From: a virus
Virus record (IMG/VR): IMGVR_UViG_3300037041_001315
Span: 1-39,293 of that record
Strand: one strand, 5' to 3'
DNA: 39,293 bases
Each line of letters starts with the position of its first letter. The first letter of the stretch is position 1. Below are positions 1 to 39,293 of the stretch, one piece after another. A program made the translations under genes and the position numbers. The notes under the pieces were generated by a model that was not told the DNA's origin, searched no databases, and saw nothing but the letters and a program-made list of their open reading frames with translations.

Positions 1-228
1 ATCCGCGAGACTGATTTAAACGCTCGCGAAGCGGCGGCTACCAAGGCTGCCGAAGATACCCAAGCCAGCCTAACGTCACAGGCGTTAATGCTGGGCAAAT
101 TAGAAGCGGCGCTTATTGCCCGCGAAGGAAAGCTGGAAGAAGGGCTGGTGGCATTGGCAGCTGGAAAGGCTGACCTTGACGCTCGCGTCAAATTATTCCA
201 AGCTAAGGCAGCAGCACTAGCTGTATAA
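1..228 (+). CDS. C-terminal part of coiled-coil structural protein (truncated by window start)
   Basis: This 75-codon open frame has no start because the window begins inside it. It is the second copy of the last part of the gene at 38693-39181. The two copies differ at seven bases, four of which change a residue (A/V, A/S, V/A, A/G). The residues are rich in Ala, Glu, Lys and Leu with heptad-like spacing, as in a long helical protein. When the genome is circularised this fragment and the 38693 gene are one gene directly upstream of the scaffold gene. Confidence 0.85.
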   Translation: MRETDLNAREAAATKAAEDTQASLTSQALMLGKLEAALIAREGKLEEGLVALAAGKADLDARVKLFQAKAAALAV

Positions 229-233
229 CTTTA

Positions 234-266
234 CCGGTTAAGTTAACCGGGCGATTCTAAGGAATC
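234..266 (+). promoter_or_regulatory. Two adjacent inverted repeats before the scaffold gene, the second holding its SD
   Basis: CCGGTTAA-G-TTAACCGG (234-250) is a perfect 8-bp inverted repeat with a one-base centre. It is followed by GATTC-TAAG-GAATC (253-266), whose loop and right arm contain the AAGGA Shine-Dalgarno of the gene starting at 273. No T-run follows, so this is not a typical terminator. The same block recurs without any change at 39187-39219. Folding of the second repeat could modulate scaffold translation; that is inference. Confidence 0.45.
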
Positions 267-272
267 ATTTCA

Positions 273-1013
273 ATGGCTGATGAAGAACTATTAGCGGAGA
301 TACCCGCGCCGGAACTGACGTTAACGTCAACGCCAGAACCCGAGGAGACCGAGACGGAAAGTCCGAAGACCTTCACGCAGGAGGAATTGGACTCGATTGT
401 TGGTAGGCGTTTGGCGAAAGAGCAGCGCAAATGGGAACGGCAGGCTACTGCCCCGGCGGCACCTACAGCGCCACCCGAAGCTGACCAGTTTGATTCTGTT
501 GAGGCTTATGCAGACGCATTAGCTTTGCAGAAGGCCGAGGAACTGGTGAAGCAGCGGGATGTTAAGCAGCAGCAGTCTGTTTTGGTCGAGGCTTATCACG
601 ACCGGGAGGAAGAGGCGCGGGGCAGGTATAACGACTTCGAACAGGTCGCTTATAACCCCAACCTTCCAATCACGGCAGCGATGGCCGAAACCATCCAGTC
701 ATCGGAAGTAGGGCCGGACATGGCCTATTACTTGGGGGTTAATCCCAAGGAAGCTGAAAGGATTTCCAAGCTAGCGCCTTTCGTTCAGGCGAAAGAGTTA
801 GGTCGGCTGGAAGCAAAGTTGCTTGCAGAGCCGGCCACCAAAAGGGTATCGAGCGCGCCAGATCCAATATCTCCCGCGAAGCCTAGGGGAACTTCATCCC
901 AAACGTTTGATACCACTGACCCGCGCAGCATTAAATCAATGACTGCGACCCAGTGGATTGACGCAGAACGGCAGCGGCAGGTACGAAAGTTTGAAGCGCA
1001 AAAACTTCGCTAA
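273..1013 (+). CDS. Capsid assembly scaffolding protein
   Basis: This 246-residue, highly charged protein has no hydrophobic core. The acidic N-terminal third is followed by a block containing TFTQEELDSIVGRRLAKEQR (residues about 33-52), which is typical of phage scaffolding proteins. Gln/Glu/Ala-rich helix continues to about residue 130, and the C-terminus is basic (QRQVRKFEAQK), as expected for the coat-binding end of scaffolds. It lies 18 bases upstream of the coat gene, the normal position of scaffold in P22-like phages. The ATG at 273 has AAGGA ten bases upstream. It should act inside the procapsid and leave on maturation. Function is inferred from composition, motif and position. Confidence 0.8.
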   Translation: MADEELLAEIPAPELTLTSTPEPEETETESPKTFTQEELDSIVGRRLAKEQRKWERQATAPAAPTAPPEADQFDSVEAYADALALQKAEELVKQRDVKQQQSVLVEAYHDREEEARGRYNDFEQVAYNPNLPITAAMAETIQSSEVGPDMAYYLGVNPKEAERISKLAPFVQAKELGRLEAKLLAEPATKRVSSAPDPISPAKPRGTSSQTFDTTDPRSIKSMTATQWIDAERQRQVRKFEAQKLR

Positions 1014-1031
1014 TTTTTAAAGGAATGTCCA

Positions 1032-2246
1032 ATGAGTAATTCATTATTGACAATTGATATGATCACCCGGAAGTCTCTCGAGATTCTCGAGAACAACCTA
1101 GTGATTACCCGTAACGTTAACCGTCAGTACGACGACAGCTTTGCTGTTCAAGGTGCCAAGATTGGCTCCACGCTTCGCATTCGTTTGCCCGACCGTGCGT
1201 TGGTTACCGACGGTGCCGCCTTGCAAGTTCAAGACGACAACGAGCAGTTTACGACCCTGACTGTTTCTACCCAGAAACATATCGGCATGAACTTCACGAC
1301 TGCCGAATTGACGATGCAGTTGGACGACTTTGCCGACCGTGTGCTCAAACCTCGTGTTAGCCAGTTGGCCGCGAGCATTGATGCGGACGTGGCGAACGCT
1401 TACAAAGGCATCTTTGCCTCTGTCGGCACCCCCGGCACGACCCCAGCGACCTCGCTGGTGCTCTTGCAGGCGCAGCAGAAGCTAAACGAGTCTGCCGCTG
1501 GCATGAACCCGCGCTATGCGACCGTTTCCCCCGCGGCGAATGCCGGCTTGGTGGAAGGCATGAAAGGCTTGTTTAACCCGACTGACACTGTTTCCAAGCA
1601 ATTTAAGAACGGCATGATGGGCACTGGGGTGTTGGGGCTTGATGAGATTAATATGTCTCAGTCGATCCTTCAGCACACCACCGGAACTCGCGACGCGGCG
1701 GCGGCTACCATTGTTGCCGCTACCGTTACGACGCAGGGCGCTACCACCATTAACCTAAGCCAAGCGTCTGTTACCACGACCTTGACTGTGGGCGATGTGT
1801 TCACCATTGCCGGCGTTAATGCGGTTAACCCGCAGACCCGCCAGTCCACCGGTTCGTTGCAGCAGTTTGTGGTAACCGAGGCGAATACCGCGTCTGGCGG
1901 TACTTGGACAAGCGTCAAAGTACTTCCTGCGATGTACACCTCGGGCAACGCGCTGGCGACCATTGACGCCTTCCCGCTGATCAATGCGGTGGTCACGTTC
2001 CTCGGCACTGCGTCTACGCAGTACCCGCAGAACCTGATTTACCACAAAGATGCTATCACCTTTGCGACCGCCGACCTTCTGCTTCCGCAGGGTGTTGATA
2101 TGGCCTCGCGGCAGGTGCACAACGGCATCAGCCTGCGTATCGTGCGTCAGTACGACATCAATAACGACCGCATGCCTTGCCGTATTGACGTGCTGTATGG
2201 CTACTCGGTTATTCGTCCCGCCATGGCCTGCCGGCTCTGGGGTTAG
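1032..2246 (+). CDS. Major capsid protein, P22 coat protein family
   Basis: This 404-residue protein resembles the P22 gp5 coat family. It opens with the family-like segment MITRKSLEILENNLVITRNV, then an arm and a domain with GSTLRIRLPDR and FTTAELTMQLDDFADRVLKP. A Thr/Val-rich middle (residues about 215-300) fits the inserted I-domain, and the C-terminus ends ...VLYGYSVIRPAMACRL. P22 gp5 is 430 residues, so the length fits. AAAGGA precedes the ATG. It follows the scaffold gene and precedes a small head protein in one operon that ends at the terminator at 2669. It should form the T=7 icosahedral shell. Confidence 0.93.
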   Translation: MSNSLLTIDMITRKSLEILENNLVITRNVNRQYDDSFAVQGAKIGSTLRIRLPDRALVTDGAALQVQDDNEQFTTLTVSTQKHIGMNFTTAELTMQLDDFADRVLKPRVSQLAASIDADVANAYKGIFASVGTPGTTPATSLVLLQAQQKLNESAAGMNPRYATVSPAANAGLVEGMKGLFNPTDTVSKQFKNGMMGTGVLGLDEINMSQSILQHTTGTRDAAAATIVAATVTTQGATTINLSQASVTTTLTVGDVFTIAGVNAVNPQTRQSTGSLQQFVVTEANTASGGTWTSVKVLPAMYTSGNALATIDAFPLINAVVTFLGTASTQYPQNLIYHKDAITFATADLLLPQGVDMASRQVHNGISLRIVRQYDINNDRMPCRIDVLYGYSVIRPAMACRLWG

Positions 2247-2255
2247 GAGAATATT

Positions 2256-2663
2256 ATGGCAATTCCAAGTGTTGGCGGTGGCTATCAGTTTACTGATGGC
2301 AACCAGAACGAAATTACTATTGGCACGCAGGCTGCTCCTCAAACTTCAACGGTAACGGCTACCCTATCGGTAGCGCAGGTTACCGGCGGTTTGCTGGTGG
2401 CAACTCCGGGTGCTGCAACGGCGTCTTATACGTTTCCTACCGGCGCTTTGCTTGACGCGCAAATGGCTAACATGAAAGTTAACAGCACTTTTGCTTTGAC
2501 AATCATTAACCTAACTGGCGCTACTGGTGTTATTACCATGGTGGCTGGCGCGGGCACGGGCATTTCGACTGTTGGTTCGCTGACCGTTGCGCTTAGCTCC
2601 TCGGCTCAGTATTTGTTCCGCAAAACTGCCGATGCCGCGTATACCGTTTATCGGGTAAGCTAA
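2256..2663 (+). CDS. Small beta-rich head protein, probable capsid decoration protein
   Basis: This 135-residue protein is rich in Thr, Val, Ala and Gly, with alternating hydrophobic residues indicating an all-beta fold. It has no signal peptide or membrane segment. Residues about 28-60 (TSTVTATLSVAQVTGGLLVA and the following SYTFPTGALLDA) form a pattern I associate with small proteins next to phage coat genes, often annotated as head decoration or head fibre proteins. AGGAGA lies five bases before the ATG, the coat stop is nine bases upstream, and the transcript ends in a strong terminator right after it, so it is probably expressed at coat level. Role inferred from place and composition. 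Confidence 0.6.
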   Translation: MAIPSVGGGYQFTDGNQNEITIGTQAAPQTSTVTATLSVAQVTGGLLVATPGAATASYTFPTGALLDAQMANMKVNSTFALTIINLTGATGVITMVAGAGTGISTVGSLTVALSSSAQYLFRKTADAAYTVYRVS

Positions 2664-2668
2664 AGAGC

Positions 2669-2698
2669 CGGGGGGAGCAATCCCCCCGTCTTCTTTTT
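2669..2698 (+). terminator. Rho-independent terminator after the coat operon
   Basis: A perfect 8-bp stem (CGGGGGGA / TCCCCCCG) closes on a GCAA tetraloop and is followed by TCTTCTTTTT. It lies five bases after the stop codon of the small head protein and before the SD of the first tailspike. It would separate high-level coat expression from the tail genes. Confidence 0.88.
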
Positions 2699-2711
2699 GT
2701 AGGAGTTTGAT

Positions 2712-4691
2712 GTGCAGCGATATACCAATTTCATAGCATCGACAACTGCTACCAACTCGACCCTGACCGTACTCTCCAACGCTTCCTGCGTTGTTTATAT
2801 TGCCGGCACGCTAGGCGCTGCGACTCTTTACAGCGACAACGGCGTCACGCCGCTGGCTAACCCTTTTGTTTCATCTGCCACTGGGCGGATTGACTTCTAC
2901 GCTGCCAACGGGCGGTATGACGTTGTCGTGTCTAAGGTTGGCTACCTGTCGGTCACCATTAACGACATCGAGCTAGACGACCTCCTAGCCCCCTCTGGCA
3001 GCAATAGCGTGGGGTATCTGCCTGCGGGCACCGGCGCTGTTGCCAGTACTGTCCAGACCAAGCTGCGCGAGAGCGTGAGCGTCAAGGATTTTGGGGCAGT
3101 GGGGGATGGCACGACCAATGATTTTGCCGCCATCACGCTGGCCATTGCAGCATCATCCGGCAACGAGTTGTTTTTCCCGGCTGGCACCTACGTTATCAAT
3201 TACACAACATCAGCGTGTTTCTCCCCACTAGTCAACACTCGGTTAACTGGTGCAGGCGCTGGCATTACCAAGCTGCAATTCACGGCTAGTTCTGCATCCT
3301 CGCGCAACCTGTTCTCGATGGGTTTCGACAACCTTACGATCGAGAAAATGACGCTTCAAATTGTCGAGGTAGCCGGCGGGCAATGCGGCACAGTGGCGTG
3401 GAACGCTAACAACCTGACGCTAAGGGATTGCGCGTTTGCGGGGGGCGTGACAAACGTCGGGGCAACGGTAAATTCCTCCGCCTATGGCGTAGTCTCACCT
3501 CAAGCCGCCGGCACGCAATCGGGCTTGTTAATTGATGGATGCAGCTTTTCGCGCTTTAACTGGCCGTTCTTGAAAGCCAACGCAGCTGTCAGCGTGCAGA
3601 AACAGTTAAAAATAACCAACAACGATTTTTTTAATACATACGAAAGCGCAATTAGCCTCAACGCACCGAATGGCGCTATCAGCGAAGTAATCATCACCGG
3701 CAATACCCTGCGTGACCCGCTGGGGCCGAGTGCCGCGCCGACCGTGCCATACACATTAGGCGTGGCGCTGGCGTCAGTCACCAGCGCGGTTATCAGCGGC
3801 AACACGATCATTGGGGATTTTGGGACCGGCGTTGGCGCGATTCACCTTGAAGAACGCTGCATTGACGTTTCAATTGCAAATAATCAAATAACCACGACTG
3901 GGCTGTCCTCATACGGGTTAATTTTGCAAACTAATAATATTTCGGGCACCTATTACTCGCCAGAACAAACCACGGTAACGGGCAATACGTTCAAGTACAC
4001 CGGCACGGCTTTGGGTTCTGTAACGCGCGGAATTGTTATCCTTAATAACGGTAACGGAATTCCTAACAAATTTGTAATTTCAGACAACGCAGTTGCTAAT
4101 TACGAAATTGGAATTGTTCTGGGAGGGTCAAATGCCCAATCAAATGTTGTAGCTAACAATTTTATTACGGCTTGCACTTTTGGATTGCAAGTGTTTGGCG
4201 GAACATCCGGGGTTGCCGGTAACGTGACCGATAGTTGCGCATATGGAATTCTTTTACAAGATAGCGCGGCGTTTGCGGCAAACATCAACGCGCACGTTTT
4301 TCAAAACTGCACCGTTACGGCTTATCAAGGCACGTCCGGCAGGCCGCTAGTTTTGGTTAACCCGCGCTTTGTGCTGCCAACGCAAACAGTTGGCGCGGCC
4401 AGCACAACCAACATTGTGCTCACTCAAGCCCTAGCCAATTGCAGAATTTACGGCTTCATGACTAGCTCCGCAACAGCAACCGTAGTTGCGGATAACGCGC
4501 AGCGGATAGACGAAATAACGTGGGACGGCGCAACTTTTACAAACACTAATAAAGTGACTTGGGTGCCGGGCGCAATCAGTTTGACCCCGGTAAGAGTGGG
4601 GACTAACTTTTCAGTACAATTAATTGCCACCAACGCAACCAGCGCACAAATAGTTTGCCAACTTGACGGCATGATTTCGCTGCGGCTATGA
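2712..4691 (+). CDS. Tailspike 1: right-handed beta-helix, pectate-lyase-like
   Basis: This 659-residue protein starts at GTG (2712), with AGGAG seven bases upstream. Residues 1-95 form a small beta-rich N-terminal domain that probably attaches to the virion. A linker ending in SVKDFGAVGDGTTND (about 123-137) is the classical entry to the pectate-lyase 3 beta-helix. Repeated short strands follow (ITNNDF, ITGNTL, ISGNTI, IANNQI, VTGNTF), then a beta-rich C-terminal domain. Such proteins bind and often cleave host surface polysaccharide. The place between coat and gp4-like genes is unusual for a P22-type phage. The helix region is locally AT-richer, as is common for exchanged spike domains. Enzymatic activity cannot be proven from sequence. 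Confidence 0.85.
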   Translation: MQRYTNFIASTTATNSTLTVLSNASCVVYIAGTLGAATLYSDNGVTPLANPFVSSATGRIDFYAANGRYDVVVSKVGYLSVTINDIELDDLLAPSGSNSVGYLPAGTGAVASTVQTKLRESVSVKDFGAVGDGTTNDFAAITLAIAASSGNELFFPAGTYVINYTTSACFSPLVNTRLTGAGAGITKLQFTASSASSRNLFSMGFDNLTIEKMTLQIVEVAGGQCGTVAWNANNLTLRDCAFAGGVTNVGATVNSSAYGVVSPQAAGTQSGLLIDGCSFSRFNWPFLKANAAVSVQKQLKITNNDFFNTYESAISLNAPNGAISEVIITGNTLRDPLGPSAAPTVPYTLGVALASVTSAVISGNTIIGDFGTGVGAIHLEERCIDVSIANNQITTTGLSSYGLILQTNNISGTYYSPEQTTVTGNTFKYTGTALGSVTRGIVILNNGNGIPNKFVISDNAVANYEIGIVLGGSNAQSNVVANNFITACTFGLQVFGGTSGVAGNVTDSCAYGILLQDSAAFAANINAHVFQNCTVTAYQGTSGRPLVLVNPRFVLPTQTVGAASTTNIVLTQALANCRIYGFMTSSATATVVADNAQRIDEITWDGATFTNTNKVTWVPGAISLTPVRVGTNFSVQLIATNATSAQIVCQLDGMISLRL

Positions 4692-4972
4692 CCAACCTCC
4701 AACACCTAGCAATCGCCATCGCACTCCAATGCTTCATCGGCCTAGTCACCGACAACTGGTGGGCCGGCGCAGCACTTGCCGCGGGCATTTTCGCTGGCCG
4801 CGAGCACGCGCAGGCTGAGTACCGTTGGATTGAGCAGTTCGGCGAGCACATGCGGGCCAACCTTAACCCGTGGGACGCTTTGCAGCCGAAGATGTGGGAC
4901 GTGCATAGCTGGTTTTGGAACCTGTCGCTGCCAGTTGCGGCGGTGCTCGCAATCGCATGGTGGCCTAAATGA
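4688..4972 (+). CDS. Small membrane protein, conserved in phage tail regions
   Basis: This 94-residue protein overlaps the tailspike stop by four bases (ATGA). It has hydrophobic segments at about residues 5-20, 25-37 and 76-91, with a charged middle containing GREHAQAEYRWIEQFG. I recognise the pattern of two short hydrophobic stretches followed by GREHAQAEYRWIE from small phage membrane proteins with no proven role. It could be a holin-like or superinfection protein, but its place among tail genes, away from the lysis cassette at 14674-15418, does not settle this. It also overlaps the next gene by four bases. Confidence 0.65.
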   Translation: MTNLQHLAIAIALQCFIGLVTDNWWAGAALAAGIFAGREHAQAEYRWIEQFGEHMRANLNPWDALQPKMWDVHSWFWNLSLPVAAVLAIAWWPK

Positions 4973-5715
4973 CTATTATCGTACCCACTAGCAGCTTCAG
5001 CACGCCGCTCACGGCTGGCGACCAGATTAACGGCGCACTGCGCCTGCTGGGCCAGTTAGCCGAGGGCGAGACACCATCGCCCGAAACTTCCGCCGATGGC
5101 CTGACCGCGCTTAATCAGATGCTGGACTCGTGGTCTACTGAGCGGTTGGCGGTGTACAGCACCCAAGACCAGATTTTCACATGGCCGGCTAACACCATTA
5201 GCCAAACGCTTGGCCCGTCTGGTGACTTTGTAGGCAACCGCCCGGTCCAGCTAGACGACTCGACCTTCTTTCGGGATGCCTCGACCGGCATCTCGTACGG
5301 CATCAAGATTATCAACCAGCAGCAGTACAACGGTATTGCTGTTAAGACGGTGACGTCAACTTATCCGCAGGTAATGTGGATAAACATGGACTACCCAAAC
5401 ATCGACATGTACATCTACCCCGTGCCGACGCGGGCGCTGGAATGGCATTTCGTGTCGGTGGTCGAGCTGGCGCAGGCGGTATCGTTGTTCACGGTGCTGT
5501 CGTTTCCGCCAGGTTACATGCGGGCGTTTCGCTACAATCTAGCGTGCGAACTAGCACCGGAGTTTGGCGTTGAGCCATCGCCGACCGTGCAGCGCATTGC
5601 GATGACCTCTAAGCGCAACCTCAAACGTATCAACAGCCCTGATGACGTTATGAGCATTCCGTACAGCATTGTGAGCACGCGGCAACGCTTTAACGTGTTC
5701 AGTGGTAATTTTTAG
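4969..5715 (+). CDS. Head-tail connector, P22 gp4-like tail accessory factor
   Basis: This 248-residue protein has a N-terminal helical region (residues about 17-55) containing GDQINGALRLLGQLAEGETP and ALNQMLDSWSTERLAVY. That is the signature of the gp4 family of packaged-DNA stabilisation proteins, which dock under the portal and receive the rest of the tail. The remainder is beta-rich and longer than P22 gp4 (166 residues). It starts at an ATGA overlap with the membrane protein and ends directly before the GTG of the gp10-like gene, matching the gp4-gp10 order of P22. Confidence 0.85.
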   Translation: MTIIVPTSSFSTPLTAGDQINGALRLLGQLAEGETPSPETSADGLTALNQMLDSWSTERLAVYSTQDQIFTWPANTISQTLGPSGDFVGNRPVQLDDSTFFRDASTGISYGIKIINQQQYNGIAVKTVTSTYPQVMWINMDYPNIDMYIYPVPTRALEWHFVSVVELAQAVSLFTVLSFPPGYMRAFRYNLACELAPEFGVEPSPTVQRIAMTSKRNLKRINSPDDVMSIPYSIVSTRQRFNVFSGNF

Positions 5716-7143
5716 GTGAAGTCTCCAATTCTTGGCCAGTCCTACGTCGCTCGCAGCGTGAACGCTGCCGACAACCGGATGATCAATCTCTTTCCAGAAG
5801 CCACCCCCGAGGCCGGCAAGTCAGCCGGGTTCCTCAACCGTGCGCCCGGCCTGCGGCTGCTTGCAACTGTTGGCACAGGGCCTGTGCGTGGCTTGTGGGC
5901 GCATGGCGGCGAAGCCTACGTCGTGTCGGGCAGTCAGTTCTATAAGCTGAATTCTGCGTATGTCGCCACCCTAATAGGCTCCGTTAGCGGCACTGGGCCG
6001 GTGAGCATGGCCGACAACGGCACGCAGTTGTTCATTGCCTGCAACCCGGACGGCTACGTTTACGAAATGAACACGGGCGCTTTCGGCCAGATTACCGACG
6101 TGGACTTTGCGGGTGCGCAAGCGGTGAGCTACATCGACGGTTACTTCGTATACAACCAGCCCAACTCGCAGATTTTCTGGATAACGTCCATCCTAGGCAC
6201 ATCGATTGACCCGCTGGACTTTGCCAGCGCCGAAGGCTCACCGGACGGGTTGGTCACGCTGATCGTGGACCATCGAGAATTGTGGCTATTCGGCACCGAC
6301 TCGGTTGAAGTTTGGTACAACTCCGGCAACGCCACATTCCCGTTTGAGCGCATCCAAGGCGCGTTTAACGAGATAGGCTGCGAGGCTCCCTACTCGGTTG
6401 CCAAGCTGGACAACGGCATCTTTTGGCTAGGCTCTGACACTCGCGGCAACGGTATTGTTTACCGGGCCAACGGCTACACCGGACAACGGGTGAGCACGCA
6501 CGCGGTCGAGTTCGCTATCCAAGGCTACGCCGACTTGTCGGACGCCGTTGCATACACCTACCAGCAGGAAGGGCACGCGTTCTATGTGCTGATATTCCCG
6601 TCAGCCGGCGCGACATGGGTTTACGACGTGGCGACCAACTCGTGGACGGAACGCGCCGGGTTCGCTAACGGCGCATTCACCCGCCACCGCTCTAACTGCC
6701 AGATGAACTTCAACGGCGAGATTGTCGTGGGCGACTATGCCAACGGCAACGTTTACGCCTTTGACTTGGATGTGTACGCCGACAATGGCGCAGCCCAGAA
6801 ATGGCTGCGTTCGTGGCGCGCACTGCCGTCCGACACCAACGACCTAAAACGAACTACTCAGCATTGCTTACAACTTGATTGCGAGACTGGCGTGGGCTTA
6901 GCCACCGGCCAAGGCAGTGATCCCCAAGTGGCGTTGCGCTGGTCAGACGACGGTGGCCACACTTGGTCGAGCGAGCACTGGCGCTCCATGGGGGCCATTG
7001 GCCAGTTCGGACGACGCACCATTTGGCGCAGGTTGGGGATGACGACCAAGATTCGGGACCGCGTGTATGAGATTAGCGGCACCGACCCGGTAAAGATTGC
7101 CATCGTAGGCGCTGAGTTAAGCGTTACCGCCACCAATGGTTAG
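5716..7143 (+). CDS. Packaged DNA stabilisation protein, P22 gp10-like
   Basis: This 475-residue protein starts at GTG directly after the gp4-like stop (tag-gtg). The N-terminus, with NAADNRMINLFPE and AGFLNRAPGLRLLATV, is the typical opening of the gp10 family, where the phage protein closes the head-tail channel below gp4. The body has repeated short beta units rich in Gly and aromatic residues (WAHGGEAYVV, YIDGYFVYN, LDNGIFWLGSDTRGNGIVY, WVYDVATNSWTERAGF), as in a beta-propeller. P22 gp10 is 472 residues, nearly the same length. No SD is obvious, so translation is probably coupled. Confidence 0.88.
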   Translation: MKSPILGQSYVARSVNAADNRMINLFPEATPEAGKSAGFLNRAPGLRLLATVGTGPVRGLWAHGGEAYVVSGSQFYKLNSAYVATLIGSVSGTGPVSMADNGTQLFIACNPDGYVYEMNTGAFGQITDVDFAGAQAVSYIDGYFVYNQPNSQIFWITSILGTSIDPLDFASAEGSPDGLVTLIVDHRELWLFGTDSVEVWYNSGNATFPFERIQGAFNEIGCEAPYSVAKLDNGIFWLGSDTRGNGIVYRANGYTGQRVSTHAVEFAIQGYADLSDAVAYTYQQEGHAFYVLIFPSAGATWVYDVATNSWTERAGFANGAFTRHRSNCQMNFNGEIVVGDYANGNVYAFDLDVYADNGAAQKWLRSWRALPSDTNDLKRTTQHCLQLDCETGVGLATGQGSDPQVALRWSDDGGHTWSSEHWRSMGAIGQFGRRTIWRRLGMTTKIRDRVYEISGTDPVKIAIVGAELSVTATNG

Positions 7144-7969
7144 CTCAACCAATATCCCGGCACCTCGTGTCGGGTTCATCGACCCGCGTACTGGGTTGAT
7201 GGCGCGGGAATGGTACCGGTTCCTGTACAACCAGTTCGAACAGGTTGGCGGCGGCGCTGGGCTAACCCACAATAGCCTCTCAGGGCTACAGGGAGGCTCT
7301 GGGACAGCGTACTACCACCTAAGTTTGGCAGACTACACCGGCAACGGCACAGGCACTCTGGTGCGCTCTACGTCGCCCGTGTTGGTCACGCCAGCACTAG
7401 GAACGCCGTCTAGCGGGGTCATTACTAGCTGCACTGGCTCGCCTACGTTAGTGATTACTAACTGCACCGGCAGTCCGACCCTGACAGCGCCGCTGTTAGG
7501 CACGCCAGCGTCCGGGGTGATAACCAACTGCACGGGCACGCCTACGCTCGACATTACTAGCTGCACCGGCTCGCCAAGCCTCACGGCGCTGACCGCTACC
7601 GGCAATATCCGCATTACCGGCGCTGGCAGTCTGGGCTATAGCACCGGTTCGGGTGGCGCAGTCACGCAGCTAACCAGCAAGAGCACCGGGGTAACGCTGA
7701 ATAAGTCGAACGGCAAGATAACGATGGAGGCTACCACCGCCATTGGCATTGCCGCGTCTGTCGTGTTCACGTTGACCAATAGCTTTATTGCGGTGACCGA
7801 CGCCGTTATCGCCAACATCGCCACCGGCGGCACGGCCAACGCTTATACTGTTGATGTGCTGACTGTGGCCGCTGGCAGCGTTGGCCTGCGGGTGACTAAC
7901 ATCAGCGTCGGTATATTGAGCGAGGCCGTTGTGGTAAGTTTTGCAATCATTAAAGCCGTCGCGGCTTAG
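7136..7969 (+). CDS. Tail needle/fibre-like protein with CTGSP repeats and a C-terminal decoration-type domain
   Basis: This 277-residue protein occupies the P22 gp26 (needle) position after gp10, overlapping it by eight bases. The N-terminus has PAPRVGFIDPRTG and AREWYRFLYNQFEQ, a segment seen at the start of many phage fibre-type proteins. Residues about 85-150 carry five imperfect copies of a Cys-containing unit, (V/D)IT(S/N)CTG(S/T)P(T/S)L. The last 110 residues (from GYSTGSGGAVTQL) align with the protein encoded at 31669-32085. No classic trimeric needle heptads are obvious, so it may be a fibre rather than a true needle. Confidence 0.6.
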   Translation: MVSSTNIPAPRVGFIDPRTGLMAREWYRFLYNQFEQVGGGAGLTHNSLSGLQGGSGTAYYHLSLADYTGNGTGTLVRSTSPVLVTPALGTPSSGVITSCTGSPTLVITNCTGSPTLTAPLLGTPASGVITNCTGTPTLDITSCTGSPSLTALTATGNIRITGAGSLGYSTGSGGAVTQLTSKSTGVTLNKSNGKITMEATTAIGIAASVVFTLTNSFIAVTDAVIANIATGGTANAYTVDVLTVAAGSVGLRVTNISVGILSEAVVVSFAIIKAVAA

Positions 7970-7978
7970 GTATCTCAC

Positions 7979-9838
7979 ATGACAGCATTTATCAGCCCGC
8001 CGCCTCGGTTGCAGTTCTTCACCAACGCTGGCGTACCGATGGCCGGTGGGTTTCTGTACACCTACGCCGCCGGCACCACGACGCCGTTAACCACCTATAC
8101 CGATTCGTCCGGCACAATTGCCAACACCAACCCAGTTATTCTGGACTCGCGAGGCGAGGCTAGCATTTGGCTATCGACGGTTGGGTATAAGTTCAAGCTG
8201 GCGACGCCAGCTAATGTGGATGTCTGGACGCAGGATAATATTACTTCGTACCAATTTTCCAGCAATCTAATTAGCTACACCCCGGCGGGCACGGGCGCGG
8301 TGGTGACGACCGTGCAGGCTAAGTTGCGGGAGAGCGTGAGCGTTAAAGATTTTGGGGCGGCGGGGGATAACTCCACAAATGATACTGTGGCAATAAACTT
8401 GGCAATTGCCGCGCTTAACGCTGGGCAAATTAAAGCGTTGTATTTTCCTGCTGGCACTTACGTTTGCACCGGCTCGCTTACGACTATCACTAAAGACGGC
8501 GTGACGATTTACGGTGACGGGCCAAGGCTGTCTGTGTTATCACAAACGTTAAACGTGGATACGTTGACGTTTTCTAATGCCGCTCCAGCTACAAACCGGA
8601 TTAACGATATTTTCCTGTCAAACTTTGGCATTGGCTACGGCGCGATTACGGCCCCAACGGCGGGGCGAGCATTAGTTTTAATCCGTCCGGGGCGCTCGTA
8701 CATTTCAAACGTTGACATCCGAAGCGTTTATCAAGGGATTGACTGCCAAGGCGGCTCAGGCACGCACATTAGCAATTTGGCAATATCCGGTGCGTTTACT
8801 TGGTCGTCTGTGGCAACGGGGTCGTTTCTACTAAAATTCTCACAACACGCCGCTTCGCTAGAAATACCCAGTGAAATTTTTGTTAGCGGCTTTAACGTTA
8901 AAGGTTCTTCGCCGCTTTACCTGAGCAATGCAATTATTGTTCAAGCCTGCGACGGGCTATGGTTTAACACCGGCCATGCGGGATTTTCTTACAACGCTGG
9001 TTTGTATATCAATCCTCAAGCTGTAGCAACGGGATATGTAATAAACTTAGAATTTGTAAATGTTTACTTTGACGGCGGCGATTTCCCGCTTACTCAAACA
9101 AACCCGGCTACTTCTAATATTCTGCTGCAAGGTTCTGTGGTGCCAACGGTGACCCACATTAGCTTTATCGGGTGCACGTTTAAGAATTTTAGGGGTAACG
9201 GATTTAGTGCGGTGCAGGCCAATCTAACCGACCTTCGTGTTATTGGTTCGGAATTCTCAAACAATGGCGGCTATGGCTTGGTATGCAACGGATTGCAAAA
9301 CCTAATTGTTTCAAACAACTTTTTTAAAAATAACAACGGGGACAATGTTTCCGCAGATTGCATCACGTTGGTTGGCGTAGTCGGCGGCGTCGTCACCGGC
9401 AATCAAGTTCTGTCTGGAACCTTTGCGCACGCGGTAGGCATCAACATCAACGTCACTTGCTCCGACTTGGTGGTTCAGAACAACCTAGTGGGGTCGACGC
9501 ACGTCTTGGACTTCAACTGCATCTCTGTGACCCGCATTCAGTTCGGTGGAAACCGCAAGCTAGGCGCAGATCCAACGGTTGTGGCTGTAGATGGCTTTGT
9601 TCTCCCGCTGGGCTATGACGTGGTTACCGTCACTGGCAATACAAATTTCTCAAACATTGGAAACACCATTGTCCCGTGGAACAAAGTCACTTTGCGTTTT
9701 ACCGGCACGCCAACGGCAGTGGACGCCGCGGGCAACATCAAGCTAGCGGGTAACTTCGTGGCCACCGCAGACAGCACGCTAACAATGATGGGCGTTAGCT
9801 CCACCGTTTACACGGAAGTCAGCAGAGCCATAGTCTAA
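7979..9838 (+). CDS. Tailspike 2: head-binding domain plus beta-helix
   Basis: This 619-residue protein has an N-terminal domain (1-100) with FTNAGVPMAGGFLYTYAAGT and NTNPVILDSRGEA, the common podovirus spike head-binding motif. A linker, AGTGAVVTTVQAKLRESVSV, then KDFGAAGDNSTND, leads into a right-handed beta-helix with many ISNL, IVSNNF and VTGNQV turns, and then a compact beta domain. The linker is nearly the same as in tailspike 1. Only a weak SD (TAGG) is visible before the ATG. It probably binds and may degrade host polysaccharide. The presence of two spikes suggests a broadened or switchable receptor range (inference). Confidence 0.87.
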   Translation: MTAFISPPPRLQFFTNAGVPMAGGFLYTYAAGTTTPLTTYTDSSGTIANTNPVILDSRGEASIWLSTVGYKFKLATPANVDVWTQDNITSYQFSSNLISYTPAGTGAVVTTVQAKLRESVSVKDFGAAGDNSTNDTVAINLAIAALNAGQIKALYFPAGTYVCTGSLTTITKDGVTIYGDGPRLSVLSQTLNVDTLTFSNAAPATNRINDIFLSNFGIGYGAITAPTAGRALVLIRPGRSYISNVDIRSVYQGIDCQGGSGTHISNLAISGAFTWSSVATGSFLLKFSQHAASLEIPSEIFVSGFNVKGSSPLYLSNAIIVQACDGLWFNTGHAGFSYNAGLYINPQAVATGYVINLEFVNVYFDGGDFPLTQTNPATSNILLQGSVVPTVTHISFIGCTFKNFRGNGFSAVQANLTDLRVIGSEFSNNGGYGLVCNGLQNLIVSNNFFKNNNGDNVSADCITLVGVVGGVVTGNQVLSGTFAHAVGININVTCSDLVVQNNLVGSTHVLDFNCISVTRIQFGGNRKLGADPTVVAVDGFVLPLGYDVVTVTGNTNFSNIGNTIVPWNKVTLRFTGTPTAVDAAGNIKLAGNFVATADSTLTMMGVSSTVYTEVSRAIV

Positions 9839-9876
9839 TGAAACCAGCCCGCCTCCCCCGAGTCAGAAAGCCATGA
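9838..9876 (+). other. Twelve-codon mini-frame, possibly the cut-off start of the next gene
   Basis: An ATG overlapping the tailspike stop (TAATG) opens a 12-codon frame, MKPARLPRVRKP, that ends in TGA overlapping the ATG at 9873. One extra base in the C5 run at 9855-9859 would join it in frame to the next gene and give MKPARLPPSQKAMIMPQDWH, which looks like a natural N-terminus. It is either a leader coupling translation or the trace of a one-base indel. Confidence 0.35.
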
Positions 9877-10325
9877 TCATGCCGCAAGACTGGCACGACC
9901 GAAGCCATGAGCTGCGCCAGGACTGGTTCTGCGGCAACGAGGAAGCGATTGCCTTTATCGCGATGTTCTTCGACGCGGTGGAGTTGTGGGATGATCTCAT
10001 CGACAAGGACGTGCCCATTAGCGATGACCACATCAACCGCGCTTTCACCGCGCTGATGTTTGGCCTGCCAGCTAATGACTGGTTTGTTTTTAACCGGAAG
10101 TATTACTTGCCGATGATCATGATGGCGATTAACGCATTCCACGACGCCAATTTGTTTGCAGATTGCGCCGACAAGCGGTTACGGCTGCTGGCGTTTCACA
10201 TCCGCAACATTGGCCTAGAGATTCACATCGCCACCGCGTTCCTGCTTGGCGGCTACGACCACATGCGGATTGTCTCGCCGGAGATTCGCAAGTTTTTCGC
10301 TTTGGAGGATTATCAAGATGCCTGA
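9873..10325 (+). CDS. Conserved phage protein in the P22 gp14 position
   Basis: This 150-residue soluble, mostly helical protein has DWFCGNEEAIAFIAMFFDA, ELWDDLIDKDVPISD and FHIRNIGLEIHIATAFL. I recognise this as a conserved family among podovirus genomes but know no function. It sits between tailspike 2 and the first ejection protein, where P22 has gp14, which is implicated in morphogenesis. The start used is ATG 9873, overlapping the stop of the 12-codon mini-frame; ATG 9879 is an alternative. If the C-run at 9855 is one base short, the real protein begins at 9838. It overlaps the next gene by eight bases. Confidence 0.65.
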   Translation: MIMPQDWHDRSHELRQDWFCGNEEAIAFIAMFFDAVELWDDLIDKDVPISDDHINRAFTALMFGLPANDWFVFNRKYYLPMIMMAINAFHDANLFADCADKRLRLLAFHIRNIGLEIHIATAFLLGGYDHMRIVSPEIRKFFALEDYQDA

Positions 10326-11292
10326 TTTTACATCTGGCGCTGCTGGGGCCGGCGCAGTTGGCCAAGCCATAGGCGGCATTTCGGGCGCTAACGCATCCAA
10401 GCGGGCCGGCAAAAATGCGAAAAAGCAGGCAAAGATAGCTGCTGACTTAGCGTTAGCGGAGTCGCAGAAAGCGCAGGCGCTGAACACGCAGCAGTACGAC
10501 CAAAACCGTATTGCCCAAGCGGCTATCAACGAGCAGAACAAGGCGTACATGGCGCCGTATCGCGACGCGGGCATTGCTGGTCAGAACCAACTGCTGACCC
10601 TGATGGGCTTGCAGGGTGGCAATGCTGGCGCGGCTGATTTTGGGAGGTATGCTAAAGACTTCCAGATGTCGGATTATCAAGCAGATCCGGGGTATGCGTA
10701 TCGATTGCAGCAGGGCATTGATGCCATGAATAAAATGGCAGCGGCCCGCGGCGGGTTGATGTCTGGCAGCGCGATAAAGGGCGGCATAAAGTTTGGCCAA
10801 GATATGGGATCTGAGGAATACGGCAACGCCTATGCCCGCTACCAGCAAAACCGCGCCAACCAACTAAATCCTTTAGGCTCGTTTGCAACTGCCGGCATGA
10901 ACGCAGCCCAGAACACCTCCGCAACCAACGCGCTCTATGGCGGCCAGATGGGTGACGCTTCGCGTGGCTACGCCAACACGCAAAACGAAATAAGCATGGG
11001 CGGCCAAAACAGGGCTAGCGGGTATCTGACCGGCGGGCAGCAAGCGCAGGCTGCTGGCAACATGGGCGCGCAGAACTCCATGAATCAAGGGTTCTCGAAC
11101 GCGGGTAGTTCGCTACAGAATGCGTTGCTGATGAATCGGTTGTTCCCGAGTAGCGGTGGCGGGGGTGGTTCTCCGTTAACCGGCGGGTTTGGAGCGGCTA
11201 TGTCACCAGCGTTAACTAACGTAAATCAATTTATGCCGTCCTACATGCAGAATCGAGGCGGGACTGGGTATTTTGGGACTGGGGGGCAATAA
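10318..11292 (+). CDS. Ejection / DNA transfer protein 1, P22 gp7-like
   Basis: This 324-residue protein begins at ATG 10318, chosen because GGAGG lies nine bases upstream; an upstream extension of the frame to 10246 lies inside the previous gene. The N-terminus is a small-residue stretch (GAAGAGAVGQAIGGISGA), followed by a basic helix (KRAGKNAKKQAKIAADLALA). The family-like core has YDQNRIAQAAINEQN, YMAPYRDAGIAGQNQLL and DPGYAYRLQQGIDAMNKMAA, typical of phage DNA transfer proteins. A Gln/Asn/Gly-rich tail follows, with a GGGGG run near the end. It is the first of three consecutive ejection-type genes, as gp7-gp20-gp16 in P22, and should be injected into the periplasm to help build the DNA conduit. 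Confidence 0.75.
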   Translation: MPDFTSGAAGAGAVGQAIGGISGANASKRAGKNAKKQAKIAADLALAESQKAQALNTQQYDQNRIAQAAINEQNKAYMAPYRDAGIAGQNQLLTLMGLQGGNAGAADFGRYAKDFQMSDYQADPGYAYRLQQGIDAMNKMAAARGGLMSGSAIKGGIKFGQDMGSEEYGNAYARYQQNRANQLNPLGSFATAGMNAAQNTSATNALYGGQMGDASRGYANTQNEISMGGQNRASGYLTGGQQAQAAGNMGAQNSMNQGFSNAGSSLQNALLMNRLFPSSGGGGGSPLTGGFGAAMSPALTNVNQFMPSYMQNRGGTGYFGTGGQ

Positions 11293-11293
11293 C

Positions 11294-12601
11294 ATGTCAG
11301 ACGCATTCAACCAGATGCTCGCGCAAGGCCCGACGCCTATTAAGTTCGCAGATCCCGTCAACCAGATGGCGCAACTGATGCAGCTTAAGAACGCCCAGCA
11401 GACGGGCGTTGTTAACCAGATGGCGATTGATAAGGGGCAGCGGCAACAGGCTGACCAAGCGGCGTATCGCAACATGCTGGCCCAGCCGGGGTTTAACGTG
11501 AACGATCCGGCAACTCAAGCGCGGATGCTGGGGTTAGGCGGCGGCGAAGATTTAGCCGCGCTGGGTACGATGGCTAAAAACAGAATTGACATGGACACCC
11601 GACGCCAAGCCTTAGACAACGAAGCCTACGAACGCGAGGTGGAAGGCTACAAAGCTGGAGCGCCGTACAACGGTACGCGCGAGCAGATTGCCCAGCACTT
11701 TGAACTTGCCATGAATAATCCGATATTAAATACGCGGGGCGTTTTTGCGCAGCCCGGCGCCCGCGAAGGTTTTATGGCTAAACTTGCGTCTGACGAAGGT
11801 TTTGCTGAATTGCAACGGATGTCAAATTCAGCCAGCAGCGGAGTCAGTCAGCTAGACCGCGCGAAAATTGTGCGGCAACAACAGTTAGGTGCCGGCGGTG
11901 GGGCGGGCAGCACGCTAGAGTCCGGCGGGAACGTGCAGCAGGCGCAAATGTTTGCCGACGGGTCTTCCGCGTACATATCTAAAAACGGCAACATGGTCGT
12001 TAAAAACCCAGAGCAAAAGATTGTCACGGGCGCTGAAGCCGCGCGAGTGGTGCAGGCTGGTAATGCGTCTGGCGCAGCTAACATGGGCAACCGCGCGCAA
12101 GAAATGGAATCTGGTAAAGGCGCAGCTAAAGCGGCCACCGCGGCGTTTGCGGAAGTTGACAGGATCCGCGGCGCAAGCCGGCTGTACGATCAAGCGATTT
12201 CGGCAATTGACTCCGGCTCGCAGTCGGGCGCGCTTAACGAATTGTTCCCATCGATATTCGCGCCCACCGTCAATCTGGAATACATCCGCGACCAGCTAGG
12301 GTTGGCCGTGATTGCTGGCACCACTTTCGGCGCGCTTAGCGAAGCCGAGCTAAGGCTGGCGATGAACCAAGGGCTGCCGACCGGCCTAGAAGGTCCAAAA
12401 CTTAAAGAATGGATCATTGGCAAAAAAGCTGCTGATGCAAAATTAGCAAACTATCTAGAACGCCAAGCGGTATTTTTAGAAGGCGGCGGCTCGCGCGGCG
12501 ACTGGCTTAAAAAGACCGGCGCTAAGACTACAGATGGCGCGAAGGCACAAATATCGCCGGAAGATATGGCAGAACTTGACGCAATCGTGGGCGCGCAGTA
12601 A
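11294..12601 (+). CDS. Ejection protein 2, P22 gp20 position
   Basis: This 435-residue protein starts at ATG 11294, preceded by a GGGGGG run and one base after the previous stop codon. The N-terminus has MSDAFNQMLAQGPTPIKFAD, then long helices rich in Gln, Ala and Arg (residues 20-120), a Gly-rich section, and a C-terminal helical segment with LNELFPSIFAPTVNLEYIRD and FGALSEAELRLAMNQGLP. No catalytic motif or membrane segment is clear. Length and place match P22 gp20 (471 residues). It ends in TAATG, coupling it to the next gene. Confidence 0.65.
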   Translation: MSDAFNQMLAQGPTPIKFADPVNQMAQLMQLKNAQQTGVVNQMAIDKGQRQQADQAAYRNMLAQPGFNVNDPATQARMLGLGGGEDLAALGTMAKNRIDMDTRRQALDNEAYEREVEGYKAGAPYNGTREQIAQHFELAMNNPILNTRGVFAQPGAREGFMAKLASDEGFAELQRMSNSASSGVSQLDRAKIVRQQQLGAGGGAGSTLESGGNVQQAQMFADGSSAYISKNGNMVVKNPEQKIVTGAEAARVVQAGNASGAANMGNRAQEMESGKGAAKAATAAFAEVDRIRGASRLYDQAISAIDSGSQSGALNELFPSIFAPTVNLEYIRDQLGLAVIAGTTFGALSEAELRLAMNQGLPTGLEGPKLKEWIIGKKAADAKLANYLERQAVFLEGGGSRGDWLKKTGAKTTDGAKAQISPEDMAELDAIVGAQ

Positions 12602-14673
12602 TGGCTACCGCCGATCAATTGGGCGTGTGGATTCTTGCCAACAAGGACAAAAAAGGCACGCCGGAATTTGCAAAAGTTGTGAAAGGGTACGCCGCGCTCA
12701 GAGACACTGAATCCGCACCAGCCCCCGCCGCAGCGCCAGCCGCAGCGGCAGAGCCTGAGCGCGCAACGGGCGTTGAGCGCCCTGGCATACTTGGTACCGG
12801 CTTAGACATCTTGCAAGCCGGGGTCGAGGTGCCGCTTTCGATGCTGACCGGCGCGGGGGCGGGCGCAGGCGCCGGTGTAAAAGGCTTATACACGCTAGGC
12901 GCCACCGGCGGCGATGGGGCCGCCGCCGCGAAGGCGGTTGAAGATACGCAGCAGAAATACACCTTCGCCCCGCGCACGGCATACGGCCAAGCAGCGACCA
13001 ACGCGCTAAGCGAACTGTTTAGCAACATCAACAAGCCCGGCGAAGCGGTAGCCAGCGCCGGCTATCCGGGCATGGGCACCGGCGTGACGACGGGCTTAAA
13101 CGCGCTAGCGATGGTGTTAGGCGGCCCTGCGATCGGACGCGCTGCCGGCATGGCGCGGGGCGCGCCGGCAATGCTGCGGCAGGGCATAAACGCACCGCGC
13201 GCCAGCGCCCGCCAGCAGCAGACCGGTGCGGTGTCGCTCAGTGGCGCACCAGCGCCCATGCCAGCACCAGCGGCCGCAGCCGTGCCACCACCGGCACCAC
13301 CAACACTATCCGCAGTAGCAACACCACCACCGCCACCAGCAGGCCCGGTCTATTCGCGCGCGGCGCTGCTCGAAATGGGGCGGCAGTTTAAGCGCGATAA
13401 TCCAACCGCGACTGCGGCCGAACGCGCCGCAAATATGACCGAGATGGCGCGGCTATCGGGCAACGAAGCGCGGGTGGCTGACGTTGCTGGCCGTAATTTG
13501 CTGGATTACGCCGCGATAATGCCAGGCGAAACCAACACCGCGCTGTCTGCGATGCAGAGAAGCCGCGCGGTTGGGCGCCCAGAGCGGCTAGATCCTGTCG
13601 TTGAGATTATGAGCGGCGGCGCTGGCCGGGCGGCGACCGTAGCCAACGACCTTATTGCAACCCAGCAGGCTACGGCTAAGCCGCTGTACAACGCCGTCAA
13701 CGCAATAGACATTGTCATAACGCCGGCATTAAGCCGCACGTTGACCGCGCTAAGAGATTCTGGCGCATTTACCCGCGCGCGCGAGATAGCAATCGCAGAT
13801 GAGGTGCCGTTTGTCCTCGACGACGCGCAATTGTTGACGCCCGGCCGAAGCGTCAACATGGCCGTGCTAGACCAGATAATGCAAGCCCAAAGCGATATGA
13901 TTAAGGCCACAAGCGCGGCGCAGCCGGTTTTGTCTCGGTCGTATGTAAGATTAAACGACCGGTTTAAATCCGCTTTAGACACGCTTACCGGCGGTGCGTA
14001 TAAAGCCGCGCGGGATGCGTTCGCCGGGCCGGCTAAATCGCTTGACGCGCTGGAGAAAGGTCGCAAGTCGGGAAACCGCAACGCGGGGCAACGCGCCGAG
14101 GATATGGCTGGCATGGGGCCGGCTGAACTCCAGCACTACCGTATCGGCGCGGCTGAGCAACTGCGCGAGCAAATCGGCGACCGACCGGGCCAGAATAGGC
14201 TGATGAATGAGGAGTACAGCCGCAATGTGCGCGAGCAGTTGCAAGAGATTGCCAGCAGCCCCGCCGCGTATGAAGAAGCCTTAAAAATAATCAAGAATGA
14301 GAAAACGCTAAAAGAGCTAGAGTCGGTCGGGAAGGGAAGCCAGACCGCAGCGCGGCTGGCGATGGATGAGGACATGGCTACTAACGCGGTCGCCGGTTTG
14401 TCGGAAGTCGCGCGGGCCGCAACCGCTGGCGATTGGAACGCGGGGTTGAATTTTTTTATGAAGTACGCCAAAAGCCTACGGTTGCGCGAACCGGTGCGCA
14501 ACGAAATCGGGCGGGCGCTGTTGAGCAAAGATCCTAGCATCTTTAAACTGATCGAATCCGCGCAAGCCGAAGCGCTTGCCGCACGCGCGACGGCCGCCCG
14601 CGCAGCAATTCCCACTGCGGGCGTTACCGCCGGGCAGCAGCCCGCGCCCCGCAACAACCAACTAGGACGGTAA
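12601..14673 (+). CDS. Ejection protein 3 / large internal virion protein, P22 gp16 position
   Basis: This 690-residue protein overlaps the previous gene by one base. It begins with a helix (TADQLGVWILANKDKKG), followed by an Ala/Pro linker (about 39-55). Two Gly/Ala-rich hydrophobic stretches follow (about 80-100, GAGAGAGAGVKGLYTLGATG, and about 155-180) that could insert in membranes. A Pro-rich hinge (about 210-250) leads into a long helical C-terminal half with NRLMNEEYSRNVREQLQEIA and FMKYAKSLRLREPVRNEIG. P22 gp16 is 609 residues. It is probably ejected with the DNA and works across the inner membrane. No lytic transglycosylase motif was seen. Confidence 0.65.
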   Translation: MATADQLGVWILANKDKKGTPEFAKVVKGYAALRDTESAPAPAAAPAAAAEPERATGVERPGILGTGLDILQAGVEVPLSMLTGAGAGAGAGVKGLYTLGATGGDGAAAAKAVEDTQQKYTFAPRTAYGQAATNALSELFSNINKPGEAVASAGYPGMGTGVTTGLNALAMVLGGPAIGRAAGMARGAPAMLRQGINAPRASARQQQTGAVSLSGAPAPMPAPAAAAVPPPAPPTLSAVATPPPPPAGPVYSRAALLEMGRQFKRDNPTATAAERAANMTEMARLSGNEARVADVAGRNLLDYAAIMPGETNTALSAMQRSRAVGRPERLDPVVEIMSGGAGRAATVANDLIATQQATAKPLYNAVNAIDIVITPALSRTLTALRDSGAFTRAREIAIADEVPFVLDDAQLLTPGRSVNMAVLDQIMQAQSDMIKATSAAQPVLSRSYVRLNDRFKSALDTLTGGAYKAARDAFAGPAKSLDALEKGRKSGNRNAGQRAEDMAGMGPAELQHYRIGAAEQLREQIGDRPGQNRLMNEEYSRNVREQLQEIASSPAAYEEALKIIKNEKTLKELESVGKGSQTAARLAMDEDMATNAVAGLSEVARAATAGDWNAGLNFFMKYAKSLRLREPVRNEIGRALLSKDPSIFKLIESAQAEALAARATAARAAIPTAGVTAGQQPAPRNNQLGR

Positions 14674-14898
14674 ATGGACTATCAGCCTCTAATCAACTAC
14701 GGATTCGTTTCATTCTTCGCCGTTGCCGGCTGGTTTGCGAGAGAGCACATCGCCGCAATGAAAGAAATTAAACACGACATGTCTAAAATGCGGGAAAGCG
14801 GCCCAACGACTTACGTCCTCAAGGAAGATTACCGCCGGGACATCCTTGAAATTAAGGCGATGTTGACCAAGCTGTACGACCGGATTGATAAGCTATGA
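14674..14898 (+). CDS. Small membrane protein with cytoplasmic helix, lysis-cassette accessory
   Basis: This 74-residue protein starts immediately after the previous stop (taa-atg). Residues 5-22 (PLINYGFVSFFAVAGWF) form one membrane segment. A charged helix follows (MKEIKHDMSKMRE), then a second helix (RRDILEIKAMLTKLYDRIDK). A short N-terminal membrane anchor with a coiled-coil tail is common just before phage endolysin genes. It could be an antiholin, pinholin partner or spanin-like factor; none can be chosen from sequence. Its stop overlaps the endolysin start (ATGA). Confidence 0.6.
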   Translation: MDYQPLINYGFVSFFAVAGWFAREHIAAMKEIKHDMSKMRESGPTTYVLKEDYRRDILEIKAMLTKLYDRIDKL

Positions 14899-15245
14899 TC
14901 GAAACACTGGGCGAGAAGCAGCGCAGGTTCACCCGCTTGGTCGGCCTGCTTATCGAATGGGCCTACGCCAACGGTTACGAGTTAACGTTCGGCGATGCTT
15001 TCCGCAGTGTCGAACAGGCAAAGCTAAACGCAGCGTCCGGCAAGGGCATTATTGGAAGCCTGCATTGCGAGCGTCTGGCCATCGACCTGAACTTATTCAA
15101 GCATGGAACCTACCAGACGGCTAGCGAGGCGTACGCGCCTCTAGGGGCCTACTGGGAGTCACTCGGGGCTGACTGTGCATGGGGCGGGCGGTTCTCGAAG
15201 CCCGACGGTAACCACTTCTCTATCCGATTTGGGGGGCGAGCATGA
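14895..15245 (+). CDS. Endolysin: M15-type zinc peptidase (VanY-like L-Ala-D-Glu/D-Ala-D-Ala)
   Basis: This 116-residue protein has an M15 peptidase pattern: GDAFRSVEQAKLN (33-45), then H57 and D64 in GSLHCERLAIDLNLF, a WESLGADCAWGGRF box (87-100), and H107 in GNHFSI. H57, D64 and H107 would bind the catalytic zinc. There is no signal peptide, so it needs a holin to reach the cell wall. Phage enzymes of this class cut peptidoglycan peptide stems. It sits between two small membrane proteins, the normal organisation of a lysis cassette, and overlaps both by four bases. Confidence 0.88.
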   Translation: MIETLGEKQRRFTRLVGLLIEWAYANGYELTFGDAFRSVEQAKLNAASGKGIIGSLHCERLAIDLNLFKHGTYQTASEAYAPLGAYWESLGADCAWGGRFSKPDGNHFSIRFGGRA

Positions 15246-15418
15246 AATACTTTTTAGACAGGGCAAAAGAACCCAGCACCTGGCGCGGGTTGGCGCTGAT
15301 GCTGGGTGCGTTAGGCGTTGGCGTGTCGCCGGATATGGTCAATGCGATTGGCGGCGCGGTCATTGCCGCGCTTGGTGCTATCGAGATTATTCGGCGGGAG
15401 CGGCATCCTCAGCCCTAA
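15242..15418 (+). CDS. Putative holin (58 residues)
   Basis: This short gene begins at an ATGA overlap with the endolysin stop. The protein has a charged N-terminus with KEPSTWRGLAL, a hydrophobic segment (about 16-29), a short turn (SPDMVNAI), a second hydrophobic segment (about 34-50) and a basic tail (RRERHPQP). Two membrane spans in 58 residues next to an unsecreted endolysin fit a class II-like holin. The KEPSTWRGLA start is a pattern I associate with small phage holin-like proteins. The last 32 bases overlap the tail-to-tail gene on the other strand (15387-15542). Confidence 0.72.
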   Translation: MKYFLDRAKEPSTWRGLALMLGALGVGVSPDMVNAIGGAVIAALGAIEIIRRERHPQP

Positions 15419-15542
15419 GCTCGCACGCTTGGCAGCGTCCTTGATGTTTGGCAGTCTCTAGCGCGTGCCGGAGCTGCCAAACTTGAGCGCGAAGGCTGTC
15501 GTTCTTGGCGGTTAGGTCTTTAATCCATTCTTCGTCTGTCAT
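15387..15542 (-). CDS. Small hypothetical protein, last gene of leftward early operon
   Basis: This 51-residue frame starts with an ATGA overlap to the upstream stop. It is helical and charged (DEEWIKDLTAKNDSLRAQVW), with a C-terminal CQAC pair that could bind metal if paired in a dimer. It runs tail-to-tail into the holin gene, overlapping its end by 32 bases. The coupling and composition argue it is expressed, but I recognise no family. Confidence 0.5.
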   Translation of the reverse strand: MTDEEWIKDLTAKNDSLRAQVWQLRHALETAKHQGRCQACELRAEDAAPAE

Positions 15543-15694
15543 AGTTTGGCCCTTAGCAATTCTTCAATTTGTTTCACCAGCGTAGGTGCCGCTAGCGCCA
15601 ACGCCCGCTCGCGGATAACGCCAGCCTTATAGGCTTCCGTATCGTCTTCCTCGCGGATAGCGCGAGGTTCAATCACGATATAGTCGTAGGTCAT
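15539..15694 (-). CDS. Small hypothetical protein
   Basis: This 51-residue protein begins at MTYDYIVIEPRAIREEDD. The ATG at 15694 is chosen over upstream starts because it overlaps the stop of the DUF3310-type gene (ATGA) and has GGGGGAAG just before it. A short beta-like start is followed by a helix ending LVKQIEELLRAKL. No family is recognised. It is coupled on both sides within the tiny-gene operon. Confidence 0.6.
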   Translation of the reverse strand: MTYDYIVIEPRAIREEDDTEAYKAGVIRERALALAAPTLVKQIEELLRAKL

Positions 15695-15903
15695 ACTTCC
15701 CCCAAAAGTTTGTTGATGTACCAGCGCGCTTTCTCCAGGTCCTGCGCGCCTCCTTTCAGCTTCCAACGCCACAAGTACTTGATGGCTGCCCCAGTGCAGA
15801 CCGCCTCGACGCCGTGCAGGCCGGTAGTGGCCGCGGCAATGGCGTCAATGCATTCGACTGCGCCTGCGGTGTAGTGGGGCGGGTGGTTTACTTGGTCGGG
15901 CAT
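15691..15903 (-). CDS. DUF3310-family phage protein
   Basis: This 70-residue protein shows the DUF3310 pattern from its start: VNHPPHYTAGAVECIDAI, then AAIKYLWRWKLKGG and DLEKARWYINKLL. The family is widespread in phages, often called a nucleotide-kinase-like protein, but its biochemical role is not established. ATG 15903 is used because the family starts just before VNHPPHY; a longer frame upstream lies inside the neighbouring gene. It overlaps the genes on both sides. Confidence 0.85.
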   Translation of the reverse strand: MPDQVNHPPHYTAGAVECIDAIAAATTGLHGVEAVCTGAAIKYLWRWKLKGGAQDLEKARWYINKLLGEV

Positions 15904-16037
15904 TTTTGATTCACCAGCGCCCGCGCAGCATCCGCTAAGTTTTGCGCCGCCTGCCATGCCGCCCATGCGGCGTTGTTCGCCGCCCATGCTTTCTCTTGCG
16001 CCGCTTCAGCGGCTGCGGCAAGTTCTTTAAGGGTCAT
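15888..16037 (-). CDS. Ala/Trp-rich helical mini-protein B
   Basis: This 49-residue protein is nearly all helix formers: MTLKELAAAAEAAQEKAW, then NNAAWAAWQAAQNLADAARA. ATG 16037 is chosen for its AGGAG eight bases upstream and the four-base overlap with the stop of the preceding gene. It resembles the preceding 49-residue protein in length, Ala/Trp spacing and ribosome binding site, suggesting an old duplication. Function unknown; an amphipathic helix binding a host protein or membrane is possible. Confidence 0.6.
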   Translation of the reverse strand: MTLKELAAAAEAAQEKAWAANNAAWAAWQAAQNLADAARALVNQKCPTK

Positions 16038-16183
16038 TCTGGTTTCTCCTGCGCGGCGTTGTACGCCGATAACGCCGATTCTTTTGCCGCTTCCACAGCT
16101 TCCCATGCACTCCAAGTTTCGCTGTAGTGCCATGCGTCCCAAGCGGCTTCGAGCGCCGCCTCCGCTTTCTCTAGATCATTCAC
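16034..16183 (-). CDS. Ala/Trp-rich helical mini-protein A (GTG start)
   Basis: This 49-residue gene starts at GTG 16183 (the nearby ATG reads only ATG-ATC-TAG), within a GTGA overlap with the upstream stop. AGGAG lies nine bases upstream. The protein is helical, with LEKAEAALEAAWDAWHYSET and then WSAWEAVEAAKESALSAYNA, ending QEKPE. The same QEKPE end occurs in the upstream gene, because both genes finish in the same AGGAGAAACC ribosome-binding stretch. No family recognised. Confidence 0.55.
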   Translation of the reverse strand: MNDLEKAEAALEAAWDAWHYSETWSAWEAVEAAKESALSAYNAAQEKPE

Positions 16184-16512
16184 TCGGGTTTCTCCTGCGC
16201 TAACCGCAACGCACGCCGCTCGCGCTCCAGCTTGCGGTTCCTGTCTCTCGGCTTATCCACCCGATAAGCCGGGGGCTTTCGCAACTCAATGATCGGCAAG
16301 CCTTCCACCTCCCGCTCGTCGTCCGGGCCAGCCGGAGCGTAAGTGGGCTGCGTGCCGTCTAAGTTCATCCGCACCCGCCAAGCCCGCAGCGGGCACTTAA
16401 CTGAGTCAAGGTAGGCGGCGCGTTCCATGGCAATTCGGTACTCCTGCGGGTCGATAAAGTAATACCGGTAACTTTCGTTACTGGTCTTGGCGGCGAGGCG
16501 GTCAATTGGCAT
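16180..16512 (-). CDS. Hypothetical protein (110 residues)
   Basis: The ATG at 16512 has GAGG six bases upstream; the frame extends to 16563, but that part lies inside the upstream gene. The sequence begins MPIDRLAAKTSNESYRYYF, has an aromatic core (IDPQEYRIAMERAAYLDSV) and ends in a strongly basic stretch (KPRDRNRKLERERRALRLAQ) that could bind nucleic acid. No known family is recognised. It overlaps the signal-peptide gene by 11 bases. Confidence 0.6.
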   Translation of the reverse strand: MPIDRLAAKTSNESYRYYFIDPQEYRIAMERAAYLDSVKCPLRAWRVRMNLDGTQPTYAPAGPDDEREVEGLPIIELRKPPAYRVDKPRDRNRKLERERRALRLAQEKPE

Positions 16513-16681
16513 GGGCCACCTCGCACGCAACGCCAAGATAGGGCGGCCAGCCGGACGCCCCATGGGTGGCCTTGTAGATGGCCGTCATGCTGCAGTACTG
16601 CGCCGTCTGGTCGTCCGTGTTGCCGCGCTCTAGGTAGGCGCTGGCGGCGACTACGGCGGCTAGGAGTAGTAGGATTTTCAT
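16502..16681 (-). CDS. Small exported or membrane-anchored protein
   Basis: This 59-residue protein begins MKILLLLAAVVAASAYLERG, a basic-hydrophobic N-terminus that is either a signal peptide (AAVVAASA-like cleavage) or a signal anchor. The rest has two Cys (in AQYCSMTAIYK and GVACEVA) that could form a disulfide in the periplasm. ATG 16681 overlaps the upstream stop (ATGA). I associate the pattern LERG-TD-QYC-M-AIYK with small phage early proteins of unknown role. Exclusion of other phages or envelope effects are possible guesses. Confidence 0.65.
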   Translation of the reverse strand: MKILLLLAAVVAASAYLERGNTDDQTAQYCSMTAIYKATHGASGWPPYLGVACEVAHAN

Positions 16682-16911
16682 GCCGCCACCGCCTTGCGAC
16701 ACTGGCCGCTGTACTTCCACTCGCCGAGGGCAACCCAAACGTCTGTAAACACTGCCTTTTTTTCGGCAGTCAAGGTGTACTTGCCGCTGCGGCCGGCCGC
16801 CCAATTTTTAATTTCACGCAGCGCGCCGCTTTCCTGCGCGGCGGAAATCTGTAAACGAAGGCTGTCAAACTGACAACCTTCCGGGTTTGTTAATGTTGCG
16901 CAAATGATCAT
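16678..16911 (-). CDS. Hypothetical protein (77 residues)
   Basis: The start at 16911 has AAGGA eight bases upstream. The protein begins MIICATLTNPEGCQFDSLRL, with helix in the middle (ALREIKNWAAGRSGKYTL) and two later segments (EKKAVFTDVWVALGEW). Three Cys are present. No family is recognised. Its ribosome binding site lies at the downstream edge of a 41-bp intergenic element that is duplicated at 17169-17209. Confidence 0.6.
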   Translation of the reverse strand: MIICATLTNPEGCQFDSLRLQISAAQESGALREIKNWAAGRSGKYTLTAEKKAVFTDVWVALGEWKYSGQCRKAVAA

Positions 16912-16919
16912 GTTCGTAT

Positions 16920-16960
16920 TCCTTGGTTACCCCGCCTTGCGGCGGGGCTGGTTGGTTAAA
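16920..16960 (-). repeat. Duplicated 41-bp intercistronic hairpin element, copy 1
   Basis: This block is identical to 17169-17209. On the leftward transcript it begins with the stop codon of the upstream gene, folds into CCCCGCC-GCAA-GGCGGGG (16930-16947, 7-bp stem with a GNRA loop) and ends with the AAGGA SD of the downstream gene. There is no U-tract on either strand, so it is not a standard terminator. It may stabilise mRNA ends or tune translation. Confidence 0.8.
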
Positions 16961-17159
16961 ACGTGTTGGGTTTGATCAGCGCGTTGTAGGCGCTCATGTA
17001 GGCAATCGCAAAGTCCTCGACGTCCACCGTGTGAATGTCCTGCATCCACACGGCCCGCTGGGCAAGGCTGTGGAACTTGCGAAACGTTGCGCGGGGGCCG
17101 GCGCTAACAAACACGTGATGCATTCTGGTCAAGTCATTAACGGAAAAATTGTAAGTCAT
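16956..17159 (-). CDS. Hypothetical protein (67 residues)
   Basis: The gene begins MTYNFSVNDLTRMHHVFVSA and ends NALIKPNTF. The ATG has AAGGA eight bases upstream, supplied by repeat copy 2. The middle, FRKFHSLAQRAVWMQDIHTV, is helical and basic. No family is recognised. The stop codon lies inside repeat copy 1, so the two repeats bracket this gene. Confidence 0.55.
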   Translation of the reverse strand: MTYNFSVNDLTRMHHVFVSAGPRATFRKFHSLAQRAVWMQDIHTVDVEDFAIAYMSAYNALIKPNTF

Positions 17160-17168
17160 GTTCTTGTG

Positions 17169-17209
17169 TCCTTGGTTACCCCGCCTTGCGGCGGGGCTGG
17201 TTGGTTAAA
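17169..17209 (-). repeat. Duplicated 41-bp intercistronic hairpin element, copy 2
   Basis: Identical to 16920-16960, with hairpin arms at 17179-17185 and 17190-17196. It starts with the stop codon of the 51-residue gene upstream and provides the AAGGA ribosome binding site of the gene starting at 17159. Confidence 0.8.
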
Positions 17210-17360
17210 GTACGAAGCGGCCGGTTTGAATCAGGGCGGTGGCCAGTGTGATTAAGAAACCCCGGTTTTTCCCTTCGTTGGTGGCGGCGGCGAAGATTTC
17301 GCGGGCGGTCATGTTGTCGGCAACTTTGGCATCGATGAAGGCGGTTACTTGGTTGTTCAT
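17205..17360 (-). CDS. First gene of leftward early operon, 51-residue hypothetical protein
   Basis: It starts at ATG 17360, with AAGGA eight bases upstream. The 17 bases from the start codon through the SD are identical to those of the gene starting at 16911. The protein begins MNNQVTAFIDAKVADNMTAR, continues with EIFAAATNEGKNRGFLI and ends IQTGRFVL. It is helical and small, with no family recognised. As the promoter-proximal gene of a phage early operon it is a candidate host-takeover factor. Confidence 0.55.
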   Translation of the reverse strand: MNNQVTAFIDAKVADNMTAREIFAAATNEGKNRGFLITLATALIQTGRFVL

Positions 17361-17493
17361 GTTCGTATTCCTTGTGTTCGTTTGGTTTCGGCCTGCTCTG
17401 GTAGTAATAGTGACTGAACGGTCACATCAATGCAACAGGCACGAACAATTATTTTTACTTTTATTTCTGTGACCGTTTGCTAAACTATTCGGC
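17361..17493. promoter_or_regulatory. Divergent control region with operator-like GTGACCGTT sites
   Basis: An imperfect palindrome GTGACTGAACGGTCAC (17410-17425) contains AACGGTCAC; its reverse complement GTGACCGTT recurs at 17469-17477. On the leftward strand the first site lies between TTGATG and TATTAC, poor but plausible -35/-10 boxes. On the rightward strand TAAACT (17481-17486) lies seven bases before the regulator ATG without a convincing -35. The layout fits autoregulated divergent transcription by the HTH protein at 17494. Confidence 0.5.
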
Positions 17494-17691
17494 ATGCTAA
17501 AAATAGACAACCCGGCGGCAGGATTGGCGTTAACACAGGCGCTGCACAAACTAACCCAGACCGAGCTGGCCGACACGGTAGGGCTTAGCCCCTCGATGCT
17601 CAGCCATATCGTGGGCGGGCGTAAGCCTATCCCCGACCGCCTGCTGGCCTATCTAGGCTTTGAGCGCGTCCAACGTATCGAGCGGCTGTAA
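17494..17691 (+). CDS. Cro/XRE-family small HTH transcription regulator
   Basis: This 65-residue protein has a clear helix-turn-helix, LTQTELADTVGLSPSMLSHI (residues about 21-40), followed by VGGRKPIPDRLLAYLGF. It lacks a C-terminal dimerisation or cleavage domain, so it resembles Cro rather than an LexA-type repressor. There is no SD; a TAAACT -10-like box ends seven bases before the ATG, suggesting a leaderless message. It probably binds the GTGACCGTT sites just upstream and controls the leftward early operon. Its last 39 bases overlap the convergent gene 17653-17835. Confidence 0.8.
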   Translation: MLKIDNPAAGLALTQALHKLTQTELADTVGLSPSMLSHIVGGRKPIPDRLLAYLGFERVQRIERL

Positions 17692-17835
17692 CGGGCGACC
17701 GCGCCCGTCGTAGCGCCCCTTGTGGGGCGCGTTAGCGGGGTGCAGCACCCACTTCTCGCCCAACACATCTTTGGCATGCTGCAGCTTCGCTTCCATTGCC
17801 GGGGCCGGCCAGACCGGGGTGTCGTCGCCGCTCAC
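17653..17835 (-). CDS. Small hypothetical protein (60 residues, GTG start)
   Basis: The gene starts at GTG 17835 within a GTGA overlap with the upstream stop. The protein begins MSGDDTPVWPAPAMEAKLQH and continues EKWVLHPANAPHKGRYDGRG, with several aromatic and His residues. No family recognised. It is the last gene of the methyltransferase-helicase operon and converges on the HTH gene, overlapping its 3-prime end. Confidence 0.55.
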   Translation of the reverse strand: MSGDDTPVWPAPAMEAKLQHAKDVLGEKWVLHPANAPHKGRYDGRGRPLQPLDTLDALKA

Positions 17836-18005
17836 GCCATCAACTCCCGGCGCTCGCGCGACTTGCGCACGGCGCTGTACCGCTGGTGCAGCTTAAGCAG
17901 CACGGTCACACGCTGCGCGCCGTCACGTTCGGCGTCCAACGCGCGTTTGATCTCCGGCTCGGTCATTTTCGGCAGGTAAAGTAGCAGTTCTCGCCAGGTC
18001 ATCAT
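17832..18005 (-). CDS. Small hypothetical protein after the helicase (57 residues)
   Basis: ATG 18005 overlaps the helicase stop (ATGA); a second in-frame ATG follows directly. The protein, MMTWRELLLYLPKMTEPEIK then RALDAERDGAQRVTVLLKLH, is helical and ends in a basic stretch (YSAVRKSRERRELMA). The frame extends to 18173, but that part lies within the helicase gene. Possibly a helicase partner by position only. Confidence 0.6.
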   Translation of the reverse strand: MMTWRELLLYLPKMTEPEIKRALDAERDGAQRVTVLLKLHQRYSAVRKSRERRELMA

Positions 18006-19300
18006 TTGAGTGCCTCCACGGCTATATCCGAGATGGATTTCTTGTCGCGTAACGCGGTCAGAATTTTGTCGTCGATCGTACCGGGCGCTGACAGCACATA
18101 CACCCACACCGCATGCCGCTGGCCGGAGCGGTGCAGCCGGCCGATGGTTTGCTCGTAGAGTTCCAGCGACCACGGCAACGAAAAAAACACAACACGGCTG
18201 CCGCCGGCCTGCAAGTTCAACCCGTGGCCGGCAGACTTAGGGTGCACCAGCAGCAACTCGATTTCGCCCGCGTTCCACCGCGCGATAGCATCCGGGGCGT
18301 CCAGCGTGATAGCCCGCGCGCCGTAGTCTTGCTGGAGTGCGGCCAACTCGGCCTTGTAGTTGTAGACGATGATCGTGGGCGCGCGCTGGTTCTCGGCCAG
18401 CAGCTCGGCCAGACGGTCGAGCTTGTGGTCGGATAGCCAGTGCGTTTCGCCGTCAGCGTAGATAAACCCCGACGCCATTTGCTGCAACTTGCTAGTGACC
18501 GCCGCGGCACTGGCCGCAATCGCTTGCTGGTCGTTGCCAAGTTCTAGCACGAACTGCTGCCGCATGGCTTCGTAGCCAGTCTTGTCGTGCAGCTCGCACG
18601 CTAGGACGACTGTGTGCGCCGGCGGCAGCGTGTCGGTGTACTCGCCCGGCTCCAGCAGGTAGGTCGCTGGCTTAATGCGGGCCATCACGCGCTCAAGCGA
18701 GCCGGGCAGGACGTGCCACTCCCCGTACTCCCTGTTCGCACAGTAGAAATATTGCTGGAGGAACGCGCCTTTGCTGCGGCCAAGCAACGACTTGTCGATC
18801 ATCTTGCACTGCCCGAACACGTCCTCTAGCCCGTTCGACGTAAACGAGCCGGTCAACCCCCAGCGGATGTCAATGTTACGAATGACTTTCTCCAAGGCTT
18901 TAAACCGCTTGCCACTGGCGTTTTTAAGCCGGGTCAATTCGTCAAACACGATGGCGTCAAAATATAACGGTTGCTCGGCCAGCCATTGCAAGCAGTCATA
19001 ATTTGTCACCACCACATCAGCCGGCGCGCAGAGCGCCGCTGTGCGTGCGGCCGGCGTGCCTAGCGCCAATACTACCCGCAAGTTAGGTGCCCACAGCGCC
19101 GCCTCCGTGGCCCACACCGACTGGGCCACCCGCTTGGGTGCGAGCACCAGAAATCGGTGCGCTTGTCCGGCAGCTTTTGCGCCCGCCATCGCGGTCAGCA
19201 CGGTGGCCGTCTTGCCGGCCCCGACGGGGGCCAGCATCATGCCGCGCGAGCAAGCGCGCAGGAAGTCAGCGCCGGCTACTTGGTAGTCTCTGAGGATCAT
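18002..19300 (-). CDS. SNF2/SF2-type DNA helicase
   Basis: This 432-residue protein begins with a Q-like motif (RDYQ) and Walker A PVGAGKT (25-31). Motif II is FDELTRLKN (about 117-125), a DExx box; motif III is LTGSF. The second RecA lobe has TIIVYNYKAEL, HPKSAGHGLNLQ (motif V) and QTIGRLHRSGQR (motif VI), the SNF2 signature. Phages use such short SNF2-like proteins in early replication or recombination. The ATG directly abuts the stop of the nested gene (TAA-ATG), while the methyltransferase frame runs 35 bases into it. No partner domain is fused. Confidence 0.9.
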   Translation of the reverse strand: MILRDYQVAGADFLRACSRGMMLAPVGAGKTATVLTAMAGAKAAGQAHRFLVLAPKRVAQSVWATEAALWAPNLRVVLALGTPAARTAALCAPADVVVTNYDCLQWLAEQPLYFDAIVFDELTRLKNASGKRFKALEKVIRNIDIRWGLTGSFTSNGLEDVFGQCKMIDKSLLGRSKGAFLQQYFYCANREYGEWHVLPGSLERVMARIKPATYLLEPGEYTDTLPPAHTVVLACELHDKTGYEAMRQQFVLELGNDQQAIAASAAAVTSKLQQMASGFIYADGETHWLSDHKLDRLAELLAENQRAPTIIVYNYKAELAALQQDYGARAITLDAPDAIARWNAGEIELLLVHPKSAGHGLNLQAGGSRVVFFSLPWSLELYEQTIGRLHRSGQRHAVWVYVLSAPGTIDDKILTALRDKKSISDIAVEALK

Positions 19301-20144
19301 TTAATAGACCCCATGCTGTCGCAGCCACTGCTGGTACTTGTCCATTTCCAATGGCTTTAAGTCTGTCCACCCGAGCGGCCACCCCATTAGCCACTCGACC
19401 CACGTCGGGTTCAGCGCGCCACCAGCTCGGGCCGCTAGCGTCGGCTCGTTCCGCAAAGCCTCGCTCGGTGAATTGAATTCCTTCGCGTTGTGCGCTGTCG
19501 GTGTCGGCCATAGCGTCCGGGCGCTCAGTGCTTCGATCAGCGTCCCGCCTTCCCTCGCCTTGCTCGGCGTCACCAGCCCGCCGTTGGTTCCCAGTGTGCT
19601 GGTGGGCGTGGGCCACAATCCAGATTCTGTCGCGTCGGTGGGGCGCACCAACGTCTGCCGCCGAAACAACTCCCCACTCTGCATCGAACCCCATCTCGGC
19701 AAGGTCGGCGAGGACAACGTCGAGTCCTCGAAGAGTGAGCATTGGGCTGTTTTCAATGTATGCGTACTGTGGTCGTACCTCCCCAATGATTCGTGCCATG
19801 TGTTTCCACATGCTGGATTTTTCCCCGGAGATTCCAGCCCCGCGTCCTGCGGAACTAATGTCTTGACAGGGAAATCCGCCAGATACGACGTCAACAATTC
19901 CTCGCCAAGGGTGTCCGTCAAAGGTTTGAACGTCATCCCAAATCGGGAAAGGCGGGAGAATGCCGTCATTCTGTCGGGCGCACAGTACGCTTGCGGGATA
20001 GGGTTCCCATTCGACGGCGCAGACTGTTCGCCATCCGAGCAAGTGCCCGCCGAGTATGCCGCCACCAGCGCCTGCGAAAAGAGCCAACTCATTTAAAATT
20101 CCCACTTTTGGTAGTCTCGGAGAGCCATTGGTCAATGTCCTCAT
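19266..20144 (-). CDS. DNA cytosine-5 methyltransferase
   Basis: Numbering is from ATG 20144 (292 residues). Motif I is FAGAGGG (23-29), motif IV is GGFPCQDIS with catalytic C93, motif VI is ENSP (131-134), motif VIII is RDRIW (171-175) and motif X is LKAIGNGQVP. The target-recognition part is short, so specificity cannot be read. The true start is uncertain: family similarity begins near NELALF (18-23), and GTG 20105 is an alternative that would shorten the overlap with the VRR-NUC gene. It would mark phage DNA against host restriction or control gene expression. The whole gene 19301-20092 is encoded inside it in another frame of the same strand. Confidence 0.9.
   Translation of the reverse strand: MRTLTNGSPRLPKVGILNELALFAGAGGGILGGHLLGWRTVCAVEWEPYPASVLCARQNDGILPPFPIWDDVQTFDGHPWRGIVDVVSGGFPCQDISSAGRGAGISGEKSSMWKHMARIIGEVRPQYAYIENSPMLTLRGLDVVLADLAEMGFDAEWGVVSAADVGAPHRRDRIWIVAHAHQHTGNQRRAGDAEQGEGRRDADRSTERPDAMADTDSAQREGIQFTERGFAERADASGPSWWRAEPDVGRVANGVAARVDRLKAIGNGQVPAVAATAWGLLNDPQRLPSSRR
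19301..20092 (-). CDS. Nested conserved protein in alternative frame of the methyltransferase gene
   Basis: This 263-residue frame lies completely inside the methyltransferase gene, shifted by one base. Its ATG overlaps the VRR-NUC stop (ATGA) and its TAA directly precedes the helicase ATG, so it tiles the operon exactly. The protein is not random: it has MSWLFSQALVAAYSAGTCSD, SRLSRFGMTFKPLT, WHESLGRYD, two WPTPT units (SGLWPTPTST, TLWPTPTAH) and the end NPTWVEWLMGWPLGWTDLKP then LEMDKYQQW. I recognise these blocks from a phage/prophage family usually found near cytosine methyltransferases, annotated hypothetical or mislabelled as methyltransferase. Function unknown. No SD is clear; termination-reinitiation from the nuclease gene is likely. 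Confidence 0.78.
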   Translation of the reverse strand: MSWLFSQALVAAYSAGTCSDGEQSAPSNGNPIPQAYCAPDRMTAFSRLSRFGMTFKPLTDTLGEELLTSYLADFPVKTLVPQDAGLESPGKNPACGNTWHESLGRYDHSTHTLKTAQCSLFEDSTLSSPTLPRWGSMQSGELFRRQTLVRPTDATESGLWPTPTSTLGTNGGLVTPSKAREGGTLIEALSARTLWPTPTAHNAKEFNSPSEALRNEPTLAARAGGALNPTWVEWLMGWPLGWTDLKPLEMDKYQQWLRQHGVY

Positions 20145-20379
20145 TGCTCCAGAGCACGACGTAGTTCTGCTCTAACCGTGCCATCGTTTTGCCAAAAATA
20201 ATTTGCAGCGGCGACAGCCGACCGCCGGCCGTTTTAACCTCAACGAACCACGTCCGGCCGCCCGGCAGGCACACCACGCGGTCGGCCACGCCGCCGGTGG
20301 GCGAGCGCCACTTATACGCTTGCCCACCGGCGGCTAGCACGACTTTGCGCAAGTGCGCCTCGACGTCGCGCTCTAGCAT
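20089..20379 (-). CDS. VRR-NUC domain nuclease
   Basis: This 96-residue protein shows the VRR-NUC (PD-(D/E)XK) pattern: LERDVEAHLRKVVLAAGG, then KWRSPTGGVADRVVCLPGG, WFVEVKTAGGRLSPLQ and a C-terminal VLWSNEDIDQWL. Catalytic residues would be D in GVADR, E and K in EVK. Stand-alone VRR-NUC proteins are common in phages and are thought to resolve branched DNA. ATG 20379 is used because it overlaps the upstream stop (TGATG). It is immediately upstream of the nested gene and methyltransferase, and close to the helicase, suggesting a joint role in DNA processing. Confidence 0.88.
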   Translation of the reverse strand: MLERDVEAHLRKVVLAAGGQAYKWRSPTGGVADRVVCLPGGRTWFVEVKTAGGRLSPLQIIFGKTMARLEQNYVVLWSNEDIDQWLSETTKSGNFK

Positions 20380-20648
20380 CAGCGAGACAAGTTCCAAGCG
20401 TCGGTAAACCCTCGTTTGTATGCATCAGTGATGGCGGTTTCGTGCTTAGCCTGCGCCGCGATGGCGGCCAGTTCGTTAGCCAGCACCGCATCATGACGCG
20501 CAGACTCCGCCCGGCGCGCTTCCCGCGCCGTGTACATTCCGTGCATTTCCATAGTTAATCGGTTTATCTCAATGGCCAATCGGGCTGCCAACGAGTCCTC
20601 ATCTCGCTGGCGGAGACGTAACATGGCTTCTTTGATTTCTTGGTTCAT
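20379..20648 (-). CDS. Small coiled-coil protein, first gene of the second leftward operon
   Basis: This 89-residue protein starts at ATG 20648, with AAAGG seven bases upstream. It is helical throughout (NQEIKEAMLRLRQRDEDSLA, then AREARRAESARHDAVLANEL), ending KRGFTDAWNLSR. No family recognised with certainty. It is transcribed from the divergent promoter region at 20682-20740 and leads the nuclease-methyltransferase-helicase operon. Confidence 0.6.
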   Translation of the reverse strand: MNQEIKEAMLRLRQRDEDSLAARLAIEINRLTMEMHGMYTAREARRAESARHDAVLANELAAIAAQAKHETAITDAYKRGFTDAWNLSR

Positions 20649-20681
20649 TTTTTTACCTTTTCTGTGTTGTTGCCTGTTGCC

Positions 20682-20740
20682 ACTGTAACAAGTTCGCAAA
20701 CAAGTTGACAAGCCTTTCGTTTGTCTTCAATCTTGTTACA
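20682..20740. promoter_or_regulatory. Overlapping divergent promoters with a symmetric CTTGTTACA repeat
   Basis: Rightward: TTGACA (20705-20710), 17 bases, CAATCT (20728-20733). Leftward: TTGTCA (20711-20706), 18 bases, TACAGT (20687-20682). The two -35 boxes overlap. TGTAACAAG (20684-20692) and CTTGTTACA (20732-20740) form a perfect 9-bp inverted repeat across the two -10 regions, a good candidate pair of operator half-sites controlling both early transcripts. Confidence 0.7.
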
Positions 20741-20758
20741 CAAACCAAGGGACGCGTC

Positions 20759-21880
20759 ATGCAACACAGTACAGTAGTAGGCGGCAGCACAGCCGCCCGA
20801 GTTATCAACTGCCCCGCGTCCGTCGCGATGGCGGAACAAATGCCGGCGCGGGCCAGCAGCAGCTATGCGGATGAAGGCACGCTGTTGCACGACGCCATCG
20901 CAACGGTGCTCGACACCGGCCGCAGCGCCAAGCAGTGCTTGGGCATGCGCTTCAACGCCGAGATTCTGACGCAGGAACTGATCGACGAGAAATTGTTGCC
21001 GGCGCTGGCTGCGCTTGATGAAATTGACCCGGACAAATCTGCTGAGATGTCAGTGGAAACCCGTGTGGATTTTGGGAACTTCATCCCGCAGGCGTGGGGG
21101 TCGTGCGACGTGATCATGCGGATAGGGCCTAAGGTTATCGTGTTGGATTGGAAGTTCGGCCGCGAGCCGGTGTCGGCGGTGGAAAACGCGCAGCTAATGT
21201 TCTACGCCTGCGCTGCCATGCGCACGGCAGCACTCGACTGGGCATTTCAAGGCGCTACCGAAATAGAGTTGGTCATCGTGCAGCCGCCCGGCATGAGCCG
21301 CTGGACCGTGACGCACTTGGAGCTTGAGATTTACGAGCGCACGTTACGCGCCGCGGTAATGGCGAGCCAAGCCCCCGAGCCGCGATTGGCGGCCGGCGCT
21401 TGGTGCCGGTGGTGCCCGGCTAAGCCGACCTGCCCGGCACACACGGGTGCGGTGGAGCGTGCGCTGGCGCTGAAACTCACGGCGCTGGACCCGGCGATGG
21501 TTGGCCAGTACCTGCGCAATGCTGAGCTGCTCGAAGGTTGGATCCGCGACCTGCGCGCGCTGGCTATGACCAAGCTGGAGGCCGGGCAGCCGGTGGATGG
21601 GTATAAACTAGTGGCTAAGCGTGCGACGCGCGCTTGGCGGGATGAGACTGACGCTGCGGCCGCATTGCGCGCCGCGGGCGTAGACGAATCGGAACTGATG
21701 GTGTCTGAACTCAAGTCGCCGGCGCAGGTGGAGAAAGTCCTTAAAAAGACTAAAACCACGATGCCCGACGGCTTAATTGTGTCTATCAGTTCGGGTCACA
21801 CACTGGCGAGTGAGGATGATTCCCGCGCGCCGGTGGTGCTAATCGGGCAGCAAATACTTGCCGCCCTTAATAAACTGTAA
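20759..21880 (+). CDS. DUF2800-type RecB/Cas4-like nuclease
   Basis: This 373-residue protein has a PD-(D/E)XK core with WGSCDVIMRI then VIVLDWKFG (the D-x-K pair). Four Cys could ligate an iron-sulphur cluster: C18 (VINCPASV) near the N-terminus, and C216, C219, C225 (CRWCPAKPTC). This arrangement is typical of Cas4/AddB-like phage exonucleases. An HDAI motif near residue 45 also fits. ATG 20759 is chosen for AAGGGA upstream. It leads the replication operon and may process DNA ends for recombination or replication. Confidence 0.85.
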   Translation: MQHSTVVGGSTAARVINCPASVAMAEQMPARASSSYADEGTLLHDAIATVLDTGRSAKQCLGMRFNAEILTQELIDEKLLPALAALDEIDPDKSAEMSVETRVDFGNFIPQAWGSCDVIMRIGPKVIVLDWKFGREPVSAVENAQLMFYACAAMRTAALDWAFQGATEIELVIVQPPGMSRWTVTHLELEIYERTLRAAVMASQAPEPRLAAGAWCRWCPAKPTCPAHTGAVERALALKLTALDPAMVGQYLRNAELLEGWIRDLRALAMTKLEAGQPVDGYKLVAKRATRAWRDETDAAAALRAAGVDESELMVSELKSPAQVEKVLKKTKTTMPDGLIVSISSGHTLASEDDSRAPVVLIGQQILAALNKL

Positions 21881-21892
21881 AAGGAAATTAAG

Positions 21893-22531
21893 ATGGAAAT
21901 TGTAAAATTCGGCAACGCCAACCTCCCCAGCGTGCAGACGCTGGCCACCCAACTGCGCGGGCTGACGGAAGCGTCCGGCGGCGGCAATGGCGGGGCGGTC
22001 ATCCTCAAGATGGATAAGACCGGCCATTGGGTGTACGGCGCTGACCAGACCGAGGTCGAGCGTGATTCGCTGTGGGCGGTTAACCCGTACAGCTTCATCC
22101 ACGGTTGGATTGCGTGGGGCGACGGCGCGGTGTTGGGCGAGAAGATGGTGGGCGTTAGCGAGCCGGTGCCGCAGCTTGGTGACGCGCCTTTCGGTGCGTC
22201 GCGCGGCTGGGAGCGTCAAGTGGGGTTCTCGCTGGTGTGCACCACCGGTGAGGACAAGGGACTAGAAGCGCGCTTCAGCGCGACTAGCGTTGGCGGCAAA
22301 AAAGCCGTGACTGAACTGGCGATTGAGCTAGCGCGGCGTGTGGACGCCGACCCGGAACACCCGGTGCCGGTTGTGAGCCTTGGCAGCGACTTTTATACCC
22401 ACAAGTCCTACGGGCGTATCTTTACGCCTATCTTTGCAGTTAAGTCGTGGGCCGCGCTGAGCGGGGCGATGTCGGACGAGCCTGTCGAAGCGTCTGCCTC
22501 GGAAGCACCTACCCGCAAAACTCGCCGTTAA
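21893..22531 (+). CDS. Conserved phage replication-region protein, possible ssDNA-binding protein
   Basis: This 212-residue protein has AAGGAAAT upstream of the ATG. Features are ILKMDKTGHWVYGADQTEVE, WAVNPYSFIHGWIAWGDG, GFSLVCTTGEDKGLEARFSA and a C-terminal HKSYGRIFTPIFAV. It is beta-rich with many aromatics, ending in an acidic then basic tail (ASASEAPTRKTRR). I recognise it as a conserved family placed between DUF2800-type nuclease and family A polymerase. Other phages carry the single-strand binding protein in this slot, so this is a reasonable but unproven guess. A terminator-like hairpin follows. Confidence 0.6.
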   Translation: MEIVKFGNANLPSVQTLATQLRGLTEASGGGNGGAVILKMDKTGHWVYGADQTEVERDSLWAVNPYSFIHGWIAWGDGAVLGEKMVGVSEPVPQLGDAPFGASRGWERQVGFSLVCTTGEDKGLEARFSATSVGGKKAVTELAIELARRVDADPEHPVPVVSLGSDFYTHKSYGRIFTPIFAVKSWAALSGAMSDEPVEASASEAPTRKTRR

Positions 22532-22538
22532 TCGGAGG

Positions 22539-22564
22539 CGGGGCGGTAACGCCCCGTTTTTTTT
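22539..22564 (+). terminator. Terminator-like hairpin directly before the DNA polymerase start
   Basis: CGGGGCG-GTAA-CGCCCCG (22539-22556) is a perfect 7-bp stem followed by eight T. The polymerase ATG is the next base. GGAGG (22534-22538) abuts the 5-prime side of the stem. It looks like an attenuator, but if read through, folding would bring GGAGG to an effective distance of about eight bases from the ATG. Confidence 0.85.
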
Positions 22565-24484
22565 ATGATCTTATGGATTGACCTCGAGTGCCAAGGCACT
22601 GCGGATTTAAAAACCGTGGGCGCTTACAACTACGCTCGCGACCCCGGAACTAACAGCCTCTGTTTTGCATGGGCAATTGATGATGGCGTGGTGCAGCTGT
22701 GGCGGCGCGGCGAGCCGATACCGCCCGCTGTGGCCGGGCACACCGGCCAGATACGCGCCCACAACGCCGCTTTCGAGCGGCTGATTTTTTGGTATGACTT
22801 GCAGTTAGATTTTAAGCCCGAGCAGTTTTACTGCACCGGTGCGCAAGCCCGCGCTAACTGCGCCCCTGGGGCACTGGCCGACGCCGGCCGGTTTCTCGGC
22901 GCGAAAATGCAAAAAGACCACGCAGGAGCGGCGCTACTACGCAAGTGCTGCCAACCACCCTTTGCCGGCACCGCGGCCGACTACACGGCGCTGGAGGAGT
23001 ACTGTCGGCAGGACGTGCGCGCTATGCGGGCAATGAGTCTTGCCCTGCGCGAGCTAACCGCCGATGAGCTAGCCGATTATCACGTTAACGAGGCGATTAA
23101 CGACCGCGGCATTTTAGTAGATGTGGCGCTGTGCGTTGCCGCGCAGGAGTACTCAAGCGCCGAGACTAATGCGATTGAGAACGAAGTGTGGGAGCTGACC
23201 AGTGGTGCGGTCAACGGTGTGCGCACACCGTCGCTGCGGGCGTGGGTGGCCGCCCAGCTAACCCCCGAGCAGCTACCGCTGATGGTTGTCAAGGGTGGGC
23301 GCGAGAGTATTGACAAGTCCGTACGTGCCGCTCTGCTGGCGTGTCCAGACTTAGCGGCTGACGCCCGCGCGGTGGTGCTGGCGGCTGACGCCCTGTGGGC
23401 GTCGTCAATTGCTAAGTTCGCGCGCTTAGGTGCGCTGGCTGATGTGGAGGACAGCCGCGTACGAGGCGCGTTCGTGTTCAGTGGCGGGGCGGCGACTGGC
23501 CGGTACGCTAGCTTTGGCGCGCAGGTGCATAACTTTGCGCGGCGGGTGGTGGCCGACCCTGACGCCACCCGCGCCGCGATGATTGGGAGGCTGCCGCTGG
23601 TGCCTGACCACGGCCCGCGAATTACCGATGTGCTGCGCGGGATGCTGCGGCCAGCACTGGTGCCCGCGCGGGGTAAGCTGTTCGTGACCGCTGACTGGTC
23701 AGCGATTGAGGGCCGCGTCAACCCGTGGCTTGCCGACACGCCGGCCGGCGAGGACAAGCTGGATGTGTTCCGCGCCGGGCAAGACCCTTACAAACGTAAC
23801 GCCGCGGCGACCTACGGGGTTGGCTACGACGCGGTGTCCGAGCAGCAACGCCAAGTCGGTAAGGTCCAAGAGCTGGCGCTGGGGTTCGGCGGCGGCGGTG
23901 GTGCGTTCGAGGCGATGGCGCGCGGCTACGGGGTCGTGATGAGCGAGGCCGAGGTCAAGGCCGCTATCCGCAAGTGGCGCGGGGCTAACCCGTGGGCGGT
24001 GGACTTTTGGAGCCAGCTTGAGTCGGCCTACCTTGCTGCCATGCGCCGGCCCGGCACGCATCAAGCCGCGGGGCGGATTACCTATTACTATGACGGCCGT
24101 CACCTTTGGTACGCACTGCCTAGCGGGCGGGTGTTGTGCTACCCGTATGCTGAGTTCGGCGAGGATGGCAGTGTTGAGTTTGCTAAAGCTGCGCTTAAGC
24201 CCGCAGCGAGTGCGGCACGTTGGCCGCGTGCGCGGCTGTGGCACGGGCTGGCGTGCGAGAACGTGACGCAGGCGTGTGCGGCCGACTTGCTGCGGCACGC
24301 GCTGCGGGCGGTGGCAGACACCGCCGTGATGCACGTTCACGACGAAATTGTTTTAGAGGTGCCGCGCCGCGACGCAGAGCGCGCGCGAGAGGCGCTGGTC
24401 CTTATCATGGAGACACCGCCCGCGTGGGGCGGTGGCCTACCCCTAGCAGCTACATCTAAGATTCGAACTTGCTTTGGCAAGTAG
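22565..24484 (+). CDS. Family A DNA polymerase with 3-5 exonuclease
   Basis: This 639-residue protein has exonuclease motif I at D6/E8 (IDLECQGT), a motif II-like AHNAAFERLIFWYDL, and motif III EEYCRQDVRAM. Polymerase motif A is TADWSAIEGR (D377), motif B is VGKVQELALGFGGGGGAF and motif C is VHDEIVLE (D593). The length and layout match the short phage-type polymerase without a 5-3 exonuclease. The start ATG has no close SD; GGAGG lies 26 bases upstream across a hairpin. It replicates the phage genome with the primase-helicase downstream. Confidence 0.95.
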   Translation: MILWIDLECQGTADLKTVGAYNYARDPGTNSLCFAWAIDDGVVQLWRRGEPIPPAVAGHTGQIRAHNAAFERLIFWYDLQLDFKPEQFYCTGAQARANCAPGALADAGRFLGAKMQKDHAGAALLRKCCQPPFAGTAADYTALEEYCRQDVRAMRAMSLALRELTADELADYHVNEAINDRGILVDVALCVAAQEYSSAETNAIENEVWELTSGAVNGVRTPSLRAWVAAQLTPEQLPLMVVKGGRESIDKSVRAALLACPDLAADARAVVLAADALWASSIAKFARLGALADVEDSRVRGAFVFSGGAATGRYASFGAQVHNFARRVVADPDATRAAMIGRLPLVPDHGPRITDVLRGMLRPALVPARGKLFVTADWSAIEGRVNPWLADTPAGEDKLDVFRAGQDPYKRNAAATYGVGYDAVSEQQRQVGKVQELALGFGGGGGAFEAMARGYGVVMSEAEVKAAIRKWRGANPWAVDFWSQLESAYLAAMRRPGTHQAAGRITYYYDGRHLWYALPSGRVLCYPYAEFGEDGSVEFAKAALKPAASAARWPRARLWHGLACENVTQACAADLLRHALRAVADTAVMHVHDEIVLEVPRRDAERAREALVLIMETPPAWGGGLPLAATSKIRTCFGK

Positions 24485-24492
24485 GAGGCTAC

Positions 24493-26811
24493 ATGGATTT
24501 CTTTGAGTTCTACGCGGGCTTGGCGCCCGAGGGCGAGACAGCCCTACTATTACGGCAAAAGCCCGTCCGGCCAGCCGCGACGCACGCTGACGGCTCGCCC
24601 AAATGCACGTTTATTCCGATGCTACCGACCGCACCGCGCGGCCCTAGCTGGTCGCTGTACGGCAACACGGGCAGTTTCATCATGGCCCGCTTCCCCGACG
24701 GCCGGCCGGTGGCCCAGTCTGCGTGCGTGGATTTCCCGCTGCTGCTGGTGCTGGATGACTGCGGCACGGATAAGGCGCCCATGCCGACCGTACCGCCGAC
24801 GTGGCTTATCGAGTCATCACCGGGTTCGTTCCAAGCCGGTTATGTGTTTGACACGGATGGCGTGCCCACCAAGGCGCAGTTTATTGCGCTGGTGCGGGCG
24901 CTGGCTGCTAAGGGCCTGACCGACCCCGGCGCTGGCGGTATCGTGCGCAACTTCCGAGTGCCCGGCTCGGTCAACCTTAAGCCCGGCCGCGACGGCTTTG
25001 CTGCGCGGCTAGTCGATTTTGAGCCAACGCGGGCGTTTACCTATGCAGCATTGTGCGCAGCATTCGACGTGCCGCCCAGTGCGGCCGGTGCGCCGGCTAA
25101 CCCGTGGCAGCCGCAGCACGCGCTGGCCGACGACGGCGGTGATGATGTGTGGGCGTGGCTGGGCGCGCAGGGGCTGATTATCTCGCGCCCTAACGCCGAG
25201 GGCTGGGCCGGCGTTGTCTGCCCTAACGCTGCCGAGCACACCGATGGCAACCCCGAGGGCCGCTACTCACCATCGCTGCGGTCGTACTGCTGCTTGCACG
25301 GGCACTGTGTGGACTTTCACTCGCGGGAGTTCTTGGCGTGGGTGGCGGGCGCTGGTGGCCCTGAGCGTGAGCAGGGGCTACGTGACGAGCTTTTGGCGCT
25401 TACCATGGCTACCGCCCTAGCTAGGTTGCCTACGGGCGTTGTGGAGGCTGTGAGCGCGGCTGAGGCGCTTGACGAGGTGCGCGAGCGTGAGCATGGGCGG
25501 ATTGAGCGGGCTGAGCTGCATCACACGTGGGCGTATGTCGTGGCCGATGACGGCTACTTCAACCTCGACGACCGCACGGAGATTAGTCGGCGGGCGTTCA
25601 ACGCGCTTTACGGCCACATCGAGTGCCGATCACCGCATGGCAAGCGTGCGCTTATCTCGGCATCAACTTGGTTCGACGCTTATCGCCAGCCGATGGACGG
25701 GCGAGCGCTGGCCGGCATCACTTATGCGCCCGGCGAGTCAGTGCTGGTCGAGCGGGGCGGCGAGGCTTATGGCAACCGATGGGTGGACGCCCGCTGCGGG
25801 CGGGTGACGGGCGCTGTGGGCGCTGGCCCGTGGCTAGAGCATGCTGAGACTGTATTGCCTAACGTGCGCGAGCTGGAGCACCTGCTGGACATTCTAGCGT
25901 TCAAGCTGCAGCACCCGCGCGTCAAGATTAACTGTGGTGTCCTGCTGGCTGGCGTGGCGGGCTGTGGCAAGGACTCGCTGATAGCGCCTTTCCTGCGCGC
26001 TGTGTGCGGTCCGGCGCAGCTTAACCGTGGGCTGGTGCAGAACGATGAGCTGTCGGCCCAGTGGGGCTATCACCTTGAGTGTGAGGTGCTCATCCTTAAC
26101 GAGCTTAAAGACCCTAACGGCGAGGCCCGCCGCGCGCTGGCTAACAAGCTTAAGCCGCTGCTAGCAGCGCCGCCCGAGTATCTCTCGATCAACCGCAAAG
26201 GCTTGCGCCCCTATGACGCGCTTAACCGACTGCTTGCGATTGCCTACTCCAACGAGCAGGTGCCGCTAGCTATCGATAGCAGCGACCGCCGCTGGTTCGC
26301 ACTGCGCTCGCCCGCCCAGCGTATGGAGCCGGCTGCCGCGGCCGCGCTGTGGGGCTGGTACGAGCACGGGGGTGGCTACGCCGCGGTCGCTGAGTACCTG
26401 TGGACCCGCGATGTGTCGGCGTTTATGCCAGGTGCGGCGCCGCCCAACACGGCTTACCGGCAGACGCTGGTTATTGAGGGACGTTCGACGGCTGAGGAAA
26501 TATTGGTGGACCTTATCGAGACTCGCGCGCCGCCGTTCACCCGCGGGGCCATCTGCGGCCCGTTTGCTGAGCTGTGCGCGAGCGTGCAGGCGCAGGGTGC
26601 GGCCGGCGCGCGGATACCCAAGGCGGCGCTACTGCATGCGTTGGCGGAGTGTGGCTGGATTGATTGCGGCGTAATTCACTCGCGCGACTTCCCCACTAAG
26701 CGCCAAGTCTACTGCGCGCCGGAGCTAGCAGACGAGCCAAAATCCGAAATAAGACGGCTCGCGGAGACTAAATCAGGTGGGGATGCGTTCGCCGGGCTAA
26801 GGATTGTGTAG
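24493..26811 (+). CDS. Primase-helicase (RepB-type primase plus SF3/DUF5906-type helicase)
   Basis: This 772-residue protein starts at ATG 24493 with TAGGAGG six bases upstream. The N-terminal half resembles the archaeo-eukaryotic/RepB primase fold: LLLVLDDCGTDKAP, SSPGSFQAGYVFD, GLTDPGAGGIVRNFRVPGS. A Cys/His cluster (about 240-275, CPNAAEH...CCLHGHC) may bind zinc. The C-terminal half has a Walker A (GVAGCGKDS, K493), a Walker B-like VLILNELKDPNGEARRALAN and SSDRRWFALRS, typical of phage SF3/D5-like helicases. The putative origin begins at its stop codon, so the protein may open it. Confidence 0.9.
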   Translation: MDFFEFYAGLAPEGETALLLRQKPVRPAATHADGSPKCTFIPMLPTAPRGPSWSLYGNTGSFIMARFPDGRPVAQSACVDFPLLLVLDDCGTDKAPMPTVPPTWLIESSPGSFQAGYVFDTDGVPTKAQFIALVRALAAKGLTDPGAGGIVRNFRVPGSVNLKPGRDGFAARLVDFEPTRAFTYAALCAAFDVPPSAAGAPANPWQPQHALADDGGDDVWAWLGAQGLIISRPNAEGWAGVVCPNAAEHTDGNPEGRYSPSLRSYCCLHGHCVDFHSREFLAWVAGAGGPEREQGLRDELLALTMATALARLPTGVVEAVSAAEALDEVREREHGRIERAELHHTWAYVVADDGYFNLDDRTEISRRAFNALYGHIECRSPHGKRALISASTWFDAYRQPMDGRALAGITYAPGESVLVERGGEAYGNRWVDARCGRVTGAVGAGPWLEHAETVLPNVRELEHLLDILAFKLQHPRVKINCGVLLAGVAGCGKDSLIAPFLRAVCGPAQLNRGLVQNDELSAQWGYHLECEVLILNELKDPNGEARRALANKLKPLLAAPPEYLSINRKGLRPYDALNRLLAIAYSNEQVPLAIDSSDRRWFALRSPAQRMEPAAAAALWGWYEHGGGYAAVAEYLWTRDVSAFMPGAAPPNTAYRQTLVIEGRSTAEEILVDLIETRAPPFTRGAICGPFAELCASVQAQGAAGARIPKAALLHALAECGWIDCGVIHSRDFPTKRQVYCAPELADEPKSEIRRLAETKSGGDAFAGLRIV

Positions 26812-27147
26812 TGGGTAGCGTGTGGGTGGCTGTGGGTGTGCTGATGGGTAGGTTTGTGGGTAGTACGCGCTGCCGCTAAGTTGTTGACTGGCGTATTGTT
26901 TCTGTGTTTGTGGGTAGTTTTAGATATATAGCTAGAAATTCTTAAGAACATAAATAGGTTAGTGGTTACTAACATAAATATACCTATAGGGGGTCCAGTT
27001 GCGCGAAGGCGCTAAAACTACCCACAAATCGCGAAAAACGGCTAAATGTTTAGGCGGTTCAGTGAGTTGCGTGTGGGTAGTTTTGAAATGCTGACTACCC
27101 CAAACCGCACACAACTACCCATAATCGAGGCTAAAACTACCCACAAA
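26811..27147 (+). other. Putative replication origin with phased GTGGGTAG iterons around an AT-rich core
   Basis: Eleven copies of GTGGGTAG or close variants occur here. Forward: 26811, 26822, 26832, 26844, 26856, 26910 and 27073. Reverse: 27018, 27095, 27115 and 27137. The first five are spaced 11, 10, 12 and 12 bases; the last three by 20 and 22, i.e. one and two helical turns. Three lie in the perfect 15-mer TTTGTGGGTAGTTTT or its complement (26907, 27014, 27133). The AT-rich stretch 26921-26995 between them holds GTTAGT-GGTT-ACTAAC (26958-26973). It directly follows the primase-helicase gene. No convincing gene is present. Confidence 0.75.
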
Positions 27148-27759
27148 TCTGACTCGGCGGGGCGGCGCATGCCGAAAGCATGCGGAAAGCACGCTGAACG
27201 GCGCGCACCGCGCGCCAACCGCCCGCCGCGGCGCAATTTGCAACCCAGTCCAAAATCCGGTACGCTCACACTTGAGCGTACTGCTCAACGCATGACCTGA
27301 CCCCCTCCGATTGTTAACATCGCTTTTTGCCTGATTGTTAACACTGCTGCCTAGCCGCAACGCTACCGGATAACAAACCGGATAGCTCACACACCGCGAC
27401 CCTCGCGCACCTAGCAACGGCAAGGGGTTAGGCCACCAGTGTGAGTGAGGTGGCGTCACTCACGCGCCGGTTCGCACATCTTTATGTGGGGATGGATGTG
27501 GGTACGACGGCGCATACCCCCGACGCGGCCATATGGCACGGGCATGCACGACGGATGCTGCATCCGCCATACCCCTACACCCTAGCCCGTAGCGCGGCGC
27601 TGTGACGTAGGCTGGGGGCTAGGCAGGGGTAGGCAGGGCGCAGCAGGCGTGAGCCGGTGTGCGTGGGCCGGTAGGCCCCCGGGTAGGGCCGACGGCAAAG
27701 GGCCTTTCGTTGTAGAGGGTCCGTACAAGATTTTTATTTTTTTTAAACCATAGACGGAA
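27148..27759. other. Gene-free structured region between origin and packaging genes
   Basis: No frame here has an SD, coupling or recognisable protein. Visible elements: direct repeat GATTGTTAACA (27309 and 27333); competing stems GCCACC/GGTGGC (27432-27454) and GTGAGTGA/TCACTCAC (27441-27463); CACAT-CTTT-ATGTG (27475-27488); CGGATGC-T-GCATCCG (27552-27566); GGGCC-GGTA-GGCCC (27665-27678); and a T-rich tract (27731-27744). It may carry a non-coding RNA, origin accessory sites or packaging signals. Confidence 0.5.
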
Positions 27760-27824
27760 CCATAAAGTTTATGGCGGGCGGCCATAAACTTGCTAGCGTA
27801 CTGCCACCCGCTTATATTTAACCA
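27760..27824 (+). promoter_or_regulatory. Promoter and palindromic operator before the small terminase gene
   Basis: TTGCTA (27790-27795), 17 bases, TATATT (27813-27818) is a good sigma-70-like promoter. The expected start of transcription is about 27825, the A of the ATG, so the message would be leaderless; no SD is present. Upstream, CCATAAA-G-TTTATGG (27760-27774) is a perfect palindrome, and another CCATAAA lies at 27782, just before the -35. A regulator may bind there to time late transcription. Confidence 0.6.
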
Positions 27825-28238
27825 ATGAGTATCCGCGCATTACCGTTGTCAGTTCGCGAGATCCGCGCGACCGAAAAGAACCTCGACGCGCTGTACGCTG
27901 CGGCGTACATGGGCTTGTCGGGCGACTCAATGGCGCTAGCCGCAGGGCTGCTGCCTGCGGAGTACCGCACGCTGGCGAGCATGGACCCGTTGGTCGAGCT
28001 AGCCGAGGCGAAGGCGCGCGCTGACGCTGAGCGTGCGCTAGCGGGCGTTGTGCAGGACGCGGCCCTAGGCGGCGATGCCAAGATGGCGCTGGAGCTGCTG
28101 CGGCATAAGTATGGGTGGGTGGCGAAGACGCACGTGCAGGTGGACGTAGCGCAACAGATCTCGATCATCTCGGCGCTCGATCTAGCTCAAACCCGTGTCA
28201 TTGAAGGAACCGCACGCCAATGCCTACCAACAACCTAG
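27825..28238 (+). CDS. Probable terminase small subunit
   Basis: This 137-residue protein has an N-terminal HTH-like region (ATEKNLDALYAAAYMGLSGD, SMALAAGLLPAEYRTLA), a central helix (AEAKARADAERALAGVVQDA) and the block GDAKMALELLRHKYGWVAK, followed by QISIISALDLAQTRVIEG. I associate this layout with phage small terminases, which recognise pac DNA and recruit the large subunit. It lies upstream of the large terminase, although two other genes now separate them. The start follows from the promoter at 27790. Confidence 0.65.
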   Translation: MSIRALPLSVREIRATEKNLDALYAAAYMGLSGDSMALAAGLLPAEYRTLASMDPLVELAEAKARADAERALAGVVQDAALGGDAKMALELLRHKYGWVAKTHVQVDVAQQISIISALDLAQTRVIEGTARQCLPTT

Positions 28239-29566
28239 CGCCAAAAACCAAAAACAAACTAGGCATTGCCAGTTCGATTCCGCCCAAAATGTCAGAGCGG
28301 TTTGGCAGTGCGGTGTTGCCCTATTTGCAAAGCGTGCAGGAGTTATTTCCGCCCACCAATCCTTACGGGCAGGCAACAAGCAATTTCCTGCTAGGCCAAG
28401 CCCCGCAAGCAGCCCAGCGAATGGCTGAGGGCTATCCCAATGTGCTGTTCGACACCCGCAACCCGCTAGGCGGCAATCGCATTGTTAATCCGGCGGCGCT
28501 GGACATGGCCGTAGCATTGCCGATTGGAACGGCGCTGAAGGGGGCTGGGCTGGCTGGTGGCGGGGTGGCTGCGACGTTTGCAGGCGTTGGCGCCAAGACT
28601 GCCAATAGGGAGGCGTTGTTGGTTGCCGAGAGGATGAAAGCCGCGGGTGCGCCGGATGAAGAGATCTACAAGGCGACCGGTTGGTTCTTTGGCAGTGCGG
28701 ATGGTAAGCCGAGGTTTGAGATAGACGATAGCGCCTCAATGTTCAATGCATCCGGAGCGCCCGGTTCTCGCGTTTCAAATGACTGGCCTCACGCCAGTAT
28801 GCCGGATGAAAATTACGGCCCAGCCGTTGGTCGCTATGCCATCATGGATCACCCGGCGCTGGAGAAAGCATACGGCAGCGTGGTGCCCAACACTTTTGTG
28901 CGCAACAAGAACACCTTATTTGGTGATGGGCCGCTAGGTTCGTTTGATCCCGCAACTGAATCCATCACCATGTACGCCCCGGCGAAGGCGCAAGACGCAC
29001 GATCCACCACCCTCCACGAACTCCAACACGCCATCCAGCAGCGCGAGGGGTTTGCTAGGGGTGGGAATCCTGAGGCGATGTACTATGAACATCAAGCAGC
29101 GGCAAATGAAAGACTTGCTGCTCTTAATAACAGGCTAGCAGAAATAGAAAAGTCTGATGCTAGCGGATTGAGAAGAGCGGCAAAACCGGGGTTTGAGGAT
29201 ATATATGCGGCTATAAAACGAGAAATTTATACTTTAACAAATACGCCTGTTGATTCGTTTGGACAATACCGACGCCTAGCCGGCGAAGCCGAAGCCCGCC
29301 TAACCCAGTCCCGCATGGACATGACTGGCGCAGAGCGCGCCGCGAGCTACCCGCCGGACATGTACGACGTGCCAGTGGGTGATCAGATCGTGCGGTATGG
29401 GGATGGGGCCGAGTCCCAAGCCATCGCCCGCTACCGTGAAGTCAAAGGGCCTAAGTCAGTGGTCAGAATGGAAGCAGCACTACGCACAGCCGGCGTGCCA
29501 CTGCCCAAGAACGAGCCAGTGGCGTACATTCAGGGTCTTGTCGATCGCGCGCATCGGAGGAATTAA
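28220..29566 (+). CDS. HExxH metallopeptidase-like protein, polyvalent-protein type
   Basis: This 448-residue protein has a zincin motif at H266-H270 in STTLHELQHAIQQREGFARG, resembling the metallopeptidase domains of large polyvalent proteins carried in virions. Residues 80-130 include a Gly/Ala-rich hydrophobic stretch (TALKGAGLAGGGVAATFAGV). A short coiled coil follows the motif (NERLAALNNRLAEIEKSD). GAAGGA lies 12 bases before ATG 28220; ATG 28289 (MSERFGSAVLPYL) is a possible later start. It overlaps the small terminase gene by 19 bases. Its place between the terminase genes is unusual. It may be packaged and injected; that is inference. Confidence 0.65.
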   Translation: MPTNNLAPKTKNKLGIASSIPPKMSERFGSAVLPYLQSVQELFPPTNPYGQATSNFLLGQAPQAAQRMAEGYPNVLFDTRNPLGGNRIVNPAALDMAVALPIGTALKGAGLAGGGVAATFAGVGAKTANREALLVAERMKAAGAPDEEIYKATGWFFGSADGKPRFEIDDSASMFNASGAPGSRVSNDWPHASMPDENYGPAVGRYAIMDHPALEKAYGSVVPNTFVRNKNTLFGDGPLGSFDPATESITMYAPAKAQDARSTTLHELQHAIQQREGFARGGNPEAMYYEHQAAANERLAALNNRLAEIEKSDASGLRRAAKPGFEDIYAAIKREIYTLTNTPVDSFGQYRRLAGEAEARLTQSRMDMTGAERAASYPPDMYDVPVGDQIVRYGDGAESQAIARYREVKGPKSVVRMEAALRTAGVPLPKNEPVAYIQGLVDRAHRRN

Positions 29567-29587
29567 GTGCTAAAGTATCGGAACCGA

Positions 29588-29605
29588 CTAGCGCGCAAAC
29601 GCTAG
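29588..29605 (+). other. Hairpin before the HNH gene
   Basis: CTAGCG-CGCAAA-CGCTAG is a perfect 6-bp inverted repeat in the gap between the HExxH gene and the HNH gene. No T-run follows. It could mark the edge of the inserted endonuclease gene or be an RNA stem controlling its translation. Confidence 0.4.
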
Positions 29606-29639
29606 CCGGCCCCTGCCCATCAACGAAGTGAGGTCGCTA

Positions 29640-30140
29640 ATGTCTGACAATATTTTAACCCAAGAACGCCTGAAAGAATTATTAAGTTACGACCCGGAGA
29701 CGGGTGTGTTTGTTCGTATAAAACAAACATCAAGCAATGCTTTGGTTGGCAATGTTGCTGGGAATACCAACAATAAAGGCTATCGAGGAATTCGCATTAA
29801 CGGAAAAATGTTTAAATTACACCGGCTAGCATGGCTTTACATGACCGGCACGTTTCCGCAAACCGACATTGACCATATTGACCGAAACCCGTCAAACAAC
29901 CGGTTTGCAAATTTGCGCGTTGTTACGCGCAGCGAAAACATGCAAAACACAAGCAAATATCTAAATAACACATCAGGCTTTAAAGGCGTTAGCTATGACA
30001 AATCCACAAGAAAATGGTACGCCTCAATAACGCTTAATACTGTTCAAAAAAACCTCGGCCGTTTTTCCACCCCCGAGGAAGCTAGCGCCGCCTACCTAGC
30101 TGCTCAAAAAATCTACCACCCAACCTGCCCCAGCCTCTAA
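29640..30140 (+). CDS. HNH homing endonuclease with AP2 DNA-binding domain
   Basis: This 166-residue protein starts at ATG 29640 with GAGG seven bases upstream. An N-terminal NUMOD-like part (LKELLSYDPETGVFVRIKQT) is followed by the HNH core HRLAWLYMTGTFPQ, DIDHIDRNPSNNRFANLRVV and TRSENMQN. A C-terminal AP2-like domain has SGFKGVSYDKSTRKWYASI and GRFSTPEEASAAYLAA. The gene is AT-richer than its neighbours, a sign of separate acquisition. It is a free-standing homing endonuclease placed right before the large terminase and ends exactly at its ATG. Confidence 0.92.
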   Translation: MSDNILTQERLKELLSYDPETGVFVRIKQTSSNALVGNVAGNTNNKGYRGIRINGKMFKLHRLAWLYMTGTFPQTDIDHIDRNPSNNRFANLRVVTRSENMQNTSKYLNNTSGFKGVSYDKSTRKWYASITLNTVQKNLGRFSTPEEASAAYLAAQKIYHPTCPSL

Positions 30141-31667
30141 ATGCAAAAGCCCATCTACTCAGCCTCCGACGAGCAGCTCTTAATGAGCCGTATCTGGTCG
30201 CCGCAGGTCAAGGATGACCCTGAGGCTTTCGTGCTGTTCTGCTTCCCTTGGGGACAAAAGAACACGCCCCTTGAGAAGTTTAACGGCCCGCGGGCTTGGC
30301 AGCGCGAATTGCTGCGAGACTTGAAGGCGCACATCAAGAAGAACAACGGCGCGCTGGCCATGGACACGCTGCGCTCGGCCATTGCCTCCGGGCGCGGTAT
30401 TGGCAAGTCAGCCATGGTGAGTTGGTTAATCCTGTGGATGCTCTCTACCCGCATTGGCTCTAGTGTGGTGGTGTCCGCCAACTCAGAGGCGCAGCTACGC
30501 TCCGTCACTTGGGGCGAGCTGGCCAAGTGGTCAGCCATGCTGATTAACTCCCACTGGTGGGAGATTAGTGCGACCAAACTGGTGCCGGCGGTGTGGCTCA
30601 CAGAGCTAGTCGAGCGTGACCTAAAGCTCGGCACGCGCTACTGGGCGGCAGAGGGCAAGCTGTGGTCAGCGGAAAATCCTGACTCTTATGCTGGCGTGCA
30701 TAACCACCAAGGCATGATGCTGATATTCGATGAGGCGTCCGGTATCCCCGACCCTATCTGGTCGGTGGGTTCGGGCTTCTTTACCGAGAACATCCCCGAC
30801 CGCTACTGGATGGCGTTCTCTAATCCGCGGCGTAACACCGGTTATTTCTTCGAGTGTTTCAACGCCAAGCGGGAGTTTTGGACGACCAAGCAGGTTGATG
30901 CGCGAACGGTCGAGGACACGGATAAGCAGGTCTACGAGCAGATTATTGCGGAGTACGGCAAGGACTCATCCGAGGCGCGGATTGAGGTGTATGGCGAGTT
31001 CCCGACCGAGGGCGAGGACCAGTTCATCTCCCCCCAGTTGGTTGATGACGCCTTCGCCCGCGATAAATACAAGGATGAGACAGCCCCGCGGGTGATGGGC
31101 ATCGACCCGGCACGCGGCGGTGCGGATAGCACGGTGATTGTCGTGCGCCAAGGGCGGGACTTGCTTTCAATTAAGCGATACCACGGCGAGGACACCATGG
31201 CCATAGTGGGGCGGGTGATTGACGCAATGGAGGAGTTCAAACCGACCATGACCGTGATTGATGAAGGCGGGCTAGGCTATGGCATCCTCGACCGGCTGAA
31301 TGAGCAACGCTACAAAGTACGCGGCGTTAATTTTGGCTGGAAAGCCAAGAACTCAATTATGTACGGCAATAAGCGCGCTGAGATATGGGGCACGATGAAG
31401 GATTGGCTAAAGTCTGCTAGTATCTCCCAAGACAGGCAGCTAAAAGCTGACTTGACGGGGCCAACAAAAAAGCCTAATTCTGCGGGGACTATCTTTTTGG
31501 AAGGCAAGAAAGAAATGCGAGCACGAGGGTTGGCGTCCCCGGATGCGGCTGACGCGCTAGCAGTTACTTTTGCTTTCCCAATCGCTCACCGCGAAGCTGT
31601 CGATAAACCTCGCCACATCACCACGCAAGGTCGGGGTGGCGTCACTAACTCTTGGATGGGAAGTTAA
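30141..31667 (+). CDS. Terminase large subunit
   Basis: This 508-residue packaging motor has Walker A SGRGIGKS (83-90), Walker B MLIFDEAS (193-200) and coupling motif FSNPR (227-231). The C-terminal nuclease has GIDPARGGADST (D322), VIDEGGLG (D374) and SPDAADALA (D468/D471). Together they translocate and cut concatemeric DNA. The ATG abuts the HNH stop and has no SD, so translation may be coupled to the HNH gene or weak. Confidence 0.95.
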   Translation: MQKPIYSASDEQLLMSRIWSPQVKDDPEAFVLFCFPWGQKNTPLEKFNGPRAWQRELLRDLKAHIKKNNGALAMDTLRSAIASGRGIGKSAMVSWLILWMLSTRIGSSVVVSANSEAQLRSVTWGELAKWSAMLINSHWWEISATKLVPAVWLTELVERDLKLGTRYWAAEGKLWSAENPDSYAGVHNHQGMMLIFDEASGIPDPIWSVGSGFFTENIPDRYWMAFSNPRRNTGYFFECFNAKREFWTTKQVDARTVEDTDKQVYEQIIAEYGKDSSEARIEVYGEFPTEGEDQFISPQLVDDAFARDKYKDETAPRVMGIDPARGGADSTVIVVRQGRDLLSIKRYHGEDTMAIVGRVIDAMEEFKPTMTVIDEGGLGYGILDRLNEQRYKVRGVNFGWKAKNSIMYGNKRAEIWGTMKDWLKSASISQDRQLKADLTGPTKKPNSAGTIFLEGKKEMRARGLASPDAADALAVTFAFPIAHREAVDKPRHITTQGRGGVTNSWMGS

Positions 31668-31668
31668 A

Positions 31669-32085
31669 ATGGCTAATAGCAAAGCAATCGGCGTCGCGTT
31701 TAGCGACCAAGACATTACCGGCGCTGACACACTGTTGTCTAACTCTAAGCTGGGCTACACCACCGCCGCGCTGGGCTTGGTTACGCAGCTCGCCAATAAG
31801 ACCGCCGGCGTGACGCTAAACAAGCCCGCTGGCCGCATTACAATGGCCGCCGACGCGCTAGCCGGCACAACGGCTTCCAGCTTTATTCTGACTAACAGCT
31901 TTATCAGCGCCAACGACGTGTTGACGCTGTGCGTGTCTGGCGGCGCGGTTGCCGACCCATTAGCCTACACGGCGTATACCAGTTTGCTTTCGGCAGGCTC
32001 GGCGGTAGTTACCTTGCGCAATATGACGGCTACCTCGCGCTCAGAGGCGGTGGTGCTTAACTTCGCGCTGTTGCACTGCGAATAA
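31669..32085 (+). CDS. Decoration-type small structural protein between terminase and portal
   Basis: This 138-residue protein begins MANSKAIGVAFSDQDITGAD. ATG 31669 is chosen because it lies one base after the terminase stop with GGGAAG just upstream; the frame extends to 31570 inside terminase. The rest (VTQLANKTAGVTLNK, GRITMAADAL, FILTNSFISANDV, SEAVVLNFA) aligns over about 110 residues with the C-terminal domain of the fibre protein at 7136-7969. It is all-beta and probably on the virion surface. Decoration protein or fibre cap are both possible. Confidence 0.6.
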   Translation: MANSKAIGVAFSDQDITGADTLLSNSKLGYTTAALGLVTQLANKTAGVTLNKPAGRITMAADALAGTTASSFILTNSFISANDVLTLCVSGGAVADPLAYTAYTSLLSAGSAVVTLRNMTATSRSEAVVLNFALLHCE

Positions 32086-34182
32086 GTGAAAGACACTCTG
32101 GCAACTGCCCGCCATCGCATGACGATGGCGATTGCGGCTTACTCCGAGTCTCGCGAGAACGAGCTAGACGACCTGCGCTTTTCTGCAGGCTCGCCGGATA
32201 ACCGCTGGCAGTGGCCGGCTGATGTGCTTTCGACCCGCGGGTCAGTGCAGGGGCAGACGCTTAACGCGCGCCCCTGTCTGACGATTAATAAGCTGCCGCA
32301 GCATATTAAGCAGGTCACCAACGACCAGCGCCAGAACCGCCCTGCGGGTAAAGTTATTCCGGCTGACGATAAAGCCGATATTGCGGTGGCTGAGATATTT
32401 GATGGACTGGTTCGTTATATTGAGTACATATCCGATGCGGATGTGGCCTATGACACTGCCTGCGAGAATCAGGTCACCTTTGGCGAGGGCTACATACGCC
32501 TCTATACTGATTATTGCGATGATGATTCGTTCAACCAAGACATTCGGATTGGACGTGTGCGGAACTCTTTTGCGGTTTACATGGACCCCACCATCCAAGA
32601 CCCCTGCGGCGCGGATGCAGAATGGTGCTTCATTACCGAAGACATCCTGAAGGAAGAATACGAGCGCGATTATCCTAACGCCATGCCGATTTCGTCCTTG
32701 ATGTCGCAAGGCGTGGGCGACCAATCGGCTGGCGAGTGGATCAACGAGGACACCATCCGCATCGCGGAGTATTACTACGCCGAGTACGAGAAAACCACGC
32801 TTAATCTGTACCCGAACGGAGAGTCCTACTACGCTGACGCGCCCGAAGCCAAGCAAATGACGCAGATGGGGCTTGCTCCGACCAAGACCCGTAAGGTCAA
32901 CCGGCGCAAGATTAAGTATTGCAAGATTAACGGCTTCGAAATCCTTGACGAGAAGGACTGGGCCGGCAAGTGCATCCCCGTTATTCGGGTAGTGGGCAAC
33001 GAATTTGAGGTAGACGGCCGAATGTTCGTCTCCGGCATCGTGCGCAACGCCAAAGATGCCCAGCGGATGTACAACTATTGGGTTAGCCAAGAAGCTGAGA
33101 TGCTGGCATTGGCACCCAAAGCGCCGTTTATTGGCTACGGTGGCCAGTTCGAAGGCTACGAGATGCAGTGGAAGACGGCCAACACCAACAATTGGCCGTA
33201 TTTAGAAGTAAATCCCGACGTCACCGACGGTCAAGGCGGCGTCCTGCCGCTCCCGCAGCGCTCGCAGCCTCCGATGGCTCAGAACGGCCTGATTGCCGCC
33301 AAAATGGGCGCGTCCGACGACATTAAAGCCACCACGGGGCAGTACGACTCAAGCCTCGGCCAAACGTCGAATGAGCGCTCTGGCAAAGCCATTCTGGCGC
33401 GGGAGCGGCAGGGCGATACGGGCACTTATCACTACATCGACAACTTGGCCCGCGCTGTGCGGTACGTCACGCGGCAGATTGTTGACTTAATCCCCAAGAT
33501 TTACGACACCCAGCGCATTGCGCAGATTGTCGGCCTAGACGGCGACTCGGATTCGGTCAAGATTGACCCCGACCAGCCGGAACCAGTGCGCGAGATTGTC
33601 AACGAAGAAGGCATTGTGCTGGAGCGCATTTATAACCCTGGCGTCGGCAAGTACGACGTGCGGGTAACGACTGGCCCAAGCTACATGACCAAGCGGCAAG
33701 AAGCCATGGAGGCGATGTCGCAGATTCTGCAGGGAAACCCGCAGTTGTGGGCCGTTGCTGGCGACTTGTTCATCAAGAACATGGATTGGCCGGGCGCGCA
33801 GGAACTAGCCAAGCGGTTTGCCAAGACCATTGACCCGAAGTTGCTGGGAGATGACGACAAATCGCCGGAGTTGCAAGCGGCCGAGCAGCAAATGCAGGCG
33901 ATGGGCCAAGAACTCGACCAGATGCATTCCATGCTCAAGAACGTCAGCCAATCGATGGAAGCGCAAGAACTGAAGATTAAAGAGTACGACGCCGAGACTA
34001 AACGCATCAGCGCGACCATGGCCGGCATGACCCCCGACCAGATTCAGGACATTGTCATGGGCACAATCCATGCGGCGATGGAATCGGGCGACTTGATGTC
34101 GCCGAACAGCGGCATGCCGGAGATGCCGCCGCAAGAAATGATGGGTGAGCAGCCAGAAATGCCGCCGGAGGCGATGCAATGA
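32086..34182 (+). CDS. Portal protein, P22 gp1-like
   Basis: This 698-residue protein starts at GTG directly after the preceding stop. P22-portal-family blocks are visible: RPCLTINKLPQHIKQVTNDQ, RQNRPAGKVIP, CENQVTFGEGYIRLYTDYCD, RVRNSFAVYMDP and SGKAILARERQGDTGTYHY. The C-terminus is a Gln/Glu/Met-rich helix, as in the barrel of P22 gp1 (725 residues). It forms the dodecameric gate for DNA entry and the docking site for the gp4-like protein. It ends in an ATGA overlap with the next gene. Confidence 0.95.
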   Translation: MKDTLATARHRMTMAIAAYSESRENELDDLRFSAGSPDNRWQWPADVLSTRGSVQGQTLNARPCLTINKLPQHIKQVTNDQRQNRPAGKVIPADDKADIAVAEIFDGLVRYIEYISDADVAYDTACENQVTFGEGYIRLYTDYCDDDSFNQDIRIGRVRNSFAVYMDPTIQDPCGADAEWCFITEDILKEEYERDYPNAMPISSLMSQGVGDQSAGEWINEDTIRIAEYYYAEYEKTTLNLYPNGESYYADAPEAKQMTQMGLAPTKTRKVNRRKIKYCKINGFEILDEKDWAGKCIPVIRVVGNEFEVDGRMFVSGIVRNAKDAQRMYNYWVSQEAEMLALAPKAPFIGYGGQFEGYEMQWKTANTNNWPYLEVNPDVTDGQGGVLPLPQRSQPPMAQNGLIAAKMGASDDIKATTGQYDSSLGQTSNERSGKAILARERQGDTGTYHYIDNLARAVRYVTRQIVDLIPKIYDTQRIAQIVGLDGDSDSVKIDPDQPEPVREIVNEEGIVLERIYNPGVGKYDVRVTTGPSYMTKRQEAMEAMSQILQGNPQLWAVAGDLFIKNMDWPGAQELAKRFAKTIDPKLLGDDDKSPELQAAEQQMQAMGQELDQMHSMLKNVSQSMEAQELKIKEYDAETKRISATMAGMTPDQIQDIVMGTIHAAMESGDLMSPNSGMPEMPPQEMMGEQPEMPPEAMQ

Positions 34183-34541
34183 AAATGGCAGAGCTACTAG
34201 GCATGTTTTTCCTAGCGCGGGATGTGGCGCACAGCGTCCACCTAAACACTCGCAGCTTTGCCAAGCACATCGCCCTGCAAGAATTCTACGAAGGCATTAT
34301 CCCGCTGGCCGATGGGTTGGCCGAAGCCTACCAAGGCCGCCATGGCTTGGTCGGCCCAATTGCCATTCAGGGCACCAAGAAAGCGACCAACGTGACCGAG
34401 TTTCTGCAAGCCCAAGTGGCTGAGATTGAAGCCGCACGCTACGTTGTCTGCGACAAGACCGACTCGGCAATCCAGAATTTAATCGACGGCATTGTGGAGC
34501 TGTATTTGTCCACGCTTTACAAACTCCGCTTTCTTTCTTGA
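34179..34541 (+). CDS. DUF5856-like, ferritin-type helical phage protein
   Basis: This 120-residue protein overlaps the portal stop (ATGA). It has AELLGMFFLARDVAHSVHLN, TRSFAKHIALQEFYEGIIPL and ADGLAEAYQGRHG, with His and Glu spaced as in Dps/ferritin-like helical bundles. I link this to DUF5856-type phage proteins of unknown role. A second metal-site helix (QAQVAEIEAARYVVCDK) follows. It may act as chaperone or head-associated protein; this is open. Confidence 0.65.
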   Translation: MKMAELLGMFFLARDVAHSVHLNTRSFAKHIALQEFYEGIIPLADGLAEAYQGRHGLVGPIAIQGTKKATNVTEFLQAQVAEIEAARYVVCDKTDSAIQNLIDGIVELYLSTLYKLRFLS

Positions 34542-34552
34542 GGTAATCCACT

Positions 34553-34969
34553 ATGCCTTCCGCAACGTACGTAAAATATACGGCCGCTATTGAGCCGCTG
34601 TTTGAAGGCATGAACTCGGGCACGGATGCGTGGAAAGTTGCGTTGGCCGCTACGGTTAACGCTGCCGACACGACTTTTACCGCGGGCACAACCGACTTGG
34701 CAACCGCTGGCGGGTACACCGCGGGCGGCAACGCAACCGCCACTACCTCGGCCACTCAGTCTGCCGGCACTTATAAGCTGGTGCTTGCTAGCCCCACTGT
34801 CTGGACGGCCACCGGCGCTGGATTCACGTTTCGCTACGCCATCCTGTGGAACAGCACCACGAACCAGCCGGTCGCGTACTGGGACTATGGCTCCAGCCAA
34901 GTAGTGGCATCCGGCGAGACTGTTACCGTGACGCTGGATGCGAGCGGCGGCGTGTTCACGGCGACTTAA
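34553..34969 (+). CDS. Conserved beta-rich structural protein
   Basis: This 138-residue, Thr/Ala-rich protein has GAGG seven bases before its ATG. It begins PSATYVKYTAAIEPLFEGMN and continues DAWKVALAAT, FRYAILWNSTTNQPVAYWDY and GSSQVVASGETVTVTLDA. The pattern FRYA-L-N-T-PVAYWDYGSS is one I know from small phage structural proteins of unknown place in the virion. It has no signal peptide. Confidence 0.6.
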   Translation: MPSATYVKYTAAIEPLFEGMNSGTDAWKVALAATVNAADTTFTAGTTDLATAGGYTAGGNATATTSATQSAGTYKLVLASPTVWTATGAGFTFRYAILWNSTTNQPVAYWDYGSSQVVASGETVTVTLDASGGVFTAT

Positions 34970-35128
34970 GTGGACGTCTTTCTGGTAGATCCCGCTACCA
35001 ATATAATCTACAACTGCGTTGCAATTGTGTCGCTAGAGTACGCCCGCGAGCTGTATCCAGAGTTTAGCTGCTACGAACGTGTTGCGAGCAACGCCTATTT
35101 AAATATCGGTGACGAATACCATGATTAA
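34970..35128 (+). CDS. Small hypothetical protein (52 residues, GTG start)
   Basis: The GTG at 34970 abuts the stop of the preceding gene. The frame encodes VDVFLVDPATNIIYNCVAIV then SLEYARELYPEFSCYERV, an alternating beta-helix pattern, and it overlaps the next gene by eight bases. Small proteins of this kind before tail-fibre-like genes can be assembly chaperones, but I recognise no family. Confidence 0.5.
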   Translation: MDVFLVDPATNIIYNCVAIVSLEYARELYPEFSCYERVASNAYLNIGDEYHD

Positions 35129-36470
35129 TGTTCTTGGGACAACGGACTCCATCACCGTCACAAACACCGCCGCGTCAGATTTAGCGGTGCATGCCTCGTG
35201 GGTAGACCTGAACGGCACAACCGTCACGCCGGGCAACACCAACACGCCGCTGATAGCCACCGCCACCACGACCACAGTGGTAGCCGCGCCGGGGGCCAGT
35301 ACTTACCGAAACGTTAAATTCTTAAGCGTCTACTGCCAATCCGCGATTGATACGGTGACGATTACGCATGTTAACGGCACGGCGTCTGAGGTTTTGTTTA
35401 AAGGCACGCTAAACATTTCCGAATCGGTCGTGTATGTCGAAGGCGGCGGGTGGCAGCGGCTTAATACCGCAGGCACGCCGATCACTGCAGGCACCGCAGC
35501 GCCGGTGGATATTCAAGCTTTTACCACCTCCGCCATCCCTTGGACTAAGCCAACCACGTTCACGCCCACAACTGTGCTTGTCCACATGTGGGGGCAAGGC
35601 GGCGGTGGCGGCGCGGGGGCTAGCCTTGCATCGTTAACAACCGTGGCAAAAGGCGGCGGCGGCGGCGGCGGCGGCGCGTACATCACGCAGCAATTTGCCG
35701 CATCCGAACTAGGCGCAACCGAATCAATTGGTATTCCAACAGCGACTAATGGCGGCGTCCCCGGCGCTATTGGCGTTGCAGGCGGCGACGGCGGCGCGGG
35801 CGCTAACACAACTTTTGGCACCACGGCAATTCTTACTGCCTTTGGCGGCGGCGGCGGGCGAGGCGGGGCGATTTCTGCGTTGGCAACAGGCGGCGGCGGC
35901 GGCGGTGGTGCGGGCGGCGTGGGGGGCGTTGGAACTGCTGCTGTGGGCGGCCCCGGCGGGCTACCTACTGCCGCAACTAATGGTGCTGGCGGTCAAGGCG
36001 TGACCGGCACAATATCGACTGTAGCGACAGCCAACGCCGAACGCGGCGGGGCAGGTGGGGCTGGAACAGCAGGCACTCCAGTGCTAACAAGTTTAGGCGG
36101 TAGTTCTCTGTTTGGCGGCGGCGGCGGCGGATCAGGCAGCCACCATAGCGCCGCAGGCTTATTTATTGCGGGCGGCGCGGGCGGGGCAGGCAATTCATAC
36201 ACGGCTGGCGGAGGCGGCGCAGTAGGCACAAGCGGCGCAACGCCTACGGCAGGAACAGCGGGAGCCGCTGGCACTAGCTACAAAGGTGGCGGCGGTGGTG
36301 GCGGCGGTGGGGCTACATTTTCGTTCACCCTATCTGGCGGCGCTGGCGGGCAAGGTGGACTTTGCGGCGGCGGCGGCGGCGGCGGCGGCGTAGGCGGGGC
36401 AACCACATCATCGGTTGGCGGCGTTGGCGGCGCGGGCGGGGCTGGCTACGTTGTGGTGGTGAGCTGGTGA
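35121..36470 (+). CDS. Glycine-rich adhesin-like virion protein 1
   Basis: This 449-residue protein starts at ATG 35121 (MINVLGTTDSITVTNTAASD). Residues 1-110 form a beta domain with VHASWVDLNGTTVTPGNTNT. Residues about 135-449 carry runs of Gly (GGGGGGGG near 185, GGGGGGGAGG near 255) separated by short strands, starting with IPWTKPTTFTPTTVLVHMWG and ending GYVVVVSW. Such poly-Gly sandwich domains occur in fibre-tip adhesins. The next gene is a paralogue. Likely role: receptor binding on a head or tail appendage. Confidence 0.7.
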   Translation: MINVLGTTDSITVTNTAASDLAVHASWVDLNGTTVTPGNTNTPLIATATTTTVVAAPGASTYRNVKFLSVYCQSAIDTVTITHVNGTASEVLFKGTLNISESVVYVEGGGWQRLNTAGTPITAGTAAPVDIQAFTTSAIPWTKPTTFTPTTVLVHMWGQGGGGGAGASLASLTTVAKGGGGGGGGAYITQQFAASELGATESIGIPTATNGGVPGAIGVAGGDGGAGANTTFGTTAILTAFGGGGGRGGAISALATGGGGGGGAGGVGGVGTAAVGGPGGLPTAATNGAGGQGVTGTISTVATANAERGGAGGAGTAGTPVLTSLGGSSLFGGGGGGSGSHHSAAGLFIAGGAGGAGNSYTAGGGGAVGTSGATPTAGTAGAAGTSYKGGGGGGGGGATFSFTLSGGAGGQGGLCGGGGGGGGVGGATTSSVGGVGGAGGAGYVVVVSW

Positions 36471-37780
36471 TCAATCTCACCTCGACCGACTACCTGACGG
36501 TCAACACGGATGCCGCTGGGGCTATCGATGTGCACGTCAGTTGGGTAGACCAAAACGGCACCACGTTTACCCCCGGTAACACCAATACGACCATCACCAC
36601 CATAACGAACACAACTGTCCTTGCTTCGCCCGCAGCTAGCACGCTGCGCAACGCCAAGTTTATTAGCGTCAAAAACACCAGCGCAAGTGTGGCAAACGGC
36701 GTCATCATATCTGTGGAAGACGGGACAAACGCATGGCCGCTTTATTACGCACCTGCGTTTGCTGCAGGCGAGTCAATCGCGTTTTTTGATGGCCGTGGCT
36801 GGGAGCGATATAACAGCAACGGCATCCCGGTAGTGATAGGCAACACCGGCCCCGTGGACGTGCAGACATTTACCGCTGCGGGAAGCAGCACATGGACTAA
36901 ACCCACCGCGTTCGTTGCAAAGCAAGTGCTCGTTAAAATCTGGGGGCCGGGCGGCGGCGGTGGCGGCGGTGGCGCTGTTGCGTTTGCAACCGCCTGCAAA
37001 GGTGGTGCTGGCGGGGGCGGTGGCGCATGTGCTGTTAAATATTTTTTAGCATCTGAGTTAGCCTCGACAGTGGTTGTCTCGCTTGGATCTGGCGGTTCTG
37101 GCGGCATCGGAAACTTATCCGCTGCTGGCAGCCCCGGCGGCAACGGCACGGTGTCTACTTTTGGCAGCAGCCCCACACTTCTGTCGGCCTCTGGCGGCGG
37201 GGGTGGCGCTGGCGGGGCAATTTCAGGAGCCACTACTGTATCTGGAGGAGGCGGCGGAACAGGAACTGCCGCAGTTTTAAACGCCGCGGGACTACCAACT
37301 GGCGCGTTTGACGGCGGCGGCGGCACTGGAGTAACCACGACCCTTGTTTCGCTAACAGAATTTGGCGGGAACATGGGCGTAGGCACTGCCGCAGCCTCGT
37401 TCAATTCCGGAACATCTACTGGCGTCTTCTCGCTCTTTGGCGGCTCCGGCGGGGGCGCTGCGGGCTTTCGAGCGGCTAGCGGCTCGGCAGTCGGGCCAAA
37501 CGTAAGCCAACAGGCGTGTGGTCGTTTCCCCGGCGGCGCGGGCGTTACTAACGCTGTCCCAACGGCGGGTGCTGCAGGCGCACCGGCCAATTCCATCTGG
37601 GGCGGCTCTGGCGGGGGCGCGGGCGGCAATAGCAACAAAGCAGCGGTCAATGGGGGCGCAGGCGGTGCTGGTGGACAAGGTGGTGGCGGCGGTGGTGGCG
37701 GCGGGCTGACTATTGCGGGTAATACCGGCGGGGCCGGTGGTATCGGCGGCAAAGGCTACTGCGTTGTGATTAGCTGGTAG
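36467..37780 (+). CDS. Glycine-rich adhesin-like virion protein 2 (tandem paralogue)
   Basis: This 437-residue protein starts at GTG 36467, overlapping the stop of its paralogue (GTGA). The N-terminal domain (INLTSTDYLTVNTDAAGAID, VSWVDQNGTTFTPGNTNT) matches that of the previous protein, as do the junction STWTKPTAFVAKQVLVKIWG, the Gly-run body and the end GYCVVISW. The Gly-rich parts differ in spacing and length, so the copies have diverged most there. The pair looks like a tandem duplication allowing two receptor-binding variants. Confidence 0.7.
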   Translation: MINLTSTDYLTVNTDAAGAIDVHVSWVDQNGTTFTPGNTNTTITTITNTTVLASPAASTLRNAKFISVKNTSASVANGVIISVEDGTNAWPLYYAPAFAAGESIAFFDGRGWERYNSNGIPVVIGNTGPVDVQTFTAAGSSTWTKPTAFVAKQVLVKIWGPGGGGGGGGAVAFATACKGGAGGGGGACAVKYFLASELASTVVVSLGSGGSGGIGNLSAAGSPGGNGTVSTFGSSPTLLSASGGGGGAGGAISGATTVSGGGGGTGTAAVLNAAGLPTGAFDGGGGTGVTTTLVSLTEFGGNMGVGTAAASFNSGTSTGVFSLFGGSGGGAAGFRAASGSAVGPNVSQQACGRFPGGAGVTNAVPTAGAAGAPANSIWGGSGGGAGGNSNKAAVNGGAGGAGGQGGGGGGGGGLTIAGNTGGAGGIGGKGYCVVISW

Positions 37781-38380
37781 GTGGCTCGCGCAGGGGCATT
37801 TGACCCAAACCTAGTCCCGGCAGGGTGGTACGACGAAAGCGCGGTAGTCGAGGGATTCTTCGACCCTGACTTTATCCCGTTTCCTTCAGCCGGTGCCTAC
37901 TTAATCACCGCGCTGACCGGCACCTATGCGGTTACCGGTGTTGCCGCAACCCTGCTCCGCAGCAAGGTGCTTACACCTATTGCTGGCAGCTATTCCCTCA
38001 CCGGTGTAGCGGCCACCATTGGCTACGCGGCTGCCGGGCGCGTGTTAACCGCGCTAGCTGGCAGTTACTCGATCCTTGGAGTAAACGCCACCTTGCTCCG
38101 CAGCAAGGTAATAGCGCCAATTGCGGGCAGCTATGCGGTTACCGGCGTCCCGGCGATAATCACCAAGAGCCGGGTATTATTGCCACTCTCCGGCTCGTAT
38201 AGTATAACCGGGGTAGCCGCGACACTGGCGCGCACATATTTGATTTCATCGCAGACCGGAACCTATCTGGTCACCGGAGTGCCAGCCACCGTAACTTGGT
38301 CGGGCACGCCAACTCCAGCAATAATTTTGCAAGATTACATCGAACTTAGGTCGTTTACGGAAAGAAGGGGATTTTATTAA
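37781..38380 (+). CDS. Protein with six GxYxxTGVxAT tandem repeats
   Basis: This 199-residue protein starts at GTG directly after the preceding stop. The N-terminus is ARAGAFDPNLVPAGWYDESA, with an aromatic, acidic start. Residues about 42-180 contain six copies of a 21-26-residue unit: TGTYAVTGVAATL, AGSYSLTGVAATI, AGSYSILGVNATL, AGSYAVTGVPAII, SGSYSITGVAATL and TGTYLVTGVPATV, several ending in LLRSKV. Each looks like a beta hairpin. Probably a virion surface or fibre protein; family name unknown to me. Confidence 0.6.
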   Translation: MARAGAFDPNLVPAGWYDESAVVEGFFDPDFIPFPSAGAYLITALTGTYAVTGVAATLLRSKVLTPIAGSYSLTGVAATIGYAAAGRVLTALAGSYSILGVNATLLRSKVIAPIAGSYAVTGVPAIITKSRVLLPLSGSYSITGVAATLARTYLISSQTGTYLVTGVPATVTWSGTPTPAIILQDYIELRSFTERRGFY

Positions 38381-38685
38381 TGGCACTCACACTCAAAGCA
38401 ATTACCACGCGGCTAGGTTATCAGCAGATAACCTCGTTGACCGCCTCCACCGGCTTAACGGTGCCAACCCGCGACCTAAACGGCTTAAGCTGCCGCCCGA
38501 CTATCGCGATTATCACGCCCGAGACTCAGGCGGTACGCTGGCGCGATGACGGCGTGGCGCCCAGCGCCAGCGTGGGCATGCCGCTGGCCGCTGGGGTCAC
38601 GCTGCAATACGACGGCGACCTAACGAAGATTCTTTTTATTGAGCAGTTAGCCAGCGCGAAACTCAACATCACCTATTACGCTTGA
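38380..38685 (+). CDS. Small beta-rich structural protein
   Basis: This 101-residue protein overlaps the previous stop (TAATG). It has STGLTVPTRDLNGLSCRPTI, TPETQAVRWRDDG and LQYDGDLTKILFIEQLASA then KLNITYYA. The VRWRDDG-P-ASVGMPL pattern resembles small phage proteins found near head and fibre genes. It is all-beta with no membrane segment. Role unknown. Confidence 0.6.
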   Translation: MALTLKAITTRLGYQQITSLTASTGLTVPTRDLNGLSCRPTIAIITPETQAVRWRDDGVAPSASVGMPLAAGVTLQYDGDLTKILFIEQLASAKLNITYYA

Positions 38686-38692
38686 GGCCGAC

Positions 38693-39181
38693 ATGAATAT
38701 CACAAACGACGGCGCACAGACCGACTACATCACCTACTTTACCAAACAGCTACCGCATGACTTGGCCAACATGGCGGCCCTGCGCGACGAGCTAGCATTA
38801 CGCCAGGGCGCGTTATCTGCGGTGGAAGATTCTACCAAGATGCGCGAAGAAGCAGCCCGCACGCTGGCCTCGACCAAGGATGAGTGCGCGACGCTTAAAA
38901 CTGACACGCAAGCCAAAAACGCTGAAGCAAACGCCAAGAAAACGCGACAAGATATCCGCGAGACTGATTTAAACGCTCGCGAAGTGGCGGCTACCAAGTC
39001 TGCTGAAGATACCCAAGCCAGCCTAACGTCACAGGCGTTAATGCTGGGCAAATTAGAAGCGGCGCTTATTGCCCGCGAAGGAAAGCTGGAAGAAGGGCTG
39101 GCGGGATTGGCAGCCGGAAAGGCTGACCTTGACGCTCGCGTCAAATTATTCCAAGCTAAGGCAGCGGCACTAGCTGTATAA
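38693..39181 (+). CDS. Coiled-coil structural protein upstream of scaffold
   Basis: This 162-residue protein has GAGG upstream of its ATG. Residues 1-30 (NITNDGAQTDYITYFTKQLP) are followed by a long helix, DLANMAALRDELALRQGALS to the end, with Ala/Leu/Glu/Lys heptads. No family recognised. It directly precedes scaffold on the circular genome; 1-228 is its near-identical second copy. Position and helical nature would fit a second scaffold-like or minor head protein. Confidence 0.65.
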   Translation: MNITNDGAQTDYITYFTKQLPHDLANMAALRDELALRQGALSAVEDSTKMREEAARTLASTKDECATLKTDTQAKNAEANAKKTRQDIRETDLNAREVAATKSAEDTQASLTSQALMLGKLEAALIAREGKLEEGLAGLAAGKADLDARVKLFQAKAAALAV

Positions 39182-39293
39182 CTTTACCGGTTAAGTTAAC
39201 CGGGCGATTCTAAGGAATCATTTCAATGGCTGATGAAGAACTATTAGCGGAGATACCCGCGCCGGAACTGACGTTAACGTCAACGCCAGAACC
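38954..39293 (+). repeat. Terminal overlap: second copy of bases 1-340 (98 percent identical)
   Basis: Offset is exactly 38,953 bases throughout, with no indels. Seven mismatches occur, all within the coiled-coil gene (positions matching 1-228); the gap and scaffold start are unchanged. This marks a circular or terminally redundant genome joined at an arbitrary point, with two sequence variants at the ends. Confidence 0.9.
39226..39293 (+). CDS. Start of scaffold gene, second copy, cut by window end
   Basis: The first 22 codons of the scaffold gene at 273-1013 are repeated without change, with the same AAGGA ten bases upstream. This is part of the terminal overlap rather than a second gene. 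Confidence 0.85.
   Translation, partial: MADEELLAEIPAPELTLTSTPE

Follow-up and report, generated by a model that had tools for sequence, protein, structure and literature searches.

Two overlapping reading frames of a phage locus probably encode a split C5-cytosine DNA methyltransferase

When one open reading frame (ORF) is nested entirely within another on the same strand of a phage genome, do both encode proteins and, if so, what does the inner protein contribute to the cytosine methyltransferase encoded by the outer one? This question is raised by a locus in the window analyzed here, which spans an entire record, an IMG/VR virus contig of 39,293 bases. The inner ORF is shifted by +1, such that its codon position 1 coincides with codon position 2 of the methyltransferase, and is tightly embedded in its surroundings. 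Its ATG, preceded by an in-frame stop just 5', overlaps the stop codon of a nuclease gene (AAATGAG), and its TAA lies directly 5' of the helicase ATG. The methyltransferase frame probably starts at the GTG at 20105, with the ATG at 20144 and the TTG at 20135 as alternatives. A preceding sequence-only reading of this DNA had described these ORFs, their coordinates and frames, and the junctions with the nuclease and helicase genes, all of which are as claimed; the methyltransferase motifs I, IV, VI, VIII, and X that it listed in the outer frame are present in the sequence, as are repeated WPTPT units, two in number, in the inner protein. The features of the locus are as follows.

20089..20397, minus strand: VRR-NUC-like nuclease, the upstream gene; its stop overlaps the inner ATG
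19266..20144, minus strand: frame A ORF, C5-cytosine methyltransferase large (catalytic) domain; 292 aa; PF00145
20058..20081, minus strand: frame A motif I, LFAGAGGG; from the sequence, columns conserved in A5
19854..19880, minus strand: frame A motif IV with the catalytic PCQ, GGFPCQDIS; from the sequence, near-invariant in A5
19743..19754, minus strand: frame A motif VI, ENSP; from the sequence, invariant in A5
19614..19637, minus strand: frame A motif VIII, RRDRIWIV; from the sequence, conserved in A5
19356..19583, minus strand: frame A linker where a small domain would be expected; modeled as disordered (pLDDT 35-45), no protein-level constraint, always open
19332..19349, minus strand: frame A motif X, GNGQVP; from the sequence; in A5, GN and QV are invariant
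19301..20092, minus strand: frame B (+1) inner ORF; 792 nt, 263 aa; proposed small-domain subunit (target recognition and motif IX)
19628..20092, minus strand: N-terminal half of the inner protein, aa 1-155; dual-coding over motifs I-VIII
19511..19615, minus strand: inner WPTPT cassette 1, WPTPTSTLG..., from the cassette analysis
19418..19510, minus strand: inner WPTPT cassette 2, WPTPTAHNAKE..., from the cassette analysis; the commonest cassette type, found in 79 loci
19367..19414, minus strand: motif IX equivalent of the inner protein, LNPTWVEWLMGWPLGW, just upstream of frame A motif X; hhalign match to single-frame methyltransferases, E 2.9e-10
18002..19300, minus strand: SNF2-like helicase, the downstream gene; its ATG comes right after the inner stop

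The inner frame is open far beyond what the methyltransferase codons would allow by chance. When the methyltransferase codons of the window itself were shuffled synonymously, a mean of 4.8 stops fell in the inner frame, and none of 200 shuffles left it open. Among 143 distinct full-length relatives, whose gene models required an inner ATG and an open inner ORF of at least 200 codons, there are no inner-frame stops, against a null expectation of 5.2 per gene from synonymous shuffling. Relatives were gathered in two ways, via the inner protein and, as an independent check, separately via the methyltransferase alone; those chosen by the methyltransferase have, among the sequences listed, few +1 stops, all of them at the ends of the inner ORF. 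The sequence-only reading had held that its proposal would fall if homologues of the inner frame were missing or riddled with stops, and this is not what the relatives show. The third frame contains 10-26 stops in most relatives. In 28 ordinary C5-methyltransferases, the +1 frame has 16.3 stops compared to the expected 16.9, and no such inner ORF was found in this set. The inner ATG is directly preceded by TGA or TAA in 126 of the 143 models, the methyltransferase start lies 4 nt upstream of it (NTG-A-ATG) in 112, and a Shine-Dalgarno-like motif is present in 62%, compared to 32% after shuffling. Because the two starts are 4 nt apart in most relatives, a single ribosome-loading site may serve both.

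The same stretch of the window also contains an antisense ORF of 252 codons (19338-20096, plus strand) with a weak match to phrog_28355 (E 1e-7). All antisense frames in the relatives contain several stops and none is open, so this ORF was rejected as a gene and is probably due to chance or to a mis-called family.

Selection was assessed from isolated single-site changes only, each scored for whether it is silent in the one frame and in the other, with a fixed transition weight of 2. Over 58 independent pairs, SN/SS for the inner frame is 0.46 (bootstrap 0.38-0.55) and NS/SS for the methyltransferase is 0.07. In the flanking genes of the same loci, a fictitious +1 frame yields SN/SS values of 1.28-1.79 at 70-90% identity, and at 60-70% protein identity, four-fold sites are identical at a fraction of 0.65 in the methyltransferase versus 0.38 in the flanking genes. 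The constraint extends to the N-terminal half of the inner protein, where SN/SS is 0.39 for aa 1-60 and 0.34 for aa 100-156, with methyltransferase NN/SN of 0.02-0.10. Judged against the flanking genes and the ordinary methyltransferases, the constraint on the inner frame implies that both frames are protein-coding and subject to purifying selection. Free evolution of the synonymous sites of the methyltransferase, the other outcome that the sequence-only reading had named as counting against it, was accordingly not observed. Its estimate of almost 800 dual-coding bases holds in that neither frame is interrupted over the 792 nt; within these, however, a stretch of about 200 nt, the cassette segment at 19418-19627, is constrained in the inner frame only.

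This segment comprises the W-P-T-P cassettes, which occupy the stretch between motifs VIII and X. A first comparison of the cassettes was filtered on inner-protein identity and was therefore repeated with pairs picked by nucleotide identity, with no frame prior. In these pairs, with 601 of 601 segments in register, identity over the cassette segment is 0.78 for the inner frame versus 0.43 for frame A, and the corresponding rates are 0.41 for NS versus 0.008 for SN. Over the cassettes, then, constraint acts in the inner frame only, with frame A merely kept open. Most of the 137 proteins compared contain one to three cassettes, and the 291 cassettes fall into 22 recurrent types with at least three members, 37 singletons, and a few pairs. 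The types recur at differing positions, in a modular pattern of shuffling between phages. Each cassette would be expected to recognize DNA, and the set of cassettes to determine specificity.

What, then, is encoded in each frame? The frame A protein matches PF00145 with an E-value of 2.6e-29 (103.1 bits against a cut-off of 22). In its AlphaFold2 (AF2) model, residues 1-174 and about 255-270 are mostly confident, and the model matches the large domain of M.HhaI with a Z-score of 18.6 over 187 of 327 residues. No small domain, that is, a target-recognition domain (TRD) with motif IX, was found on the frame A polypeptide, where residues 175-253 are disordered in the model and unconstrained. The confident large-domain model, the disordered segment, and the M.HhaI match together indicate that frame A, as modeled, has the large-domain fold without the small domain. 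In M.HhaI-type structures, motifs I-VIII and X make up the large domain, whereas the TRD and motif IX make up the small domain (PMC3404938). The division between the two frames follows this very boundary.

The other side of the split is suggested by the C-terminal half of the inner protein. An hhalign comparison of the inner family with cassette-bearing single-frame C5-methyltransferases aligned inner residues 156-251 to the cassettes and motif IX of the latter (probability 96.8, E 2.9e-10). Some actinophage-type loci contain, in one frame, motifs I-VIII, two to four PTP cassettes, RLNPELTEWMMGWPAGW, and then ACGNGVVP. Because residues 156-251 align to exactly the cassette and RLNPELTEWMMGWPAGW stretch of these enzymes, the inner segment listed above is the equivalent of motif IX, and the cassettes occupy the position of target recognition. 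By sequence comparison, the C-terminal half of the inner protein is thus homologous to the TRD and motif IX region of single-frame C5-methyltransferases, and the inner protein is most likely the missing small-domain half of the same enzyme. The assignment of motif IX is based on the cassette-bearing enzymes, given that hhalign found no match between the inner family and ordinary C5-methyltransferases lacking these cassettes. Searches of Pfam and NCBIfam with the inner protein returned no credible match, and a sequence search of the PDB returned noise only. The family does match PHROG 1008, 26627, 35493, 27243, and 31772, some of which are labeled DNA methyltransferase; as returned, these entries describe neither the function nor the overlap. 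Modeled alone, with a shallow alignment and without its partner, the inner protein yields an AF2 prediction of insufficient quality for structure searching (pLDDT 54.5), and nothing in known small domains corresponds to its N-terminal half. The sequence-only reading had envisaged the inner protein as an unknown partner or regulator of the methyltransferase. The partner part of this proposal stands, whereas homology to the TRD and motif IX gives the partner a probable identity and speaks against a regulator.

The overlap was found in phages and other replicons of Pseudomonadota, Actinomycetota, Bacillota, cyanobacteria, and Leptospira. A match to the inner protein is present in 25 of 398 sampled Pseudomonadota genomes, and all 29 inner-homologue loci examined in this sample overlap a methyltransferase gene in the same frame, with no stand-alone inner gene seen among the 29; whether homologues share the overlap was a check proposed in the sequence-only reading. 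Classified by regular expressions, which miss divergent motifs (25 loci lack a motif IX call and 16 lack a motif IV call), the loci differ in the placement of the domain pieces. In the window type, the cassettes and motif IX are in the +1 frame and motif X is in frame A. In Arthrobacter phage Andrew, motifs I-VIII are in gp43, and the cassettes, IX, and X are in the overlapping +1 gp44, both products being annotated as DNA methyltransferase. In a Streptomyces plasmid, the cassettes are in +1, and both IX and X are in frame A. Two loci (L046 1530-2912 and L049 1139-2419), in which an inner ORF of 427-461 codons ends with motif X in +1 and frame A stops early, are possibly intermediate between arrangements.

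Several individual loci deserve mention in their own right. In Mycobacterium phage Modragons and its relatives (L085 2146-3061), the methyltransferase is split by an indel, its second half running on in the inner-protein frame, and the two products appear broken or chimeric. Two adjacent stop codons lie between the PTP cassettes of one single-frame methyltransferase (L316, frame A). Annotation is inconsistent (L092 2278-3333 and 2480-3184; L258; L082 2501-3229): in Paenibacillus phage Bloom, as in Andrew, both frames are called DNA methyltransferase, and in Pseudomonas phage phPA-G, the inner frame alone is annotated, as hypothetical. In Salmonella phage S9-5, a P22-like Lederbergvirus, the overlap (L096 2497-3241) lies beside an adenine methylase gene, making this phage a possible laboratory-tractable relative.

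Taken together, these observations make it very likely that the two overlapping frames of the locus jointly encode one C5-cytosine DNA methyltransferase in split form. Under this scenario, frame A would supply the large domain, with AdoMet binding, the catalytic cysteine, and motif X, and frame B a separate protein, the C-terminal half of which would form the small DNA-recognition domain, consisting of one or more target-recognition cassettes that start with W-P-T-P and are followed by motif IX. Both polypeptides would be made and assembled into one enzyme that presumably methylates phage DNA, and swaps of cassettes would change its target sequence. It is exceedingly improbable that the inner frame is untranslated, a passive shadow of codons conserved for the methyltransferase. 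Some inner residues are indeed dictated by the methyltransferase motifs, and similarity between relatives in the third frame, too, exceeds that seen with shuffled codons; however, a shadow would not be expected to stay free of stops in all 143 relatives, to be constrained at methyltransferase-synonymous sites, to contain cassettes conserved in its own frame only, or to encode a protein homologous to real enzyme domains. We reject it on the strength of the shuffles, the flanking-gene and ordinary-methyltransferase controls, and the cassette test.

A translated inner protein could, in principle, act independently as a regulator, inhibitor, or anti-restriction protein and overlap the methyltransferase by happenstance, and the conservation of its N-terminal half, which resembles no known small domain, would fit such a role. 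Nevertheless, this seems unlikely in view of the overlap in the same frame at all 29 loci examined in the Pseudomonadota sample, the homology of the C-terminal half to the TRD and motif IX, and an outer enzyme that lacks that very domain. Quite improbable, too, is a single chain produced by programmed +1 frameshifting, in which motifs I-VIII would be fused to the cassettes and motif IX. In the Andrew-type loci, with IX and X both in +1, one shift would give a complete enzyme, but in the window type, motif X stays in frame A and would be lost; moreover, the inner ORF begins at an ATG of its own that immediately follows a stop codon, and its N-terminal half is under constraint. Beyond the split enzyme at this locus, it seems reasonably likely that phage cytosine methyltransferases include a widespread class whose recognition subunit is overprinted on the gene for the catalytic part and bears several exchangeable target-recognition cassettes, such that methylation specificity is changed by recombination in one frame with the other merely kept open, and motifs IX and X move between frames over evolution.

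If the split holds, two halves of one enzyme are encoded by almost 800 nt of overlapping sequence, which is long for a double-stranded DNA phage; such two-frame coding is known from one or two enzymes of bacteria and is seen here in phages of very broad range. The split would also explain a very common unannotated phage protein family and correct gene calls in which one frame, the other, or both are annotated, and under it, many 'phage cytosine methyltransferases' should have no activity without expression of both frames. Such loci would constitute a natural system of cassette-programmable cytosine methylation, and the series from single-frame through partly split to fully split enzymes offers material on how overlapping genes arise and resolve.

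Known enzymes put these features into perspective. The multispecific phage C5-methyltransferases of the SPbeta type carry several exchangeable TRDs on the same polypeptide as the catalytic domain; by this description, the loci analyzed here would be alike in having several exchangeable recognition modules per enzyme, but differ in that the cassettes are in a second frame. M.EaeI, like M.EcoHK31I, is a naturally split C5-methyltransferase, and Lee, Kam and Shaw are said to have reported in 1995 that the small-subunit gene of M.EcoHK31I lies inside the large-subunit gene, in another frame, just as the small-subunit ORF of the window does. In M.EcoHK31I, the large subunit contains motifs I-VIII and X, motif IX is on the small polypeptide, and the TRD is predicted in the large subunit (PMC3404938). 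The window locus resembles this enzyme in its motif layout, with I-VIII and X on one polypeptide and IX on the other, but its TRD appears to sit in the small subunit, which carries one to several shuffled W-P-T-P cassettes and is found in phages of many phyla. In the two-subunit M.AquI, X is kept with IX, and the split is in the variable region (PMC3404938); the Andrew-type loci similarly separate motifs I-VIII from IX-X, whereas in the window, X remains in the catalytic frame. Given the natural split of M.EcoHK31I and its reported nesting, this kind of arrangement is already known. In the open-licence literature, we found no paper describing the phage arrangement and no published account of its breadth, its cassettes, or the motifs moving between frames. 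What is unusual here, compared to these known systems, is the breadth of the arrangement, the shuffling of cassettes, and the way domain pieces move from one frame to the other.
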